From Chloroherpeton thalassium ATCC 35110 (GTDB taxonomy: Bacteria; Bacteroidota; Chlorobiia; Chlorobiales; Chloroherpetonaceae): a stretch of DNA of 64,000 bases. Made by a program: the position numbers and the translations under genes. Positions 1 through 64,000 of the stretch are shown one piece after another. Location of the stretch: the NCBI RefSeq assembly GCF_000020525.1, contig NC_011026.1:1160001-1224000 (forward strand), written 5' to 3'. The notes beneath the pieces were generated by a model. That model was not told the origin of the DNA. It saw nothing but the letters and a program-made list of their open reading frames with translations, and did no database searches. The stretch's first letter is position 1; every line of letters begins with the position of its first letter.

Positions 1-338
1 GCGTTCATTACGATCAGCTCTTTGTTGATGATCTGTTTTCCGGCTATTGCGCGTACGGCCCAGATGGCGAGCCAGGCACGCTCAAGCTGCACAAGCTTTA
101 CCTAAAACCTTCCGTTCATGGATTTGGGCTTGGCCAGAAGCTGCTAACTCATGTTCGCAACTACGCGCAACAGGCGGGCTTCGAGAGAATTTTGCTTCAG
201 GTCAATAAGTACAACGCGCGTGCAATTGCCGCTTACAAACGATTTGGGTTCAACATTCGGGAAGCGAATACTTTCGATATTGGCGAAGGTTTTTTCATGG
301 ATGATTTTGTGATGGAACTTTGCCTGCGCGAAAACTGA
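1..338 (+). CDS. GNAT-family N-acetyltransferase, C-terminal part (5' truncated by window edge)
   Basis: An open frame enters from the left edge (first full codon at position 3) and ends with TGA at 336-338, giving about 111 residues. It contains HGFGLGQKLL, which fits the acetyl-CoA pyrophosphate-binding loop Q/R-x-x-G-x-G/A of GNAT enzymes, followed by an alpha/beta segment (RILLQVNKYNARAIAAYKRF) of the kind found in GNAT motif B, where Asn and Tyr contact CoA. It ends in a C-terminal strand. The acceptor substrate cannot be inferred. It converges with the minus-strand NlpC/P60 gene 17 bases away. The fold assignment is good; the N-terminus is outside the window. Confidence 0.8.
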   Translation, partial: VHYDQLFVDDLFSGYCAYGPDGEPGTLKLHKLYLKPSVHGFGLGQKLLTHVRNYAQQAGFERILLQVNKYNARAIAAYKRFGFNIREANTFDIGEGFFMDDFVMELCLREN

Positions 339-355
339 GGCGGCGGCTTGGCTGG

Positions 356-979
356 CTATTGAAAGGTAACGATGCGGCGCGAATCTTTATAGCGCTGGCG
401 GTAGTAGCGCTGTTCGAGGCTGCTGATAATCACACCTGAGGAGGAACTGGCGTGAACGAATTGCCCTTTGCCCACATAAATGCCAACGTGCGTGACTTTT
501 CGCGGCTGCTCGCTAAAAAAAACCAAATCGCCAAAACGCAGTTGGGTTTTGGGAACGCTTCGGCCTAACTGCGAAAGCGCCGCCGTGGAGTGCGGCAAAA
601 TCAGATCAAACGCATTGATGAACACACGAAAAATCAATCCTGAGCAATCCATTCCCGTTTTATCCATTCCGCCATAGCGATATTTCACCCCAAGGTATTT
701 TTTGATTTCCTCCTTTAAGCGGCTGGCCGCGCTGGATCTTGGCGAAAAATGGGCAATCTCGCTATTTGGGCTATAAGTGCTTGCCGGGCGCTCTTCGTTT
801 GTTGGCGCAATTTTCTTGACTTCCATTTCTACACAAACTTCCTCAGGTTCTTTATTGTAGCGCGAGGCAACATTACTGGATTGGCACGCCGTGAGAGAAA
901 GGCCAACGCTTGCCAAAAACAGCGCGACGAGCGAAAAAATTAGACGATGTTGAGTCGGGTTAACTTTCGTAAGCCGCAT
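356..979 (-). CDS. NlpC/P60 cell-wall hydrolase lipoprotein
   Basis: The 207-residue product starts with a positively charged, hydrophobic signal sequence ending in the lipobox LTAC (Cys32), so it should be a membrane-anchored lipoprotein. After a low-complexity linker, residues about 90-200 form an NlpC/P60 domain. The catalytic Cys sits in MDCSG (Cys112), the His in THVGIY (His164) and the third polar residue in FVHAS (His176). Such enzymes cut peptide bonds in peptidoglycan stems, as in the Spr/MepS type. The domain is complete, so it is probably active in the periplasm. Residues after the Cys (QSSN) lack the poly-Asp run seen on the receptor-linked lipoproteins here. Confidence 0.9.
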   Translation of the reverse strand: MRLTKVNPTQHRLIFSLVALFLASVGLSLTACQSSNVASRYNKEPEEVCVEMEVKKIAPTNEERPASTYSPNSEIAHFSPRSSAASRLKEEIKKYLGVKYRYGGMDKTGMDCSGLIFRVFINAFDLILPHSTAALSQLGRSVPKTQLRFGDLVFFSEQPRKVTHVGIYVGKGQFVHASSSSGVIISSLEQRYYRQRYKDSRRIVTFQ

Positions 980-1294
980 GATAATAAGGTCTTAACATTT
1001 TTTTTGTTTCGGGCAAAATACGCTTTTTTCATTTGAAACAAATTCGACAGGCCAATTCCCTTCGCTGCCGAAAAGTTTTTTCCTGACGAAGCCAAAAAGA
1101 TTCTGATAGAAAAAAAACGAATCCGAAAATCGCAAAATTTTTCTTGTTCCTGCAAAAAAGCACGCAAAGATGAATTTATGGAGAATTCGCCTTTCGGTTG
1201 ATTTTTAGCGCCACCTTGATTTTTAAGCCCGATATTTCAAATCAGAAGTTTTTGGCTATTTTCACCAAAATTTTAACAAAAATGTCTGTTTCTG
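980..1294. other. Intergenic, divergent upstream region
   Basis: About 315 bases separate the divergent NlpC/P60 gene and the receptor gene. It is T/A-rich and presumably holds both promoters. I see no convincing small gene, hairpin or repeat; the open frames here lack a ribosome-binding site and a recognisable product. Confidence 0.5.
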
Positions 1295-3142
1295 ATGAAA
1301 ACATATATCGTTGCAATTTTAAGCTTTTCAATTCTTCTTTTTTTGGGTAAAAGCGCTTGCGCTGAGGATTCTTTGCGCGTGTTTCAAGCCAAAGATCTGG
1401 TGGTGACGGCCAGCCGCTCGCCCATGACGGCGGAAAGTGCAGCAAGAAGCATTTCCATTATTTCGAGTGAAGAGATCAAAGCCGCGCCAGTGCATAATTT
1501 GCAAGACATGCTGCTTTATGTGGAAGGCGTGCATCTTCAGCGTCGCGGGCCGCTTGGCACGCAGGCCGATGTGAGCGTTCGCGGCGGCACATTCGAGCAA
1601 ACCCTAATTTTGATTGATGGCAATAAAGTTTCCGATCCGCAAACCGGCCATCATAATTTAAACTTGCCCGTCTCGCTGGACGATGTCGAGCGCATTGAAG
1701 TGTTGCGCGGCGCGGCGTCGCGGCTTTTTGGGCCAAATGCGTTTGGCGGCGTAATTAATATTATCACGCGAAAAGCCAGTTTGCCAGAACTGCGCACAGA
1801 ATTGGCGGGCGGCCAGCATGGCTATCTTTCTGGTGCGGCGTCGCTGGCGCTGCCGTTGGAAAATTATTTGCAGCAACTTTCGCTAACGCGCCAAGTTTCG
1901 GATGGTTATCGTCACAACACGGATTTCGAGCAAACCAGTGTTTCGTACAAATCCTCATTGTCGCTTAGCCAAAACGCGCTGAATTTCTTTGGCGGTTATG
2001 TTGATAAAGCGTTCGGCGCAAATCAATATTATTCGGAATTTTATCCCGATCAGTGGGAGCAAACCCAGACCGGTTACCTATCGCTCGATGGCCAGTTTCT
2101 CTTGTCGGAACAGGCGCAAACCGTAATGACGCCAAAAATCTATTGGCGGCACAACGAGGATGAATTTTTGCTGGAGCGCTTTGACCCGTCTTATAGAAAT
2201 TTTCACAAAACCGATGTGTATGGCGGCGAATTGCAGCTTGGTTTTTCGACGGGTTTGGGCAAAACAAACATCGGCTTGGAAGCGGGGCGAGAAGTGATTG
2301 CAAGCACCAACCTTGGCAATCACGCGCGCGCGCGCGGCGGAATCTTTTTGGAAGAGCAGCTCGCGTTGGGAAATTCCCTAACGCTTGTTCCAGGTGTGGC
2401 GATGTACTTTTATTCCGATTGGAATCCGCAGATTTTGCCGGCCATCGATGCGGCGTATCAGCTAACGGAAACGGCGCGAATTTATGGTTCGATTGGCAAA
2501 TCGTTTCGCATTCCGACCTACACCGACCTGTACTATTCCGATCCCATCAGCCTTTCGAATCCTGATTTGCAACCCGAAGAAGCTTGGACTTACGAAACCG
2601 GCGTGGCGTGGCAAAGTCCGGTTTGGGGCGCATCGCTCGGAACATTTTATCGAGATGGAAAAAACATGATTGATTGGGCAAGAGCGACAGATGATGATAA
2701 ATGGCAATCGCGCAATGTGGCTGATGTCGGAACATTTGGAATCGAGTTCAGCAGTTCGCTAAATGTGAAATCGCTTTTCAACCAATCGCCGATTTCAGCT
2801 GCAAAATTTAGTTACGCGTTTTTGAACTCAGGAAAAAGCATGGGTGAGATGCAGTCGCGCTATGTGTTCAATTACTTGAAGCATCAAGTGATTGTTGGGT
2901 TTACGCATCAGTGGTTTGCCGGCATCGAGCAAAACTGGAGCGTGCGCTACGAGGAAAGAAAAGCGCAAGACGGATACGCGCTTGTAGATACAAAGCTTTC
3001 ATGGAGAACAAGCGCGGAAAACTGGCGAATGGAAATTTACCTTGAAGCCACAAACTTGTTCGATAAAACCTATTATGAAGTTGAACCTGTTCCCATGCCA
3101 GGCCGCTGGATTGTGATTGGCCTTCGACCGGCGATCTTTTAG
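1295..3142 (+). CDS. TonB-dependent outer-membrane receptor, BtuB-sized
   Basis: The 615-residue protein has a signal peptide ending near CAEDS, then a TonB-box-like segment (KDLVVTASR). The plug domain includes the conserved run DVERIEVLRGAASRLFGPNA and FGGVINIITRK at about residues 130-155. A 22-strand-type barrel ends in the TonB-receptor signature NLFDKTYYE and a terminal aromatic residue. Its length equals that of vitamin B12 receptor BtuB, but no cobalamin riboswitch is visible upstream, so the ligand is open. It lacks the carboxypeptidase-like N-terminal domain carried by most receptors in this window and has no receptor-linked lipoprotein beside it. Confidence 0.9.
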   Translation: MKTYIVAILSFSILLFLGKSACAEDSLRVFQAKDLVVTASRSPMTAESAARSISIISSEEIKAAPVHNLQDMLLYVEGVHLQRRGPLGTQADVSVRGGTFEQTLILIDGNKVSDPQTGHHNLNLPVSLDDVERIEVLRGAASRLFGPNAFGGVINIITRKASLPELRTELAGGQHGYLSGAASLALPLENYLQQLSLTRQVSDGYRHNTDFEQTSVSYKSSLSLSQNALNFFGGYVDKAFGANQYYSEFYPDQWEQTQTGYLSLDGQFLLSEQAQTVMTPKIYWRHNEDEFLLERFDPSYRNFHKTDVYGGELQLGFSTGLGKTNIGLEAGREVIASTNLGNHARARGGIFLEEQLALGNSLTLVPGVAMYFYSDWNPQILPAIDAAYQLTETARIYGSIGKSFRIPTYTDLYYSDPISLSNPDLQPEEAWTYETGVAWQSPVWGASLGTFYRDGKNMIDWARATDDDKWQSRNVADVGTFGIEFSSSLNVKSLFNQSPISAAKFSYAFLNSGKSMGEMQSRYVFNYLKHQVIVGFTHQWFAGIEQNWSVRYEERKAQDGYALVDTKLSWRTSAENWRMEIYLEATNLFDKTYYEVEPVPMPGRWIVIGLRPAIF

Positions 3143-3392
3143 CGATTTGTAGAAAATCACATCGGTTTGCCTCAGCGCCATGTGCAGACTGAGGCAAGCC
3201 AAAATTGAATAGCGCCAGCTTTGTTTTTTCCCCTTCCTTTTGATTCATTCAAAAAAAACAGATATTAACGATCTTTATTAGGTGATTTTTTATCAACCAA
3301 GCCCCTTCCCTCCAAACGCTCATCAATGGCTTCTCTGAAGAGCGTTTTCTCAAATGGTGACACTTGGGGCGATAGAATTAGTCGGAGGCACA

Positions 3393-3842
3393 ATGACAAC
3401 AAATAATTCTGGAGCTTCAAAAAGCAAAGATGAAATCATTCGTGAAATGATTCGCCATGAAGACAATCTTATTAGTGCACGCATGGGTTGGATGAATGCG
3501 TTGCAAGGATTTTTATTTACCGCATTTGGGATGACGGTTGTAGAAGTGATCAAAAATCCAGACAGCAAAGAAAAATATTGCGTTCTCACGAGTTTGTATT
3601 CAGTTGTTGGCATTATCGTAGCAATATTGACTTTGTATGGAATATCTCTTGCAACAAGGGCAATAGAAAATTTGCTTGATTGCTGGAATAAAATATCTGA
3701 AAATAGACTGGGCGAGCATAACTGTATTTTCGAGCCTGATGTGATTGGTTTGCGTTCAGATGCAAACCTCCTACCTTGGAAACTGCTCCCGTGGCTATTT
3801 ATTTTTGTATGGGCAATTCTTATCACTTATAGTTGCGCTTAG
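3393..3842 (+). CDS. Small membrane protein of unknown function
   Basis: I start this gene at ATG 3393, which has a good GGAGG at 3384-3388; the frame stays open 13 codons further upstream without a better site. The 149-residue product opens with a charged stretch, then the segment HEDNLISARMGWMNALQGFL leading into a first membrane helix. Two more hydrophobic helices follow (around YSVVGIIVAILTLYGISLAT and at the C-terminal LLPWLFIFVWAILITYS). The arrangement HE-x-LI-x-x-R-x-x-W-x-x-x-Q-x-FLF recurs in uncharacterised small bacterial membrane proteins. No function can be assigned. The CPBP protease gene starts 40 bases downstream, so the two may be cotranscribed. Confidence 0.7.
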   Translation: MTTNNSGASKSKDEIIREMIRHEDNLISARMGWMNALQGFLFTAFGMTVVEVIKNPDSKEKYCVLTSLYSVVGIIVAILTLYGISLATRAIENLLDCWNKISENRLGEHNCIFEPDVIGLRSDANLLPWKLLPWLFIFVWAILITYSCA

Positions 3843-3882
3843 TTCAGGAGAAAATTGCCAAATAATTTGCACCAGCCATTCC

Positions 3883-4827
3883 ATGAAAAAAATTCTCGGT
3901 TATTTAAAAAAGCACATTTCTGAAGATTTTAATCTCGGATTTTATCTTTTCACAGCTGTTTTTCTTGCGAGCGCGTTTTGGATAAACTACACCTTTAAAT
4001 TTAGGCGAGAGGTGATCGATAGTGCCGCCACCGAATGGCTCAAGCTGCTGTATTACGCGCTCTTTTTCGCATTTCCGTACTATGTTACCAGCGTGGCATA
4101 CGCTTTTTTTTACCGAAAATGGGATTTTTTGAAAAGCCGCGCGTTTTGGGGCGTAAGCGGATTCATGATTTTTGTGCTCACGCTCAATCGCAGCACTATT
4201 TCAATGTCGGATGTCATTCTTGAGGCCGTTTCTATTCCGCAGGAAGTTTCTCAACTGGCTTGGCTCATATTGCTGTATATCCTTCGCATCGCAACCATGC
4301 TTTTGCCGTTGATAATTTTCAAACTCATTTGGGATCGATCCAGAACCGACTTTTACGGTTTAACAACGAAAAACTTTGATGCGACGCCTTATCTCTTGAT
4401 GTTGCTGTTGATGCTTCCCTTAATTTTGTGGGCGTCGTTTCAGCCGGCTTTTCTGAAAACCTATCCGCGCTATAAGCCAAGCGCTGCGGAAGTCTTTCTG
4501 CAACTTCCCTACACAGCCACCATGCTGATATTTCAAATTTTCTATGCGCTGCGATTTGTGATGGTCGAACTGTTTTTTCGCGGCTTTGCCGTGATGGCCA
4601 TGCCGGCGGCAATGGGGCGCGGCGTGATTATGCCAATGGTGGTTCTCTACGCCTTTTGGCATTTTGGAAAACCCATGGGCGAAGCGTTGGGCTCAATTTT
4701 TGGCAGCTACATTTTAGGCATTCTCGCGCTTGAAAGTGGTTCGGTGCTCGGCGGTGTGTTCGTGCACATGGGCATTGCCCTGCTGATGGATTGGGCGGCC
4801 TACTTGCAAGTGACCTATTTCAAATAA
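3883..4827 (+). CDS. CPBP-type (CAAX protease-like) intramembrane protein
   Basis: I place the start at ATG 3883 (MKKILGYLKK), because the upstream extension overlaps the previous gene and has no signal-like features. The 314-residue protein has eight or so hydrophobic helices. Near the C-terminus it carries three motifs of the CPBP/ABI family: VELFFRGF (usual EExxxR), FWHFGKP (usual FxxxH) and FVHMGIA (third-motif His). The first Glu of the EE pair is Val here, so proteolytic activity is uncertain although the second Glu, Arg and both His are present. Family members process prenylated proteins or bacteriocins, or act as membrane scaffolds. Confidence 0.8.
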   Translation: MKKILGYLKKHISEDFNLGFYLFTAVFLASAFWINYTFKFRREVIDSAATEWLKLLYYALFFAFPYYVTSVAYAFFYRKWDFLKSRAFWGVSGFMIFVLTLNRSTISMSDVILEAVSIPQEVSQLAWLILLYILRIATMLLPLIIFKLIWDRSRTDFYGLTTKNFDATPYLLMLLLMLPLILWASFQPAFLKTYPRYKPSAAEVFLQLPYTATMLIFQIFYALRFVMVELFFRGFAVMAMPAAMGRGVIMPMVVLYAFWHFGKPMGEALGSIFGSYILGILALESGSVLGGVFVHMGIALLMDWAAYLQVTYFK

Positions 4828-4853
4828 TGGATTTGGAAAGGGATGAATGAAAC

Positions 4854-4881
4854 AAGCCCTGTATTTTGAGATACAGGGCTT
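4854..4881. terminator. Bidirectional terminator hairpin
   Basis: An 11-bp perfect stem (AAGCCCTGTAT / ATACAGGGCTT) with a 6-base loop lies between the convergent CPBP gene and the DUF4374 gene. The trailing T-run is weak on both strands, but position and stem fit a shared terminator. Confidence 0.7.
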
Positions 4882-4891
4882 TATTTATTGG

Positions 4892-6103
4892 TTAGTTATA
4901 AGTTTCGCCGAAGTGGAAGAAATACTGCGGATAACCAGTGGTCGTGATAACGGCTTCGGAGCTGGCTTCACCTGTGAGCGGATCGTAGGTGAAAAAGCCG
5001 TTGTCGCTATCGGTAATGAGGCCAAAAATAATCAGGTCATTATAAATTGAGGCGTTGGCAAACTCGTTGCTCTTCGGAAAATCTAATGCCGTAACGGTTT
5101 TTGATTCCAAGTTAATCACGGCGGAAATGGTCGCTTTATCAAAATACGCGCTTCCATCGGTTGAATAAGCCGGAATGTGCAAGTTGGCATAGAGTTTTCC
5201 ATCACCGGCATATTGGACATTAGAGATGTAGTCGGTGGCGTTGTCTTCGCCGTCAATGTCCGTATCGCTGACATTAAATAAATAAGAATCATCAAACTCC
5301 GTTTCGCCGGATTTAATGCGAAGAATGCCCGTTTTATGGCCGGTAACATATCCCCATCCACCTAAACCGATAAGGTAAATGTCGTTATTTTCATCCACGA
5401 AAATGGTGCCTTGATCAACAGGGCGGCCTGGTGTTGAAATGCTTGAGGTCGTTTCGGAAATCATCTTTACGACTTCATCTGTGCTGGTATCGATGATAAG
5501 CACATCGGAGTATGGACGGGATTCAGACGGAAAATAGCCGCCGAGCGTTTGGTTTAAGGCGACGTACAAGTAGCCATCTCTGAGCACCATAACGGAGGCA
5601 TCTGGATTTTGATCGCCAACAGCATAGCTGGAAATATCAATTTCATCGATGTATTCCAGTGTTGTTGGATTAATAATCCAAATCACGGCTCTACTGTAGA
5701 AAGAGACATAAGCTTTTTCATCGGATTCCTTCACGAGGCAATAAGCGCCAGCGCTTGCTGGCAAGGATAATTGTGCCTCCTCAACCAACTGATGGCTTTC
5801 ATCGCGTGTATATTTTACGAGATAGTCAGAATCGCCCATGCCGGGCAAAACAAAAACATCTTCATCAATCACAATAGGAACGCCTGAATATGAAATTTGG
5901 TAAGCGGTTGAGTTGGTGTAAGTGGCGGTCGTCATGTCATTGATGAGCTGCATGTAGGCGCTTCCCGACGTGCCATCACTGTTTGGAATCGATGTTGTTA
6001 TGAGGATTTCGCCTGTTGATGCTTCTCCTGCATCGTCATCGTCGTCACATGCTGTTGTGATAAACAGAAGCGCAAGTATTAAAAGCAATATGCTATGTTT
6101 CAT
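4892..6103 (-). CDS. Surface lipoprotein of the DUF4374 (beta-propeller) type, copy 1
   Basis: The 403-residue product has a lipobox (ITTAC) followed at once by DDDDD, an acidic run like the lipoprotein export signal that sends Bacteroidota lipoproteins to the cell surface. The rest is a series of short beta-rich repeats (for example DGYLYVALNQ, AVIWIINPTTLEYIDEI, NDIYLIGLGG) expected for a seven- or eight-bladed propeller. It follows the receptor gene 6152-8479 by 48 bases in the same direction. Two paralogues (8659-9858, 26887-28086) pair with receptors in the same way. From memory, DUF4374 proteins include XusB-like lipoproteins that hold siderophores at the surface; ligand capture for the receptor is therefore my inference. 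Confidence 0.8.
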   Translation of the reverse strand: MKHSILLLILALLFITTACDDDDDAGEASTGEILITTSIPNSDGTSGSAYMQLINDMTTATYTNSTAYQISYSGVPIVIDEDVFVLPGMGDSDYLVKYTRDESHQLVEEAQLSLPASAGAYCLVKESDEKAYVSFYSRAVIWIINPTTLEYIDEIDISSYAVGDQNPDASVMVLRDGYLYVALNQTLGGYFPSESRPYSDVLIIDTSTDEVVKMISETTSSISTPGRPVDQGTIFVDENNDIYLIGLGGWGYVTGHKTGILRIKSGETEFDDSYLFNVSDTDIDGEDNATDYISNVQYAGDGKLYANLHIPAYSTDGSAYFDKATISAVINLESKTVTALDFPKSNEFANASIYNDLIIFGLITDSDNGFFTYDPLTGEASSEAVITTTGYPQYFFHFGETYN

Positions 6104-6151
6104 AATGGTTTGGTTTTTTTTTTGATTGAATGAAAAAGTGTTGGATAAAAA

Positions 6152-8479
6152 TCACTTGAAGATGTATCTCAGCTTCACGCCGTAGGAGCGTCCCGGAAGC
6201 GGGCGGTTATATTCGGAGATGAGCGTTTCGTCGGTGAGGTTTTCGATTTGCGCGCTCAAAATCACGGACTCATTATCAAAGCTGTGCTCGATGCCCACAT
6301 CGAAAGAGAGCGAACTTGGAATGCGCCGTGTTTGATAAATGGTTTGTTCGAAGTCGTAGAAATATTCTTCTACATAGGAGCTTTCCACATAAAAGCGGCT
6401 GTTCTGATCTTTTCCACCGAACAGATTTTCTTGGTGGAATTCGAAGCCGGCGTTTGCATAGAAATAGGGAATGTTTGGCATCCGGTCGCCCTTTGTCGGA
6501 TTCGCAACGGTTGAGCCGGGCTCAGTTTCCCGCGTGTCGCGCAAATCTTGGTAAGTGGCATTGCCATGAACAAAAAGGGTTTTGGTGATGTCGTATTTGA
6601 CTTCAATATCAGCGCCGAGGGTTCGCATCTCGCCAAAATTCTCATACTCCGACTGAATGGTGCCGGCCACCAAACGAATCATGTTGGTTAGGTACATATA
6701 GAACACATTGACTTCAACCTGCAAGCGCGTGTCGGTGCTGAACGAGCGATCATACATGACCCCAATATTTAGGCTGCTATTTCTTTCTGGCTTGAGGTCG
6801 CCAGCGGGCGTAATCAAATAGCCATCGCCGAGCAGTTCTTCTTCAGAAGGCAAACGAACATCGTAGGCATAGGACGCTTTGAGTAGGAAATCGCGGGTAA
6901 AGCGATAGCGAGCGGCGTTATTAAAGCCGAAGTCGCTTTTGCTAAAATCGACTTTCTCAGGATCATTAAATCCATAAACGTCGGTTAGCGTCGTTTTAAT
7001 GTCGTAGAGGTAATATTTAAGAGAAAACGAATTGATAAATCTATCGCCTATCGTGCGAAACTCGTGCGTTAGGCCAGCCACCCAACTGATCATCTTGCTG
7101 TCGTAATTCGTTTTGTAACCCAAAACTTCATCCTTCAACTCATCATTTGGCCGGAAATTCGCGTAGTTCAGCACCGAATTAAAATTGAGGGAATGCTCGG
7201 CATTGAATGGATAATTGAGATTGATCTGGTTAGCTAATGTGTGTTTTTTGTTCTCAGAATCATTGGCGGTGGTGCCAATTTCGCCGCCCAGCGCCGAAAC
7301 CGCCCCGTAAGTTGTGCCATCCCATTCTGTTCGGTAGGACGCAGTATCTACAAGTCTGGAAATCGTATAAGCATAGGCTAAAGTGAAATCCATATCCAGA
7401 TCTTTAAGGAGAAAATTTCCATCTTCAATTTTGCTGATAGCCGCAAAGGCGTCTGCGCTGGTTTCTGCCTTCCTGATATTTTGCCGAATGCCTTGTACTT
7501 CTTGTGAGGTTTGTGTGAAAGGAAATTCAAACGTCATTTTGTCAAGTCCCCAGTTTTTTGAAGAGAAACTCAAGGCGACCATCTTTTTTTCGTAAGTGTC
7601 GTGGTCGCGCGTGATGGTCAGTCCTTCTTGATAGGGCGACTCCATCGTGTAGTTGTTTTCGGCGTAAGTGTAAAATCCTCCTGCGCCGAACTGGTAGCCG
7701 CTTTCTGGGTCGTTCTTTTTGAAAATGGCGCTGACTTTGTTGGTGTTAAATGACTCGCGGCTGTAGCTCAAATCGATGTAGGTCGGCGGATATTCCTTCG
7801 TCACAATGTTTACCGCGCCGCCGATGGACGAGCCGCCGAACTTTGCCGGAACAACGCCTTTATAAACTTCAATGCGTTCGATCATGGTGACGGGAATGTC
7901 GTCCACATCCACAAAATCGCTATTGTCGCTCATCGGAAAACCATCGATGAAAAACCCAATGCGCTTGCCTTCGAGGCCTCTAACTGAAATTCGCGACGTG
8001 CTGCCTTCGCCGCCCGATTGCCTGATTTTCACGCCGACGGCTCTATTCAGCAAGCTGGTGACAGACACCACACGCCCTTCAATCTCTTTGGTATCGATGA
8101 CCGTGATGGCTTGAGGCAGTTCGCGCGTTTGTTGCGCTTCGGTTTTCTCGGTAACAATGATTTCCTTGTGCTGAACCGAACCGATTGTAAGCGTAAAGTT
8201 CAAGGTTTTTTCCGAGTCGCCGAGCGTGATTTGTTTTGTTTGTGAGGCAAAACCTAACGATGTCGCTTTCACCGAAATGTTCCCTTTCGGTGCGTTTGTG
8301 ATTCGAAACTTTCCGTCCGAATCCGTAACCGCGCCAAGTTTGGTTGAAAGGAGTTGTATGGTTACACCGGCAAGCGGCTCGCCGCTCGTATCTGTGACCT
8401 TACCGGAAATGACGGTTTGCCCGAAAGCAGTGAAAGAACAAGTGAGGGAGGCGATTAAAAAGAATAAAAATTTGCGCAT
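6152..8479 (-). CDS. TonB-dependent receptor with carboxypeptidase-like N-terminal domain, copy 1
   Basis: The 775-residue protein has a signal peptide (ending at FGQT), then a carboxypeptidase regulatory-like beta-sandwich (VISGKVTDTSGEPLAGVTIQ; residues about 22-105), a plug (IERIEVYKGVVPAKFGGSSI near residue 210) and a barrel ending in ENLTDETLISEYNRPLPGRS. It is about as similar to the receptors at 9880-12225 and 28125-30461 as recent paralogues: the plug and the C-terminal end share long near-identical stretches. It is followed by a DUF4374 surface lipoprotein. The promoter carries both a TCTAAAT-type box and an 18-bp direct repeat with 21-bp period, suggesting control by a metalloregulator and an AraC protein. 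Ligand probably a metallophore. Confidence 0.9.
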   Translation of the reverse strand: MRKFLFFLIASLTCSFTAFGQTVISGKVTDTSGEPLAGVTIQLLSTKLGAVTDSDGKFRITNAPKGNISVKATSLGFASQTKQITLGDSEKTLNFTLTIGSVQHKEIIVTEKTEAQQTRELPQAITVIDTKEIEGRVVSVTSLLNRAVGVKIRQSGGEGSTSRISVRGLEGKRIGFFIDGFPMSDNSDFVDVDDIPVTMIERIEVYKGVVPAKFGGSSIGGAVNIVTKEYPPTYIDLSYSRESFNTNKVSAIFKKNDPESGYQFGAGGFYTYAENNYTMESPYQEGLTITRDHDTYEKKMVALSFSSKNWGLDKMTFEFPFTQTSQEVQGIRQNIRKAETSADAFAAISKIEDGNFLLKDLDMDFTLAYAYTISRLVDTASYRTEWDGTTYGAVSALGGEIGTTANDSENKKHTLANQINLNYPFNAEHSLNFNSVLNYANFRPNDELKDEVLGYKTNYDSKMISWVAGLTHEFRTIGDRFINSFSLKYYLYDIKTTLTDVYGFNDPEKVDFSKSDFGFNNAARYRFTRDFLLKASYAYDVRLPSEEELLGDGYLITPAGDLKPERNSSLNIGVMYDRSFSTDTRLQVEVNVFYMYLTNMIRLVAGTIQSEYENFGEMRTLGADIEVKYDITKTLFVHGNATYQDLRDTRETEPGSTVANPTKGDRMPNIPYFYANAGFEFHQENLFGGKDQNSRFYVESSYVEEYFYDFEQTIYQTRRIPSSLSFDVGIEHSFDNESVILSAQIENLTDETLISEYNRPLPGRSYGVKLRYIFK

Positions 8480-8491
8480 GTAATATTAATG

Positions 8492-8512
8492 AGTCTGAAA
8501 TTTATTTAGACT
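8492..8512. promoter_or_regulatory. Candidate metalloregulator box upstream of receptor copy 1
   Basis: An imperfect 21-bp palindrome, AGTCTGAAAT-T-TATTTAGACT, lies 13 bases upstream of the receptor start codon. Its TCT(A/G)AAT / ATTTAGA arms recur in front of other receptor and metabolism genes here (12235, 18262, 21220, 30468, 37848). A Fur- or DtxR-type regulator is the natural candidate, but the protein is unknown. Confidence 0.45.
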
Positions 8513-8541
8513 TATTATAAATTGTGTGGCAGAAATAGGGA

Positions 8542-8580
8542 CTACGCAAAACGGAATAAGACCTACGCGAAACGGAGTAA
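8542..8580 (-). promoter_or_regulatory. Direct-repeat operator candidate for a PchR-like AraC regulator (receptor copy 1)
   Basis: On the plus strand CTACGCAAAACGGAATAA (8542-8559) is repeated as CTACGCGAAACGGAGTAA (8563-8580), 16 of 18 identical and exactly 21 bp apart, that is two helical turns. It sits 63 bases upstream of the receptor start. Related pairs with the same 21-bp period lie at the same distance from two paralogous receptors. Confidence 0.6.
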
Positions 8581-8606
8581 TGAGCAGTTTAAGAGAGAGA
8601 AAAGAG

Positions 8607-8636
8607 AAAAAGCAGCCATTCATTGGGCTGCTTTTT
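8607..8636 (-). terminator. Rho-independent terminator after DUF4374 copy 2
   Basis: Stem AGCAGCC (8611-8617) / GGCTGCT (8626-8632) with flanking A and T runs. Read on the minus strand it follows the stop of the 8659-9858 gene and ends in TTTTTCTCTTTTC. Confidence 0.75.
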
Positions 8637-8658
8637 CATTTGTGATGCGGTTGTGGGA

Positions 8659-9858
8659 TTAATCTTCAAATACGCGCAAAAATTGAGGTTTTCCTTCCGT
8701 AAATACTACGGGGTTTTCACTGACTTCTTCTGTTTCCAGATCATAAGTATATAACGCGTCGCCTTGAACAGTTGATATACCGAACACGATTTTATTATCA
8801 AATTTTACAATTCCAATAGAAGAGAACACCGTGCTCGGATTCAAGTCAATTTTTGTTCCGGTCTTATTTTCCAAATCGTACATAACTGGTTGAGCAACTT
8901 TAGAGGTTTCAAGGCTAAAATCATCACCTACTAATCCCGGGAAATACATTACAGTGAAGACTTTTCCGTCCTTTGCGTATTCCCATTTCATGCCATAAAG
9001 GCCATAATTCCCTTCTACATCGGCAACTGGTGTGCTTCTCGGACTAAAGTAAAAATCGGGATCAAACTCTGTTTCACCATCTTTAATCCGTAAAAAGCCA
9101 TCATTGTTTCCATAACCAAACGAAGCCGAGCTGTAAAAATAAATATGGCCATTCTCATCCATAAACGCGCCACCGCCATATTGGCCATCAAACGAGGAGA
9201 CGCGCGAATCAACAATCACCTTTTCCACCGTATCAGCTTCTGCGTCAATAACTGCAACATATCCTGAATCGAGAGCATTATAAAAGTCTGCGCCTTCGCT
9301 ATGACTGAGGGCCACAAAAAGCCTGTTGTCGGAAGACCTTAAAACCATATTCTGAGGATCAGGGCTACCGTCTTCTATGTTGTAATCGGTTAGGTCAATC
9401 TCGCCTATTTTTTCTAAGTTTGTGGGATTGAAAATATATATTTTGCCATCATATTGAAGATTAAGATAAGCCTTCGTTTCGCTCTGAAACACAATTGAAT
9501 AGCCTCCGGCATCTTCAGGCAGTGTCATCTTGCCCGCCGACTCCAAGTCGCCATCATCTGTTCTGATATATTTATGAACATTATCCCCATAATAGTGTTC
9601 AGTCACAAAAACCATATCGTTATAAACAAACGGACAGGCTTTATTCACATGCTCCCAATAATATGCAGCGGTCACAGATCCCACCGATAAATCTTTTATC
9701 GTGCCGACATAAGAGCTGTTATCAACTGTGGTGGTCAGCACAATTCGGTGTTTACCGGTATCTGTACTGGTATCTGTTGAGCTGTCATCATCATCGCAGC
9801 CAAAAAAAAACGCAGCTATCAACGTCAGGAAAAGCAGTTTTGATAATTTAATTTTCAT
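8659..9858 (-). CDS. Surface lipoprotein of the DUF4374 type, copy 2
   Basis: The 399-residue protein starts with a signal sequence and lipobox (FFFGC), followed by DDDD. The beta-propeller-like body matches copies 1 and 3 in blade sequences such as AYLNLQYDGKIYIFNPTNLE, GHIYFYSSASFGYGNNDGFL and ALYTYDLETEEVSENPVV. It lies 21 bases downstream of its receptor (9880-12225) and ends before a terminator, so receptor and lipoprotein form a two-gene operon. The poly-Asp tag predicts surface exposure, where it could capture a ligand and pass it to the receptor. Sequence divergence from the other two copies suggests a different ligand. Confidence 0.8.
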   Translation of the reverse strand: MKIKLSKLLFLTLIAAFFFGCDDDDSSTDTSTDTGKHRIVLTTTVDNSSYVGTIKDLSVGSVTAAYYWEHVNKACPFVYNDMVFVTEHYYGDNVHKYIRTDDGDLESAGKMTLPEDAGGYSIVFQSETKAYLNLQYDGKIYIFNPTNLEKIGEIDLTDYNIEDGSPDPQNMVLRSSDNRLFVALSHSEGADFYNALDSGYVAVIDAEADTVEKVIVDSRVSSFDGQYGGGAFMDENGHIYFYSSASFGYGNNDGFLRIKDGETEFDPDFYFSPRSTPVADVEGNYGLYGMKWEYAKDGKVFTVMYFPGLVGDDFSLETSKVAQPVMYDLENKTGTKIDLNPSTVFSSIGIVKFDNKIVFGISTVQGDALYTYDLETEEVSENPVVFTEGKPQFLRVFED

Positions 9859-9879
9859 GATATTTGATTTGGTTTATGG

Positions 9880-12225
9880 TTAATGAACAGCGTTAAGAAA
9901 GCTATAGCGGACTTTAAAGTAAGCGGCTCTTCCCATCAAGGGCAGTTGGAAATCTGTAATCAGGTCTTCATCTGTGACATTTTGGACTTCAAAACTCAGG
10001 ATGTAGCGATTGTTATCGAACGCCATTTCAATGCCGACATCGTGGGAAAAATTGGTTGGGATTCGCCGGGGATTTCTCTTGGAAATCTCCCAGTTATAGA
10101 AATACTCGTGCGTGTAGGAGCTTTCAAGGAAGAGTTTTAAGAATGTGCCTGCGCCAAGCACATTTTCTCGGTGATATTCAATGCCAAAATTCCCAAACAG
10201 CCAAGGGATGTTCGGCACTTTCATGTCGTAAGTTGGGTTGCTTGTTCCGTCGTCCCTGAACTCTTTGGCATCTTTTGCCAATTGGTAGGTAAAGTTTCCA
10301 TGCAGATAGAACGCTTTGGAAATATCAAGCTTGAGTTCGGCATCAAAACCTTTGATGACAACGTGCCCAAGGTTTTCATAAGCGTAATTAACGCCATCAC
10401 TTGAAAGCTGAATTTTGTTGGTTAAATCCGTGTAGAACGCGTTGGCTTCGAATTGAACGCGATGCAATCCGGCAAATGAATAGGTGTCGATAAAAAAGCC
10501 GAGATTCATATTGTCGCTTTCTTCAGGCGCCAGGTTAGGCGAGGCAAGGATATAGACGCCATCGCCGAATAATTCATTAGAATAGGGCAATCTCATCGCA
10601 TGTTGATATGAGGCTTTTAGGTTCAACCAGTGCAGCGGTCTATAACGGAGGGCTTCGCTATAACCCATTTTGGCAAAATCATTTTCAGAAATTGACGGTT
10701 CTCGTAGGTTATTATCATCGATGTAATCGTTGGAAGTGATTGTTGTGCTCATTTGAAACAAGCTGACACCAGTCATGCTGATAAAGCGCTCATCGAGCAA
10801 GCGCATTTGGTGGGTTAAACCGATAATATTACTGGTGTAGTTGCTGGGGTAACCGCTGATATTATAGCCTGCGTATTCGCTGGCAAGTTCATCTTCCGGT
10901 TCATAATTCGCGCGCCTGAAATTATGATTCAAATTCAAAGAGTGCACATCAGAAAGCGTGTAGAGAAGATTCAATTTGTTTCTGATTTCAAGCTGCTTAT
11001 CATCTGAATCATTGGCGTAAGAGCCTATTTCCCCCTGATAAGTATCATCCGTGTTAATAGACCCATCCAAGTTGTAGTGCACATGGGAGGTGTCAATAAA
11101 ATTGTATCCCATGATGACAACTTGCAAGGTGTTTTCAAAATCAAGATTTTCAAGAAAGAAATCTTCTTTCTCTAAATTCAGATTGGGAATAACCGCGCTG
11201 GCGCGGGATTCGGCAAACTGTATATTCGTGCGAATGCCTTGAATTTCTTTGCGATTGCGATAGACATCAACCCCGAGTTCGATTTCTTCAAACCAAAGCT
11301 TGTTAAAGACAAGGCCAGCGCCATACGCGTAGGAAAGAAATTCATCGTGATCGCGAGTGATCATCACGCCATCCTGATAGGGAGATTCAAAAGTGTAATC
11401 GTTATCGGCTTTATTAAAGAAGCCGCCGGTGCTGACTTCCATCCCAAGCTCAGGAAACACTTTTTTAAATGTCCACGTGGCTCTGTTGGTGTTATAAGAC
11501 CCGCGTTGATAAGAGACATCTAAATAATCGTACTCAAATTCCCGGAAAATGATGTTTACAACGCCGCCAGTGCCATCGCCGCCAAAACGCGCCGGAACAA
11601 CGCCTTTATAGACTTCAATGCGCTCAATCAGATCAATGGGAATTTCGTCTATGGTAAAATTGCCTTCCGGGCTGTTTAATGGATTTCCGTCAATAAGTAT
11701 GGTGATGCCTTTGCCTTCAAGTCCATGAATGTTGATTCGGGAAGCGCTTCCCAATCCGCCGGTTTTTCTGATTTTTATGCCGGTTGCTTTGGTAAGAATC
11801 GCCTCGATGGCGGTTGCTCTGCCGCGAATTTCTTCCGCATCAATCACTACAATGGACTCGGGGGCTTTTCGCATTTTTTGAATTGGCGAATCTTCTCTCA
11901 CCAAAATTTCTTTGTGCCGAACAGCATCAATTTCTAAGCTGAAGTTCAGGGTGACTTTGGAGTCGCCAATCGTGATGTTTTGCGTTTGAGGTGCATAGCC
12001 TAACGAGGACGCTTTAACCGAAATGTTTCCTTTCGGCACGGTTTTGAGTTGAAACCAGCCGTCTGAATCGGTCACAGCGCCAAGTTTGGTTGAAAGAATT
12101 TGCACGGTAGCGCCAACAAGAGGATTGCTATCGTCATCGCAAACTTTACCGCTCAGTGAGGATTGGGCTAAGGCAGAAATAGAACAAAGGAGGGATACAA
12201 AAAAAATCGAAAAGAATCGATACAT
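9880..12225 (-). CDS. TonB-dependent receptor with carboxypeptidase-like N-terminal domain, copy 2
   Basis: A 781-residue receptor: signal peptide to about ALAQS, carboxypeptidase-like domain (SLSGKVCDDDSNPLVGATVQ), plug with IERIEVYKGVVPARFGGDGT near residue 207, and a barrel ending in VTDEDLITDFQLPLMGRA. It is paralogous to the receptors at 6152-8479 and 28125-30461. Its gene diverges from an AraC gene (start 12348) across a 122-base promoter region with a direct repeat at 12292-12330, and it is followed by a DUF4374 lipoprotein. This receptor-lipoprotein-regulator set looks like a ligand-specific metallophore uptake unit in which the AraC protein senses the imported ligand; that role is inferred from PchR. 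Confidence 0.9.
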   Translation of the reverse strand: MYRFFSIFFVSLLCSISALAQSSLSGKVCDDDSNPLVGATVQILSTKLGAVTDSDGWFQLKTVPKGNISVKASSLGYAPQTQNITIGDSKVTLNFSLEIDAVRHKEILVREDSPIQKMRKAPESIVVIDAEEIRGRATAIEAILTKATGIKIRKTGGLGSASRINIHGLEGKGITILIDGNPLNSPEGNFTIDEIPIDLIERIEVYKGVVPARFGGDGTGGVVNIIFREFEYDYLDVSYQRGSYNTNRATWTFKKVFPELGMEVSTGGFFNKADNDYTFESPYQDGVMITRDHDEFLSYAYGAGLVFNKLWFEEIELGVDVYRNRKEIQGIRTNIQFAESRASAVIPNLNLEKEDFFLENLDFENTLQVVIMGYNFIDTSHVHYNLDGSINTDDTYQGEIGSYANDSDDKQLEIRNKLNLLYTLSDVHSLNLNHNFRRANYEPEDELASEYAGYNISGYPSNYTSNIIGLTHQMRLLDERFISMTGVSLFQMSTTITSNDYIDDNNLREPSISENDFAKMGYSEALRYRPLHWLNLKASYQHAMRLPYSNELFGDGVYILASPNLAPEESDNMNLGFFIDTYSFAGLHRVQFEANAFYTDLTNKIQLSSDGVNYAYENLGHVVIKGFDAELKLDISKAFYLHGNFTYQLAKDAKEFRDDGTSNPTYDMKVPNIPWLFGNFGIEYHRENVLGAGTFLKLFLESSYTHEYFYNWEISKRNPRRIPTNFSHDVGIEMAFDNNRYILSFEVQNVTDEDLITDFQLPLMGRAAYFKVRYSFLNAVH

Positions 12226-12234
12226 TTTTATTAA

Positions 12235-12250
12235 TATTTAATCTAAATTA
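12235..12250. promoter_or_regulatory. Candidate metalloregulator box upstream of receptor copy 2
   Basis: TATTTAATCTAAATTA sits about 10 bases upstream of the receptor start. It contains the ATTTA...TAAAT symmetry and the TCTAAAT half-site shared with the boxes at 8492, 18262, 21220, 30468 and 37848. Weakest of the set on its own. Confidence 0.35.
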
Positions 12251-12291
12251 GCTTTAGAAGGAAATGTAACTTAGATCCACGTTTTTGCACC

Positions 12292-12330
12292 AACCAGATA
12301 CGGAGTAAGGTTGACCCGTTTGGGAGTTTT
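12292..12330 (-). promoter_or_regulatory. Direct-repeat operator candidate between receptor copy 2 and AraC gene 1
   Basis: AACCAGATACGGAGTAAG (12292-12309) and GACCCGTTTGGGAGTTTT (12313-12330) are 21 bp apart and share ACC-x-G-x-T-x-x-GGAGT. The first also matches the repeat at 8542 (ACGGAxTAAG). It begins 67 bases upstream of the receptor and ends 17 bases before the divergent AraC start, so it could control both. Confidence 0.5.
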
Positions 12331-12347
12331 TTCTGAGGGATTATAAA

Positions 12348-13355
12348 ATGAAAATCAAGTTAAGCCATCGCGAGCGTCGGGATATGGCCGTAGAAATTCA
12401 TTACCCCAATGAATATGGCGGCTTAGAGGAGGTGAGCGAACGCCTGCAAAGCGGGAAATTTTTTCATGGCGAAGGTGATTACAGTGAGCTGTTTTTTAAA
12501 GGGTTTCACATTGCTCGCACTACGCTTTTGCTCAAAAAACCCTTGCTGATGGAAATAGACAGTAATTACCAAACCGTTAAAATGGTTTTTACCTTTTCAG
12601 GTAAAATTTCAGCCATTGAACGGCAAAGTAATTTGCAATTGGAACGAATGCCGAATGGGCATAATATTTACCATATGAATTGCTTTCAAGGGCATTCATT
12701 CTGGGAGGCAAACAAGGATATTTGGCTATTTGAAATCAATATCATTCCCGAGTTATTCCTGAAATACCTGCCAAGTCATAACAAGCGTTTCAAGACTTTT
12801 CGTGAAAAAATTGAGCGCGGAGAAACCTGCGCGCTTAGCAATTATGATTATTGCATTACACCGGCCATGCAATGGATCATTCGCGACATTGTGACCTGCG
12901 AGCGCACCGGCTTTTTTAAGCGGATGTTTCTGGAGAATAAAATCACCGAGCTTTTACTTTTACAATTGGAACAAATCAGCGATTCACAGCGGGAGGCCGT
13001 TGCAAGTCTAAACAATCGTTTAGCCGATAAGATGATGATTGTGAAAGAGTACATAGAAACCCGCAACCTAAGATCTTGTTCATTATCGGATTTGGCCAAA
13101 ATAGCCGGAACGAACGAATTCACACTGAAAAAAGCATTTAAACAAATGTTCGGCACAACGGTTTTCGGATACTGGAATCAACTGAAAATGGCTGAAGCCA
13201 AATCCCTTTTAACAGATGGTGAACTTACGGTGAGCGAGGTATCCGCGCACTTGGGGTACAAAAATCCGCAACATTTTACGAGAGCTTTTAAGCGCACCTA
13301 CGGCACCGTGCCAAGCAAATGGATTTATAAAAGCGGGATGCTGCATTTAGATTAA
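12348..13355 (+). CDS. AraC-family regulator, PchR-like, copy 1
   Basis: A 335-residue protein with an N-terminal sensor domain of the PchR type (HYPNEYGG, FFHGEGDYSELFFKGFHIAR) and a C-terminal AraC double helix-turn-helix at about residues 240-330 (SLSDLAKIAGTNEFTLKKAF and EVSAHLGYKNPQHFTRAFKR). In Pseudomonas, PchR binds the ferric siderophore and activates the matching receptor; the same job here is inference. The gene diverges from the receptor 9880-12225 and is followed 50 bases on by a paralogous regulator. The paired HTH fits binding to direct repeats two helical turns apart, as found in the receptor promoters. Confidence 0.88.
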   Translation: MKIKLSHRERRDMAVEIHYPNEYGGLEEVSERLQSGKFFHGEGDYSELFFKGFHIARTTLLLKKPLLMEIDSNYQTVKMVFTFSGKISAIERQSNLQLERMPNGHNIYHMNCFQGHSFWEANKDIWLFEINIIPELFLKYLPSHNKRFKTFREKIERGETCALSNYDYCITPAMQWIIRDIVTCERTGFFKRMFLENKITELLLLQLEQISDSQREAVASLNNRLADKMMIVKEYIETRNLRSCSLSDLAKIAGTNEFTLKKAFKQMFGTTVFGYWNQLKMAEAKSLLTDGELTVSEVSAHLGYKNPQHFTRAFKRTYGTVPSKWIYKSGMLHLD

Positions 13356-13405
13356 ACATCCAAATCCGCCTGTGACACATCTTCTCTAACCGACTTCAAG
13401 GAAAC

Positions 13406-14389
13406 ATGAAAAATCGTTTAAGCCATAAGGATTTTGAAGAGCTGGCTATAGAAAACCACTACCCGAACGGCTTTTTTGGCGACAGCAGTTTGATGGAACG
13501 CCAACACGCCGGAAAATTTTTCTTCGGCGAAGGCTGGTATCAAGAAATATATTTTAATGGAATCCATATCGGCTTTGGGAATCTTGCGCTGAAAAACACG
13601 ATGCAGCTCGACATCGAATGCGATTACCAGACCGTTGAGATGAAATTTGAGCTTACCGGCAAATCCATATCGCAGGAGCCTGGACGCCAAGTTTATTCTG
13701 AATTACTGCCAAATCAGCATAATATTTTTTATGTCAATGGATTTCGCGGGCACACGCTTTGGGAATGCAAGCGCGACATGCAGGTTTTGGAAGTAAATCT
13801 CATGCCAGAATTGTTTTTAAAATACCTTCCTGAAAGCGGCCAGCGCTTCAGCGAATTTCATAGGAAAATTCGGCGCGGAGAAACAGCGCTTTTAAGTCCG
13901 CATAATTTTAGCATTACGCCCGCCATGCTATGGCTCATTCATGAAATTATCACTTGTTCCAGAAGCGGTTTTTTCAAACGGGTTTTTCTGGAAGCAAAAG
14001 TCATCGAGTTGCTGCTTTTGCAATTGGAGCAAATCTGTGAGGCGGACGCACAGCCGCAACGCGCGTTGAAAAAAGCTGATGTTGAAAAGATGTTTCATGT
14101 GAAACAGATAATTGAGCAAAACATGAACAGCAGCTACTCGCTCGCAGATTTGGCCAAAGCGGCTCGGACGAATCAATTCACGCTGAAAAAAGGATTTAAG
14201 GAAATTTTTGGCACGACGGTTTTTGGATACTGGAACGATCTGAAAATGGCAGAAGCCAAAACCCTTTTGCTTGAGCAGAAATTGTCAGTCAGTGAAGTTT
14301 CCGTTCAGCTGGGCTATAAAAATCCGCAGCATTTTTCAACGGCGTTTAAGCGAAAATTCGCTATTTCGCCGTGCCAGTTGAAAGCTTAA
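13406..14389 (+). CDS. AraC-family regulator, PchR-like, copy 2
   Basis: A 327-residue paralogue of the preceding regulator, with the same N-terminal sensor motif (FFFGEGWYQEIYFNGIHIGF) and C-terminal HTH (DLAKAARTNQFTLKKGFKEI; EVSVQLGYKNPQHFSTAFKR). The stretch FGTTVFGYWN is shared by all three regulators of this window. Tandem duplication with divergence of the sensor domain suggests that the two respond to different ligands. No receptor is directly divergent from this copy; it could serve receptor copy 1 (6152-8479), which has a repeat operator but no neighbouring regulator. Confidence 0.88.
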   Translation: MKNRLSHKDFEELAIENHYPNGFFGDSSLMERQHAGKFFFGEGWYQEIYFNGIHIGFGNLALKNTMQLDIECDYQTVEMKFELTGKSISQEPGRQVYSELLPNQHNIFYVNGFRGHTLWECKRDMQVLEVNLMPELFLKYLPESGQRFSEFHRKIRRGETALLSPHNFSITPAMLWLIHEIITCSRSGFFKRVFLEAKVIELLLLQLEQICEADAQPQRALKKADVEKMFHVKQIIEQNMNSSYSLADLAKAARTNQFTLKKGFKEIFGTTVFGYWNDLKMAEAKTLLLEQKLSVSEVSVQLGYKNPQHFSTAFKRKFAISPCQLKA

Positions 14390-14397
14390 AAAAAGCA

Positions 14398-14440
14398 AAG
14401 CGAAGAGCCCGCTAAAACCACAGCGGGTTGTTCTTCGCTT
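14398..14440. terminator. Long hairpin between convergent genes
   Basis: A 16-bp interrupted stem (AAGCGAAGAGCCCGCT / AGCGGGTTGTTCTTCGCTT) with an 8-base loop lies between the second AraC gene and the lipoprotein gene on the other strand. No long T-run, but the position fits a shared terminator. Confidence 0.6.
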
Positions 14441-14481
14441 CGCTCCAGGAGAAAGGTGTCAGGAAGTAAACAGTCAGGCAA

Positions 14482-15246
14482 TTACCAGGTGATTTGTTTC
14501 ATTTGCACGGTGTTCATTTGTTTGTTTTGGTCATAAGTCGAGAGTTCCGCATCTGCTTCATATTTCACGCCGACAACCATGACATAGCAAATGTCGCCTG
14601 TTTCCAAATCACTGGCACGAAGCCATCCAGGGCTTGCGGTTGTGGTTTTGCTAAATGTGTATTCCGTTGCATCAGCGGAAACGCGCTTATTGTTGAAAAG
14701 CGGCTCGTTTTCGTTTTTGTCCTCATCCGTCAGTTTCACCATGTAGTAGCCCACGCCAGAAACGCTTTCCCATGTGGCCGTGACTTCTCCAGTTTCTGAG
14801 TCGTAAGAAACCGAATTCAGCGTGATGGATGGAATTTCCACGTTTTCAAGTGCGTCGGTTAGTTCTATGGTTTGGCCGTCGTCAAATGTCAGCTTGAAGG
14901 TGTAATCGCCGGTTTCGGGCATGGCGCTGGCCATTTCCGTATCAGCCGGATGGCGGCGCATGTTGCCCTCGCCTTTCCAAAATTCCGCAAGTTCGTATTC
15001 TGTGCCATCCGGCGCAGTGGCCGAGCAAGCCGTTAAGCCTTCGCCGCCGGCGTAAAAGACGAGTCCGTATTTATCGCCGCTGGAGCTTTTAACTTTTTTG
15101 ACGAACACATCGCCAAATGCGTCCTCGTGTTGGTCGGTACTTGAACCGGTGGCGGTGTCGTCATCGTCATCATCGTCGCAAGCGGCGGTAATAAGAACGG
15201 CGCACAATAAAAGCGTAAGGAGTCTGAAATAGTGAAGTTTTTTCAT
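14482..15246 (-). CDS. Surface lipoprotein with fibronectin-III-like domain, linked to the FmdE/receptor operon
   Basis: The 254-residue product has a lipobox (ITAAC) followed by seven Asp residues, again an apparent surface-export signal. The N-terminal half holds a beta-rich segment of unknown type (residues about 40-130). The C-terminal half (SITLNSVSYDSETGEVTATW, then GVGYYMVKLTDED and GDICYVMVVGVKYE) looks like a fibronectin-type III fold. It is the last gene of an operon after the receptor 15269-17509 (22-base gap). Its position matches that of the DUF4374 proteins in the other modules, so ligand capture or receptor assembly is likely, but the family is not one I can name. Confidence 0.75.
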   Translation of the reverse strand: MKKLHYFRLLTLLLCAVLITAACDDDDDDDTATGSSTDQHEDAFGDVFVKKVKSSSGDKYGLVFYAGGEGLTACSATAPDGTEYELAEFWKGEGNMRRHPADTEMASAMPETGDYTFKLTFDDGQTIELTDALENVEIPSITLNSVSYDSETGEVTATWESVSGVGYYMVKLTDEDKNENEPLFNNKRVSADATEYTFSKTTTASPGWLRASDLETGDICYVMVVGVKYEADAELSTYDQNKQMNTVQMKQITW

Positions 15247-15268
15247 CTCGTGTTTATTGAATTTTGGT

Positions 15269-17509
15269 TTAGAAGTTAAAGTGGAGTCCTGTGTTGAAAC
15301 TTCTGCCGGGCGCGCGCATCCAATCGAACTGATAGTGCTCGCGATAGTCTTCGTTAAATAAATTCGTGACCGAAGCGTTCAAGGCTAAGTTCTCGAGCAA
15401 CTGCACGCTCGCATTGAAATCGATAACGGTAAATGCATCGGTTGGAATGTCGTCATCCGCCACTTCGGTTTGCTCCGCCGAATAGCGCGCGGAAAGATGA
15501 AGCAACAATTTTTGAACGGGTTTATATTTTATCCCGAGATTTATCTGAATGGGCGGCACATCGGTGAGTTCATCGTCCGAGCTATCGTCGTATCCATGAA
15601 TCCAAGAAAAGTTAAAATATGGCGAAATCGCTTGGGTGAGATTTTGTTTATAAGCCAATTCAACGCCGTAAAGCACGCCTTTGCCAATATTTCGGAAAGT
15701 GCCTTCTCTGCTGGCCGTGCTGTTGTCCCAATCCAAGACGATCATATTTTCGATTTGATTGTGAAATGCGCTGAGTTCAACGAGCGAGGCCGCGCCTTTG
15801 TAGATCAACGCCAAATCGAAATTCAGGCTGTGCTCGGAAGCAAGGTCAGGATTGCCAATGTTGAGGCCGCCGGGCGTGTTCGTGGTGATGTATAATTCTT
15901 TCACATCCGGTGCACGAAACGCGCTGCCCACATTGGCTTTCAGCGTAAAGGATTTTGCAAGAATGTAAGACAGGCCAAAATTTGCGCTAAACGCATCGTC
16001 TGTTTTTTCCGCATTTTGGTTCGGTGCGCCATTGGTGGAGATGTAATTCCAGCGAACGCCGGCGCTTGTGAATAATTTATCTGTCGCAATGAAATCGGCT
16101 TGAACGAAAACGCCGTAGCTATTTTGATACGCGCCGGAAAGCAGTGTGGTAAATTCCTGCTTCAGGAATAAACCGGAATAGTAACCGTGAACTACTTTCG
16201 ATTCGCTGATGTCGATGTCTTGATGAAGGAAGCTGTCGAAGCCTGTGAGAATTTTGAGGCGCTTGTTTAAGGTAAAGTAAAAATCGCCTTGCAAAACATA
16301 GTCAGTGCTCGATAAGGTTTTGCGGTTATTCACCAGCTTATCATCGGACGGGTCGGTTTCCGTTTTATGCTTGATGATTTTGACGCCCAAATCGTGATCA
16401 TGCCGCGAAAAGTTCAGCTCTGCTTTGGTGAGCGTGCGGCTAATGCCCGTCCATTTGTAATTCACACCCGCGATGAAATGGACATCCTTATCATGCACGG
16501 CATTCGTGAGCGTGTCGTAGGCCGGTTTGCCAATTTCGCCGCCGTCGCTGTAATACGACTTGAAAGTGATGGCGTGGTGATCGTTTGGCATGAAAGTCAG
16601 TTTTCCGCCGGCGTGTTTTTCCTCATAAAACGTGTTCATGAGCGCCGTTCCATCCGCCAAAGTGTAATCATCGGCATCGCGGTAGCCTGCGTCAACATGA
16701 AACATCCATTTTCCAAGCATTCCGTTTAAGGCAAGATTTCCATTTTTGGCATTACTTACGGAGCGGGTGGAAATGTCAAATCGGCCACCGATATTTTGGT
16801 TGTAGTAGGGCGTTTCAAAGCTTTTGGTGAGAATATTCACCACGCCGCCAATCGCGTCCGAGCCATAAAGCGTAGAATATGGTCCTTTTAAAATTTCTAT
16901 TTGTTCAATCTCAAACGGATTGATAAATGTGCCGGGCGTGCCGACATTTCGCTCCGAGCTTGTTTTTTCGCCATCAACCATCACCAAAACGCGCTTTCTG
17001 GCAAGCCCTCTGATGGATGGCGCAGCGTGATACGCTTGGCCGGCAAGCGACACGCTCGGCTGCTTGACGAGCAAATCGGGAATATTTTGAGCGCCCGACT
17101 CAAGAATCGCTTCGTTTGAAATGACTTGTGAGGTAATGGTTTGCTCAAGCGAACTCGCCGCATTTTTGTTCGCCGAAACCACCACTTCATTCATCATCAG
17201 CAGTTCCGAGCGCAGAAAAACACGAAGCGATGAATCGTTTTTGCACGAAATGGAAATCCGCTTGTTTTGATAACCCATGAGAGAAAATCGGAGCGTTAAG
17301 CTATCGGCGTGGGTTTTTATGCAAAACTTCCCATTTGGGTCGGTGTGATTTTTAAAAGGATGGCTGCTAATTCCAATGCTGACATTCGGCAAAGGGGTTT
17401 TGGTTTCAGTGTCGAAAACAGTTCCACAGATTAAATAGTCGTCATGTGCAAGTCCTTCGACCGAAAAGCCAAACAACAGAAAAAGCAACCCACCTAAAAA
17501 TTTTGTCAT
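15269..17509 (-). CDS. TonB-dependent receptor, FmdE-linked
   Basis: A 746-residue receptor with a signal peptide, a carboxypeptidase-like domain (LICGTVFDTETKTPLPNVSI), plug (IEQIEILKGPYSTLYGSDAI near residue 208, followed by GGVVNILTK) and a barrel ending in VTNLFNEDYREHYQFDWMRA. It is more distant from the three paralogous receptors at 6152, 9880 and 28125. Only two bases separate its start from the stop of the FmdE-domain lipoprotein gene upstream, so the two are surely cotranscribed, with the lipoprotein 14482-15246 third. The operon promoter has a perfect ATTTAGA palindrome (18262-18280). A metal chelate or corrinoid-like ligand is plausible. Confidence 0.9.
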   Translation of the reverse strand: MTKFLGGLLFLLFGFSVEGLAHDDYLICGTVFDTETKTPLPNVSIGISSHPFKNHTDPNGKFCIKTHADSLTLRFSLMGYQNKRISISCKNDSSLRVFLRSELLMMNEVVVSANKNAASSLEQTITSQVISNEAILESGAQNIPDLLVKQPSVSLAGQAYHAAPSIRGLARKRVLVMVDGEKTSSERNVGTPGTFINPFEIEQIEILKGPYSTLYGSDAIGGVVNILTKSFETPYYNQNIGGRFDISTRSVSNAKNGNLALNGMLGKWMFHVDAGYRDADDYTLADGTALMNTFYEEKHAGGKLTFMPNDHHAITFKSYYSDGGEIGKPAYDTLTNAVHDKDVHFIAGVNYKWTGISRTLTKAELNFSRHDHDLGVKIIKHKTETDPSDDKLVNNRKTLSSTDYVLQGDFYFTLNKRLKILTGFDSFLHQDIDISESKVVHGYYSGLFLKQEFTTLLSGAYQNSYGVFVQADFIATDKLFTSAGVRWNYISTNGAPNQNAEKTDDAFSANFGLSYILAKSFTLKANVGSAFRAPDVKELYITTNTPGGLNIGNPDLASEHSLNFDLALIYKGAASLVELSAFHNQIENMIVLDWDNSTASREGTFRNIGKGVLYGVELAYKQNLTQAISPYFNFSWIHGYDDSSDDELTDVPPIQINLGIKYKPVQKLLLHLSARYSAEQTEVADDDIPTDAFTVIDFNASVQLLENLALNASVTNLFNEDYREHYQFDWMRAPGRSFNTGLHFNF

Positions 17510-17511
17510 CG

Positions 17512-18225
17512 TTACTTCGCCTCAGGAAATTTGTAGTCAGTGATTTCTGACAGTGTGATTACGCCTTCTGGCATAGCGGTAATTGCTGTTTTGACAACGC
17601 TTTGAACCGATTCGGCAAAAAGCTTTCTTTCTTCGTCGGACGCTTTGCCATTCAAAACTTTTTCCTTGAGCGGACGAATCGTGCCCATTTTTTCCGGCGT
17701 CATGAGCTTAGCACGGTTAAAAACGACCCGAACCATTTTTCCCGTGTCGTTTCTTTTGAAAATCATGGTGAGTGTGCCTTTTTCGCCTTGCAGTGATTTA
17801 TCCACGCAAGCCGCGTGCTGCTTTTGGCAAGGCTCATCTCTGAGGATATAGGAAGCGACAGCAAGATGGTCGGTAAGCGATGAGCTAACAACGGAGACAT
17901 TTCCACGCTGAGGCATTTCATCGTTAGGATAAAGTGCCGCGAGCGCTTGTTTGGTCATCAAAAAACCGGAGGTGATGCCCGGACAAATATGTCCGGTGTA
18001 TTTACCAACATCGTCCAGTGTGAATTCAAAAAAATCCTCCCCTGCTTTTTTATATCCAAACGCAGCGGCTAAAGAATCTTGCAGTTTAATAATGCCAGCT
18101 TGGTGGTAAAGGCTGTTTTCTTTAGCCTCATTTTGGGAAAGTGGTGGCGGGCTGGGTTTTTCATTGGAACATCCAGTGATAAATAAGATGATAAAAGATG
18201 CTAGCAAATAAAGCTTCAAGTTCAT
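17512..18225 (-). CDS. FmdE-domain lipoprotein
   Basis: The 237-residue protein has a lipobox (FITGC) but no poly-Asp run after the Cys (SNEKPSPPP), so it is probably periplasm-facing. Residues about 75-150 carry the FmdE-type motif KYTGHICPGITSGFLMTKQA with the metal-binding His and Cys. FmdE-like domains take their name from formylmethanofuran dehydrogenase subunit E and occur in many proteins unrelated to methanogenesis; metal or cofactor binding is the usual guess. It is the first gene of an operon with a TonB receptor and a surface lipoprotein. A periplasmic partner that takes over the receptor's metal ligand is a reasonable inference. Confidence 0.75.
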   Translation of the reverse strand: MNLKLYLLASFIILFITGCSNEKPSPPPLSQNEAKENSLYHQAGIIKLQDSLAAAFGYKKAGEDFFEFTLDDVGKYTGHICPGITSGFLMTKQALAALYPNDEMPQRGNVSVVSSSLTDHLAVASYILRDEPCQKQHAACVDKSLQGEKGTLTMIFKRNDTGKMVRVVFNRAKLMTPEKMGTIRPLKEKVLNGKASDEERKLFAESVQSVVKTAITAMPEGVITLSEITDYKFPEAK

Positions 18226-18261
18226 GTTTATCCTATTTTAATCTATTGTTTTACTCTAATT

Positions 18262-18280
18262 ATTTAGATTAAATCTAAAT
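18262..18280. promoter_or_regulatory. Perfect palindromic metalloregulator box of the FmdE operon
   Basis: ATTTAGATT-A-AATCTAAAT is a perfect 9+1+9 palindrome 37 bases upstream of the FmdE start. It is the best-formed member of a box family found upstream of the receptor genes and the methyltransferase operon. Size and symmetry fit a Fur/DtxR-type dimer site. Confidence 0.6.
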
Positions 18281-18294
18281 AAAATACGCCAAAT

Positions 18295-18318
18295 AAAAAA
18301 GCAAATGAATTGCTTTTT
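18295..18318 (-). terminator. Terminator after the EamA gene remnant
   Basis: AAAAAAGCAA-ATGA-ATTGCTTTTTT: a perfect A/T-rich stem downstream of the minus-strand EamA gene, with a T-run on that strand. Confidence 0.65.
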
Positions 18319-18362
18319 TGATTTTTTAATTTCCTGATGTGAGGCTAAGATGTGAAACTCGC

Positions 18363-19412
18363 TTAGCTATGCTCGTGCTGATGGCGATGATGCAAGTCAG
18401 GCTAATGCGGATGGCTGTGCGTGATTTTTTCGTGTGTGTGCCAGTGGCTGTGATAACTCGATGGATTTTCTACATGTGGATGGTTGTGGTGCTCGTCGTG
18501 ATGATGTAGATGTTTGTGAGTAATTGCTTCATGCGTGTGCGGATGGGAATGTTGCTCTAAGAAAAGCGTGATCAACGACGCAATGAGCAGCACGATTGCG
18601 ACAATTTGAAAGTGCGAAATCTGTTCGCCCAGAAAAACAAAGGAAAGAATCACGCCCCAAAAAGGCGCACTGCCAAAAATCATTTGGCTGCGAGTTGCCC
18701 CGATATTTTGCGCGGCGGTAATATATAGCGTAATGCTAATGCCATACGCAAACACCCCAACAACCAACGCCAAAAAAAGCGAGTTGCCCTGAATAGAATT
18801 CGGTTCAAAAAGAAGGCCAAACGCAAAATTTGTTGTGCGGCCGACCAAGCCTTTCCAAAAAGTGCTTTGAGTTGGGGTGATGCCATCAATGAGCGCGGTT
18901 AAATGATTGTCTAAGCCCCAAGCAATGCAAGCTGCCCCAATCAAGACAAGCGCGAGCAGCCCAATGTTTCCCTCGTGCCAGGTTAATATAAGCGAGGCGG
19001 CCACCGTCCCAATAACGCCGATCCAGCCGTAGCGTCCGAGATGATCTTTAAAAAAGAGCACGCCAAGCAGCGCGGTGGCAACCAATTCAAGGTTTAGCCA
19101 TAACGAAACGGAACTTGCCGATGCTTTTTGCAAACCTAAAAGCAGCAGCACCGGTCCAGCGATGCCGCCGAATCCAATTGCGCCAATGAGCCGCAGAAGA
19201 TTTTTTTTGCCAATCCGATGAATTTCTCCAATCTTTTTTTCACGTAAAGCAAATGGAAACATTCCCAACGCCGCACCTAAATAAAGTAGCCCAGCGAGCT
19301 TGAAAGGCGGAATGCTACTGAGTAGGATTTTTTCTATCGGCGTTGCGGCTCCGAAAAAAAATGCGGATAAAAGCGCAAGTAAAATGTATGGCGTTTGGCT
19401 TTGAGCATCAAC
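18363..19412 (-). pseudogene. EamA/DMT-family transporter, apparently decaying (no start codon, premature amber)
   Basis: The frame encodes an EamA-type transporter: repeated membrane helices and a His-rich tail typical of metal-linked members. Two defects are visible. First, homology-like sequence begins upstream at TPYILLALLSAFFFGAATP, but between the in-frame TGA (19413-19415) and the first internal TTG (19266-19268) there is no ATG, GTG or TTG; an ATG at 19406-19408 is one base out of frame and follows a good AGGAG at 19433-19437. Second, a TAG at 18402-18404 cuts the tail after HSHPH, while the same frame continues with PDLHHRHQHEHS and stops at 18363-18365. If initiated internally, 18402-19268 could still give 288 residues. 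Last gene of the methyltransferase operon. Confidence 0.6.
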
Positions 19413-19437
19413 TCAAATTCTTGAGCAGGTGCTCCTT

Positions 19438-20064
19438 TTAAACAAGTTTGGCGCGAACAAAAACGGCCTTCGAATTATGGCCAATTAATTTTGATTCAGT
19501 GATAACAAAACCGCAATTTATGAGCATATCGCAGGTGTGTTCCACCGTTAGCGTTTGTGCGCCAGCGGGTGGTTTTCCATAGGTGCGCAGGTAGCGGTAG
19601 CCCATGCCTAACTTTTGAAATAGGTTCATTCCCTCGATGGTAAAACTAACCACCACCACCGTTCCGCTCACTTTTAGCACACGGCTGCTTTCTTGCAGTG
19701 CTTTTTCTGGATTGGCAATAATGTGCAGCAAATTAACCATCACAACGGCGTCAAAGCTGGCGTCGGGATAGGATAAGGAAAAGCAATCTTGCTGCTCGAC
19801 ATGAACATTTTTTCGCTCGTTTAAGCGCTGAGCGGAGAACGAAACCATTTCTTTTGAATAATCAGTTGCAAAGAGTTCATCCGCCGAGTCTGCTAGTATT
19901 TGGGAATAAGTCCCGTTTCCGCAGCCCAATTCAAGGACTTTTCCCGTTAATTTTAACTGAAAAAGCTCATCTTTTATCGCATTGATGTTTCGCTTGCCAG
20001 CCACATAATGATTGCGTTTTTCAAAGTCGGTCGCAAAACGCGACCAATGTGTTTCCTGTTCCAT
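19438..20064 (-). CDS. Class I SAM-dependent methyltransferase
   Basis: About 208 residues with a canonical Rossmann methyltransferase core: motif I VLELGCGNG near residue 44, an acidic residue at the end of strand 2 (FATDYSK), VEQQDCFSLSYPDASFDAVV covering motifs II/III, and LKVSGTVVVVSFT after. The ATG at 20062-20064 is preferred over the upstream TTG. It follows the methyltransferase gene 20084-21112 by 19 bases and overlaps the leader of the EamA gene. Substrate unknown. Placement in an operon with a metal-type box upstream suggests work on a small molecule made or taken up under metal limitation rather than on RNA or protein. Confidence 0.85.
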   Translation of the reverse strand: MEQETHWSRFATDFEKRNHYVAGKRNINAIKDELFQLKLTGKVLELGCGNGTYSQILADSADELFATDYSKEMVSFSAQRLNERKNVHVEQQDCFSLSYPDASFDAVVMVNLLHIIANPEKALQESSRVLKVSGTVVVVSFTIEGMNLFQKLGMGYRYLRTYGKPPAGAQTLTVEHTCDMLINCGFVITESKLIGHNSKAVFVRAKLV

Positions 20065-20083
20065 TGTTTTCAACTGTTTAAGG

Positions 20084-21112
20084 TTAAGCCTCTTTTAGTT
20101 TAACAGCGGAGAGCAATAGGGTTGGAAAAGCCGTTTTCTCGCTGGGTTGCCTAACTGTGAAATCACCAAATCCAACTTCAGAAAGCGCCTCTTTTAAGAC
20201 TTTTTCAGGAAGTTGATGCGTCGGGTAACCCATCAGGCGTGTCATTAGCTCGACAATCGTAAGCGTGAGATAGTTTTCGCCAGAAATGTTCGATGAAATG
20301 TGGTTTGAAACAAACACGCCGCCGATTTTCATCGATTGATTGACGGTTTTGAGGAAGCCTGTAAGATCGCGCGTGGCGCCATATTCATAAAGGAAATGCG
20401 AGCAGAAAAACAAGTCGTAGCCGCAGCCAAAAGAATCGCCAGATTCAATATCATACGCGTGAAAATTCACACGATTCAAATTCGGTTCTTTTCCTTTCAG
20501 GCGCTCAGCCAATTCGCAAACCTCCAGCAAATCATACACATGTGCGCGCAAGTTGTTATTTTCATTTAAAAGCGCAAACGAGTAATAGCCGATATTTCCA
20601 GCCAAATCGCACATTTTCCGGCACGCGGCAAACTCTGGAAGTGCTGTAATAAAAGAAACTACATTTTGAATCATACCGGCTTTTGCGCTTTGCTCCATGT
20701 TAAGCACGGCCTGCTCTGTCGTCCACATTTTGTTGTTGAAGCGAGTTGGGCCTGAAGTCAGTGCCTGAACCAGATTATCAAATGGGCCTAAGCTGCCAGA
20801 AAAGGATTGGATCGCCGTAATTTGATTGGCCTCCGAGCTTTTGAGCATATAATCTTGTGAAAACGCAGTGAGGCAATATTGGCCATCATTCAGATCGAGC
20901 AAGCCGATAGCCACAAGTACGTTTAGAAGGGCTTCCGTAATCGGTTCGTCCGTTTTCAGCGATTCAGCTATTTCTTTGCTGGTTTTCGAGCCACAGGCGA
21001 GCAGTTCAAATAGCTCAATTTCCAAAGCAGCATTCATAATTTTGGGCAAATAGCTTTTGTATAGCAAATTATTAATCCTGCTGAACGGCGCGTGTAAGGT
21101 TGGTATGTGCAT
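20084..21112 (-). CDS. O-methyltransferase-like protein with dimerisation domain
   Basis: I use ATG 21110-21112 (MHIPTLHAPF); the longer frame starts with TTG. The 342-residue protein has an N-terminal winged-helix-like dimerisation domain (ALEIELFELLACGSKTSKEI, residues about 25-90) and a C-terminal SAM domain (CDLAGNIGYYSFALL near residue 170; GYDLFFCSHFLYEYG). This matches the small-molecule O-methyltransferase family that also includes the bacteriochlorophyll C-20 methyltransferase BchU of green sulfur bacteria, but motif I is DLAGNIGYYS instead of D-x-GGGxG, so activity on a usual substrate is uncertain. The promoter has an ATTTAGAC-type box at 21220-21237. Confidence 0.75.
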   Translation of the reverse strand: MHIPTLHAPFSRINNLLYKSYLPKIMNAALEIELFELLACGSKTSKEIAESLKTDEPITEALLNVLVAIGLLDLNDGQYCLTAFSQDYMLKSSEANQITAIQSFSGSLGPFDNLVQALTSGPTRFNNKMWTTEQAVLNMEQSAKAGMIQNVVSFITALPEFAACRKMCDLAGNIGYYSFALLNENNNLRAHVYDLLEVCELAERLKGKEPNLNRVNFHAYDIESGDSFGCGYDLFFCSHFLYEYGATRDLTGFLKTVNQSMKIGGVFVSNHISSNISGENYLTLTIVELMTRLMGYPTHQLPEKVLKEALSEVGFGDFTVRQPSEKTAFPTLLLSAVKLKEA

Positions 21113-21219
21113 TGCTGATGATGATTTTAAGTCGGTTTTCGCAAGACAAATCAAGCTGTTTGCATCACAGACGCGACTTGCTTCTATCCATTTTTAACTT
21201 TGAAAATACATATTAACTT

Positions 21220-21237
21220 AGAATTTGTCTAAATAAA
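21220..21237 (-). promoter_or_regulatory. Candidate metalloregulator box of the methyltransferase operon
   Basis: AGAATTTGTCTAAATAAA (plus strand), i.e. TTTATTTAGACAAATTCT on the coding strand, resembles the boxes before the receptor genes and is nearly identical to 37848-37863. It ties the methyltransferase operon to the metal-responsive set. Confidence 0.45.
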
Positions 21238-21422
21238 ATAAATATTTGACGATCAAAAAAAGAAAAAGGCGCGGTAAGGCAATGGCAAAAACCATGGCAA
21301 AATGGGGCAACAGGAAGACTTCAATTTTGCAATAAGCGAACTGATGTCAAGATTTGTGCGAGGGGAATTGCTCGTTTCAAAAAAGATTGGGAATGATATG
21401 ACTGCGGTGTTGCGGTGAATAT

Positions 21423-21442
21423 AGGGCATTTTGCAATGCCCT
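21423..21442 (-). terminator. Hairpin after the Nif11-type gene
   Basis: A perfect 8-bp stem with a 4-base loop (AGGGCATT-TTGC-AATGCCCT) lies 33 bases downstream of the minus-strand Nif11-type gene. The T-run is short. Confidence 0.55.
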
Positions 21443-21474
21443 AATTCGAAATAAAACAGCGGCGATGTATGCGT

Positions 21475-21693
21475 TTAAATCCAAATATTTTTTTTAGGCG
21501 GATTTCCGTTTGATTCGAAGGAATCGCCGTTTTCTCTTAAGACAGCCTTCAGTTCATCGGCGGTGAAATCATATCCATCGGCGATCGCCAAGTCAATAAA
21601 CTTTTCCATGGTTAAGGCATTGTCGTACTTAATACGAAATTGCTTATCGGAGCCTCCTTTTGTCAGCAGGTCTACTACACTTTCCTTTGACAT
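21475..21693 (-). CDS. Nif11-like leader-type peptide (possible RiPP precursor)
   Basis: The 72-residue peptide MSKESVVDLL...FIDLAIADGYDFTADELKAVL follows the Nif11 leader pattern: S-x-E-x-V, a helical middle, then (A/L)-x-x-x-GY-x-FT-x-(D/E)-EL. This domain is known as the leader of one class of ribosomally made, modified peptides, and also occurs as a small protein in nitrogen fixers. The tail after the leader is short (ENGDSFESNGNPPKKNIWI), without Cys and with few Ser/Thr, and I see no obvious double-Gly cleavage site. It stands alone between hairpins, flanked by methyltransferase genes and an ABC pair. No maturase such as LanM or radical SAM is visible nearby, so precursor status is a hypothesis. 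Confidence 0.75.
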   Translation of the reverse strand: MSKESVVDLLTKGGSDKQFRIKYDNALTMEKFIDLAIADGYDFTADELKAVLRENGDSFESNGNPPKKNIWI

Positions 21694-21833
21694 GTTATTT
21701 AAGAAATTTTTGATTTATATGAATACGCTTTACTTTTTTAGGTAAAAACTTGAATAGCTTTAAATATTCAAAATATTTTTAACATATCAAATTCTTTTTT
21801 TAGGATATTAAAATCTAAAAAATGTGAAAAAGC

Positions 21834-21858
21834 CGAGGAACCCGACCTGGTTTCCTCG
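21834..21858 (-). terminator. Terminator after the LCM-type methyltransferase gene
   Basis: Stem CGAGGAA (21834-21840) / TTCCTCG (21852-21858) followed on the minus strand by GCTTTTTC. It lies 82 bases after the stop of 21940-22770 and closes the ABC/methyltransferase operon. The remaining bases up to the Nif11-type start are A/T-rich without other signals. Confidence 0.65.
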
Positions 21859-21939
21859 CACTAAATTCACACAAGCCGCTTTTCCCAAAATCAGGCGTCG
21901 TCCAAAGTGAACATGTGAAAAACAGGCTTTTTCAGTCCG

Positions 21940-22770
21940 CTAATCTTTCGCGACTTTGTAGGCCAGAATGCGCGATGATGTCTTGAACGTGGGCACTACG
22001 CTCATCAAGATCGAGAGCAGCAGTCCCATTCTTGTCCAGCCTCTAAACTCATGAAACAAATAGGTTCGAACGTGCCTTAAACTTGGCTGCCATTTTTCAA
22101 TTTCCTTTTCGTCGTCAATGCCAAATTTGAAAGTGGCGTTGGTTTTTTTCACCGTCTCGTGCATGGACGACTTGGTGCTCATCCATTTGTTGAGCATATC
22201 GAAATGAATTTGCGCGCCAGGAAAGCGTTTGGCCAATTCTCTAAACACAAACTGATTGTCCGGTTCGTTGAAATACATCAGCACGCCTTCTATCACGAAA
22301 AGAAAATCGCCGCACGGATGCTGGCTTTTCAAGTCGTCCATCCAGTCGGTTGTCAGCATGGAGGCCGCGATGTAGCGCTCGTTTTTGCCGGGCGGAATCA
22401 AAGCTTTCCTAATATTGATGACTTCTTCTAAATCCAGCTCGTAAAACAGCGCTTTTTGGGCGATGCTCCCGATTCGCTGAACGCGCGAATCCAACCCGCA
22501 ACCGACCAAAACGACGATGGGCAAAGGATGTTGTTCGATGAACTTTTTCACCACATTATCGAAATGGGTGGAGCGAATGGCAACGCCTGTCGTGCTGGCC
22601 GGCGAATCCTTGTATTTGGAGAAATCGTAATCAATTTTTTCAACCAGCTCGCAGGCCGTTTCATCCACAATCAGCGGATCTTTTTTCTTGCTCTCGATGG
22701 ATTTTGTATACAGCGTGATCAGCAGCGTGTCGGCGACACTATCTTGTATGTTCAATTTTATTTTACTCAT
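21940..22770 (-). CDS. LCM/PPM-type SAM-dependent methyltransferase
   Basis: The 276-residue protein matches the leucine carboxyl methyltransferase-like (Ppm1/LCM) family: RSTHFD near residue 68, motif I VVLVGCGLDSRVQRI, the acidic ELDLEEVI, and DFLFVIEGVLMYFNE. Bacterial members methylate carboxylates of small molecules, including polyketides and peptides. The gene follows the ABC transporter gene 22818-24569 by 47 bases on the same strand, so it is the last gene of that operon. Genes of this type next to importer-type ABC pairs suggest a role in modifying or detoxifying an imported metal chelate, but this is inference only. Confidence 0.8.
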   Translation of the reverse strand: MSKIKLNIQDSVADTLLITLYTKSIESKKKDPLIVDETACELVEKIDYDFSKYKDSPASTTGVAIRSTHFDNVVKKFIEQHPLPIVVLVGCGLDSRVQRIGSIAQKALFYELDLEEVINIRKALIPPGKNERYIAASMLTTDWMDDLKSQHPCGDFLFVIEGVLMYFNEPDNQFVFRELAKRFPGAQIHFDMLNKWMSTKSSMHETVKKTNATFKFGIDDEKEIEKWQPSLRHVRTYLFHEFRGWTRMGLLLSILMSVVPTFKTSSRILAYKVAKD

Positions 22771-22817
22771 ATCTTTTCAAGGTCAAAATTTTGTGAAAGT
22801 AAATTTGGCCATCGCTT

Positions 22818-24569
22818 TTAGGGCAAGCTGTTTTTTTGATATTCCAGCCCGCTACATGAAAGCTTCCAGCCACGCGCTGTTTGCTGCGTGTTCCAAAAGC
22901 TGGCGTAAAGGCTTTGGTTGGCCAAAAGCGCCTCGTGCGTGCCTGCCTCTTTGATGCGCCCGTCTTCAAGCACGAGAATTTTGTCCGCGTTCCGAATGGT
23001 TTGCAGCTTATGCGCAATGACCACCACCGTTTTGTCTTTCACCAATTCCTGAATGGCCAACTGAATGTAGATTTCATTTTCAGGGTCGAGCGAGGCGGTG
23101 GCTTCGTCGAGCAGAATAATCGGCGCATCTTTTAGCATGGCGCGGGCAATGGAAATGCGCTGCTTTTGTCCGCCCGAAAGGTGCGAGCCGCCTTCGCCAA
23201 CTTTGGTTTGAATGCCATCGGGAAGCATATCGAGAAATTCGGTGACCTGAGCTTTTTGCGCCACTTCCAAAATCTCGGATTCGGTGGCGTTTGGTTTGCC
23301 TATTTTGATGTTGTTATAAATCGTGTCATCAAATAGATAAACATCCTGAAAGACTTGGCTAATCAAGCTATAAACAGTTTCCGGCGACATGTCTTTCACA
23401 TCCACACCGCCAATCGTGACGCTGCCTTTTTGCACATCCCAAAAACGCGCGATGAGGTTGGTGATGGTCGTTTTGCCCGAACCGGACGCTCCGACCAAAG
23501 CCGTTAGGATATGCGCAGAAATCGTAAAATCCACGTCTTTTAGAATTTCCCTATCGAGATAGGAAAACGACACGCCATTGAAGCGAATTTCGTAGCTCGA
23601 AGGTCGGAGATTTTTCCCCGAATCTTGCAGCGGCGATTTGAGCAAATCGATAATCCGGTTCAAGCTCACATTCATGTAGCGCAGCATGGCGTAGTCCACC
23701 ATCAAAAGCTTCAGCGGTTCATACATCCGGTAACCGACGATAAGAAAAGCCACCAGCGTGGGAATTGTTTCCGGCGTGAGACCTTTCAGCCCGAAGAAGA
23801 CCATCAGGAGGAAAAAGAGTTCGAAAACGACGAACGAGACAATCACAAACGGGCCCGGAATGGCTTCCACGCGAATGCTATCTTTGCGCAACTTTTCAAA
23901 CGCATTCTTTAGCGTGGAATATTGTTCGCCCGTTTGATTGTGCGCCTTGAGATGGCGCAGGCCGATGATGTATTCGATAAAGCGGCTGCCCGTGTTGTTG
24001 CGCGAGGCGATGTGATCTTGGCTATATTTTGCGCCGATGCGCGACGCCATCAAGATGAACAAATACGCAAACGGCAGCGCGGCGAGCATCAAAAGCGTGA
24101 GTTTCCAATCCAAAATGAGAAGGAAAATCGACAGAAACGTGACGCCGAAAACCGCGCCGAAGATGCTTTGCACGGTATGCCCTAAAATGCTTTCCACGTT
24201 GCTCACATCTTGCAAAACGACGGACGCCAAATCGCCCGGATCGCGCTTTTTGTAAAAGCCTAACGAAAGCTTTTGTAGATGATTTCCCAGCGAAATGCGA
24301 AGCTTGGTTGTCATTTCGTAAATCGTCTGGTTGGTTCGCACCATCACGCGCTGCGCCACGTAGAGCTGAACGACGAGCAAACCGGCCATGATGCCAATTT
24401 GTCGCCAGATAAATGCTTGGTCGGGCGCTTCTTTGAAGAGTTCCCAAATGATGAGAAGCAAAATGCCGGTTGGCGCGGCGAGAAGTATGCCGTGTAACAG
24501 TTCGCCCAAAATTGTTTTCCCTAAGCTCGTTTTCGTGAGCCTGAAAACATATAAGATGTTCTTTAGCAT
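22818..24569 (-). CDS. ABC transporter half-subunit (membrane + ATPase), YbtPQ/IrtAB-like, second of pair
   Basis: A 583-residue fused transporter: six membrane helices (residues 1-310), then an ATPase with Walker A GASGSGKTT, signature LSGGQ, Walker B IILLDEAT and H-loop IAHK. The phrase LDEATASLDPENE and the segment KLSLGFYKKRDPGDLASVV are characteristic, as I recall, of siderophore importers with exporter fold (YbtP/YbtQ, IrtA/IrtB). It partners with the gene 24925-26685; an unusual 355-base gap with a dispersed repeat separates them. Import of a metal chelate into the cytoplasm is the best guess given the many receptors here. A drug or lipid exporter remains an alternative. Confidence 0.82.
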   Translation of the reverse strand: MLKNILYVFRLTKTSLGKTILGELLHGILLAAPTGILLLIIWELFKEAPDQAFIWRQIGIMAGLLVVQLYVAQRVMVRTNQTIYEMTTKLRISLGNHLQKLSLGFYKKRDPGDLASVVLQDVSNVESILGHTVQSIFGAVFGVTFLSIFLLILDWKLTLLMLAALPFAYLFILMASRIGAKYSQDHIASRNNTGSRFIEYIIGLRHLKAHNQTGEQYSTLKNAFEKLRKDSIRVEAIPGPFVIVSFVVFELFFLLMVFFGLKGLTPETIPTLVAFLIVGYRMYEPLKLLMVDYAMLRYMNVSLNRIIDLLKSPLQDSGKNLRPSSYEIRFNGVSFSYLDREILKDVDFTISAHILTALVGASGSGKTTITNLIARFWDVQKGSVTIGGVDVKDMSPETVYSLISQVFQDVYLFDDTIYNNIKIGKPNATESEILEVAQKAQVTEFLDMLPDGIQTKVGEGGSHLSGGQKQRISIARAMLKDAPIILLDEATASLDPENEIYIQLAIQELVKDKTVVVIAHKLQTIRNADKILVLEDGRIKEAGTHEALLANQSLYASFWNTQQTARGWKLSCSGLEYQKNSLP

Positions 24570-24662
24570 GGCTGTCTATGTTTTAGCGTGTTATAGCAAA
24601 TCTTAAATACTTGACTGCCGACCGGAGCGAAAGGCGTTGAATGCCCCGCATTGCCTCCGTTT

Positions 24663-24802
24663 GCCAATGGCAAAGAAGACTTCTGTCATTCTGAGGGCGC
24701 GCCAATGGCAAAGAAGACTTCTGTCATTCTGAGGCGTCTTAGCCGAAGAATCCAGCGTGACCGGATGAATGGCTGCTTCGCCAGAAAATGGCTCAGCATG
24801 AC
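24663..24802. repeat. Dispersed repeat of the GTCATTCTGAGG type (copy 1), partly duplicated
   Basis: GCCAATGGCAAAGAAGACTT plus CTGTCATTCTGAGG occurs twice in direct order (24663-24696 and 24701-24734). The second copy continues with AGCCGAAGAATCCAGCG and ends in CTCAGCATGACA, nearly the inverse of the left end TGTCATTCTGAG. A related copy lies at 59218-59331. It fills the gap between the two ABC genes and looks like a non-coding interspersed element. Confidence 0.7.
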
Positions 24803-24924
24803 AAGTTGCCCGTTGTCCCCCATGTTTTATCTTTTTCCGCTGCGAAAAAACTACCGGCTCAGACTCACACGGATGGATGATTTTTTTTAGCGTTCAAATA
24901 TCTATGTTTTAGCTTATCGGGATT

Positions 24925-26685
24925 TCAAACACATTTTTTGATGTCAAATTCCTGCGCTCTGGTGTGCGCGTTCCACATTTTGTGGTAAAGCGGGCAGCTT
25001 GCGAGCAGCTCGATATGCGTGCCTTTGCACGCCACTTTGCCTTGATTCAGCACAACCACTTGCTCGGCTTCGGTAATCGTGGAAAGCCGATGCGCGATGA
25101 TGATCACGGTTTTATTTTGCATCAATTCGCGGCAAGCGTCCATGATTAAATGCTCGTTTTCCGGGTCGCTGAAGGCGGTGGCTTCGTCGAGAATTAAGAC
25201 GGGCGCGTCTTTCAAAATGACGCGGGCGAGCTGAATGCGCTGCTGTTCGCCGCCGCTCAAATGCACGCCTTTGTCGCCGAAGCGCGTTTCGTATTGATTC
25301 GGAAGCTGCATGATGAAATCGTGGCAGCGGGCAATTTTCGCTGCGGCAATCACCTCGGCGAGGCTTTTTTTTGCGCCCATGCGAATGTTGTCGAAAATGC
25401 TTTGGTAAAACATCATGTTGTCCTGAAACACGAAGCCGACATTTTCCATGAGCTTTTCGACCGGAAGGGATTTGATATTTACGCCGCCTAACGAAATGCT
25501 GCCAGCGTTCACATCATAAAAACGCACCACGAGCTGGCCGGCAGTCGTTTTTCCCGAACCGGAAGGCCCAACAAGCGCCGTGAGAGAACCTTGCGGCACG
25601 TCGAAGGAGACATTTTTCAAAACGAAGTTGTCTTCGGTGTAGGCGAAGCTGACATTATCGAATTTCAAGGAGAAATTTTGCGGCAAGCTGTCTGAGCCGC
25701 TGTCCAGTTCGTCCATGTCGAACAAAATTTCATCCATGCGCTTCACGCCGTGATCGATAATCACAAGCTGCGTGCTGAGCGAAACCAATGCGAAAATCGG
25801 GCGAATGTAGCCCACGCCAAGCACGAGAAAAAGGAAAAACACCGAAAGCGTGAGGCCGGCGCTGAAATAAAGATAAACGCCGAGCGCCAAAACGGGCAAA
25901 AGCGCGTTGTTTAAAAAACTCATCAACATGCCCCAAAGCGGCGCGGAAATTTGCGTCCATTTGTTCACATGTTCTTGAAAGTCATAAACCGTGCCGCTGT
26001 ATTTGGTGAAAGCCGTCGCCGATTGCCCAAAAATTTTCATCACGGGCATGGCGCGGACAAACTCCACGATGCCGGCGTTCATGTCTTCCAAAGAGTTGTG
26101 ATATTTCTCCATCGCTTTTTTGCTTTCCTCCGTGCCCATGGTGGACGGGACAAAAATGATCACGCCCAAAAGCGGAATGAAGCTCACAAGCGCCAGCCGC
26201 CAGTCGATGACAAAAAGGAAAATCAGGCAAATTACGGGAAGCGCCACCGCTTTGACGGTGTCGGGAATGCCATGCGCGATAAAAGTTTCGATGCGCTCGA
26301 CGTCGTCAGCAAGGATTTTTTTGAGCGAGCCGGAGCTTTTGTTATTCACATATCCCATCGGGACGTTGCCCAGCTTTTCGGCAATCTTGCAGCGCAGTTC
26401 ATATAAAATATTAAAAGCCGCAATGTGCGAGGCCATGCCGGACGCGTACATCAGCGCAAACGAAAGCGCCACCGCGCCCAGCGCCCACGCCAAAAGATCG
26501 ATGACTTGCGAGGCATTTTCTCCGCTCAGCAGCGCATTTAATATGTAAAATACGATGAAATAAGGCGTTAGCGCCAGAATAGCGTGCAAAATCACCAACG
26601 CGCCTGAGAGAAAAAGCAGCGCCTTTCGCCGTCCTGCAATTTCCAACAGTCGCGCCAATCCAGATTTTTGAGATTCTTTTTTCAT
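24925..26685 (-). CDS. ABC transporter half-subunit (membrane + ATPase), YbtPQ/IrtAB-like, first of pair
   Basis: A 586-residue half-transporter with six N-terminal helices and a C-terminal ATPase: Walker A GPSGSGKTT, Q-loop FVFQDN, signature LSGGEQ, Walker B VLILDEAT, H-loop IAHR. LDEATAFSDPENE matches the YbtQ/IrtA side of the importer pairs, whereas the downstream gene has LDEATASLDPENE, so this looks like a genuine heterodimer. No extra substrate-processing domain (IrtA's siderophore-interacting domain) is fused. It begins an operon with 22818-24569 and the LCM-type methyltransferase, downstream of the receptor/DUF4374 pair copy 3, whose terminator lies at 26836-26875. Confidence 0.82.
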   Translation of the reverse strand: MKKESQKSGLARLLEIAGRRKALLFLSGALVILHAILALTPYFIVFYILNALLSGENASQVIDLLAWALGAVALSFALMYASGMASHIAAFNILYELRCKIAEKLGNVPMGYVNNKSSGSLKKILADDVERIETFIAHGIPDTVKAVALPVICLIFLFVIDWRLALVSFIPLLGVIIFVPSTMGTEESKKAMEKYHNSLEDMNAGIVEFVRAMPVMKIFGQSATAFTKYSGTVYDFQEHVNKWTQISAPLWGMLMSFLNNALLPVLALGVYLYFSAGLTLSVFFLFLVLGVGYIRPIFALVSLSTQLVIIDHGVKRMDEILFDMDELDSGSDSLPQNFSLKFDNVSFAYTEDNFVLKNVSFDVPQGSLTALVGPSGSGKTTAGQLVVRFYDVNAGSISLGGVNIKSLPVEKLMENVGFVFQDNMMFYQSIFDNIRMGAKKSLAEVIAAAKIARCHDFIMQLPNQYETRFGDKGVHLSGGEQQRIQLARVILKDAPVLILDEATAFSDPENEHLIMDACRELMQNKTVIIIAHRLSTITEAEQVVVLNQGKVACKGTHIELLASCPLYHKMWNAHTRAQEFDIKKCV

Positions 26686-26835
26686 AATTGAATGATATTT
26701 TAAATCATGATCAAATCATTTAGTTATTATTATTAATGTTCTAATAAGGCACTGATAGAAAATATTTTCTCATATAGGATTTTTTTGATGAGAGAAATAA
26801 GATGTCTTTGAATTGTTTTTTTTGCTTGTAAAAGA

Positions 26836-26875
26836 AAACTGGCTATTAGCAAATAATGATGCCAATAGCCAGTTT
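26836..26875 (-). terminator. Terminator after DUF4374 copy 3
   Basis: A perfect 12-bp stem (AAACTGGCTATT / AATAGCCAGTTT) with a 16-base loop, followed on the minus strand by TTCTTTTAC. It lies 11 bases after the stop of 26887-28086. Confidence 0.75.
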
Positions 26876-26886
26876 GTGAGATAATA

Positions 26887-28086
26887 TTATTCTCCGAAAT
26901 ACATCACGCTCGTCGGAATGCCTTGTGTGCTCACCACAGGTGAAGAAGAACTTTCGCCCGTAGTTGGGTCGTAAGTATATAAGCCTTGTCCATCATCTGT
27001 CGATAAGCCAAAAACAATGAGGTCATCAGTTTTTGAGACACATTTTGCTGCCCAGCCAGCAGTTAGCGGCAAATCGATTTTCTCGGCTGTTTTCTGAGAG
27101 AGGTCAAGTTTAAATGGCTGGAAATCTCTGTCATTCACATAGTCGGGGTCAGTGCCGGTTTGATAAGCCGGAATTTGGATGCTGGTATAAACAATGTCAT
27201 CGCCGCCGTATTGTAAACAAACCGCATACGAGCCTTGATTGTCGGTCACATCAGGCAGATAAGTATCCTCAATGCTGAAGTAATAGTCCGGGTCCCACTC
27301 GGTTTCTCCCGCTTTAATTCTCAGGAATCCATCCTCAGCGCCATCTTGGTAACCCCAAACGCCCGAGCTATAAAAATAGATGTTCTCATCTTCGTCCATA
27401 AAGGCGGTGCTGTGCAAATAAGGCCCAATAGCCGTTGCGCGCACATCCGTAATGACTTTTTCAACTTCGTTTGTCGTGATGTTGATGATGGCAACATAAG
27501 CTGAATCGTAAGCGCTGTATGAGGTGATATATTGATTTAGCGCGACATACATGTAGTTTCCACGAATAATGTTCGCGCCCGGGTCAGGGTTGTTGTCCCC
27601 AACGGCATATCCAGTCAGGTCAATTTCGTCTGTTTTGGTTAAGGTAGTTGGGTTGATCACAGCGATTTTTCCGAGGCCATGCAAGCTAACATAAGCCGTC
27701 GTTTCATCTAAAAAGCTAATCTCGCCAGGCATTGAGCCGGAAGCCATCGAGAGCGCCCCGATGTAGGTTAAGCTGCCGTCGGAGGCGTTTCTTTCGTATT
27801 TATAAATTTTATTTCCATAAAATCCTTCTGCAACTAAAATCATATTATCATAACGGTAACTCACAATCCCAGATATCAACTCATAAGCGTCGCTATTTGT
27901 ATATTCTGATGGTTCCAGATTTTCAAATGTTCCCAAGTATTGGCTATCGCCAACTAAATTGGTAATTGCAAATTGATGTGTACCTGTGGATGAGTTGGAG
28001 CTGCTATCGTCATCATCACATGCTGTAATGAAAAATAAGAGAATCGGAATAATAAAAATTGTTCGTATACGATATGAATGTTTCAT
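26887..28086 (-). CDS. Surface lipoprotein of the DUF4374 type, copy 3
   Basis: The 399-residue protein has a lipobox (FITAC) followed by DDDDSSS and a propeller-like body with the same blade sequences as copies 1 and 2 (GKIAVINPTTLTKTDEIDL, NYMYVALNQYITSYSAYDSA, GLYTYDPTTGESSSSPVVS). It follows the receptor 28125-30461 by 38 bases, again as second gene of a two-gene operon. The Cys-poly-Asp start predicts surface localisation. Role as ligand-capture partner of the receptor is inferred from the conserved pairing in three modules. Confidence 0.8.
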   Translation of the reverse strand: MKHSYRIRTIFIIPILLFFITACDDDDSSSNSSTGTHQFAITNLVGDSQYLGTFENLEPSEYTNSDAYELISGIVSYRYDNMILVAEGFYGNKIYKYERNASDGSLTYIGALSMASGSMPGEISFLDETTAYVSLHGLGKIAVINPTTLTKTDEIDLTGYAVGDNNPDPGANIIRGNYMYVALNQYITSYSAYDSAYVAIINITTNEVEKVITDVRATAIGPYLHSTAFMDEDENIYFYSSGVWGYQDGAEDGFLRIKAGETEWDPDYYFSIEDTYLPDVTDNQGSYAVCLQYGGDDIVYTSIQIPAYQTGTDPDYVNDRDFQPFKLDLSQKTAEKIDLPLTAGWAAKCVSKTDDLIVFGLSTDDGQGLYTYDPTTGESSSSPVVSTQGIPTSVMYFGE

Positions 28087-28124
28087 TTTTATGTTTGTTT
28101 TGATGTTATATAAGATTGAAAAAA

Positions 28125-30461
28125 TCAGCTTTTGCCCATTAGCGTGTATCTAAATTTCACGTGAAACGTCCGTCCGGGAAGCGGCATTCGATAAAGATTC
28201 CAGACTTCGTTATCAAAAATATTATGAACTTCGAAGGTGAATGTGTATTGATTATGAAATGAGTGTTGAATGCCGATGTCTTGCACAAAGCTTTGAGGAA
28301 TAATGCGGCTTTGGCGATTGCTCACTTTCCAGTTGTAATAATATTCTTCCGTAAACTCAGCGTCCCAGTAGATTTTGCTGAATTGATCTTTTCCAAAAAG
28401 GTTTTCTGCATGATATTCCACGCCGAAATTCGCAAAGAAATACGGCATGTTCGGTACGCGCAGCCCTTTCGTTGGATTGGCAAAGCTTGCGCCTGCGGAT
28501 TTTTCCATGACATCGCGAGCATCTTGATAGGTGACGTTGGTGTGCGCATAAAGCATTTTGCTTAAATCGACCTTCAGTTCGGCCTCAACGCCTTTGATTT
28601 CCACCTCGCCCAAATTTTCATATCCCATTTCAAGCGAGCTGGCCATGAGCTTAATCATGTCGGTGACGTGCATGTAAAAGCCATTGACTTCAAGCTGAAC
28701 GCGTTCAAATCCGAAAAAACGATGCCGGTCGATGTAAAATCCGAGATTGAAATTATTGCTGACTTCGGGTTTTAAGTCACCGGCTGGCGTAATCAAAACG
28801 CCGTCGCCAAACAATTCGTCAGGCGTTGGCAGGCGAAGTGCGTGTTGATAGGACGCTTTCAAGTTGAAAAACGGCCAAATCCGCCAGCGAATAGCTTCGC
28901 TTGTGCCAAATTTTGTGGAAGTATTTCCTTTCGTTTCGGGCGTGTCTTGAACCGTAAAAACGTCTAATGCGGTAATTTCGGCGTGCGTATGAAAAACCTT
29001 CGCGCCTAAAAGATTAATAAATTTATCGCCATTCAATTTTGCTTCGTAAGTAAGACCGGAAATAATATTATACATACTATTCGGATAGCCACTCACATCA
29101 TAGCCTGCATTTTCACTTGCCAATTCATCTTTTGGATCTTTTTTTGAATAGCGAAAAGAAGTGTTAAGATTGAAAGAATGAAATGGATTTATCTTGTAAT
29201 TAAGATTTAGCCGCTCACGAACTTCAGTTATTTTATCTTCTGAGCTGTTGGCTGTCCAGCCAATTTCGCCTTGGCCGTTTGGGCTAGCGTAGGAATTGCC
29301 GTAGAAATCATAGTTAAGATGGGCTGTGTCAATAAAATTTGTTTCTGAAACGCCAATTAACGAATGCAGTTCGAAATCTAAATTTTTATCAAAAAATCCT
29401 TCTTTTTTGAAAGTCTGTTCAAAACCTAATAATTTATTTTTGGTCAGAGCATGTTGTATGTTTTCTTGTATACCTTGAATTTGCGCTTCATTATTATAAT
29501 ACTCTACTTCAAGTTCAATTTCATCGAACCATAATTTTGTGAATGTTATATTCCCGCCAATGATATAAGATTCAAATAAATCATGGTCGCGAGTGATGGT
29601 AAGATTCTCTTCGTAAGGTGAATTGAACGTGTAATTATTCTGGGCGTAATTATAAAATCCGCCCGTCCCGATTCGAATTCCTAAATCTTTGAAGTTTTTC
29701 TTGATGACCCAAGAAGCGCGGTTTGTGTTGTAGGAACTGCGCTCGTAGGACAAATCGATGTAGTCCGTCTCGTATTCGCGCGTCACAATATTCACCGCGC
29801 CGCCAAGTCCATCGCCGCCAAATCGCGCTGGCACGATGCCTTTGTAGACTTCTATCCGATCGATAAGGTCAATCGGAATATCATCGATGGAAATCGATCC
29901 GTCGGGACTGTTCAGCGGATTGTCGTCCACCATGATTTGGATGCGTTTCCCTTCCAAACCATGAACCGTAATTCTTGACGCGCTTCCCAAGCCACCAGAT
30001 TGGCGAACTTTCACACCGGCGGTTTTATCCAAAACGCTTTCAATCGAAACGGCTTTTCCGCGAATCGATTTTCCCTCAATCACCGAGATGGCTTCAGGCG
30101 CTTCTCGCATTTGCTGAATGGGCGATTTGCCCGTCACCAAGATTTCTTTTCCTTCGACGGCTTGCTCGCTCAGCACAAAATCAAGCGAGCCAAAATCATC
30201 TTGGGGGCTGATAGATTTTGTTTGAGGTTGGTATCCCAAAAGCGACGCTTTCACAACGAATTTATCGGAAGGACTGTCGGTTAGCGTAAATTTCCCTTCT
30301 TCATTTGTGAGGCATCCGATATTCGAATCAAGAATTTGTACCAAAACGCCAGCGATAGGCTCGCCTTTCTTATCGGTCACTTTTCCTATCAAAATGTTCT
30401 TTCCATAAGCGGAAAAAGGCAAGAACAGCATTAAGAAAAACAAAAAAAATTTCGCAAACAT
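28125..30461 (-). CDS. TonB-dependent receptor with carboxypeptidase-like N-terminal domain, copy 3
   Basis: A 778-residue receptor: signal peptide ending near AYGKN, carboxypeptidase-like domain (ILIGKVTDKKGEPIAGVLVQ), plug (IDRIEVYKGIVPARFGGDGL and GGAVNIVTREYE near residue 210) and a barrel ending in HNIFDNEVWNLYRMPLPGRT. Closest to receptor copy 2 in the plug (KTAGVKVRQSGGLGSASRI against KATGIKIRKTGGLGSASRI). It diverges from the AraC gene at 30566 across 104 bases holding both a TTTAGAC box and a 21-bp-period direct repeat. Probable metallophore receptor of the third receptor-lipoprotein-regulator module. Confidence 0.9.
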   Translation of the reverse strand: MFAKFFLFFLMLFLPFSAYGKNILIGKVTDKKGEPIAGVLVQILDSNIGCLTNEEGKFTLTDSPSDKFVVKASLLGYQPQTKSISPQDDFGSLDFVLSEQAVEGKEILVTGKSPIQQMREAPEAISVIEGKSIRGKAVSIESVLDKTAGVKVRQSGGLGSASRITVHGLEGKRIQIMVDDNPLNSPDGSISIDDIPIDLIDRIEVYKGIVPARFGGDGLGGAVNIVTREYETDYIDLSYERSSYNTNRASWVIKKNFKDLGIRIGTGGFYNYAQNNYTFNSPYEENLTITRDHDLFESYIIGGNITFTKLWFDEIELEVEYYNNEAQIQGIQENIQHALTKNKLLGFEQTFKKEGFFDKNLDFELHSLIGVSETNFIDTAHLNYDFYGNSYASPNGQGEIGWTANSSEDKITEVRERLNLNYKINPFHSFNLNTSFRYSKKDPKDELASENAGYDVSGYPNSMYNIISGLTYEAKLNGDKFINLLGAKVFHTHAEITALDVFTVQDTPETKGNTSTKFGTSEAIRWRIWPFFNLKASYQHALRLPTPDELFGDGVLITPAGDLKPEVSNNFNLGFYIDRHRFFGFERVQLEVNGFYMHVTDMIKLMASSLEMGYENLGEVEIKGVEAELKVDLSKMLYAHTNVTYQDARDVMEKSAGASFANPTKGLRVPNMPYFFANFGVEYHAENLFGKDQFSKIYWDAEFTEEYYYNWKVSNRQSRIIPQSFVQDIGIQHSFHNQYTFTFEVHNIFDNEVWNLYRMPLPGRTFHVKFRYTLMGKS

Positions 30462-30467
30462 CTATTC

Positions 30468-30486
30468 TTATTTAGACTAATTTTAT
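30468..30486 (-). promoter_or_regulatory. Candidate metalloregulator box upstream of receptor copy 3
   Basis: TTATTTAGACTAATTTTAT starts about 7 bases upstream of the receptor start codon; a second TATTTAGGTAAAATA follows. It shares ATTTAGA with the boxes at 8492, 18262 and 21220. Confidence 0.45.
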
Positions 30487-30530
30487 ATTTAGGTAAAATA
30501 AAAATAGGAAGTATCTCAGGAATTCGGGAT

Positions 30531-30569
30531 ACGCTAAAGGGAATAAAAACAACGAATTAGGGAAAATGA
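30531..30569 (-). promoter_or_regulatory. Direct-repeat operator candidate between receptor copy 3 and AraC gene 3
   Basis: ACGCTAAAGGGAATAAAA (30531-30548) and ACGAATTAGGGAAAATGA (30552-30569) are 21 bp apart and match ACGC-x-AAA-x-GGAATAA at 8544. The array begins 70 bases upstream of the receptor start and its second unit overlaps the ATG of the divergent AraC gene, which would allow autorepression. Confidence 0.55.
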
Positions 30570-31558
30570 GAACACGATTAAGCAGTGAAGATGTAGAGGC
30601 GCTATTTATAGAGAACCAGTATCCTGCTTTTTTTCAAGACGAGCAGGCTGAGATTTCAGAGCGGCGCCACACTTCAAGCCTTTTCTTTGATAAGGGCGAA
30701 TACAGCGAAATTTATTTTAAAGGGGTGCACATCGGCTATGGGCATTTTGCGCTTCGTCAGAGAACATTAATACAGTTCGAAACCGATTTTGAGACCATTG
30801 AGATGCACTTTTCTTTGTCAGGAAAAACGACGGTTAGGACGGTAAATGAAAACCGGCTGTTTGAGTTTGGCGATAACCAACACAATATTATTTATGTCAG
30901 TCCGTTCAAAGGGCAAGCGGAATGGGCGGCCAGCTCAGCGATGCAAATTTTTGAGGTAAACTTGCTTCCCGAGTTTTTTGCGCCCTATATGCCAGGCGGC
31001 AGTCAGCGTTTTCTTGATTTTGAACGGAAAATCCGCCATCACGAGCCAAGTTACTTAAGTCCATGTAATGGAAGAATTACGCCGCAGATGCGCTGGATTA
31101 TTCATGAAATTATCCATTGCAATCGCACCGGCATTTTCAAGAAAATGTTCATTGAGTCGAAAGTGATCGAACTATTGCTTTTGCAGCTTGAACAAATCAA
31201 CGATGCCAAGAGAGAAAATTGCCACAAATTGAAAAAGTCAGATGTGGATAAAATGCACGCAGTCAAAGATTTGCTCATGGGAAATTTAGACTGCACAAGT
31301 TCGCTTGTTCAGTTGGCGCACCAAGTTGGGACGAACGAGTGCACGTTGAAAAAAGGATTTAAAGAAGTTTTTGGCACAACCGTTTTTGGCTTCTGGAACG
31401 AAATGAAAATGGAGCACGCAAAAAAACTTCTCTTGGAAGAAGGCTTGGCGATCAGCGACGTTTCGGAAAGAGTGGGCTACAAAAATCCGCAACATTTTTC
31501 GGCAGCATTTAAACGAAAATTTGGCGTTGCGCCAAAGCAGTTAAAGCAAAAGACGTAA
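30566..31558 (+). CDS. AraC-family regulator, PchR-like, copy 3
   Basis: A 330-residue paralogue of the two regulators at 12348 and 13406, with the sensor motif LFFDKGEYSEIYFKGVHIGY and the C-terminal HTH (QLAHQVGTNECTLKKGFKEV; DVSERVGYKNPQHFSAAFKR). It diverges from receptor copy 3, and its start codon overlaps the direct repeat at 30552-30569. By analogy with PchR it should bind a ligand-metal complex and activate receptor and lipoprotein genes; the overlap of the operator with its own ATG suggests that it also limits its own expression. Confidence 0.88.
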   Translation: MRTRLSSEDVEALFIENQYPAFFQDEQAEISERRHTSSLFFDKGEYSEIYFKGVHIGYGHFALRQRTLIQFETDFETIEMHFSLSGKTTVRTVNENRLFEFGDNQHNIIYVSPFKGQAEWAASSAMQIFEVNLLPEFFAPYMPGGSQRFLDFERKIRHHEPSYLSPCNGRITPQMRWIIHEIIHCNRTGIFKKMFIESKVIELLLLQLEQINDAKRENCHKLKKSDVDKMHAVKDLLMGNLDCTSSLVQLAHQVGTNECTLKKGFKEVFGTTVFGFWNEMKMEHAKKLLLEEGLAISDVSERVGYKNPQHFSAAFKRKFGVAPKQLKQKT

Positions 31559-31659
31559 GTGGTAATAATAACTTATTCGTGATTTTATGAATGATTTATG
31601 TAATATTTTTTGTATAATAGATATTAATTAACTAATATCTACGCTTATTCTTGTTCTTT

Positions 31660-31804
31660 ATTTTTTGCGACGATAATCATCATCAGGGAATTCGGTGAGA
31701 ATCCGAGACTGTACCCGCAACTGTGATAACCGTTAAGTCGAATTGCAAAAAGCCATTGCGAAAGTGAGAAGGCGCGATTCGAAGGTTTAAGTCAGGAGAC
31801 CGGC
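31660..31804 (+). ncRNA. Adenosylcobalamin riboswitch aptamer
   Basis: The conserved core is plain: GGGAATTCGGTGAGAATCCG (from 31686), then GTACCCGCAACTGTGA (31711-31726) and the 3' element AAGTCAGGAGACCGGC ending at 31804. This is the classic B12-box arrangement (GGTGxxAATCCG, CCCGCAACTGT, GCCAGGAGACC). Its 5' boundary is approximate. The next gene is a TonB receptor 246 bases downstream, so cobalamin should repress receptor synthesis. The last B12-box is AGTCAGGAGACC instead of AGCCAGGAGACC, a mild deviation. Confidence 0.93.
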
Positions 31805-31830
31805 AAAACTAAATTAATCTTAATGGCTTT

Positions 31831-32044
31831 CGGGAGTTAATGTCAAGATTTCTTAGAACAATTGAATTACACTTTCTACATTTCTCATCTTAATCCAAAT
31901 CCTCCAATTGTTACATAAGTAAATCCGATGCTTATTTTTAAGCGTCCGTTTTATAATTGTGATTCTGATTAACGGCGACCTTTGCAGAAAAGCTCATTTT
32001 TCTTGATTCTGATTTTAACTCCCGATTAAAAACTAATTTGGGAG
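31831..32044 (+). promoter_or_regulatory. Riboswitch expression platform: Shine-Dalgarno-sequestering switch
   Basis: Three mutually exclusive elements are visible. CGGGAGTTAA at 31831-31840, just after the aptamer, is perfectly complementary to TTAACTCCCG at 32015-32024. That segment also pairs through CTCCC (32019-32023) with the receptor's Shine-Dalgarno GGGAG (32040-32044), extended by ATTA/TAAT (32025-32028 / 32034-32037) around an AAAAC loop. So 32019-32044 can hide the ribosome-binding site, and the upstream segment can free it. No intrinsic terminator is evident between aptamer and gene, which supports translational control. Confidence 0.7.
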
Positions 32045-32049
32045 AAGAA

Positions 32050-34371
32050 ATGAAGAAAGTTGTTATGCTTTTTCTGTCCATTTTATTTTGCAGCAATTTT
32101 AATTTGCAAGCAAAAGACTTCAATTTAAAAGGCGCTGTCTACGATAAGAAAACAAATGCCCCATTATTTGACGTCAGCATCTTTATTCAAGATAGTTATA
32201 ATCGAACGGCAACAGATTCATCAGGACATTTTATAATACCGGTGAATGAAGGTGAAACGCTTGTTTTTAGTGCAATCGGCTATCAACTTCATAAAGAAAA
32301 AATAAAAAATGGCGAGTTCTTAAAAATTTTCTTATTAAAGGATAAATCTTATCTCGCAAAAGATGTTATTGTTACTGCGCATAAGAAAAATGAAACGGCT
32401 CTCAAAGTAGATGTCCCCATCAAAGAAATTCCATTAACCGTTCAAACGCTGGATGCGTCCATTTTGGAAGAACGCGAGGCCACCGACATGGGGGACGCCA
32501 TGAAAAACGTTGGAGGCGTTCGCCCGATTAACCGATATGGCGGCTTCCAAACCTTTACATTTAGAGGCTTTAACGACTTCGTTCTTCTGGTTGATGGTGT
32601 AAGAGACGAGCGCCACAATCTTTCCTCAAGCGCGCCGCAAACCAACCTTGCCAATGTTGAGCGAATTGAGGTGATAAAAGGCCCTTCGTCCGTTCTCTAT
32701 GGACACTCAGCTTTGGGCGGCATTATCAATGTGATCAGAAAAAAGCCAACGCCATATAGCACATATAATCTATCGGCTTCCTACGGCAGCTTTAATAGCA
32801 AAAAGATTTTTGCAGGCACAGGCGGACCACTCAATGACGAACTCAGCTACCGGCTAGATTTGGGATTAACAGAAACAGACGGCTGGAGAGATTTTGGACA
32901 ACGCACCGCAAACGCTTATTTGGCGCTTAATTACACGCCATCCAAAACCGATAATTTCGAGCTTCAAATTGGTTTGAACAAAGATAAGTACGATACCGAT
33001 ACAGGCATTCCTGTCCTTGAGGACGGTAGCTTCCCTGAGATAGTTGATTTATCCACAAGGTATAATGCCACGGACGATTTCTTAAAACATGATAGATATG
33101 ATTTCCAATTAGGCTATACCAAAGAGATTAACGATAACCTTCAGTTAAGTAATAAATCGAGTTTCTATTATGATAAAATAGATTATCTCTCTACTGAAGA
33201 GCTAACTTATAATGAATCATTAGATTCATTAACCAGAACATATCCATATTATTTTAATCATAATGCTTATCCAGTTCAAAATCAGCTTGAGCTGAGCTAT
33301 AATTTCAAAACTTCGGATATTGAGCACAAATTGCTTTCTGGTTATTCTTTCAATTATATGCACAGAAAAACATATTATGGCACTGTAATTGGTGATGGAA
33401 AAAATGCAACGATTAGCGTTGTTGATCCAATATTAAATCAAGGTTATGTGGGATACATTCCAACCAGATACAGTGGAAAAGATGAAACTACGCATGGTCT
33501 TTATGTACAAGATTGGATAAATATTTCTGAAAAATTGAAAGTAATGCTTGGGTTAAGATATGATATTTTCAGAGGAACATATTATACAGATTATGTAGAT
33601 GAAAATAAAGAAGTTACAGAAGAAGGCGAAAAGACCGATATAAACACTACTGCGTTCACTTATCGTTTTGGACTTGTGTATCATCTTTATGAGCCATTTA
33701 CATTATATGGTTCATATTCTACTTATTTCAAACCGACAAGAACAATAAGTAGTTATGGTGAAGTATTTGATCCTGAAAAAGGTTATCAAGGTGAAGTCGG
33801 TTTTAGATATGAACTTAATAATATTGCTCAGATTAATTTTGCGGCGTTTTATATTAAGAAATATGATATTGTTGAATCTGTTGGAAAAGATACGAGCGGT
33901 AATACAATTTATCAACAAGTTGGCGCAGCCGATTCAAAAGGTGTTGAAGTCGACCTCTTATTGAATTATAATGAGATTGTTAATGTCACGTTTAGCTATA
34001 GTTTCAACGAGGCAAAATATTTAGATTATGACACCGACGACGCTTCTAACTCCAATGAAGGAAACTACATAAAGTTCGCTCCTAAGCACATGTTAAAAAT
34101 GTGGGCGACCTGCAATGTGGGCTATGGATTTGGTACAGGCTTAGGTATCAATCATGTTTCTGAGAATTATACAAATGCAGCAAATACTTACAAATTGCCT
34201 GGTTATACGGTAACCGATTGGTCTGTATTTTATAATTTTGATAATTCTCAAATTAAACTCTCCGTAGAAAACCTCTTTGATGTTACTTATTTCACCGATG
34301 CTATCTATAATAATCAGTTCTTCCCCGGCGCTGAGAGAAATTTTACTTTGAGTTATAGTTTGAAATATTAA
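32050..34371 (+). CDS. TonB-dependent receptor, siderophore-receptor type, under B12 riboswitch
   Basis: I use ATG 32050, with GGGAG at 32040-32044; a TTG 12 bases upstream is less likely. The 773-residue protein has a signal peptide (to about LQAKD), a carboxypeptidase-like domain (FNLKGAVYDKKTNAPLFDVS), a plug with NVERIEVIKGPSSVLYGHSA and LGGIINVIRKKP, and a barrel ending in NLFDVTYFTDAIYNNQFFPG. Plug and C-terminus resemble ferric-siderophore receptors of the FhuE/FpvA kind more than BtuB. Its control by cobalamin therefore suggests a corrinoid or cobalt-chelate ligand. A PepSY membrane protein gene follows after a hairpin. The coding sequence becomes clearly more A/T-rich after about 33000. 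Confidence 0.9.
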   Translation: MKKVVMLFLSILFCSNFNLQAKDFNLKGAVYDKKTNAPLFDVSIFIQDSYNRTATDSSGHFIIPVNEGETLVFSAIGYQLHKEKIKNGEFLKIFLLKDKSYLAKDVIVTAHKKNETALKVDVPIKEIPLTVQTLDASILEEREATDMGDAMKNVGGVRPINRYGGFQTFTFRGFNDFVLLVDGVRDERHNLSSSAPQTNLANVERIEVIKGPSSVLYGHSALGGIINVIRKKPTPYSTYNLSASYGSFNSKKIFAGTGGPLNDELSYRLDLGLTETDGWRDFGQRTANAYLALNYTPSKTDNFELQIGLNKDKYDTDTGIPVLEDGSFPEIVDLSTRYNATDDFLKHDRYDFQLGYTKEINDNLQLSNKSSFYYDKIDYLSTEELTYNESLDSLTRTYPYYFNHNAYPVQNQLELSYNFKTSDIEHKLLSGYSFNYMHRKTYYGTVIGDGKNATISVVDPILNQGYVGYIPTRYSGKDETTHGLYVQDWINISEKLKVMLGLRYDIFRGTYYTDYVDENKEVTEEGEKTDINTTAFTYRFGLVYHLYEPFTLYGSYSTYFKPTRTISSYGEVFDPEKGYQGEVGFRYELNNIAQINFAAFYIKKYDIVESVGKDTSGNTIYQQVGAADSKGVEVDLLLNYNEIVNVTFSYSFNEAKYLDYDTDDASNSNEGNYIKFAPKHMLKMWATCNVGYGFGTGLGINHVSENYTNAANTYKLPGYTVTDWSVFYNFDNSQIKLSVENLFDVTYFTDAIYNNQFFPGAERNFTLSYSLKY

Positions 34372-34380
34372 TCATATTTA

Positions 34381-34417
34381 AGCAGTCTGTAATTAGCGCA
34401 GGCTGCTTCTTTTTTTT
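34381..34417 (+). terminator. Rho-independent terminator after the B12-controlled receptor
   Basis: Stem AGCAGTCTG (34381-34389) / CAGGCTGCT (34399-34407), one G-T pair, 9-base loop, followed by TCTTTTTTTT. It should separate receptor and PepSY transcription at least in part. Confidence 0.85.
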
Positions 34418-34445
34418 GAATAAGGTTATTATAAATGAATACATT

Positions 34446-35882
34446 ATGTATATGAATCAGGTGTGGCTATTTATTTCACGACTACATAAGTATTTGGGGT
34501 TGTTCTTTGCCGGGTTAATGGTTATCTGGTTTGTTTCTGGTTTTGTTATGATTTTTATAGGGTTTCCAAAGTATGGGAAATCTGAGCGATTATTGGAAAA
34601 TAAGAATATTATTGATGAAAAAATATTAAAAAGTATTGATAGTGTTTTTCAAAAAAAGAAATTTACAAAAGCAGAGATATATGTGGCGGGCGGGGAAAAT
34701 ATTTTAAAGATTTGGGAGAACGACACTTCATTTACGCTTTGCTCATTAGATTCTGAAAAAATAATCGAACGAATAGATAGTCTAAGAGCGACAAAAATAG
34801 CCGTCGAAAATATGAATAGGCTAAAAAAATACCGTTATGATAAAATTTATGAGCTTGATCAATGGATTCCGTGGGCACGCATAGAAACGGATTTGCCAAT
34901 TCATAAATTTTATTTTGATGATGAAAATAATACTGAAATTTATATTTCTTCCTCATCAGGGCTAATTATTCAAAAGCATACAAGCAGCGAACGATTTTGG
35001 GCATATTTAGGTGCAATTCCCCATTGGCTCTATTTTAAAGACTTAAGAGTCCGAAGAAGTCTTTGGATTCAAGTGGTCGTTTGGCTTTCTGGCATTTCTA
35101 CATTCATGGTTTTCATTGGAATAGTTTTAGGATTTAAGCGATTGAGATTTAAAAAAGGAAAAACTATTTTTCCCTACAAGAAAAATTTATACAGATGGCA
35201 TCATATTACCGGATTCGTTTTTGGCGCATTTGTTTTTATTTGGACAATTAGCGGAATGTTTTCACTCGTGCATATAAATTTGAAAAAAGATGAGAATTTT
35301 GCGTCGATGCTTAAAAAAAAATGGAATGAAAATGTGTTCTTAAACAGAAATGCTGAAGGGGTTTATGAGCAAATTATTAAAGTTTTTCAAAATGATTCTC
35401 CTAAAATTCTCATGTTAAAAAACACTGATGATGGACTTTTAGTCGAATCTTTAAATGAAAAAGGACAAAGCATATACTTGAATGGTCAAAAGCAGACAGA
35501 AGAATCGCTTGCAAAAATATATATAGCCAAAGCAAAAATATTGTTTAAAGAAAATATGAAAAATGTTTTATTGATTCAGGAATATGATAATTATTATTAT
35601 TCTAAAAAAAGAAATTCTCCTTTACCTATTATAAAAGTATCATTTAATGATATCGATGATACCGTTTTTTATATCGATGTGATGACTGGAGAGATTCTTA
35701 GAGTTGTTGATAACTCATCAAGATTGAGTCGTTGGATATACAATGCGATGCACTCATTTGACATGAACTTTCTTTTATCTCATAACGAATTAAGAATTTT
35801 TATACTAATTATATTATTAACTGGAGGAACAATTGTTTCTATTACTGGAATGCTTTTTATTGTAAAACATAAAATAAAATAA
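34446..35882 (+). CDS. PepSY-associated membrane protein (PiuB-like)
   Basis: About 478 residues starting at ATG 34446 or 34452; no clear ribosome-binding site separates the two. Four membrane helices frame two periplasmic PepSY-type regions: LHKYLGLFFAGLMVIWFVSG, SLWIQVVVWLSGISTFMVFI, WHHITGFVFGAFVFIWTISG and the C-terminal ILIILLTGGTIVSITGMLFI. His residues within LHKY and WHH are placed as in di-haem PepSY reductases such as FsrB/PiuB-like proteins. Such proteins often sit next to TonB receptors and are thought to reduce the metal of the imported chelate. A job in reducing the ligand of the upstream receptor is inferred from position. Confidence 0.8.
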   Translation: MYMNQVWLFISRLHKYLGLFFAGLMVIWFVSGFVMIFIGFPKYGKSERLLENKNIIDEKILKSIDSVFQKKKFTKAEIYVAGGENILKIWENDTSFTLCSLDSEKIIERIDSLRATKIAVENMNRLKKYRYDKIYELDQWIPWARIETDLPIHKFYFDDENNTEIYISSSSGLIIQKHTSSERFWAYLGAIPHWLYFKDLRVRRSLWIQVVVWLSGISTFMVFIGIVLGFKRLRFKKGKTIFPYKKNLYRWHHITGFVFGAFVFIWTISGMFSLVHINLKKDENFASMLKKKWNENVFLNRNAEGVYEQIIKVFQNDSPKILMLKNTDDGLLVESLNEKGQSIYLNGQKQTEESLAKIYIAKAKILFKENMKNVLLIQEYDNYYYSKKRNSPLPIIKVSFNDIDDTVFYIDVMTGEILRVVDNSSRLSRWIYNAMHSFDMNFLLSHNELRIFILIILLTGGTIVSITGMLFIVKHKIK

Positions 35883-35966
35883 TGAATACGCTTCTAATAA
35901 ATCTTGTATGAGATGAGCATTTTAAATGTTATTGGTTTATGAAATGTGTGGGGGACTTGACATTTC

Positions 35967-36533
35967 TTAAGACATTCCGTGAAACACGAACGCAATTAAC
36001 GGCGGCAAAAAGCCAGCCGCGAGCAACCATTTTCCTCTTCCCGAAAGCCCTTGTTTGCCTTGCAAAATAAAGAGCCCGGTGAGCGTGATGAGCATGAGCA
36101 TCACGGCAAAAATATCCGACACCCATTTCCAGCCTTCAATGCTATTGCGATGCAAGACATTGGTCTCGTAAAAAACAGGTCGGCGCGAGACTTTTTCGTA
36201 CTTGCCCGTTCCGTTTTTCAAATTGAGATGAAGCGAGGCTTTATCGTAATAAATCTTGAGCTGATCGTCTGTTGGAAAATCGTAGATTTTATATTTCGGT
36301 TGATCTACCAAAAGCCCAAATTGCCTAACCAGCTCGTTCGTGATTTCTGATTTTTCATACGCGCGCGCAAGCGAAACATCTTTTTTGGTGATGACAAAAT
36401 CTGGATTCCAGTCATCAATGTGGTTGAGCGCCAGTCCCGAAATGCAATACATGATAATTAACCCAGAAAAAAAGTAGCCTAAATCGCGATGGGTGGCGTT
36501 GTTCCATCTTTTTATCTTTTGCGAATTTGCCAT
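35967..36533 (-). CDS. PepSY-associated membrane protein, small
   Basis: I start at ATG 36531-36533 (MANSQKIKRW), two bases after the chelatase stop codon and with AAGG just upstream; longer frames only overlap the chelatase gene. The 188-residue protein has an N-terminal helix (RDLGYFFSGLIIMYCISGLA), a periplasmic PepSY-like domain (residues about 50-130, with YDFPTDDQLKIYYDKASLHL) and two C-terminal helices with an HGMS end. LHRNS and the N-terminal THRD carry candidate haem-ligand His. It is cotranscribed with the CbiK-like lipoprotein. Function in handling a metal chelate in the periplasm is plausible. Confidence 0.8.
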   Translation of the reverse strand: MANSQKIKRWNNATHRDLGYFFSGLIIMYCISGLALNHIDDWNPDFVITKKDVSLARAYEKSEITNELVRQFGLLVDQPKYKIYDFPTDDQLKIYYDKASLHLNLKNGTGKYEKVSRRPVFYETNVLHRNSIEGWKWVSDIFAVMLMLITLTGLFILQGKQGLSGRGKWLLAAGFLPPLIAFVFHGMS

Positions 36534-36535
36534 TC

Positions 36536-37567
36536 TTAACCTTCTTTTTTCTCCGTTTTTATTTTGTTTGCCAACTCGGTGGAAATATGAATCACCCACG
36601 ACTCAATGTTTTCATCCGGCAAAATGGCATCGGGTTTGTATATCACGCGATTTTTATAATCCGGCACTTTTGCGATGCCGCCGCCAATAATTCTCACTTG
36701 GAAATTTTCATCGTGAGCCACCAAAATCGGAATCACAACCGCTTTCGATTTTGTTCGCAACACTTTTTCAACGGCGACTGTGGTGGAATCCGAACGGTAG
36801 CGCGCGATGTGTCCGCACCAGCCGTAAGCATATTCGTTGATGCCCAAATTTTTGGAAATGTGATGGCCAATGCTGTCTATCAAGGCTGACCATTGTTTTG
36901 TGTAAGTCTCGTCGCCATAAGCGATTAATACTACGCCTTCCTCAGCAGGATTTTGCGATAAAGCCTTCGTCCGTCGTAAAACATTTTTTTGCAAAATATC
37001 CGTAAAGTCAAGCAATGGCGCGAGGTGCGTTTTTGCCTTCGGCGAGTAGCGCTCAATTTTTTCCAACTTGAGCATTTCCATCGATTGCGGATCTTCTTTT
37101 TGTCCGATAATTGTTGGAATGTCGTCGAAGGAATGCGGACTAACGGTGAGGAAAATCGGCACAAGGATGACATCGGAATAATTTTCCGCGTCAAATTCCT
37201 TGAGGCGTGTTGCAATGGACGGCTCGTTATATTCCATAAACGCGGTTTTGATACCATCCACATAACCTGTTCCGAGAATGGAATCTTTCACGTTGGCCTC
37301 CAAATCCAAAAGAGCTTGCCGCCAAGTTTTGGAATGCGAACCGTGATTCACCAGCAAAACTCCAATTTTTTGAGATGGTTGTTCTGCAATTTCTTGCACA
37401 TCGCTTTTGGTTTCTTGCTTTTCTGCTTCAGGCTTTGCGCAACCGAAAGCGATTGTCAAAGCAAAAATCATCAGCACGGAAATAATTTTCGCTGAAATAA
37501 GTCCCTCTGAAACATTGCCAAGTACGGGCATCGGCTTTTTCCGAAATTCATTTTTTTGCGTTTTCAT
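36536..37567 (-). CDS. CbiK-type sirohydrochlorin cobaltochelatase-like lipoprotein (exported)
   Basis: The 343-residue product from ATG 37565-37567 has a basic N-terminus, a hydrophobic helix (KIISVLMIFALTIAF) and a lipobox-like FGC, then a CbiK/CbiX chelatase domain: IGVLLVNHGSHSKTW with the metal-site His, VILVPIFLTVSPHSFDDIP, and VVLIAYGDE followed by GWCGH and VVIPILVAHDEN in the second half. CbiK inserts cobalt into sirohydrochlorin; a periplasmic, haem-binding CbiK is known in Desulfovibrio. The signal suggests action outside the cytoplasm. It is divergent from hmuR/hmuY-like genes and cotranscribed with a PepSY gene, so chelation or metal removal on imported tetrapyrroles is a tempting idea. 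The start is uncertain; the frame opens at 37744. Confidence 0.8.
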   Translation of the reverse strand: MKTQKNEFRKKPMPVLGNVSEGLISAKIISVLMIFALTIAFGCAKPEAEKQETKSDVQEIAEQPSQKIGVLLVNHGSHSKTWRQALLDLEANVKDSILGTGYVDGIKTAFMEYNEPSIATRLKEFDAENYSDVILVPIFLTVSPHSFDDIPTIIGQKEDPQSMEMLKLEKIERYSPKAKTHLAPLLDFTDILQKNVLRRTKALSQNPAEEGVVLIAYGDETYTKQWSALIDSIGHHISKNLGINEYAYGWCGHIARYRSDSTTVAVEKVLRTKSKAVVIPILVAHDENFQVRIIGGGIAKVPDYKNRVIYKPDAILPDENIESWVIHISTELANKIKTEKKEG

Positions 37568-37847
37568 AAGAAAAGTTTTTTGGCAAGCGTTCACTGAATC
37601 AAGCGAAACGAGTTTTCTCCCTGTGGAAATCTTTCCGAGCGAGAAGAGCAAGAATCGCAAACTCCGTTTGATGCGCTCTGCGGATGTCTCACGGAATCGG
37701 TGTTCGTCATTTCCCGTTGTCAGTTTTCTGTTTTTTCTACACAAGTAAAATCAGCGGCTCTACCTGAGTTCAAGTAAACGCTTCCCCTTATTTTTATAGC
37801 ATTTCACACACCTGACAAATATAGAATAAAAATTTTTACTTATAAAG

Positions 37848-37863
37848 ACTTTGTCTAAATAAA
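37848..37863. promoter_or_regulatory. Candidate metalloregulator box between the chelatase and hmuR-like genes
   Basis: ACTTTGTCTAAATAAA lies in the divergent region and matches the box at 21220-21237 in TTTGTCTAAATAAA or nearly so. A second stretch, ACGAAATTAGGGAAATGG (37883), resembles the repeat unit at 30552 but its 21-bp partner is poor, so I do not count it as an AraC site. Confidence 0.45.
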
Positions 37864-37950
37864 AAATGCGTCTATATTCAACACGAAATTAGGGAAATGG
37901 ATCACGCGCTTGAGGGGCGCAATTTAAAAATGACTTAAGGAGTGGCTTTC

Positions 37951-40086
37951 ATGCTAAGACGGTTTCTTTTTGTGATGTGCATATTGGGGTTGCTGCCAAG
38001 TTCGGTGCAAGGCGCGGAGGTACACGGCACCGGCGCAATTCATGGGCACGTCATCGCAAAAGATAGTGAGTCGCCGATCGTTGGCGCCATGATCTCGCTG
38101 ATGGGAACAACCTATGGGACGGTTTCAGATGAAAATGGCGCGTTTTGGCTTGCCCATGTTCATCCTGGCACTTACACTTTGCGCGTGTCTTACTTGGGTT
38201 ACAAAACCCATGAAAAGCAAGTTCATTTGAAAAATGCTTCGGATACGCTCGCCATCGAGTTCTCGCTGAAGCCGGCGCAAGTTGATATAGATGCCATTGT
38301 GGTCACCGCGACAAGGCAGGAGACCGCGCTTAAAGATGTGCCTCAACTCACCGAAGTGATTACAGGCGAAGAGCTTCAGGTTACAGGTGCCGTCACTGTG
38401 CAAGACGCTTTGGAAATGAACATTCCGGGCATTGAGTTTTCGCCGGATTCGCACGGCGCGAACATACAAATGCAAGGCTTAGGAAGCGACTACATTTTAA
38501 TTTTGCTGGACGGCGAGCGACTCGCGCAGCAAGATCGTTCCAACATCGATTTTAACCGGCTCAACACCAGCGACATCGAGCGCATTGAAGTGACAAAAGG
38601 CTCGGCGTCTTCGCTTTACGGCTCAAATGCGATTGGCGGCGTGATTAACATTATCACGAAAAAGCCGCAATATCCGCTTGAAGCTTCGGCGTCGTATCGC
38701 ATTTCAAAATACGGCGAGCAGAATATAAACGGAATGCTTGGCACGAAATCGGATTTGTGGAGTGCAAAACTGACCATCAATAAGAAGCAATCCGATGGAT
38801 ATGATTTAACGCCCGAAACGCCAACTTCCTACACGCAAGAAAAATTTGAAGATTTAAGCCTAACGCCTTGGCTGCGAATGACGCCATCGGACAAGCTGCA
38901 ACTGGATTTTCAGGGAAATTACTATCAATACGAGCGCTTTGACGCAACGACCATTCCGCAACACCCGAGAAATTACGGCTTCACTTTGGGCAGCAGCGCG
39001 AATTATTACTTCTCGCCCGAGCAAAGCCTAAAACTGAGCTGGCACACCGACCAATACGAGCAATATGATTATTACGAACGCTTGGACGAAGAAGAGCTTT
39101 CGGCCATTCATCGCTACGATAATGCGAAACTTATTTTCGCGACAGGTTTTTCAAAAACGCATGCCTTAACACTCGGCGGTGAATTTCTGCGCGAAAAGCT
39201 TGTTTCAGATCGAATTACAAATGGAAGAAAAACAACCCAAAACTGGATCGGTTTTGCCCAAGAGGAAATTCAACTGATTGAAAAACTTCGAACGGTGGCC
39301 GGTGTTCAGTTCGTGCATCATTCCACATTTGGAAGCCATGTTTCCCCGCGCGTTTCTTTGCTCTATCAAGACTTGCCATTCAACATTCGCTTGGGTTATA
39401 GCCACGGCTTTCGCACGCCCACGCTCAAAGAGCTTTACATGGATTGGGATCATTTCGGCATGTTTTTCATCGAAGGGACATCTGACTTGGAGCCGGAAAC
39501 CTCAAACTATTTCACAGGTTCGCTTGAGTTCATCACGGAGCGCTTGAACGCCTCAATTTTGCTGTATCACAACAGCTTGAAAAATATGATTGCGACCGTG
39601 ACCACCACAGAAGATGGCATCTCCACAGAAACCTACAAAAATGTATCGGACGCGCGATTGCAAGGATTTGATTTGCTGCTGAAAGTCGGCATCGGGCGCG
39701 GGCTATCGCTGAGCGGCGGCTACAGTTTCGTGGATTCAAAAGATTTGGAAACGGACTTGGAAATTGAAGGCGTGATTCGCCACACCGCCCGACTTCGCGC
39801 TGAATATAATTATCTCTTTTCGCGCGGATTCAACCTCACGCTTGCCTTACAAGGCAAATACAATGGCGGCATGATTTATGAAAGTGTCAATGACGATGGC
39901 GAAGTCGAGCGCGAAAACTACCGCCCATATTGGAATTGGAGACTAACCGCGTCTCAGCAACTTTTTGCCAGCATAACCTTTACCGCAGGTGTTGATAACA
40001 TTTTCGATTACACCGATACAGTGGATTTTTCAACGATTACCCCCGGTAGGCGCTTTTTCTCAGTCATACAATATTCATTTAACTAA
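37951..40086 (+). CDS. TonB-dependent haem receptor, HmuR-like
   Basis: ATG 37951 is preferred: AAGGAG at 37937-37942 is spaced eight bases from it, while the in-frame GTG at 37942 overlaps that site. The 711-residue protein has a signal peptide ending near VQGAE, a carboxypeptidase-like domain (GAIHGHVIAKDSESPIVGAM), a plug (DIERIEVTKGSASSLYGSNA, GGVINIITKKP) and a barrel with YSHGFRTPTLKELYMDW and a C-terminus NIFDYTDTVDF. It is followed 18 bases on by an HmuY-like haem-binding lipoprotein, the gene pair known from Porphyromonas (there in the order hmuY-hmuR), which sets the ligand as haem with fair confidence. Confidence 0.85.
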   Translation: MLRRFLFVMCILGLLPSSVQGAEVHGTGAIHGHVIAKDSESPIVGAMISLMGTTYGTVSDENGAFWLAHVHPGTYTLRVSYLGYKTHEKQVHLKNASDTLAIEFSLKPAQVDIDAIVVTATRQETALKDVPQLTEVITGEELQVTGAVTVQDALEMNIPGIEFSPDSHGANIQMQGLGSDYILILLDGERLAQQDRSNIDFNRLNTSDIERIEVTKGSASSLYGSNAIGGVINIITKKPQYPLEASASYRISKYGEQNINGMLGTKSDLWSAKLTINKKQSDGYDLTPETPTSYTQEKFEDLSLTPWLRMTPSDKLQLDFQGNYYQYERFDATTIPQHPRNYGFTLGSSANYYFSPEQSLKLSWHTDQYEQYDYYERLDEEELSAIHRYDNAKLIFATGFSKTHALTLGGEFLREKLVSDRITNGRKTTQNWIGFAQEEIQLIEKLRTVAGVQFVHHSTFGSHVSPRVSLLYQDLPFNIRLGYSHGFRTPTLKELYMDWDHFGMFFIEGTSDLEPETSNYFTGSLEFITERLNASILLYHNSLKNMIATVTTTEDGISTETYKNVSDARLQGFDLLLKVGIGRGLSLSGGYSFVDSKDLETDLEIEGVIRHTARLRAEYNYLFSRGFNLTLALQGKYNGGMIYESVNDDGEVERENYRPYWNWRLTASQQLFASITFTAGVDNIFDYTDTVDFSTITPGRRFFSVIQYSFN

Positions 40087-40104
40087 CAAAAAAACACAGT
40101 CACA

Positions 40105-40719
40105 ATGAAAAAGCATTTATCATTCATCTTAGCAGCCTTGTTGCTTATCGGCACAGTTGGATGCGATGACGACGATGATGACGCCGGAAGCGCAACCACC
40201 GAATCCGAAAGCGCAACCATGCTCATTGACGCAACCAGCTATTCGCACTGGGTTTATTTCTCGTTCGAAACAGGCGACAGCGTGCAAATCAGCGACCCGA
40301 AAACTTCGGACGAATGGGATTTGGCCTTCATGCGCTACTATTTGCGAACCAACAGCGGCTCATCTGGAAACGCGCTTGGCGGGATTTATAATGCGGGTAA
40401 AGTCGAGCTTTCTTCTGTAACCGAAGCGCCTGAATCAGGTTATGTGGTGGATGATTCCATTTCAGTGGTAGATCATTCAACCTACACATACACGAACATT
40501 GCCGCAAGTTCGGAACTTGCCGGATGGATGTCGTTCGACACGGAATCCATGCCGCCGGAACCGATTTATTCTGATTCAATTTATGTGGTAAAAACGGGTC
40601 AGGGTAAATACGCGAAAATTCATTTGAAAGATTACTACGGCGGTGACGGGACAACCAGCGCCATGATTGAGTTCGATTATGTCTTCCAGCCTGATGGAAG
40701 CCAAACCTTTACAGAATAA
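40105..40719 (+). CDS. HmuY-like haem-binding surface lipoprotein
   Basis: The 204-residue protein has a lipobox (GTVGC) followed by six Asp. The body matches the HmuY family: DATSYSHWVYFSFETGD near residue 45, EWDLAFMRYYLRTNSG around residue 75, and a C-terminal strand MIEFDYVFQ. In Porphyromonas HmuY takes haem from host haemoproteins with two His ligands and hands it to HmuR. The exact ligand residues are not obvious here; SYSHW and VVDHSTY carry His. The poly-Asp start predicts surface exposure, in keeping with a haemophore role. It forms an operon with the receptor upstream and ends at a strong terminator. Confidence 0.8.
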   Translation: MKKHLSFILAALLLIGTVGCDDDDDDAGSATTESESATMLIDATSYSHWVYFSFETGDSVQISDPKTSDEWDLAFMRYYLRTNSGSSGNALGGIYNAGKVELSSVTEAPESGYVVDDSISVVDHSTYTYTNIAASSELAGWMSFDTESMPPEPIYSDSIYVVKTGQGKYAKIHLKDYYGGDGTTSAMIEFDYVFQPDGSQTFTE

Positions 40720-40810
40720 GCGTTTTTTCCATTGTTCTTTGTTGATTATTCGTTCGTATTGCCATAGATGCGTCTCTCTTATTGTTCTTTCATGATTTTT
40801 CTCCTGATAC

Positions 40811-40846
40811 ATAGCCTCGGAGGTGACGCTCCGGGGCTATTTTTTT
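40811..40846 (+). terminator. Rho-independent terminator of the hmuRY-like operon
   Basis: Stem ATAGCCTCGGAG (40811-40822) / CTCCGGGGCTAT (40829-40840) with one G-T pair and a 6-base loop, then TTTTTTATT. A textbook terminator 92 bases after the HmuY-like stop. Confidence 0.9.
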
Positions 40847-40873
40847 ATTATTTCTCTCGGAAATCAAGAAATC

Positions 40874-41041
40874 TCTAAGCCATTTTGAACTTTTAGCGGA
40901 TGATTTTCAATCTTAAAATTTAATTAATATGAATTTTATGACGAACTGAATAAGAACGATTTTAGGTGATAAAAATATCTAAAATAATATTTTGTGATTT
41001 TATAAGAACATTCGCACATTTCTTATGAGGAAATCATGTGA
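40874..41041 (+). repeat. Upstream repeat, copy 1 (shared with 47474-47638)
   Basis: CTCTAAGCCATTTTGAACTT, later ATGAATTTTATGACGAACTG, GTGATTTTATAAGA and GGAAATCATGTGA appear in the same order, in diverged form, at 47474-47638. Both copies lie directly upstream of a plus-strand gene. The first 24 bases also recur at 49300 and 50186. Possibly a mobile promoter or a trace of integron recombination. Confidence 0.5.
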
Positions 41042-41075
41042 TTCTAATATGAGGCATCTAAAAAAAGAAAGAATC

Positions 41076-41483
41076 ATGGAAGTATTAATTAGTGTTAGTG
41101 ACTCCATATCGGAAGCGGAGGTAATCGATATCTATAAGGCAAATAAATGGTCATCTGCTGACAAGCAGAAAGAATTATTGGCCGCACTAAATAATTCACA
41201 TACTTTAGTAACCGCGCGAGTTGATGGTAAGCTTGTCGGTTTAGGGAACGCAATATCAGATGGCTACTTAGTTGTTTACTATCCACACATGTTAGTTCAT
41301 CCAGATTATCAAGGAAAGAGCATAGGCCGAAAAATGATGGAGGCAATGCAAGCGATTTATGGCGACTTCCACCAACAGATGCTCACCGCTGATGCGAATG
41401 CAGTAAAGTTTTACCAAGCATTGGGTTTTAAGCGTGCAGGAAAAACTGAGCCAATGTGGATTTATAATGGCAAAGAGCATTAA
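41076..41483 (+). CDS. GNAT-family N-acetyltransferase
   Basis: ATG 41076 is chosen (MEVLISVSDSISEAEVIDIY); the frame is open 17 codons upstream but that part overlaps the repeat-containing leader. The 135-residue protein is a compact GNAT: MLVHPDYQGKSIGRKMMEAM holds the acetyl-CoA loop Q-x-x-x-I-G with strand 4 before it, and ADANAVKFYQALGFKRAG is motif B with the catalytic-type Tyr. Small cytosolic acetyltransferases of this sort act on amines of antibiotics, polyamines or proteins; the substrate is unknown. It stands alone at the left border of the integron island, without an attC. Confidence 0.85.
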   Translation: MEVLISVSDSISEAEVIDIYKANKWSSADKQKELLAALNNSHTLVTARVDGKLVGLGNAISDGYLVVYYPHMLVHPDYQGKSIGRKMMEAMQAIYGDFHQQMLTADANAVKFYQALGFKRAGKTEPMWIYNGKEH

Positions 41484-41723
41484 TGTATACAAGCCCTCAA
41501 ATCCGATGCCGAAAGCTGATACATGCCAAAACAGAAAGCACCAAACGAAATCGTTTTTTTACATGAAGTGATAGCTTCAAAAAAACGCGGAAAAGATATT
41601 CAGAAAAACATGAAGACTGCCGCCAAAATATTTTTAATTTACAAATTAGTAAAAAGCGAGTTATACTGACCCGTATAAAACACTTTGATAAGAGCTTTAT
41701 TTAATAATAATTTGTTTTAAGAT
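41484..41723. other. A/T-rich spacer without a recognisable gene
   Basis: About 240 bases between the acetyltransferase and the truncated recombinase. No hairpin with T-run, no attC core and no supported gene seen. Confidence 0.4.
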
Positions 41724-41747
41724 TTGAATTTATACAATTCAAAAATG

Positions 41748-41996
41748 GTTATTCGCAGGCGTCTTGCGGAAACCATATCATCTATGTTATACATGAGAAG
41801 AGCAAATGAGATGGAAGAGGTTTTAAGGCGGTACAAAAATTTACTTATTCAGAAGAGATATAGCCAAAACACGCAAGATATATATTGCAGTTATTTTAAG
41901 AACTTTTGTATGTTCTTTGGAGAAGAAGAACTTGAAAAATCAACTACCAAACAAATACAAACGTTAGGGGGCAGCTTAAGAAACGACACAGCATAA
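41748..41996 (+). pseudogene. Tyrosine recombinase, truncated to the N-terminal (core-binding) domain
   Basis: The peptide around EVLRRYKNLLIQKRYSQNTQ and DIYCSYFKNFCMFF is the N-terminal SAM-like DNA-binding domain of XerC/D-type recombinases; the catalytic domain is missing. The frame runs into the integron cassette boundary at 41963/41964 (ACG|TTAGGGGG) after STTKQIQ and ends 33 bases later within cassette sequence. So the gene appears to have been cut where the cassette array begins. The first codons (MNLYNSK...) are uncertain. No continuation of the recombinase is visible after the array at 46502. Confidence 0.6.
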
Positions 41997-42011
41997 AATA
42001 ACATATAGATT

Positions 42012-43820
42012 ATGGCAGAAAAATATAATGCTTCAAATATTGCAATCGAACAGATTTTGAATTTTATAAAATCAGAGGAAATTGCAATACCTGAAATTCA
42101 AAGACCTTTTGTTTGGAAACCAAAACAAGTTCGTGATTTGATTGATTCTCTCTATACAGGTTATCCAACTGGCTATTTGATAATTTCCCAAAGCCCAAAC
42201 ATGAAATTGAAAGATGGGACTTTATCGGAAGGAAAGAAAATAATGATTGATGGTCAACAACGAGTTACAGCACTTATGACTTCAATAATGGGAATGGAAG
42301 TTATAAACTCAGATTTTGAAAAGAAAAGAATTAAAATTTCTTTCAATCCATTAGCCGTTGATGAAGATGAAGTATTCAAAGTTCAGGACAATGCAATATT
42401 AAAGGATAAAAAATGGATTACAGATATTGCCGATGTTTTTAAATCGGATTTTAAACGTGGTAGTTTTGTTGCAAAATATTGTGAGTTTAATCCAGACATG
42501 GATTCTGACAAACTTCATGATATTTTAGACGCATTAATCGGAATAAAAAATCGCCAAATTGGAGTAATCACATTGGATAAGGAACTGACTATTGATGAAG
42601 TAACAGAAATATTTATCCGAATCAATAGTCAAGGAGCAAAACTAAATCAATCAGACTTTGCTATGTCAAAAATTGCAGCTAATGTAAAATATGGTGGCAA
42701 TGAACTTCGCAAAGCAATAGATTATTTTTCTCATTTGGCAGTACAACCCGACTGGTATAATGAAATGTCAAAGGACAAGGAGTTCATGGAATCAAAATTT
42801 GCACCTAAGATTAAATGGCTAAAAGACGACAGAGAAGAAATCTTTGACCCAAATTACGGAGATATTCTGCGTGTTGCTTTTATGCACAAATTTAATCGTG
42901 GAAAAATGAAAGACTTGGTAAGTTTACTTGGCGGTCGTGACTTTGAAACACGAGATTATAAAGAAGAAATTGCAGAAGCTTCGTTTGGTAAACTAACAGA
43001 CGGTGTAATGGACTTTATGAATGAGTTTTCATTTACAAACTTCATTCTTGCAATAAAATCAGCAGGATTTATCACAAGCCGTTTGACAAACTCACAAATG
43101 ACCTTGGATTTTGCATACACACTTTATCTAATATTAAATTCAAGTAATCAAATCGACAAGACACAAATAAAACATTACGTTTCAAAATGGTACGTATTGT
43201 CAACCTTGACAAGTCGGTATATCACTTCGCCAGAATCGGTAATGGATTTGGATATTCGCAGGATTGCGGAAAAAGGATTTATTGAATATTTCAAAGAAAT
43301 TGAAGAAGCGAACTTATCTGACACTTTTTGGCAAGTTGGATTAGTCCAGGACTTAGAAACTTCAGCGATTAATAGTCCATTTTTTAATGTGTTTTTAGCA
43401 GCACAAGTGCATGGCAGTGATAATTCACTCTTAATGAATGGTACAAAAGTCCGAGATTTAATAACAATTATGGGCGATATACACCATATTTTCCCGAAAG
43501 GATATTTACAGAAAAATGGAATAACCGATAAATTAAAATATAATCAGATTGCTAATTACACTTACCTTGACACTCAAACAAATATTTCAATCGGAGATAA
43601 AGCTCCAAATGACTATTTCAAAACCGTCTTTGACCAGTGTGATTCTAAGGAAATGAAATTTGGTAATATTTCAGAACCATCGTTATTAAAGGAAAACTTG
43701 AGTATAAATTGCATTCCTGAAAACATCGTGACTATGGACGCAACACATTATGAGGACTTTCTTTTAGAACGGCGAAAATTAATGGCAAAAAAGATTAAAG
43801 ACTATTATTTTTCACTATGA
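42012..43820 (+). CDS. DUF262/HNH protein, GmrSD-like (cassette 1)
   Basis: The 602-residue protein starts with a DUF262 domain: IPEIQRPFVWKPKQVRDLID (residues 26-45), the hallmark IDGQQRVTAL (79-88) of the ParB-like nucleotide-binding fold, and FIRINSQGAKLNQSDF near residue 202. Near residue 488 it has GDIHHIFPKGYL and then NQIANYTYLDTQTN, an HNH-type nuclease motif of the DUF1524-like kind. Fusion of an NTP-sensing domain and an HNH nuclease is the plan of type IV restriction enzymes such as GmrSD, which cut glucosylated phage DNA. A defence function is a good inference. It begins 48 bases into the first cassette and ends just before its attC. Confidence 0.85.
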   Translation: MAEKYNASNIAIEQILNFIKSEEIAIPEIQRPFVWKPKQVRDLIDSLYTGYPTGYLIISQSPNMKLKDGTLSEGKKIMIDGQQRVTALMTSIMGMEVINSDFEKKRIKISFNPLAVDEDEVFKVQDNAILKDKKWITDIADVFKSDFKRGSFVAKYCEFNPDMDSDKLHDILDALIGIKNRQIGVITLDKELTIDEVTEIFIRINSQGAKLNQSDFAMSKIAANVKYGGNELRKAIDYFSHLAVQPDWYNEMSKDKEFMESKFAPKIKWLKDDREEIFDPNYGDILRVAFMHKFNRGKMKDLVSLLGGRDFETRDYKEEIAEASFGKLTDGVMDFMNEFSFTNFILAIKSAGFITSRLTNSQMTLDFAYTLYLILNSSNQIDKTQIKHYVSKWYVLSTLTSRYITSPESVMDLDIRRIAEKGFIEYFKEIEEANLSDTFWQVGLVQDLETSAINSPFFNVFLAAQVHGSDNSLLMNGTKVRDLITIMGDIHHIFPKGYLQKNGITDKLKYNQIANYTYLDTQTNISIGDKAPNDYFKTVFDQCDSKEMKFGNISEPSLLKENLSINCIPENIVTMDATHYEDFLLERRKLMAKKIKDYYFSL

Positions 43821-43833
43821 CAATAAAAGCCGA

Positions 43834-43966
43834 CCCCCTAACAATGTATAAAAATAATGGCCGGCTCAGTAGTAAATTTAAGGGTTTTAACCCGCTTCAA
43901 CTTTCTTGTAACTTGACAGGAAAGTACCACGCAGTCGGCTACTATTCTTATACTAAACGTTACCAA
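43834..43966 (+). repeat. attC site of cassette 1
   Basis: R'' CCCCCTAAC at 43834-43842; R' begins G|TTACC at 43959/43960. The inner part, with ACCCGCTTCAACTTTCTTGT and AACTTGACAGGAAAGTACCA, is almost identical to attC2 (44778-44911), and the outer GCCGGC / GTCGGC arms can fold together. Confidence 0.85.
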
Positions 43967-43978
43967 GCATTTTAAAAA

Positions 43979-44773
43979 ATGAAAATATTCATTGATACAT
44001 CAGTTTTATTAAATTCATTCTTGATATTTCGGAAATTTGAATCTTCTGAGATTGATGGTAATTATGTACCATTATACTTGAAAGATTCTGAAAATAAACT
44101 ATATATATTTGAAAAATCTAAATTTGAAGCCTATATGGCGTTTAAAGGGATAGGAGGGAAAAAACCAAGTGAAGGTAGAGGGGATTATGCAAATAGATTC
44201 TTAAAGAATGTTGATGATCCGATTAGCTTTTCGAAAATTATTTCAAAGTATCATGGTGATAATAAAGAGTTAGCTTATTATTGGAGTAATCAAATATTGG
44301 AAATTGATATAGAATCATTAATATCAAAACTTGACTTTGTTAAAGATGAGGATAGGGATAATGTATTAAAAAATATTGAAAAGTTAAGACAATTAAAAAG
44401 TAATCGTGACTCTTTTGAAAAACTATGTTCTCAATTCAATCGAATGTTGGATAATTGGAATATTGAAGTTTTGTCATATTTTGAAATTTTTAGTTTTAAA
44501 AATAATGAAAGTCTAATAAGTTTTGAATCTCCATTTCAATTAGACCAATTTGCTAAAGATACAGCAATACCATCAGAGGATTTTGAGATTATTTTTGCAG
44601 CAGAGCGGATTGGGGCAGATATTTTTTTAACAAATGATAATGAATTAATAAATTGCTCTATGAGTTTGGGAAATAATTATTTTTTAAGTCCGACAGCTTT
44701 TTGTAGAAGTGAAGATTATGAGACTTTAAAAGAAAAAATTAAATTAGGCAAAGATTATAGAGAATTAAAATAA
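43979..44773 (+). CDS. PIN-like domain protein (cassette 2)
   Basis: The 264-residue protein starts MKIFIDTSVLLNSF, with the first catalytic-type Asp (D6) of PIN nucleases. A Glu in KSKFEAYM (about residue 62) and the acidic run PSEDFEIIFAAERIGADIF plus LTNDNELI near residues 190-220 supply the remaining acidic residues. Between them lies a long helical insert of about 130 residues, so it is larger than VapC toxins and closer to bigger PIN ribonucleases. No antitoxin-like gene is present in the cassette. RNA cleavage in a defence or stress context is plausible. Confidence 0.7.
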   Translation: MKIFIDTSVLLNSFLIFRKFESSEIDGNYVPLYLKDSENKLYIFEKSKFEAYMAFKGIGGKKPSEGRGDYANRFLKNVDDPISFSKIISKYHGDNKELAYYWSNQILEIDIESLISKLDFVKDEDRDNVLKNIEKLRQLKSNRDSFEKLCSQFNRMLDNWNIEVLSYFEIFSFKNNESLISFESPFQLDQFAKDTAIPSEDFEIIFAAERIGADIFLTNDNELINCSMSLGNNYFLSPTAFCRSEDYETLKEKIKLGKDYRELK

Positions 44774-44777
44774 AAAC

Positions 44778-44911
44778 GCTTGGTAACACGCGGTATAAAA
44801 AATTGCCGTGTCTGTAGGTTATTCAAGGGTTTTAACCCGCTTCAACTTTCTTGTAACTTGACAGGAAAGTACCACGCAGTCGGCTACTATTCTTATACTA
44901 ATCGTTGTGTG
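44778..44911 (+). repeat. attC site of cassette 2
   Basis: R'' GCTTGGTAAC (44778-44787) is the exact complement of this cassette's first bases (GTTACCAAGC at 43959). The site ends at G|TTGTGTGC (44904/44905). Central part near-identical to attC1. Confidence 0.85.
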
Positions 44912-45033
44912 CAAGCTAGAAGCAACATAATCGTAATAAATAACATCTTTAAAGAGTAAAAAAACAGATTAAATAGTGTAGACTTTAATGATTTCGATTT
45001 ATAAATATCAAATTTCAAGATTATGAAAACATA

Positions 45034-45429
45034 ATGATTTTAATTGCGAGCATTTTAATTCTTACTTCTTGCTCCGACAAAGAAGACCCAATTGGAAAAT
45101 GGGATGATAATATAAAGCTATCAACAAAGAGCGTTGACTTTGATAAAAAAACAGATTCAGTTACAATAACAACAGAAGGAGATTGGTGGTGGATTGATGC
45201 AATTACCTTTGAAGATAGCACATATAGTTATTACGGCAGAGAAGACATAAACCTGGAATCAGACTCTTATTCTATAATTGAAGAACAATTTTTGGTTGAA
45301 AGGCGAGATAAAAACACTCTATTTGTGAAAATAAATGAGAATAATACGGGAGAAGAAAGGATTATGAATATCACTTTTGAAGCAGGTAATTATTTTGACT
45401 ACGTTAATATTAAACAAGCAGGTAATTAA
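45034..45429 (+). CDS. Small lipoprotein (cassette 3)
   Basis: The 131-residue product begins with a short signal and lipobox (ILTSC), followed by SDKEDPIGKW. The body (NIKLSTKSVDFDKKTDSVTI, GDWWWIDAITF, IMNITFEAGNYFDYVNIKQA) has the look of a BACON-like or other all-beta domain common in Bacteroidota lipoproteins. An ATGAAAACATAA just upstream is out of frame. The poly-Asp tag of the receptor-linked lipoproteins is absent, although SDKED is acidic. Function unknown. Confidence 0.65.
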   Translation: MILIASILILTSCSDKEDPIGKWDDNIKLSTKSVDFDKKTDSVTITTEGDWWWIDAITFEDSTYSYYGREDINLESDSYSIIEEQFLVERRDKNTLFVKINENNTGEERIMNITFEAGNYFDYVNIKQAGN

Positions 45430-45468
45430 TATGATTGAAGATTTGTAATGTGGAAGTAATCAAAGCCA

Positions 45469-45603
45469 GCATACAACAATGTATAAAAATAATAGCCGAG
45501 ATAGTAGAAAATTTAAGGCTTGAAGCCCGCTTCAACTTTCTTGTAACTTGACAGGAAAGTATCACGCAATCTGCCACTACTCATACAATTTACCGTTGTA
45601 TGC
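45469..45603 (+). repeat. attC site of cassette 3
   Basis: R'' GCATACAAC (45469-45477) and R' GTTGTATGC (45595-45603) are perfectly complementary to each other. Inner sequence CCCGCTTCAACTTTCTTGTA matches attC1 and attC2. Confidence 0.85.
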
Positions 45604-45624
45604 AAGCTTAAAAAACATACTGCA

Positions 45625-46368
45625 ATGAAGATACTTTTACCAATTTTATTTATATCGTTATCTGCATGTGGACAGAATAAGTCGACGATTTTATCTGATA
45701 AGCAACCGATTCGGATAGATTCTGTAGAAACTGTTTATATTAAAAAGTCATCGATTGATAATGATTCTATTAAATTGAATTATGGACAGACAAAAGCATT
45801 TATTGATAAATGGAATAATTCAGAATCAATAGGATTGTATAAATATTTACCTGATTATTGGATAATATTGATTGGGAAAGATGGTTCATTTAGAAAATTC
45901 AGAACAAACAAGGATAAAATAAATGAAAAAAATGATTGGGCATTTTCAATCGGTGACACATCATTTATTGAGTCGATTTGGAAATCAAATACATTATTTT
46001 CAATACCAGAACAATATGACCCGATTTCATTTATTAAAGCAGTATCAAGAGCAATAAAAGTTAATGAGGGATATTTTAGTGTTGGCATCACAATGGTTGA
46101 TAAGTTTCCTAATGATTGGGTAAAAAGAGAGCATATTGACACATTGATTTCTATGATTGATTCTAAAGATACTTGTGGTTGTTTTTTAAACCCTCTATCT
46201 TCGTATATCCCAAGTGGATGTGCTGAAAAAGGAGGATATGCAGCATTATTTATAAAATCATTTATGGATAATAAACCTGTATCATTTGGACTATATGCCT
46301 GTCCAAAAGTTGACAAAAAATTAAATGAGGAATTGATATCTTGGTGGATTAATTATAAAAATAAATAA
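45625..46368 (+). CDS. Lipoprotein of unknown function (cassette 4)
   Basis: The 247-residue product has a signal and lipobox (SLSACG), then a region I cannot assign to a family. It includes YGQTKAFIDKWNNSESIGLY, WIILIGKDGSFRKFRTNKDK, and a Cys pair in DTCGCFLNP with further Cys in PSGCAEKG. The sequence reads like a Bacteroidota lipoprotein from a mobile cassette. Acidic surface-export signal absent, so it is probably periplasmic. The gene begins 29 bases after the cassette start. Confidence 0.65.
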   Translation: MKILLPILFISLSACGQNKSTILSDKQPIRIDSVETVYIKKSSIDNDSIKLNYGQTKAFIDKWNNSESIGLYKYLPDYWIILIGKDGSFRKFRTNKDKINEKNDWAFSIGDTSFIESIWKSNTLFSIPEQYDPISFIKAVSRAIKVNEGYFSVGITMVDKFPNDWVKREHIDTLISMIDSKDTCGCFLNPLSSYIPSGCAEKGGYAALFIKSFMDNKPVSFGLYACPKVDKKLNEELISWWINYKNK

Positions 46369-46374
46369 AAGCCA

Positions 46375-46507
46375 GCACACAACAATGTGTATAAGTAATG
46401 GCGGGGATTGTAGTAATATCAAGGCTTGTAGCTCGCAACAACTTTATCACGATTTGATAATGAATAGCTTCGAAGCCCGCCACTGCTCATAGCCGCAACC
46501 GTTAACA
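46375..46507 (+). repeat. attC site of cassette 4 (divergent)
   Basis: R'' GCACACAAC (46375-46383) and R' G|TTAACA (46501/46502). The middle differs from the other three (TCAAGGCTTGTAGCTCGCAA, then a GAAGCCCGCC arm facing GGCGGGG). Its R'' complements the start of cassette 3 better than that of cassette 4. Confidence 0.75.
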
Positions 46508-46596
46508 GCAACAAAAAGCCCAAACACAGCTCACGTCATAACTTTCTTTCAATAAGAGAAAATAAGCAAATACCACACCGATAGTTTGAAAACAAA

Positions 46597-46622
46597 AAAA
46601 ACCCCGACATCCTCGGGGTTTT
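46597..46622 (-). terminator. Orphan terminator at the right end of the left array
   Basis: AAAACCCCGA-CATCC-TCGGGGTTTT with a long T-run on the minus strand, although no minus-strand gene precedes it. It resembles the nif operon terminator at 54381-54405 (same CCCCGA stem). It may be a remnant of displaced sequence. Confidence 0.7.
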
Positions 46623-47393
46623 GGCACTTGTACCGCACGGAGAAGGACATCAGTTATTGAGTGAACCAAATGCTCCTACGGTAAAGCTTTTTGATTTGCC
46701 CCGCGAGCAAATCAGCGAACGCTACGAAATCATATGACATGGCCAAGGAGGAGAACCAACAACCCTTATATGTAACGGTACGCTTTGAGCACCCATCCGC
46801 ACACCAGCTGATCCGGCTACTACCAAGATTAATTTGCGTTGATGCGTGGCAATCACCGCAAATGGAATGGATTCAAAGCACCTTACATTTGATGGCTTTC
46901 GAAGCAAAAGCGATACGCCCCGGTGGAGAAACCATTATTACCCGTTTAGCGGATATCTTGGTGATTCAAACAATTCGCTCCTGGATGGCAAAAGATCCTC
47001 TGGCAAAAACAGGTTGGCTCGCAGCTTTGCAGGATAAACAAGTGGGTTCTGCTATCCTCCTTATACAGCGAGATCCTGTACGCCGTTGGACGGTTGAGTC
47101 ATTGGCAAATGAGGTTGCCATGTCCCGTTCTGCGTTTGCTGCCCGTTTTAAGAAACTTGTGGGTGAGTCGCCCATGCAGTATATAACTCGATGGAGAATG
47201 AACCTTGCCGTACGCCCTAAAAAATGAGAATGTATCTTTGGGGGAACTGGCTTATCGTCTCGGCTACCAGTCCGAAGCCGCATTTAGTCGAACTTTTAAG
47301 CGAATGAAAGGCTCTTCTCCTGGCGCAGCCCGTATGAATGCGCACAAGGATATAACCAGTCGTTCCACCGGATTCGCTGAGGCTCGCCGGTGA
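46618..47393 (+). pseudogene. AraC-family regulator with cupin_6-type sensor, degraded
   Basis: Pieces of one AraC protein lie in different frames. An N-terminal piece (LVPHGEGHQLLSEPNAPTVK, from 46627) ends at TGA 46735-46737; after a frameshift near 46770 the second piece runs TVRFEHPSAHQLIRLLPRLI to ITRWRMNLA (46778-47210); a further shift near 47210 leads to NVSLGELAYRLGYQSEAAFS and RTFKRMKGSSPGAA. The last two parts are the helix-turn-helix. The start of the sensor domain is missing, cut at the terminator/array end. Clearly inactive. It probably predates the cassette array. Confidence 0.8.
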
Positions 47394-47473
47394 ACTTCAC
47401 GTGAGAAAATGACTTCCCCAAATGCGCATCCAATTCCCCAAACAAAACAACTTTGAAAATGTAGAAGCGAGCC

Positions 47474-47638
47474 TCTAAGCCAATTTGAATTTTAACGAAC
47501 AGGCCTTAATATGAAAAATTCATTAATGGGAATTTTATAACAATCCGTATAAGAATATTTTAAGATGATGAATATATAAAAAGAAACAATGGGATGTGAT
47601 TTTATAAATATATATTTCTTTCGTGGAAATCATATGAA
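47474..47638 (+). repeat. Upstream repeat, copy 2 (shared with 40874-41041)
   Basis: CTCTAAGCCAATTTGAATTT, AATGGGAATTTTATAACAAT, GTGATTTTATAAA and GGAAATCATATGA match copy 1 in order and spacing. It is directly upstream of the dioxygenase-like gene. Confidence 0.5.
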
Positions 47639-47674
47639 AATTTTATATAAAGTTTGAATATTAAAAAATATAAG

Positions 47675-48475
47675 ATGAAAAATAAGACGAAAACTATATT
47701 GTTTCTCTCTCATGGAGGAGGTCCTTTACCATTACTTGGCGACGAATCTCACTCTGAAATGGTTAAGAATCTGAAAATTTTAGCGGAAGAAATTGATAAG
47801 CCGTCGGCTATTATTTTGATAAGCGCTCACTGGGAAGAAGAAATTCCAACGATTACTTCTGCTGCAACCCCTTCACTTAGTTATGATTATTATGGATTTC
47901 CTGAAGAATCATATCAAATTCAATATCCTTGTCCTGGTGAACCGCTGTTAGCAAATGAGGTCAGAAGATTACTAAACAAATCTGGTATAAACACAAGGCT
48001 GGATGAGCATAGAGGGTTTGATCACGGACTTTTTGTCCCGCTCAAAATCATGTATCCAAACGCGGATATTCCCTGTGTTCAATTGTCTTTACTTAAAAGC
48101 CTTAATCCTGCCGAACATATTAGAATCGGCTCGGCACTATCGGAAATAAAATATGAAAAGCTGCTAATCATCGGATCAGGCTTCTCATTCCACAATATGA
48201 GGGCGTTTTTTAATACGCAAACCGCCGAGACGAAGGCAATGAATGAAAGTTTTGAACAATGGCTGATTGATACCTGTTCAAATCAGGAAATTGGAGAAGC
48301 GGAAAGAACCAAGCGGTTGGAAAATTGGGAGAATGCCCCATTTGGGCGATACTGTCATCCAAGAGAAGAACATTTGTTGCCGCTGCATATCTGTTACGGC
48401 GTTGCTCAATCGGCATGTAAAAAATATATAGAATTAAGAATTCTTAACAAGAAATCAAGCTTTTACCTCTGGTAA
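47675..48475 (+). CDS. Extradiol (LigB/YgiD-type) dioxygenase-like protein
   Basis: ATG 47675 (MKNKTKTILF) is preferred to 47654, since it places the LigB-type start correctly; neither has a good ribosome-binding site. The 266-residue protein matches class III extradiol dioxygenases of the 4,5-DOPA/YgiD kind: FLSHGGGPLPL (metal His13), ISAHWEEEIP, the catalytic-type His in FDHGLFVPLKIMYP, and IIGSGFSFHNMR. These enzymes bind Fe(II) or Zn(II) and open catechol rings. A complete active site is visible. The natural substrate cannot be told; catecholate siderophore breakdown would be an attractive but unsupported idea. Confidence 0.82.
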   Translation: MKNKTKTILFLSHGGGPLPLLGDESHSEMVKNLKILAEEIDKPSAIILISAHWEEEIPTITSAATPSLSYDYYGFPEESYQIQYPCPGEPLLANEVRRLLNKSGINTRLDEHRGFDHGLFVPLKIMYPNADIPCVQLSLLKSLNPAEHIRIGSALSEIKYEKLLIIGSGFSFHNMRAFFNTQTAETKAMNESFEQWLIDTCSNQEIGEAERTKRLENWENAPFGRYCHPREEHLLPLHICYGVAQSACKKYIELRILNKKSSFYLW

Positions 48476-48611
48476 ACTGATATATAAAATTAAAATGAAA
48501 TGATAAAAAATAATGTTTTTTTTTGATTAGATTTCCGCATCTAAAATTTATTATAAAAATATTTTTGCTTGATTAAGAGCAAAAATAAATAAAATTCAGG
48601 AAAGAAAATAC

Positions 48612-49211
48612 ATGATGAAAGAACGAGAAGATTTTTTAGAAATTGCAGAAAAAAACTTACAACGAGCGATTTATATTATAAATGAACTTCAGATTATTGA
48701 AACGTGGAAGAAATTTGGGGTTGTTGCCAATTTAATCGGTTCTGTTCCGACTGGGTTGTTGATGAAAAATAAAGATATTGATTTTCACGTCTACTCTGAT
48801 AATTTTTCAATTACAGATAGTTTTTATGCGATTTCAGAATTTGCAAAGAACGAACGGGTAAAGCGTATCACATACGATAATCTGTTAGATACAGATGAAA
48901 AATGTTTAGAATGGCATATGTGGTATTTGGATAATGATAATGAATTGTGGCAGATTGATATGATTCATATTTTGAAAGACTCCTTTTATGCTGGAAAAAT
49001 GGAGCGCGTTGTTCAGCGAATTACTGAAGTTATGACTCCTGAGTTAAAAAAAACGATTCTTTCTATTAAAAATGAGGTTTCAAAAAATGAAAAGATAATG
49101 GGAATTGAAATCTATATGGCTGTAATTCGAGATAAAGTTAAAAATTATTCCGAATTGATAGAGTGGCGAAAATCTCAAAGTAATGAACCAATTATTGATT
49201 GGATTCCATGA
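48612..49211 (+). CDS. Nucleotidyltransferase-fold protein of unknown function
   Basis: The 199-residue protein has a minimal nucleotidyltransferase pattern: GVVANLIGSVPTGLLMKNKD then IDFHVY, giving GS (residues 43-44) and D-x-D (55-57). A third acidic residue may be in LWQIDMIHI. The C-terminal third is helical. The set fits antibiotic-adenylyltransferase-like or MNT-type proteins, but no HEPN partner gene adjoins. AGGAAAG precedes the ATG at 48612. The 136 bases before it are A/T-rich with nothing else recognisable. Confidence 0.65.
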   Translation: MMKEREDFLEIAEKNLQRAIYIINELQIIETWKKFGVVANLIGSVPTGLLMKNKDIDFHVYSDNFSITDSFYAISEFAKNERVKRITYDNLLDTDEKCLEWHMWYLDNDNELWQIDMIHILKDSFYAGKMERVVQRITEVMTPELKKTILSIKNEVSKNEKIMGIEIYMAVIRDKVKNYSELIEWRKSQSNEPIIDWIP

Positions 49212-49232
49212 AAAAATTAAAATATGCTTCTC

Positions 49233-49385
49233 AAAAAATCAGGTCAAGAGATATTTTTCTTTGGCTTTGCCAAATTCAAAAAAGCCGTAACCGGCAGCCA
49301 AGCCGTTTTGAATTTTAACAAATGCTTTTTAACTTTAGCCGTTCATTGTTTGTTCTCTCAACCCTAATTTGGAAAAACATGAATG
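49233..49385 (+). repeat. Duplicated integrase 5' region, copy A
   Basis: About 150 bp match 50133-50271, including GTTTGTTCTCTCAACCCTAA, GGAAAAACATGAATG and AAGCCGTTTTGAATTTTAA. In copy B the ATGAATG is the start of the integrase gene; here it begins a 20-codon remnant (MNVISKTH...). Copy A has a 17-base insertion relative to B. Together they flank the DUF4258/YgiT-type gene pair. Confidence 0.8.
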
Positions 49386-49573
49386 TTATCTCCAAAACTC
49401 ATTCGCTAAAAGAATTTTTTACATTTTCAGTAGTAACTTAAGAACATATATATCCCGAGTAGGAAACAATGGATAGGTGTTCAATTTCTTTAAAAGAATA
49501 TCCTCACTTATGCCAAAATTATGTGAATAATATATATATGGCAAGTTGAGAGAGGGAAAATTCAAAGGAGGTA

Positions 49574-49885
49574 ATGAAACAAAAGCTATTGATTGATGCA
49601 ATTGAGAAGAACAATATAGAATGGTCAACCCATGCATTGCAAAGGATGTTACAACGTGGTATCAGTAGAGCTGCTGTTAAGAATTGCATTTGCGAAGGAG
49701 AACTAATAGAAAATTATCCTGATGACACGCCTTTTCCAAGCGCATTATTTTTCGGAAAATGGCAGAATCAACCATTACATACTGTTATTGCGTATGATGC
49801 CTCCAATCATAAAGTTTTTCTTATCACAGCCTATCGGCCTGACGAAAAACATTTTCAAGCAGATTTCAAAACGAGGAAGAAATGA
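49574..49885 (+). CDS. DUF4258 protein, putative toxin of a toxin-antitoxin pair
   Basis: The 103-residue protein starts after a strong AAAGGAGGTA. It has the DUF4258 features WSTHALQRMLQRGISRAAVK (residues about 17-36) and VFLITAYRPDEKHF near the C-terminus, a RelE/BrnT-like fold in which the R-x-x-x-R-G-I helix and final Y-x-P strand recur. Its stop overlaps the next start by ATGA, the usual coupling of toxin-antitoxin operons. mRNA cleavage is the likely activity. The pair sits between two copies of the integrase leader. Confidence 0.8.
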   Translation: MKQKLLIDAIEKNNIEWSTHALQRMLQRGISRAAVKNCICEGELIENYPDDTPFPSALFFGKWQNQPLHTVIAYDASNHKVFLITAYRPDEKHFQADFKTRKK

Positions 49886-50127
49886 AGAAATTCACTGGAG
49901 ACAAATGTCCTCTTTGTGGGGGCAGCAAAGAACAAGGATTTACAACCTTTACGGTAGATATGCAAGATACTTTGGTCGTCATCAGAAATGTACCGGCAAC
50001 AATTTGTTCATTATGTGGTAATGAATGGCTATCTGACGAAGTGGCTATGAGCATCGAGCGCATTGTAGAAGAAGCAAAAAATAAACAACATGATGTTGAA
50101 GTGACACAATTCAGGAAAGTGGCGTAA
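49882..50127 (+). CDS. YgiT-type zinc-finger protein, putative antitoxin
   Basis: The 81-residue protein carries two CxxC pairs, CPLCGG (residues 9-14) and CSLCGNEW (about 42-49), spaced as in the MqsA/YgiT zinc domain, followed by a helix (SIERIVEEAKNKQHDVE). The HTH domain of full MqsA is missing, as in many short YgiT proteins paired with DUF4258 toxins. Translation is coupled to the toxin gene by a 4-base overlap. It should bind and neutralise the toxin. Confidence 0.82.
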   Translation: MKKFTGDKCPLCGGSKEQGFTTFTVDMQDTLVVIRNVPATICSLCGNEWLSDEVAMSIERIVEEAKNKQHDVEVTQFRKVA

Positions 50128-50132
50128 GATTC

Positions 50133-50271
50133 CAAAAAAATCAAGTCAAGAGATATTCTTCTTTGGCTTTGCGTAACCGGCAGCCAAGCTGTTTTGAATT
50201 TTAATGAACGCGTCTTAACTTTAGCTGTTCATTGTTTGTTCTCTCAACCCTAATTCGGAAAAACATGAATG
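50133..50271 (+). repeat. Duplicated integrase 5' region, copy B (integrase promoter and start)
   Basis: Matches copy A (49233-49385) over its whole length and includes the ATG of the integrase. Its first 40 bases also match the 3' end of the ferredoxin gene at 54424-54465 (minus-strand gene), with few mismatches. Confidence 0.8.
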
Positions 50272-51279
50272 CTTCTCCCATATTATCTAAAAATCCAATA
50301 ACCGGTTTTCAGCCTTTCAAACCGGCGCCAAAACTTTTGGATTTATTACGGGAAGCCTTACATGTTCGTCCTTACAGCAAACGAACTCAGAAAGCTTATT
50401 GCTATTGGGTAAAGCAGTTTGTTTATTTTTATCAATTACGGCATCCGAAAGATATGTCGGAACCGGAGATTAATGCTTTCCTGACACATCTGGCGGTTGA
50501 GAAAAAAGTTAGCGCCTCGCCTCAAAACCAAGCGTTAAGCGCGTTGTTATTTCTTTATCGTCATGTGATAGGTAAAGAACTTGGCGATCTTGGACATGTT
50601 ATACGCGCTCGAAAACCCATACGTTTGCCTGTCGTTTTAACCCGAGAGGAAGTCAAGTCGGTTCTTACCGGTCTCAAAGCTGAGAAGTGGTTGATGGCTT
50701 CGCTGATGTATGGCTCAGGATTGCGGCTCATGGAATGTTTACAATTGCGGATTCATGATATTGATTTTTCCCGTAATGAAATTCCGATTCGTGACGGCAA
50801 GGGCGCAAAAGACCGGCTCACGATGTTGCCTGAATCTTTGAAAAAACCTCTTGCCGATCATCTGAAACGGGTTAAACGCATTCACGATAAAGACCTTGCT
50901 GATGGTTGGGGACGTGTGATATTACCCAATGCCCTGGATCGCAAATATCCGAATGCACCGGCCGAATGGCGGTGGCAGTGGGTTTTCCCTCAAGAGAACC
51001 GCTGGAAGAATACGAACACGGGAGAAGAGGGACGGCATCACGTCCATGAATCCATTATCCAAAAAGCCGTAACCCGTGCGGTTCGAAAGGCAGGCTTGAC
51101 CAAGCGAGCTACGTGCCACACTTTTAGGCATTCTTTTGCTACTCATCTTCTTGAATCAGGTTATGATATTAGAACAATACAGGAATTATTAGGACATAAA
51201 AATGTGGAGACTTACAATGATTTATACTCATGTAATCAATCAAGGTGGGAAAGGTGTAAGAAGCCCTGCAGATTTTTAG
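50265..51279 (+). pseudogene. intI: Integron integrase IntI, frameshifted before the catalytic tyrosine
   Basis: From ATG 50265 the frame encodes an integron-type tyrosine recombinase: N-terminal core-binding domain ([20 protein letters not shown]), catalytic Arg in [10 protein letters not shown], the IntI-specific extra patch [20 protein letters not shown], and [12 protein letters not shown] plus LGHKNVET. After ET the reading frame is wrong: one extra T at 51212/51213 turns the expected [20 protein letters not shown] into YNDLYSCNQ..., which stops at 51330-51332. In the +1 frame the normal end is intact up to TAG 51277-51279. The shift lies just upstream of the nucleophilic Tyr, so the enzyme should be dead unless frameshifting or a sequencing error is involved. 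It points toward the cassettes (inverted-integrase layout). Confidence 0.9.
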
Positions 51280-51445
51280 TATATGTTGCCAATATGAGCA
51301 ACATATACAAGTCTATAAACAAGGAGAAATGATGATTAAATTCAATAATAGTAAACAAATAATATTTAACAATCAACATATATTAGGTAGTCATGAAGAG
51401 CAACCTTTGCTTTTTTCATTAGTACATCTAATCTTATGTTAGCGT
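51280..51445 (+). other. Putative attI recombination region
   Basis: The GTPase cassette begins at G|TTAGCG (51438/51439), the exact complement of the R'' core CGCTAAC at 53367. The sequence between the integrase and this point should therefore contain attI. I see no clear second core site or direct repeats by eye. Confidence 0.55.
51332..51442 (+). CDS. Possible 36-residue peptide in the attI region
   Basis: ATG 51332 (or 51329) follows AAGGAG at 51321-51326 and reads MIKFNNSKQIIFNNQHILGS, ending in a hydrophobic tail and TAG at 51440-51442, three bases inside the first cassette. The ribosome-binding site is the main support. It might help translation into the cassette, as attI-located small frames do in class 1 integrons. 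No family recognised. Confidence 0.3.
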   Translation: MIKFNNSKQIIFNNQHILGSHEEQPLLFSLVHLILC

Positions 51446-51489
51446 CTGTAACGTGCATCAAAACACACAAAATATTATCGGAGAAAGGT

Positions 51490-52587
51490 ATGAAAGCAAA
51501 TAAAAGTTCTTACACATCATTGTTTAGTACGCTTGAAAAACATGGTTTGATAATTGCTCCTGAATACAAAACAAAAATTGAGGAACGCCTCAACCAAGTA
51601 AGAAATTACGAACCTAAAGTCGGAGTTTTTGGAAAAACTGGCGTAGGAAAGTCTAGTTTATGTAATGCATTATTTGGACAAGATATCTGTGAGATTAGTG
51701 ACATCAAAGCATGTACTAGGAAACCACAAGAAATTTTATTGTCGATTGGTGGTAGAGGATTAAAGTTGCTTGATGTTCCTGGCGTGGGTGAAAGTAGTGA
51801 GCGCGATAAAGAATATGAAGAACTTTATGAAAAGTTACTTCCAGAACTTGATCTTATTTTTTGGGTTTTTAAAGCAGATGACCGAGCCGGGTCTTCTGAT
51901 GAGAGATTTTATAAAAGATTAATTCGTCCTTATGTTGATGCCGGCAAACCATTTTTGGCGGTTATCAATCAAGTGGATAAAATCGAACCATTTAGAGAGT
52001 GGAATGAAGAGGAGAGAAGACCTGGTGCGAAACAATCCGCAAATATAGATGAAAAAAGGAAACATATTGCAGGCTTTTTTGATCTTCCGCTGAATAAAGT
52101 TCTGCCTATCTCAGCAAATGAAAAATATAATTTAGATAAGTTGGTCGACTCTATCATCCATGCATTACCAAAGGAACAAAAATTCATCATGCTGGAAAAG
52201 ATACATAAGGCAGAAGAAGAAAATTATGTAAAACTCAAGGCTGAAGCGGAAAAAGCACAGGCTGAGGCAGAAAAAGCAAAAGACGAAGCAAAAAGAGCTA
52301 AAATAAAAGCTGAGGAGGAGCAAGCCAGATTTAGATACGAAAAAATGAAAGCCGAAGCAGAAAAAGTACGAGCTGAAGCAGAAAGAGCTAAGATAGAAAC
52401 TATAATATCTCAATTCGCAAGAAGAGAGGCAGAAGCAAGTTGGTTAGAAATTGCTGCAGAAGTTGTTTCTGAAACGCTAGGTGCCGCCTTGGAAACAGGA
52501 AAAGCCGCCTTGGAAGCAGGAAAATCCGCCTTGGAAGCAGGATTTAATGCAGTTAAAAATAATAAATGGATGCCTTGGAATTGGTAA
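51490..52587 (+). CDS. Era/TrmE-like GTPase with Ala/Glu/Lys coiled coil
   Basis: ATG 51490 follows GGAGAAAGG. The 365-residue protein has the GTPase motifs G1 GKTGVGKS (residues 48-55), a Thr in the switch I area (IKACTRKP), G3 DVPG (95-98), G4 NQVDK (160-164) and G5 SAN (about 201). From residue 235 on there is a long charged coiled coil made of AEAEKAKDEAKRAKIKAEEE-type repeats. It ends in amphipathic, Ala-rich repeats (LGAALETGKAALEAGKSALE) that could touch a membrane. Such GTPase plus coiled-coil proteins resemble conflict or dynamin-like factors. The second GTPase gene starts 6 bases downstream. Confidence 0.85.
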   Translation: MKANKSSYTSLFSTLEKHGLIIAPEYKTKIEERLNQVRNYEPKVGVFGKTGVGKSSLCNALFGQDICEISDIKACTRKPQEILLSIGGRGLKLLDVPGVGESSERDKEYEELYEKLLPELDLIFWVFKADDRAGSSDERFYKRLIRPYVDAGKPFLAVINQVDKIEPFREWNEEERRPGAKQSANIDEKRKHIAGFFDLPLNKVLPISANEKYNLDKLVDSIIHALPKEQKFIMLEKIHKAEEENYVKLKAEAEKAQAEAEKAKDEAKRAKIKAEEEQARFRYEKMKAEAEKVRAEAERAKIETIISQFARREAEASWLEIAAEVVSETLGAALETGKAALEAGKSALEAGFNAVKNNKWMPWNW

Positions 52588-52593
52588 ATAATT

Positions 52594-53319
52594 ATGGAAA
52601 TAATTAAATACTACCATCATCGCGGAAATGTTGGAGAGCTTTCTACGCGCTATCATGCATTTTCGAAACTTAAAAATGCAAGAATACGGAAGATTGATCA
52701 CTTGAAATGGAAAGATACACACAATGGCTATATATCATATCATGCTCAAGTAGCTTTCTTTGGAAAAACAGGTTATGGAAAATCAACAACTGTAAACTCA
52801 TTTTTTGGCAATTCAATTTTAAAAACAAGCGATATTGCAGCGTGTACAAGAGAATGTCAAAGTTTGGATTTTGAGCTATCGCCAAACTGCTACTTATCCT
52901 TGGCTGATTTTCCTGGTATTGGAGAAAGTGAGTACAGAGATCATGAGTATCTCGAAATGTATAGTAACTTTCTGTCAACCTCTACTGTAATTGTATATGT
53001 AATACGAGCTGACACGAGAGACTATTCTATCGATGAATCAGCTTATAAAAAGGTATTTTCAACTCACGCGCATAGTAAAAAAGCTATTTTGGCATTAAAT
53101 TATTGTGATAAAGTAGAGCCGATAAGTAGGCAATATTTAGCGCATCCAAACTCAGAACAATTAAAAAACATCGACAAAAAAATTGATGTGGTAAATAAAA
53201 TATTTAGCCCAATAAATGCAATCATACCATATAGCGCAGAGACTAGTTGGAATATGAATACTCTTGCTAAAGCGATTGTTGATATTGTATCTGATAGTGA
53301 GCATATTGAAATAGTTTAA
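52594..53319 (+). CDS. Second Era-like GTPase of the pair
   Basis: The 241-residue protein lacks a coiled coil and is a single G domain with an N-terminal helical extension of about 50 residues. Motifs: G1 GKTGYGKS (57-64), switch I IAACTRECQ, G3 DFPGIGES (near residue 104), G4 NYCDK (N-x-x-D), and YSAET for G5. The ACTR-x-x-Q and DxPGxGES signatures are shared with the upstream GTPase, so the two are paralogues and could form a heterodimer. Only six bases separate the genes. A membrane- or phage-responsive system of two GTPases is my inference; no relative is known to me by name. Confidence 0.85.
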   Translation: MEIIKYYHHRGNVGELSTRYHAFSKLKNARIRKIDHLKWKDTHNGYISYHAQVAFFGKTGYGKSTTVNSFFGNSILKTSDIAACTRECQSLDFELSPNCYLSLADFPGIGESEYRDHEYLEMYSNFLSTSTVIVYVIRADTRDYSIDESAYKKVFSTHAHSKKAILALNYCDKVEPISRQYLAHPNSEQLKNIDKKIDVVNKIFSPINAIIPYSAETSWNMNTLAKAIVDIVSDSEHIEIV

Positions 53320-53366
53320 TCGTAAAAACTGAACGCTGTATAAGAATGCCATTCATCAATTATTAT

Positions 53367-53475
53367 CGCTAACATGCGCATCAACTCGGACGCCAAAAGC
53401 GGCGCCGAATTCGGTATTATTTTTAAGTTTAGTAGCACTGCCGCTTTTGTCGCCGGTTATGCTTGACGTTATGTC
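53367..53475 (+). repeat. attC site of the GTPase cassette
   Basis: R'' CGCTAAC (53367-53373), inner arms AAAAGCGGC (53395-53403) and GCCGCTTTT (53440-53448) that pair perfectly, and R' G|TTATGTC at 53468/53469. It is more G/C-rich and of a different type from the left-array attCs. Confidence 0.8.
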
Positions 53476-53570
53476 CCTAAAATCGAAGTCGTCAAATTTT
53501 TACTCGATTCTTTGTTAATAAAATCTTACCTTAGAGTAAGAAATAAAATCAATGTAAGACAGTGGGGCGA

Positions 53571-53825
53571 ATGACTATGGCTTTAGCAACGATTACATCA
53601 AAAGGACAAGTAACAATCCCTAAAAAAATAAGAGATTCTCTTAAGTTGCGCACAGGGGACAAAATAGAAATTGTTATTACAGATAAAATGGAAGCCGTCA
53701 TTAGGCCAATTTCAAAAACAGTGGATGAACTTTTTTGTAAATTACATAAACCTGAACAAAAAGCCTTTTCTGTAGAAGAAATAAACAATGCCATCCAGAA
53801 CCGGATGAAGAGTAAATATAAATGA
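53571..53825 (+). CDS. vapB: AbrB/MazE-type antitoxin (VapB-like)
   Basis: The 84-residue protein from ATG 53571 (53577 is an alternative) has a SpoVT/AbrB swapped-hairpin DNA-binding domain: ATITSKGQVTIPKKIRDSLK, then LRTGDKIEIVITDKMEAVIR. The C-terminal part (DELFCKLHKPEQKAFSVEEI) should bind the toxin. The stop overlaps the VapC start by ATGA. The first 100 bases of the cassette hold the promoter. As in other AbrB-VapC pairs it should repress its own operon. Confidence 0.88.
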   Translation: MTMALATITSKGQVTIPKKIRDSLKLRTGDKIEIVITDKMEAVIRPISKTVDELFCKLHKPEQKAFSVEEINNAIQNRMKSKYK

Positions 53826-54220
53826 AAGGGATTGATACAAACATTCTTGTTCGATTTCTTGTTGGCGATGACTCTAATCAAGCCCAAGTTGTTTATAACC
53901 TCTTCAAAGAAACCGAATTAAATAAAACCGAATTATTTGTTTCATTGCTGGTCGTTTTAGAGCTTCTATGGGTTTTAGAATCTGTGTATCAAATCGAAAG
54001 AAACAACATAATAGATTCACTGGCAGATTTAATCCTTATGCCAATTTTAAAATTTGAAAACATAGAAGCTATTCAGAAATTTATCATTGCAGCCAAAAAC
54101 AGCAAATATGATTTATCTGATTTGCTGATAGTTCATGCTTCTAATTCTCATGGTTGTGAATCGGTTTTTACTTTTGACAAAAAGGCATCCAAGTACAGCC
54201 TGTTTGAACTGATAAAATGA
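53822..54220 (+). CDS. vapC: PIN-domain toxin (VapC-like)
   Basis: The 132-residue protein has the four acidic sites expected of VapC: D5 in MKGIDTNILVRFL, E47 in VLELLWVL, Asp in YDLSDLLIVHAS and Asp in VFTFDKKA. It should be an endoribonuclease held in check by the upstream AbrB-type protein. The stop codon overlaps the R'' core of its attC (GACATAAC at 54219-54226), which matches this cassette's start TTATGTC at 53469; VapBC is therefore a true integron cassette. Confidence 0.9.
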   Translation: MKGIDTNILVRFLVGDDSNQAQVVYNLFKETELNKTELFVSLLVVLELLWVLESVYQIERNNIIDSLADLILMPILKFENIEAIQKFIIAAKNSKYDLSDLLIVHASNSHGCESVFTFDKKASKYSLFELIK

Positions 54221-54345
54221 CATAACAAAACGCTGCAGGCCGTCCCGGAGAGCTAGCGTCTTTTTGAAAGACCTTAGTTTTCGAAAAGAATTTAATTTGG
54301 GGGAAGTCCTCGGTTCTCGCTCCGCGCTGCTTAGCTCCCCGTAAA
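54219..54345 (+). repeat. attC of the VapBC cassette, right end degenerate
   Basis: R'' GACATAAC (54219-54226) complements the cassette start GTTATGTC exactly. A following AACGCTGCAGG looks like L''. On the right CGCGCTGCTTAGC (near 54333) resembles L' but no GTT core follows; CCCCG stands there. The array seems to end in a broken site next to the nif terminator. Confidence 0.5.
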
Positions 54346-54380
54346 AAATAATTCCCCTCTCTCAAACGCTACCAAAACAA

Positions 54381-54405
54381 AAAACCCCGAACAAATCGGG
54401 GTTTT
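54381..54405 (-). terminator. Terminator of the nif operon
   Basis: AAAACCCCGA-ACAAA-TCGGGGTTTT, a perfect 10-bp stem with T-run on the minus strand, 28 bases after the ferredoxin stop codon. Confidence 0.85.
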
Positions 54406-54433
54406 CTCATCAAACGACAGCTTCCGGAAAAAA

Positions 54434-54742
54434 TCAACTCAAAAGATATTCTTCTTTCGCTTGGCCTTCTTCGAGGGCGTCCAAGATTTCGTCGATCATT
54501 TCTTCGTTCTCGATTTGGCCGTACCAATAGCCTTCGGGATAGACGACGATAATCGGGCCGCGCTCGCAAACATTCAGGCAGCCGGTCGTGGAAATCATCA
54601 CGTCGGTCATGCCGCGATCGCTGAGTTCGTCTTCCAAATATTGCATGAGCTGCAACGATTCTTTTTTATAGCAAATCCCTTGCGGCGTGCCGCCGGCGCG
54701 AAAGCTCGCGCAAATTAAAAGATGATGTTTCGGCTTTTGCAT
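54434..54742 (-). CDS. Thioredoxin-like [2Fe-2S] ferredoxin
   Basis: The 102-residue protein holds four cysteines in the pattern Cys11-x12-Cys24 and Cys55-x3-Cys59 (HLLICASFRAGG, GICYKKES, TTGCLNVCERGP), as in thioredoxin-like [2Fe-2S] ferredoxins of the Shethna/NADH-quinone subunit type. Such proteins are common in nif operons of anaerobes, where they may donate electrons to nitrogenase or NifB or protect against oxygen. It is the last gene of the nif operon, 94 bases after nifB, and ends at a terminator. The 3' end (EEGQAKEEYLLS) recurs as a 40-bp DNA match at 49233 and 50133. Confidence 0.88.
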   Translation of the reverse strand: MQKPKHHLLICASFRAGGTPQGICYKKESLQLMQYLEDELSDRGMTDVMISTTGCLNVCERGPIIVVYPEGYWYGQIENEEMIDEILDALEEGQAKEEYLLS

Positions 54743-54836
54743 TTTCTTCTGGTTTTACAATTGAAAATTCTTTTATCTAAACTTTATAAATCTTGATTAT
54801 CGGATTTCGTCTCCGCTCAATCTGGCAGGAGAACAT

Positions 54837-56108
54837 TTATCCGCAGCCTACGCCTGCGCCGCCGGAGCAGCCCGTGCCACGCATTTTGGTGGTACGCATT
54901 AAATGCCGTAAATCTTTTCCTTTGAAAAATCCGGTCACCGCTTCGTCGATGACGCCTTCCATGACCAAGACTTGCATGCCCTTTGCGCCGAGCGCGTTTT
55001 TCGGCGTGTCGCCCGCGCTGCTGACGAGCAAGGCTTTGCAGTCGAACAGCACTTCACCTACGGCATCCCAGCGTTTGTTTCCGCCGCCCGGAGGCGGAGC
55101 GGGACGAGAGCCGATGAGCTTGCACGAACTACCGTCCGCTTTCATGTCGTAAATCAAAAAGCGGTCGGCCTCGCCCAAATGCTGATTGATTAACACGCCT
55201 TCCATGCTGGCGACCGCAACATATTTCCGATTTTCATCTAAATTGACCGACATTTTTGCAGCTTCCTCCAATTTGACCATCATTTGACGTGAGTTTTCTT
55301 CTCCGATAACGCCGACCGCGTCCGCACGGCAACGCGCACAGTGTTTCATCTGGGGCAAAAATTTCGCCGCTTCTTCCTGAATATGTTTGACCAGCTCCGG
55401 GTGCGGCTCGGGAATGTTTTCAAAAACCGTTCCTTCATTTTGGTAGTAAGGCAGCGTGTTCAAAATGTCTGCGCCGAGTTCCGAGACCGTTTTGGCAACT
55501 TCCAACACATGGTGGTCGTTGATGCCCGGAATGATAATCGTGTTTACTTTCGCCGTGATGCCCTTTTCTTTGAGCTTTTTGAGCGCCGCAAGTTGATTTT
55601 CGAGCAGCGTTTCGGCGGCCTGCTCGTCGCGCAAAACGCGCTTCTGATGGCGCACCCACGCATAAACTTCCGCGCCGACTTTTGGCGAAACGGCGTTGAT
55701 GGTTATCGTCACATGGCTGACTTGCAACTCGGCCAGCTCATCGATATACGGCAAGACATTCAGGCCGTTTGTCGCCACGCAAAGGAGCATTTCGGGATAT
55801 TTTTCCCGAACGAGACGAAGGGTTTTCATGGTTTCGTCCGGGTTGGCGAACGGGTCGCCCGGGCCGGCGATGCCCACAACTGCGATGTTCGGCGAAATTT
55901 CCAACGCATTGCCCAAGTAATGCACGGCTTGCTCCGGCGAAAGCACTTTGCTTGTGACGCCCGGTCTGTTTTCATTCAAACAATCAAACTTGCGATTGCA
56001 GAAATTGCATTGAATGTTGCACTTCGGCGCAACCGGCAAGTGAATTCTCCCAAACTGGTGCCTTGAGTTATCGTTGAAGCAAGGATGTTTCTCTAATGGT
56101 AATTTCAT
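54837..56108 (-). CDS. nifB: NifB, FeMo-cofactor precursor radical-SAM synthase with C-terminal NifX-like domain
   Basis: The 423-residue protein has the radical-SAM cluster motif Cys30-x3-Cys34-x2-Cys37 (KCNIQCNFC), NRPGVTSKVLSPEQAVHYLG, GIAGPGDPFANP and an extra Cys pair MKHCARCRADAVG characteristic of NifB. From about residue 290 a NifX/NafY-type cofactor-binding domain follows (VAVASMEGVLINQHLGEADR), ending in GTGCSGGAGVGCG. NifB joins two 4Fe clusters with carbide insertion to make the 8Fe core of FeMo-co. The gene follows nifN by about 300 bases that hold a tandem hairpin repeat. Confidence 0.97.
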   Translation of the reverse strand: MKLPLEKHPCFNDNSRHQFGRIHLPVAPKCNIQCNFCNRKFDCLNENRPGVTSKVLSPEQAVHYLGNALEISPNIAVVGIAGPGDPFANPDETMKTLRLVREKYPEMLLCVATNGLNVLPYIDELAELQVSHVTITINAVSPKVGAEVYAWVRHQKRVLRDEQAAETLLENQLAALKKLKEKGITAKVNTIIIPGINDHHVLEVAKTVSELGADILNTLPYYQNEGTVFENIPEPHPELVKHIQEEAAKFLPQMKHCARCRADAVGVIGEENSRQMMVKLEEAAKMSVNLDENRKYVAVASMEGVLINQHLGEADRFLIYDMKADGSSCKLIGSRPAPPPGGGNKRWDAVGEVLFDCKALLVSSAGDTPKNALGAKGMQVLVMEGVIDEAVTGFFKGKDLRHLMRTTKMRGTGCSGGAGVGCG

Positions 56109-56170
56109 GATTTCGTAGCTCCTTCACATTGTTGGCGTGGTCGCTTTTGTTTTGAGCATTTTTTAAAATT

Positions 56171-56404
56171 CAAAGAAGCCATGTTTCGTCTCCGCTCAAC
56201 ATGACACGGGGAAACTCTCATCGGCTTGAAAATTCTTGTCGGCCTGAAAATCTTTGTCTGCCTGAGCGGAGACGAAGGCCTGTTTTTCAAAGAAGTCACG
56301 TTTCGTCTCCGCTCAACCCGGGCATGGGAAATTCCCATCAGCCTGAAAATCTTTGTCGGCCTGAAAATTCTTGTCTGCCTGAGCAGAGACGAAGGCCTGT
56401 TTTG
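56171..56404. repeat. Tandem 117-bp repeat with long inverted arms between nifN and nifB
   Basis: Unit 1 (56171-56287) and unit 2 (56288-56404) are about 85 percent alike. Each carries TTTCGTCTCCGCTCA near the left and TGAGCGGAGACGAAG near the right (arms in unit 1 at 56187-56198 and 56263-56274), so each unit could form a large hairpin. Inside, CCTGAAAATCTTTGTC-type segments are themselves repeated. A single arm, TTCGTCTCCGCTCAA, also lies at 54806-54820 between nifB and the ferredoxin gene. Confidence 0.85.
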
Positions 56405-56411
56405 TAAAAAC

Positions 56412-57764
56412 CTACATATAGGTATAACCGACCGGCGAAGTGCTTTGGCGATACTCAATAATCGTGTTGGCAATCCGGTCGAAGAGTTCCTGAGTTCCTT
56501 TATATCCGATGTGGTGCAAGCGTTGGCCGCCGAAACGGTCGTGAATCGGGAAGCCGATGCGCACCAGCGGAATGTTCAATTTGCGCGAAATGGAGTAGCC
56601 TTTGCTGCTACCGATTAAAAAGTCCGGGCTGAGGCGGGCGGCTTCGTCGGAAATGTCCATGAAGTCGATGCCGTCGCGCACAAAAATTTCCATTTCTTCA
56701 TAGTCGGGAATCGCTTCCTTGATGCGCTTTTTCAAAAAGCCGCTCTTGCCGCCGGATGCGCAAACCACCGGAATCACGCCGATTTCGCGCAAAAATTGGG
56801 CGATGGACACCACAAAATCTTCTTCGCCATAAACAATCGCGCGTTTTTCAAACACATATTTGTGGCCGTCGGCATACGCATCGACCAAGCGGCGACGCTC
56901 GTCCTCGTATTTTTCCGGCAGCGATTTTCCCGAAAGTTCTTCAAGCAGGGCAAAAAAGCGGTCGCTTTCTTTAATCCCAATCGGCAAGCCGAGCTTGCGG
57001 CGCGGGACGCCTAATTTTTCCTCGAGGAAACCGGCAGCGCCTTTGTCATTTTCAAGCGTTGCGCCGAATTCGATGCTGGCTTTGGCAAAACCGGTTTTTA
57101 CGATTTCGGAAACCGGTGTGCCGCCCGGCGGAATTCTGTGATATTCGCCCCAAGGGCCGCCGTCGAGCGTTTGCGAATAATCGGGCAGCATGACGAACGG
57201 CAGGCCGAATTCTTTGAAAATTTCTTTTAAGTAACGCATATCGGCGGGCGAGACCATGTTCGGAAAAATATTGACATGCTCGTTCGCAATGCCGCGCTCG
57301 GCGAGCGTTTGCACGCTGGCGCGAACCGCCGCATGAAATCCGTCGATGTGCGAGCCTTGATAGCTCGGCGTCGAGGCGTGAATCATAATCGGCATGGGGC
57401 TGCCGTTTTTAAATTCATTGACATACTCGCGCAAAATCATAGGAACATCGTCGCCAATCGTTTCGCTTAGGCAAGTCGTCGCCAAACCGATGACCGCCGG
57501 TTTATATTGCTTGGTGACGTTTTTCAAGCCGATTTTCAGGTTTTGGCTGCCGCCGAAAACCGCCGTGTCTTCGCTGAAGTTTGAAGACGCAATATCCACA
57601 GGTTCTTTATAATGGCTGATTAAATAGCGCCGAATGTAGGTGGCGCAACCTTGCGAGCCGTGCAAAAACGGCACGCACTTTTCTATTCCTCTAAACACCA
57701 AACATGCGCCCAATGGATTGCAGAGTTTGCACGCATTTTGTGTGGCTGTCTTTGCCGTGCTCAT
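56412..57764 (-). CDS. nifN: NifN, FeMo-cofactor scaffold subunit
   Basis: The start is ATG 57762-57764, overlapping the nifE TGA by 4 bases (ATGA) with AAGGAGG seven bases upstream; a longer frame would overlap more and lacks that signal. The 450-residue protein begins MSTAKTATQNACKLCNPLGA and continues PFLHGSQGCATYIRRYLISH, typical of NifN/NifK-type folds. TTCLSETIGDD and DRFGGQRLHHIGYKGTQELF follow later. NifN forms a heterotetramer with NifE, on which the NifB product matures to FeMo-co. Confidence 0.96.
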   Translation of the reverse strand: MSTAKTATQNACKLCNPLGACLVFRGIEKCVPFLHGSQGCATYIRRYLISHYKEPVDIASSNFSEDTAVFGGSQNLKIGLKNVTKQYKPAVIGLATTCLSETIGDDVPMILREYVNEFKNGSPMPIMIHASTPSYQGSHIDGFHAAVRASVQTLAERGIANEHVNIFPNMVSPADMRYLKEIFKEFGLPFVMLPDYSQTLDGGPWGEYHRIPPGGTPVSEIVKTGFAKASIEFGATLENDKGAAGFLEEKLGVPRRKLGLPIGIKESDRFFALLEELSGKSLPEKYEDERRRLVDAYADGHKYVFEKRAIVYGEEDFVVSIAQFLREIGVIPVVCASGGKSGFLKKRIKEAIPDYEEMEIFVRDGIDFMDISDEAARLSPDFLIGSSKGYSISRKLNIPLVRIGFPIHDRFGGQRLHHIGYKGTQELFDRIANTIIEYRQSTSPVGYTYM

Positions 57765-59122
57765 TTTAGGCCTCCTTTCCGCGGCATGAACTGCCAAACG
57801 GGACTTGTCACCGACTCATAGACTTCCTTTGCAAAGTTGTACATCCCGATAAAGCCTGCCAGCGGAATTTTTCTTTCATGGTTATGGTCACAAAATCCGA
57901 TGCCGAGTTTGTAGGCAATCGGTCGTTCTTTCACACCGCCGATAATCAAATCGGCTTCTTTTTCCAATACAAATTTCGAGAGTTCAACGGGGTTGGAATC
58001 ATCCACAATCACCGTGCCTTCGTCGCACATTTCTTTCAGTCCCAAATAATCGTCTTTATTTCCGGTTTGCGAACCGGCCAGCACCACATCCATTTCTAAA
58101 TAGCGGAGGGCTTTAATCAGCGAAAAGGCTTTGAACGCACCGCCCACATAAATCGCCGCGCGGCGTCCGCTCAGGGCTTTGCGGAATTTTTGCAACTTGG
58201 GATAAAGCTCCATCACTTCGCTGCTGACCAATTTTTTGGCAGCCTCCATGATTTCTGGCTTGTCGTTAAAATGCTTGGCGACATCATAAAGCGCCTGCGA
58301 CATATCTTCTATGCCAAAATATGAGACGCGAATGAAGGGGATGCCGTAGCGTTCTTTCATCATTTGGGCGAGCTTGGTCATCGAACCGGAGCATTGCACC
58401 ACATTGAGTGACGCGCCATGTGAGCGGCGAATATCATCTACGCGCCCGTCGCCTGTCATAGTCGAGACAACCTCGATGCCCATTTGATTATAATAATCCT
58501 TGATAATCCACGCTTCGCCGGCGAGGTTGAATTCGCCGAGAATATTGATACTGTATTTGCTAATGCCTTCGGTCGAGCCTGTGCCGACAATTTTCATCAA
58601 TGCGAGGCAAGCTGCTTTATAGCCGTCTTTTTTCGTGCCTTTAAATCCTTCGGAATGAACCGGAAGCACGGGAATACCTTTTTCTTGGGAAACTTTTTTG
58701 CAAACAGCGTCTATATCGTCGCCGATGAGGCCAATAATGCAAGTGGAGTAAATAAATGCGGCTTTTGGGTTGTATTGGTCAATCAGTTCAATCAGCGATT
58801 TGTAGAGCTTTTTCTCACCGCCGTAAATCACGTCCATTTCTTTCAAATCGGTGGAAAAGCTGAGGCGGTGAAGCTCAGGACCTGATGAAACCGCACCGCG
58901 AATGTCCCATGTATAAGCGGCACACCCAATGGGTCCGTGCACCAAGTGAAGGGCATCAGCTACTGGATAAAGCACTACACGCGACCCGCAGAACACACAT
59001 GCACGCTGACTAACCGAACCGGAAAGGCTTTTGGTGTCACATGTAATATCAAAGGACTCGGTTTGTGATTTCTTTTCGTAAATCTGTCTTCTGCGTCCTT
59101 CTAAAATTCCAATCGTTTCCAT
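57761..59122 (-). CDS. nifE: NifE, FeMo-cofactor scaffold subunit
   Basis: The 453-residue protein carries the NifD/NifE-type P-cluster-like cysteines ACVFCGSRVVL, VHGPIGCAAYTWD and YSTCIIGLIGDD, and VQCSGSMTKLAQMMKERYGI in the region that holds the cofactor Cys in NifD. The final part includes GFCDHNHERKIPLAGFIGMY, with His in place of the NifD cofactor His region. It forms the scaffold complex with NifN and is translationally coupled to nifN. It follows nifK after a 391-base gap containing a dispersed repeat, unusual inside this operon. Confidence 0.96.
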   Translation of the reverse strand: METIGILEGRRRQIYEKKSQTESFDITCDTKSLSGSVSQRACVFCGSRVVLYPVADALHLVHGPIGCAAYTWDIRGAVSSGPELHRLSFSTDLKEMDVIYGGEKKLYKSLIELIDQYNPKAAFIYSTCIIGLIGDDIDAVCKKVSQEKGIPVLPVHSEGFKGTKKDGYKAACLALMKIVGTGSTEGISKYSINILGEFNLAGEAWIIKDYYNQMGIEVVSTMTGDGRVDDIRRSHGASLNVVQCSGSMTKLAQMMKERYGIPFIRVSYFGIEDMSQALYDVAKHFNDKPEIMEAAKKLVSSEVMELYPKLQKFRKALSGRRAAIYVGGAFKAFSLIKALRYLEMDVVLAGSQTGNKDDYLGLKEMCDEGTVIVDDSNPVELSKFVLEKEADLIIGGVKERPIAYKLGIGFCDHNHERKIPLAGFIGMYNFAKEVYESVTSPVWQFMPRKGGLK

Positions 59123-59217
59123 CGCGTCTACCCTTTCGTTTTTACATTTAAAATGAGAGTTAAAATCAGTGTCAGGTCGAGCCGAAACTCGCGGCCTTGA
59201 AACCCTTCGTCGCTATC

Positions 59218-59331
59218 AATGGCAAAACTGAATTATGTCATTCTGAGGCTTGTTAGCCGAAGAATCCAGCGTTTCCAGACGAATGGATGCTTCAGACTCG
59301 TTCCGAGTCGTTCAGCATGACAAAGTTGTTG
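59218..59331. repeat. Dispersed repeat of the GTCATTCTGAGG type (copy 2)
   Basis: CAATGGCAAAACTGAATTAT, GTCATTCTGAGGCTTGTTAG, CCGAAGAATCCAGCG and TTCAGCATGACAAAGTTGTT match copy 1 (24701-24802) in order. It sits in the nifK-nifE gap (59123-59513), where I see no other gene. Confidence 0.75.
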
Positions 59332-59456
59332 TCATTCAACCGGGGTTTTCCTTTTGGAAAAAATTACCGGCGCAGGGCGACACTAAAAGGGCATTGAAGT
59401 TTAAAAATTCAGACAAGTCAAATTCAAACAAATCTATAAGTCACCGTTTTATCATC

Positions 59457-59478
59457 AGGGCGACCCTGTGGCCGCCCT
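59457..59478 (-). terminator. Possible weak terminator or processing hairpin after nifK
   Basis: AGGGCG / CGCCCT, six base pairs with a 10-base loop, 36 bases after the nifK stop. It has no T-run. It may only attenuate transcription into nifE-nifN-nifB. Confidence 0.35.
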
Positions 59479-59513
59479 TTAATCATCATCAACAAATCAT
59501 CCGTTCTCGCGGA

Positions 59514-60896
59514 TTACATAACAAGTTCAAACTTCTCATCTGGTGCGTCGCGATCTTGACGATCCATCAGCACACCAAGAATTTTTTCAACAATCCGCAT
59601 GGAGCCTGTATAGCCCACATTTGGGAAGTAGCTGTGACCAACGCGATCCACAATCGGGAATCCGAAGCGGATAAACGGAATGTCTTCATCACGCGCAATG
59701 AATTTGCCATGAGAGTTTCCGATTAAGAGATCAACAGGCTCATTTTTAATCCATTGATGCAAGAGGAAAAGATCGGCTTGTGGGCCATTTTTCACATTTG
59801 CATTTGGAACGGTTTCGGCCAAAATCTCTCTGAGGCGTTGTTCGATTCTTTTTCCAGGTGTTCCGCTGACGATATGAACTGGTTTCATGTCGAGCGAGAC
59901 GAGGAACTCGGTTAGCGGAATGATGTGGTCTGGATCGCCATAAATAGCAACTTTCTTTCCGTGGAAATATTGTTGCATGTCAGTTAGCATATCGACCAAG
60001 CGACCGCGTTCGCGAGTGACTTCCTCAGGAATTTCCACGCCGGCTGCTTTGGCAAGCGCCATCATGAAACGGTCGGTAGCATCGATACCAATTGGAATGT
60101 CAAGCGATTCAAACGGAACTTTATGTTTTTTATCCAAAGCAATCGCACCGGCTTCGGCTGTATATGTGCCGAGCGAAATGGAGCATTCGGCGTCGCCCAA
60201 GCTCTTCATTTGCGGAACAGTGACGCCACCCTTCGGATACATATCGAACTTACCGGTCTGAGGCGTGTCGAGCACGTCGGTCATATCCGGGAAGAGCAAG
60301 ATTTTTGCACCGAGTTCTTTAGAAAGGCGTTTGATTTCGCGCATGTCGGACGGTTCCATCCAACCAGCGACGATGTTAATCTGACCGTTCTTTTCGCCGG
60401 TTGATTCGGCAAACTGAGTGGCCATTGCTGCAACCATGTTGGAATAACCAGTTACGTGCGAACCAACGAAGCTTGGTGTGCTGGCGTGGATGACAAATTT
60501 ACCTTCAGGTACTTTGCCTTCGTCTTTGGCCTTGGTGACAATCTGCTGAAGGTCATCACCGATGGTTTCAGAAAGGCAAGTAGAATGCACGGCGATAACA
60601 TCTGGTTCGTAAATCGTAAAGATGTTGTTAATCGCTTGAAGCAAGTTAGCTTGACCGCCGAAAACCGAAGCACCTTCCGTAAATGAGCTGGTAGCTGCCA
60701 TAACCGGTTCTTTAAAGTGGCGGGTTAGCATACTACGATGGTATGCGCAGCAACCCTGAGAGCCGTGGCTGTGCGGCAAGCATCCGTGAATACCGAGTGC
60801 AGCGTAAAGTGCGCCAATCGGTTGGCAAGTTTTTGCCGGATTAATCGTTAAACCTTCGCGCTCTTTAACCTCTGCCGTTGTGTGTCTTAATAACAT
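59514..60896 (-). CDS. nifK: NifK, nitrogenase MoFe protein beta subunit
   Basis: ATG 60894-60896 (MLLRHTTAEVKEREG) is chosen with AGGAAGTG upstream; the longer frame overlaps nifD. The 460-residue protein has the P-cluster cysteines in PAKTCQPIGAL (Cys24), HGSQGCCAYHRS (Cys49) and VHSTCLSETIGDD, plus SSFTEGASVFGGQANL typical of beta subunits. It lacks the long N-terminal extension of Azotobacter NifK, as is usual in anaerobes. It forms the alpha2-beta2 MoFe protein with NifD, 23 bases upstream in the operon. Confidence 0.97.
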   Translation of the reverse strand: MLLRHTTAEVKEREGLTINPAKTCQPIGALYAALGIHGCLPHSHGSQGCCAYHRSMLTRHFKEPVMAATSSFTEGASVFGGQANLLQAINNIFTIYEPDVIAVHSTCLSETIGDDLQQIVTKAKDEGKVPEGKFVIHASTPSFVGSHVTGYSNMVAAMATQFAESTGEKNGQINIVAGWMEPSDMREIKRLSKELGAKILLFPDMTDVLDTPQTGKFDMYPKGGVTVPQMKSLGDAECSISLGTYTAEAGAIALDKKHKVPFESLDIPIGIDATDRFMMALAKAAGVEIPEEVTRERGRLVDMLTDMQQYFHGKKVAIYGDPDHIIPLTEFLVSLDMKPVHIVSGTPGKRIEQRLREILAETVPNANVKNGPQADLFLLHQWIKNEPVDLLIGNSHGKFIARDEDIPFIRFGFPIVDRVGHSYFPNVGYTGSMRIVEKILGVLMDRQDRDAPDEKFELVM

Positions 60897-60919
60897 GTTG
60901 CGTTCACTTCCTTTCCTAC

Positions 60920-62554
60920 TTATGCGACATAGGTCGCGGTTAATTCCGGTTGCTCTTTTTTCGCCTTTTCCCACGGAGCATCAATCAATTTCCAGATGCG
61001 GCTGCTAACCATACGTTCGATATCTTTATAAAAGTTTATCGCACCTTCAAATCCAGCATAAGGACCGCCGTAATCGTAGCTGTGGAGCTGTTTTAGCGGA
61101 ATGCCCATCTTCTGAATCACATACTTTTCCTTAACACCTGCGCAGAAAACATCCGGTTTGTAGATTTCAATCAATTTTTCTGATTCATACTGGCTGATAT
61201 CGTCAATCACAAAAGTATGCTCGGCCATATCCGGCATCATGCCTTTGTATTCGCCAAGCTCTACGCCTTTGGCTTTCAGCGCTTCAATTTCTTCTGCCGT
61301 TTTTCTCGGTTTATAGAGTTCTTCATCCGGCTTAATTTTCAACTCTTCGATGTTTTTGCTATCCGCATCAATCTTGATGTTTGGAATGATCTCGCGGCCT
61401 TCGTAGTCGTCGCGGTGAGCGAACTCGTAACCTGCAGCGATGGTTTTCATTCCAAGCTCTTTGAAGAGCTCTTGATAGTGGTGAGCACGAGAGCCACCAA
61501 CAAAGAGCATCGCCAATTTGCCTTCAGTTTTTGGCTTAGAAGCGGCAAGAGCGGCGGTTGTTTTCGCTAATTCGCGCTCGCAAACCTCTTCAACTTTTGC
61601 TTTGAGTTCTTCATCGCCAAAGTATTCAGCCATTTTGCGAAGTGACTTTGCGGTTGATTCAGCACCGATGAAGTTGACTTTGAGCCATGGCACACCATAT
61701 TTGGTTTCCATCATTTCGCCGATGTAGTTGATGGAACGGTGACACATGACGAGGTTCAAATCAACCATGTGTGAGTTCATCAAGTCTAAGTAAGTCGAGT
61801 TACCGCTGTACGTAGAAACAAGCGTGATGCCGCATTCTTCAAACAAACGCTCAAGCTCAAACGAGTCGCCGCCGATGTTATATTCACCAAGCAGGTTAAT
61901 TCTGAACTTGCCTTCGCGAACGGTATTATCTTTACCCACAACATGTTTGAAAAGACCGTTGTTGGCGATGTGGTGACCTGCAGATTGGCTAACACCTTTG
62001 TAACCTTCGCAGCTAAATCCGAACACGTTGCAATCTTCAAGCTTTGCAGTCATGGCTCTGGCTACGGCATGAACGTCGTCACCGATAAGACCAACAGGGC
62101 AGGTTGAGTGAATCGCAATTGCTTTTGGTTTGAAGATCTCATAAGCTTCTTCAATGGCTTTGGTAAGTTTCTTTTCACCACCGAAAACGACATGGTCTTC
62201 CTGCATATCGGTTGAGAAGCAGTAAGGCACATAGTTGGCTTCTTCTGCTGTTTCCGGTTTGGTTTGGTTGCGTCGGGTGAGCCAAGCATAATAGCTGCAG
62301 CCGATTGGACCATGAACGATGTTTAAAATATCGCGAGTTGGGCCAAGCACAACGCCTTTACAACCGGCGTAGCAGCAACCGCGCTGGGTAATAATACCCG
62401 GAACGGTGCGGATGTTGGCTTGGATTTCTTTGGGCTGATCAGGATCATTTAAAACAATCGACTTACTGCGCTTTTTGGCAACTTTAGTCGGGTACTTCTT
62501 TAAAAGCTCCTCCTTCACTTCAGAAGGAGCTGGGTATTGCCTTGCTACTGACAT
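60920..62554 (-). CDS. nifD: NifD, nitrogenase MoFe protein alpha subunit
   Basis: The 544-residue protein has P-cluster cysteines at QRGCCYAGCKGVV (Cys60), HGPIGCSYYAWL (Cys86) and HSTCPVGLIGDD, the cofactor cysteine in MCHRSINYIGEMM, and the cofactor histidine region PLKQLHSYDYGGPYAGFEG. It is longer than the Azotobacter protein because of an insert around IEELKIKPDEELYKPRKTAE and EIEALKAKGVELGEYKGMM, a feature of the anaerobe/methanogen group that also carries nifI1-nifI2 between nifH and nifD. FeMo-co in this subunit reduces N2. Confidence 0.97.
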   Translation of the reverse strand: MSVARQYPAPSEVKEELLKKYPTKVAKKRSKSIVLNDPDQPKEIQANIRTVPGIITQRGCCYAGCKGVVLGPTRDILNIVHGPIGCSYYAWLTRRNQTKPETAEEANYVPYCFSTDMQEDHVVFGGEKKLTKAIEEAYEIFKPKAIAIHSTCPVGLIGDDVHAVARAMTAKLEDCNVFGFSCEGYKGVSQSAGHHIANNGLFKHVVGKDNTVREGKFRINLLGEYNIGGDSFELERLFEECGITLVSTYSGNSTYLDLMNSHMVDLNLVMCHRSINYIGEMMETKYGVPWLKVNFIGAESTAKSLRKMAEYFGDEELKAKVEEVCERELAKTTAALAASKPKTEGKLAMLFVGGSRAHHYQELFKELGMKTIAAGYEFAHRDDYEGREIIPNIKIDADSKNIEELKIKPDEELYKPRKTAEEIEALKAKGVELGEYKGMMPDMAEHTFVIDDISQYESEKLIEIYKPDVFCAGVKEKYVIQKMGIPLKQLHSYDYGGPYAGFEGAINFYKDIERMVSSRIWKLIDAPWEKAKKEQPELTATYVA

Positions 62555-62594
62555 GTATTTCTTCCTCCGTTTTACACCTTTATATTTATTCCTA

Positions 62595-62975
62595 TCAATC
62601 CAGGATAGCGCTTCCGGTTTCTCCTGTTCTCACACGAACCGCATCTTCTATGGTCGATACAAAAATCTTTCCATCTCCAGGCTTGCCGGTTTGATTGGCG
62701 CTGATAATAGCATCAATGGTAGGCTGCAGCATGTTATCATTTACCACAACGACCAAGTAGCGTTTTGAAACCAAACGAGGTGCATGATTGCCGAGCTGCT
62801 CAATCGCTTCTTCATAACCTTCAGCCGCGCCTTTAAGCAAATCGTAGTGAACCTGTCCTTTTCCGCGACCAAGCACTCTACCAGAAGCCGTGAAGGACGA
62901 AATGCCGGCTTTGATTAAAGCTTTCTTGGTCTCATTCATCTTATTAATGCGGATGATTGCCGTAATTTCTTTCAT
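62595..62975 (-). CDS. nifI2: NifI2, PII-family nitrogenase regulator
   Basis: The 126-residue PII-like protein (MKEITAIIRINKMNETKKAL) has the T-loop region GRGKGQVHYDLLKGAAEGYE and the C-terminal PII signature GDGKIFVSTIEDAVRVRTGE. In anaerobes and methanogens NifI1 and NifI2 bind each other and NifDK, blocking nitrogenase when ammonium is plentiful and releasing it with 2-oxoglutarate and ATP. ATG directly follows the nifI1 stop (TAA-ATG), with AAGGAGG in the 3' end of nifI1, so the two are translationally coupled. Confidence 0.95.
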   Translation of the reverse strand: MKEITAIIRINKMNETKKALIKAGISSFTASGRVLGRGKGQVHYDLLKGAAEGYEEAIEQLGNHAPRLVSKRYLVVVVNDNMLQPTIDAIISANQTGKPGDGKIFVSTIEDAVRVRTGETGSAILD

Positions 62976-63335
62976 TTAGGCCTCCTTTTCCGCTTCAACG
63001 CTCATCGGCTCAGTTTCTTTTGCTCCGGTGCTAACCGTATAAACTTCGTCAATCTTTGAAATGAAGATCTTTCCATCTCCAAAAGAACCTTTTTCGCTGC
63101 TCTTAGCATTTTCCAGAATCGCTTTCAAGGCAAAATCTTTATCAGCGTCGGGAACAACCACGATGAGCATTTCTTTTGGCAATTCGTCGTAGGTGACATC
63201 GCCGACTTTCAAGCCGCGCTGCTTACCGCGACCGACAACGGAGACTTTCGTTACGCCCGGGTAGCCAGCTTCAAACAAGCCTTGCATAACAGCGGCAGAT
63301 TTTTCGGGGCGAACGATGGCTCTAATCATAATCAT
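62976..63335 (-). CDS. nifI1: NifI1, PII-family nitrogenase regulator
   Basis: The 119-residue PII-type protein (MIMIRAIVRPEKSAAVMQGL) has VVGRGKQRGLKVGDVTYDEL in the T-loop area and the C-terminal motif GDGKIFISKIDEVYTVSTGA. It stands directly after nifH and before nifI2, the arrangement found in green sulfur bacteria, clostridia and methanogens. With NifI2 it switches nitrogenase off post-translationally. AGGAG lies nine bases before the ATG at 63333-63335; an in-frame ATG two codons later is an alternative. Confidence 0.95.
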   Translation of the reverse strand: MIMIRAIVRPEKSAAVMQGLFEAGYPGVTKVSVVGRGKQRGLKVGDVTYDELPKEMLIVVVPDADKDFALKAILENAKSSEKGSFGDGKIFISKIDEVYTVSTGAKETEPMSVEAEKEA

Positions 63336-63361
63336 ATCTGGATTCTCCTTTTTCGTTTTTT

Positions 63362-64000
<639 letters not shown>

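Follow-up and report, generated by a model that had tools for sequence, protein, structure and literature searches.

Among described GTPases, the closest to those reported here are YfjP, YkfA and YeeP, Era-like proteins of CP4-type islands that are long known as mobile-island genes of E. coli K-12 and for which we found no function in the open literature searched. Neighbouring GTPase genes are known from another setting: Kaur et al. 2020 (PMC7159879) described the DO-GTPases, TRAFAC paralogues from conflict neighbourhoods, in which double GTPases accompanied by GAP1 share one mobile neighbourhood and dimerisation has been suggested. Further points of comparison are the bacterial dynamin-like LeoA/LeoBC proteins (Eleos), and Toc34/Toc33 and the GIMAP paraseptins, whose membrane-paired G domains serve us as a working analogy. 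Here we analysed a window of 64,000 nucleotides from Chloroherpeton thalassium ATCC 35110, whose genome is a single contig of 3,293,456 bases, and describe an integron cassette with two adjacent GTPase genes, termed A and B. A resembles YfjP, YkfA and YeeP in its G domain (39-41% identity), in the motifs ACTR and DxPGxGE, in a short amphipathic tail with an aromatic end and in its mobile context; unlike these solitary proteins, it is paired with a second GTPase lineage, B, and its tail is lengthened by 21-bp repeats. The A-B pair is apparently a two-gene variant, not previously described, of a GTPase family that is known but has not been characterised. The open literature yielded neither a YfjP-type pair nor a defence role for YfjP, which is weak evidence of novelty since most subscription journals lay outside the scope of the search.

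The cassette occupies positions 51439-53468 of the window (2030 bp; like all genes and sites described at this locus, on the forward strand) and has the G|TT points 51438 and 53468 as its boundaries. The reverse complement of its R'' box, CGCTAAC (53367-53373), is identical to the left end of this cassette, GTTAGCG (51438-51444), and in the cassette downstream the R'' box ACATAAC (54220-54226) complements that cassette's own first bases, GTTATGT (53468-53474); given the GTT, the chance odds of each four-base match are 1/256. Because R'' complements the cassette's own first bases in both cases, the ends are demonstrated by an internal check, and the limits proposed in the initial annotation proved exact. 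We conclude that 51439-53468 is a genuine integron cassette and that the GTPase pair reached the Chloroherpeton genome inside it. The attC site (53367-53474), delimited by its R'' and R' boxes, folds as a long imperfect hairpin with about -20 to -22 kcal/mol for both strands (DNA parameters), and the G+C content of the cassette is 36.5%, as against 48% in the nif region. Searches of plasmids and phages for attC relatives by DNA similarity returned none that was useful, and a genome-wide scan with the consensus R''/R' boxes, which gave 58 matches versus 150 in the reversed control, was uninformative.

Upstream of the cassette lies an integron integrase gene, intI (50265-51280, or 50265-51332 in its wider limits; TIGR02249, 429 bits), the frame of which is lost just 5' of the catalytic tyrosine, with the next part of the integrase read in the following frame. 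In this assembly the frameshift represents either decay or a sequencing error; intI is present, but its reading frame is not a functional one, a finding that bears on the integron platform and not on the cassette itself. Two cassettes follow downstream, both in the direction of intI, an orientation in which class 1 integrons differ. Since the attI is a putative one and intI is frameshifted, it cannot be concluded, as had been expected earlier, that the GTPase cassette is the newest. The next cassette (53469-54226) encodes an AbrB-type antitoxin and a PIN toxin (VapBC), as judged from profile matches, the R'' box and the fold. Its R'' box is kept, but a 3' half of attC cannot be seen at 54220-54260, and the array seems to be cut off after this R'', adjoining the nif cluster to the right of the cassettes. 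On the other side of the locus, two 100-bp leader copies (49286-49385 and 50172-50271, 92% identical, the second just before intI) flank a toxin-antitoxin-like gene pair of DUF4258 and YgiT-type zinc-finger genes. Further left, a second cassette-like array (41724-46520) has four 140-bp copies of a different and longer repeat type, and the repeats at 43.8-46.5 kb are unlike the attC of the GTPase cassette. This array contains a GmrSD/DUF262 gene (42012-43820); as had been noted initially, other cassettes of the window carry conflict genes (GmrSD/DUF262 and VapBC). At the left of the array, an ORF shows resemblance to the N-terminal part of a tyrosine integrase.

Gene A (51490-52587, 365 aa) starts with an ATG at 51490, preceded by GGAGAAAGG, and ends with a stop codon at 52585-52587. 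Its product matches Pfam MMR_HSR1 with 64.9 bits and keeps all G motifs (GKTGVGKS, ACTR, DVPGVGES, NQVD and SAN). Identities are 64% to an orthologue in a second genome (G1010, see below), about 50% to plasmid GTPases, 41% to YfjP and 39% to YkfA; with YfjP/YkfA-type proteins as closest relatives and the C-T-R and D-P-G-G-E columns invariant, A is assigned by its sequence to the YfjP/YkfA branch of the Era-like GTPases. The G domain is followed in the predicted structure by a single continuous helix (residues 228-357). Within it, residues of about 241-312 (approximately 52210-52425, encoded by 21-bp tandem repeats) follow a 7-residue periodicity and comprise 17 Ala, 17 Glu, 19 Lys/Arg and a single Leu in 72 residues. 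The long helix noted initially is thus present, but with almost no hydrophobic core this E/K/R/A-rich repeat is closer to a charged single helix than to the coiled coil that had been read into it. Three further 21-bp repeats (52483-52545, repeat family D16) encode the Ala-rich repeats of the tail; these too had been noted, as amphipathic, but the tail of A is only weakly so, with a hydrophobic moment of 0.38 compared with 0.58 in its orthologue. Both 21-bp arrays are absent from the G1010 orthologue, in which the same WNW end is kept, and they are therefore linker and tail expansions rather than a system-defining domain. The C-terminal end itself is aromatic throughout (MPWNW in A, PWNW in the orthologue, WDFFF in YfjP), and in nearly all members of the family the tail is short, amphipathic and rich in W/F at its end. 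A Burkholderia-type clade has in its place a TM-like segment (Kyte-Doolittle 2.1-2.4), hydrophobic enough to span a membrane. Since the family as a whole has either a tail that is amphipathic and ends in aromatic residues or a TM-like segment, membrane binding is a reasonable inference for the A family, and a weaker one for the A protein of the window with its low tail moment.

Gene B (52594-53319, 241 aa) begins 6 bp after A, and the two products share 37% identity over 190 aa (E 4e-40), in agreement with the initial description of paralogous GTPases six bases apart. B matches MMR_HSR1 with 47.3 bits and likewise keeps all G motifs (GKTGYGKS, ACTR, DFPGIGES, NYCD and SAE), so that the shared ACTR and DxPGxGES-type motifs were borne out, and with these motifs intact both proteins should bind GTP. 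B had been described as a bare G domain. It does lack a C-terminal tail, and nothing in its model corresponds to the long helix of A, but it carries a conserved N-terminal extension of about 45 aa, which is a low-confidence region of the predicted structure and contains the motif YYxHRGNxxELSxRY, kept in the sole other full-length orthologue. Its relatives stand at 65% (locus L007) and 53% (locus L034) identity, and all others, the YfjP-type family among them, at about 25-37% over the G domain; tail-less and on a long separate branch, B forms a separate, rare lineage with three members found.

The predicted structures show one G domain in each protein, with Era as the top match for both; Toc34 and Toc33 rank high for B, at an identity of about 20% and with Era equally close. 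A dynamin- or IRG-like nature, as had been considered, did not survive this comparison. Neither model has a stalk or bundle or GED helices after the G domain, and the best stretch matching Pfam Dynamin_N covers the P-loop part only (residues 43-83); the IIGP scores of 17.2 and 15.6 bits are below the cut-off of 24, and the IRG helical domain is absent. PADLOC reported no defence family beyond a weak G-domain similarity to LeoA/LeoBC (LeoBC, 52 bits to A), whereas the dynamin stalk and paddle are missing from A and B and the LeoA structure reaches a TM-score of 0.29 (by target length). We also rejected assignment to the DO-GTPases. The Walker B glutamate is absent from A (KLLDVPG) and B (LSLADFPG), as read from sequence, and the window pair has no zinc ribbon, GAP1 or variable effector genes; the cassette consists of A and B only, and beside the second pair, which is flanked by CRISPR/cas genes and ppa, there are likewise no GAP1 or effector genes among those recognised.

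The A family is otherwise found in mobile contexts, namely small plasmids, prophage-like contigs and islands, and not in housekeeping positions, with defence not singled out among them. A tblastn search of plasmids with A yielded 67 records (best identity 52%), many of them plasmids of 5-6 kb, with toxin-antitoxin genes, mobilisation genes and an EcsC gene annotated in the neighbourhood. On one 5.9-kb E. coli plasmid (L010:387-2778), an EcsC-family gene and a gene for a small cysteine-rich protein precede the YfjP-type GTPase. Relatives of A also occur on 27 IMG/VR contigs, and none was found in phage records. One A-family subtype is present in 206 of 5,426 E. coli genomes. Three E. coli loci were inspected; all are integrase-carrying islands, and two lie at tRNA-Sec. 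Their constant part runs WYL, GTPase, hypothetical protein, HTH regulator, Gp2, DUF932, RadC and YeeU/CbtA, while the defence genes beside this backbone vary from locus to locus. In these islands (loci L074, L075 and L076), the WYL regulator, the YfjP-type GTPase and the downstream hypothetical protein are possibly a three-gene module; in a plasmid locus (L012) the counterpart of the hypothetical protein begins with a signal-peptide-like sequence. B is missing from some 40 A-family loci, which indicates that A can function alone.

The search for the pair in other genomes, as the initial annotation had proposed, was successful: among 399 Pseudomonadota genomes drawn, one (G1010) contains a second A-B operon, in which A (64% identity) lies 21 bp upstream of B (53%) on the same strand and in the same order. 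It sits between an inorganic-pyrophosphatase-like gene (ppa, from ORF reading) and a CRISPR array, past which follow a Cas1 gene, a weak Cas1-like gene, two Cas2 genes, a Card1-like CARF nuclease gene and a CARF-HEPN gene. A third B, at 65% identity, was found in a Methylococcaceae draft genome, where it is truncated by the contig edge and no A was detected elsewhere in the draft. B occurs in one of 301 genomes of its first relative's order and in none of 197 other genomes of its own phylum; wider draws of Pseudomonadota, the second of which mostly repeats the first, gave no further B, and neither did phage records (queried with the second B) or viral contigs. Only two complete A-B pairs are thus known, G1010 being the one other B locus with its upstream region present. 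Could B simply be a local tandem copy of A that has no partner role? Adjacency and 37% identity would fit such an origin, but orthologues of B occur in two further genomes, in one of them again paired with A, and all its G motifs and its lineage-specific N-terminus are conserved. In a tree of 29 sequences, the three B proteins cluster with 100/99 and the two A proteins with 87/98 support, and A and B as sisters are rejected (p-AU 2e-5). Because the B clade is touched by long outgroup branches, its exact placement is unsure, yet the identities by themselves suffice to match A with A and B with B. The second pair and the tree thus contradict plain tandem duplication, which we regard as highly improbable. 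Rejection of the sisterhood, along with a second pair of matching A and B, argues that the genes travelled as a pair. On these comparisons A and B are old, distinct lineages and not a recent duplication, and the pair is older than the split of its two copies and has moved between phyla as a unit; the same two old lineages standing adjacent in an unrelated genome suggests that A and B probably work together.

What such a pair might do is less evident, and we consider the chances evenly balanced that A-B is a mobile two-gene operon forming one unit with an accessory conflict role, with the tail of A at the inner membrane and B as a dedicated partner. The simplest account of two GTPases adjacent across phyla, one tailed and one tail-less, is that they are subunits of one switch. 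The tail of A would probably bind the inner membrane and supply the membrane address, and B, as the tail-less partner GTPase, would regulate or complete the switch; the G domains may pair GTP-dependently, in the manner of Toc33/Toc159 or other GTPase pairs, and heterodimerisation, which had been proposed from the shared motifs, is plausible. The benefit to the carrier would be accessory, probably in conflict between cell and mobile elements. A more specific reading, in which A-B is an anti-phage abortive-infection pair that detects infection and, by GTP-driven assembly, takes effect at the inner membrane, is in our estimation unlikely, although context suggests a defence role: the second pair has its CRISPR/CARF neighbourhood, type I RM, TIR, ABC-three-component and retron genes accompany solitary A-family GTPases in islands, and GmrSD and VapBC cassettes share the window. 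The similarity to LeoA/LeoBC is weak, however, the literature search returned no such role for YfjP, and in the E. coli islands the defence genes vary while the GTPase is a constant part of the backbone; defence genes near one A-B pair may be coincidental. It is just as tentative that YfjP-type GTPases serve the carrier plasmid or island itself, in maintenance, exclusion, partition or replication control, A-B being a two-subunit version carried in a cassette. In favour of such upkeep are GTPases on plasmids of about 5 kb that carry little besides rep/mob genes, and the constancy of the GTPase in the CP4-57-like backbone with AlpA, Gp2, DUF932, RadC and CbtA; against it, neither the integron cassette of the window pair nor the surroundings of the second pair, with ppa on one side and a CRISPR array on the other, contain genes for replication or transfer. 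The pair could serve in defence, in the upkeep of a plasmid or island, or in some other accessory role, and the present evidence favours none of these over the others. With regard to the initial annotation, its observation is confirmed and its interpretation partly supported.

The mobile operon with a membrane-directed A and a dedicated B would provide, in the dedicated-looking partner gene, a handle on the YfjP family, as a 2-kb, two-protein system that is directly expressible. We also entertain, as a doubtful extension, that A-B is a so far undescribed heteromeric two-component GTPase immune system in which B senses or gates and A assembles on the inner membrane via its tail, the pair moving between distant phyla as a cassette and in CRISPR-adjacent islands. 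If this were true, the solitary YfjP family would be a reservoir of uncharacterised immune GTPases.

Elsewhere in the window, a cobalamin riboswitch (31634-31822; Rfam RF00174, 80.7 bits) lies 5' of TonB-receptor-like genes, and two tandem 117-bp repeats that are 85% identical (56169-56402) are located between nif genes.
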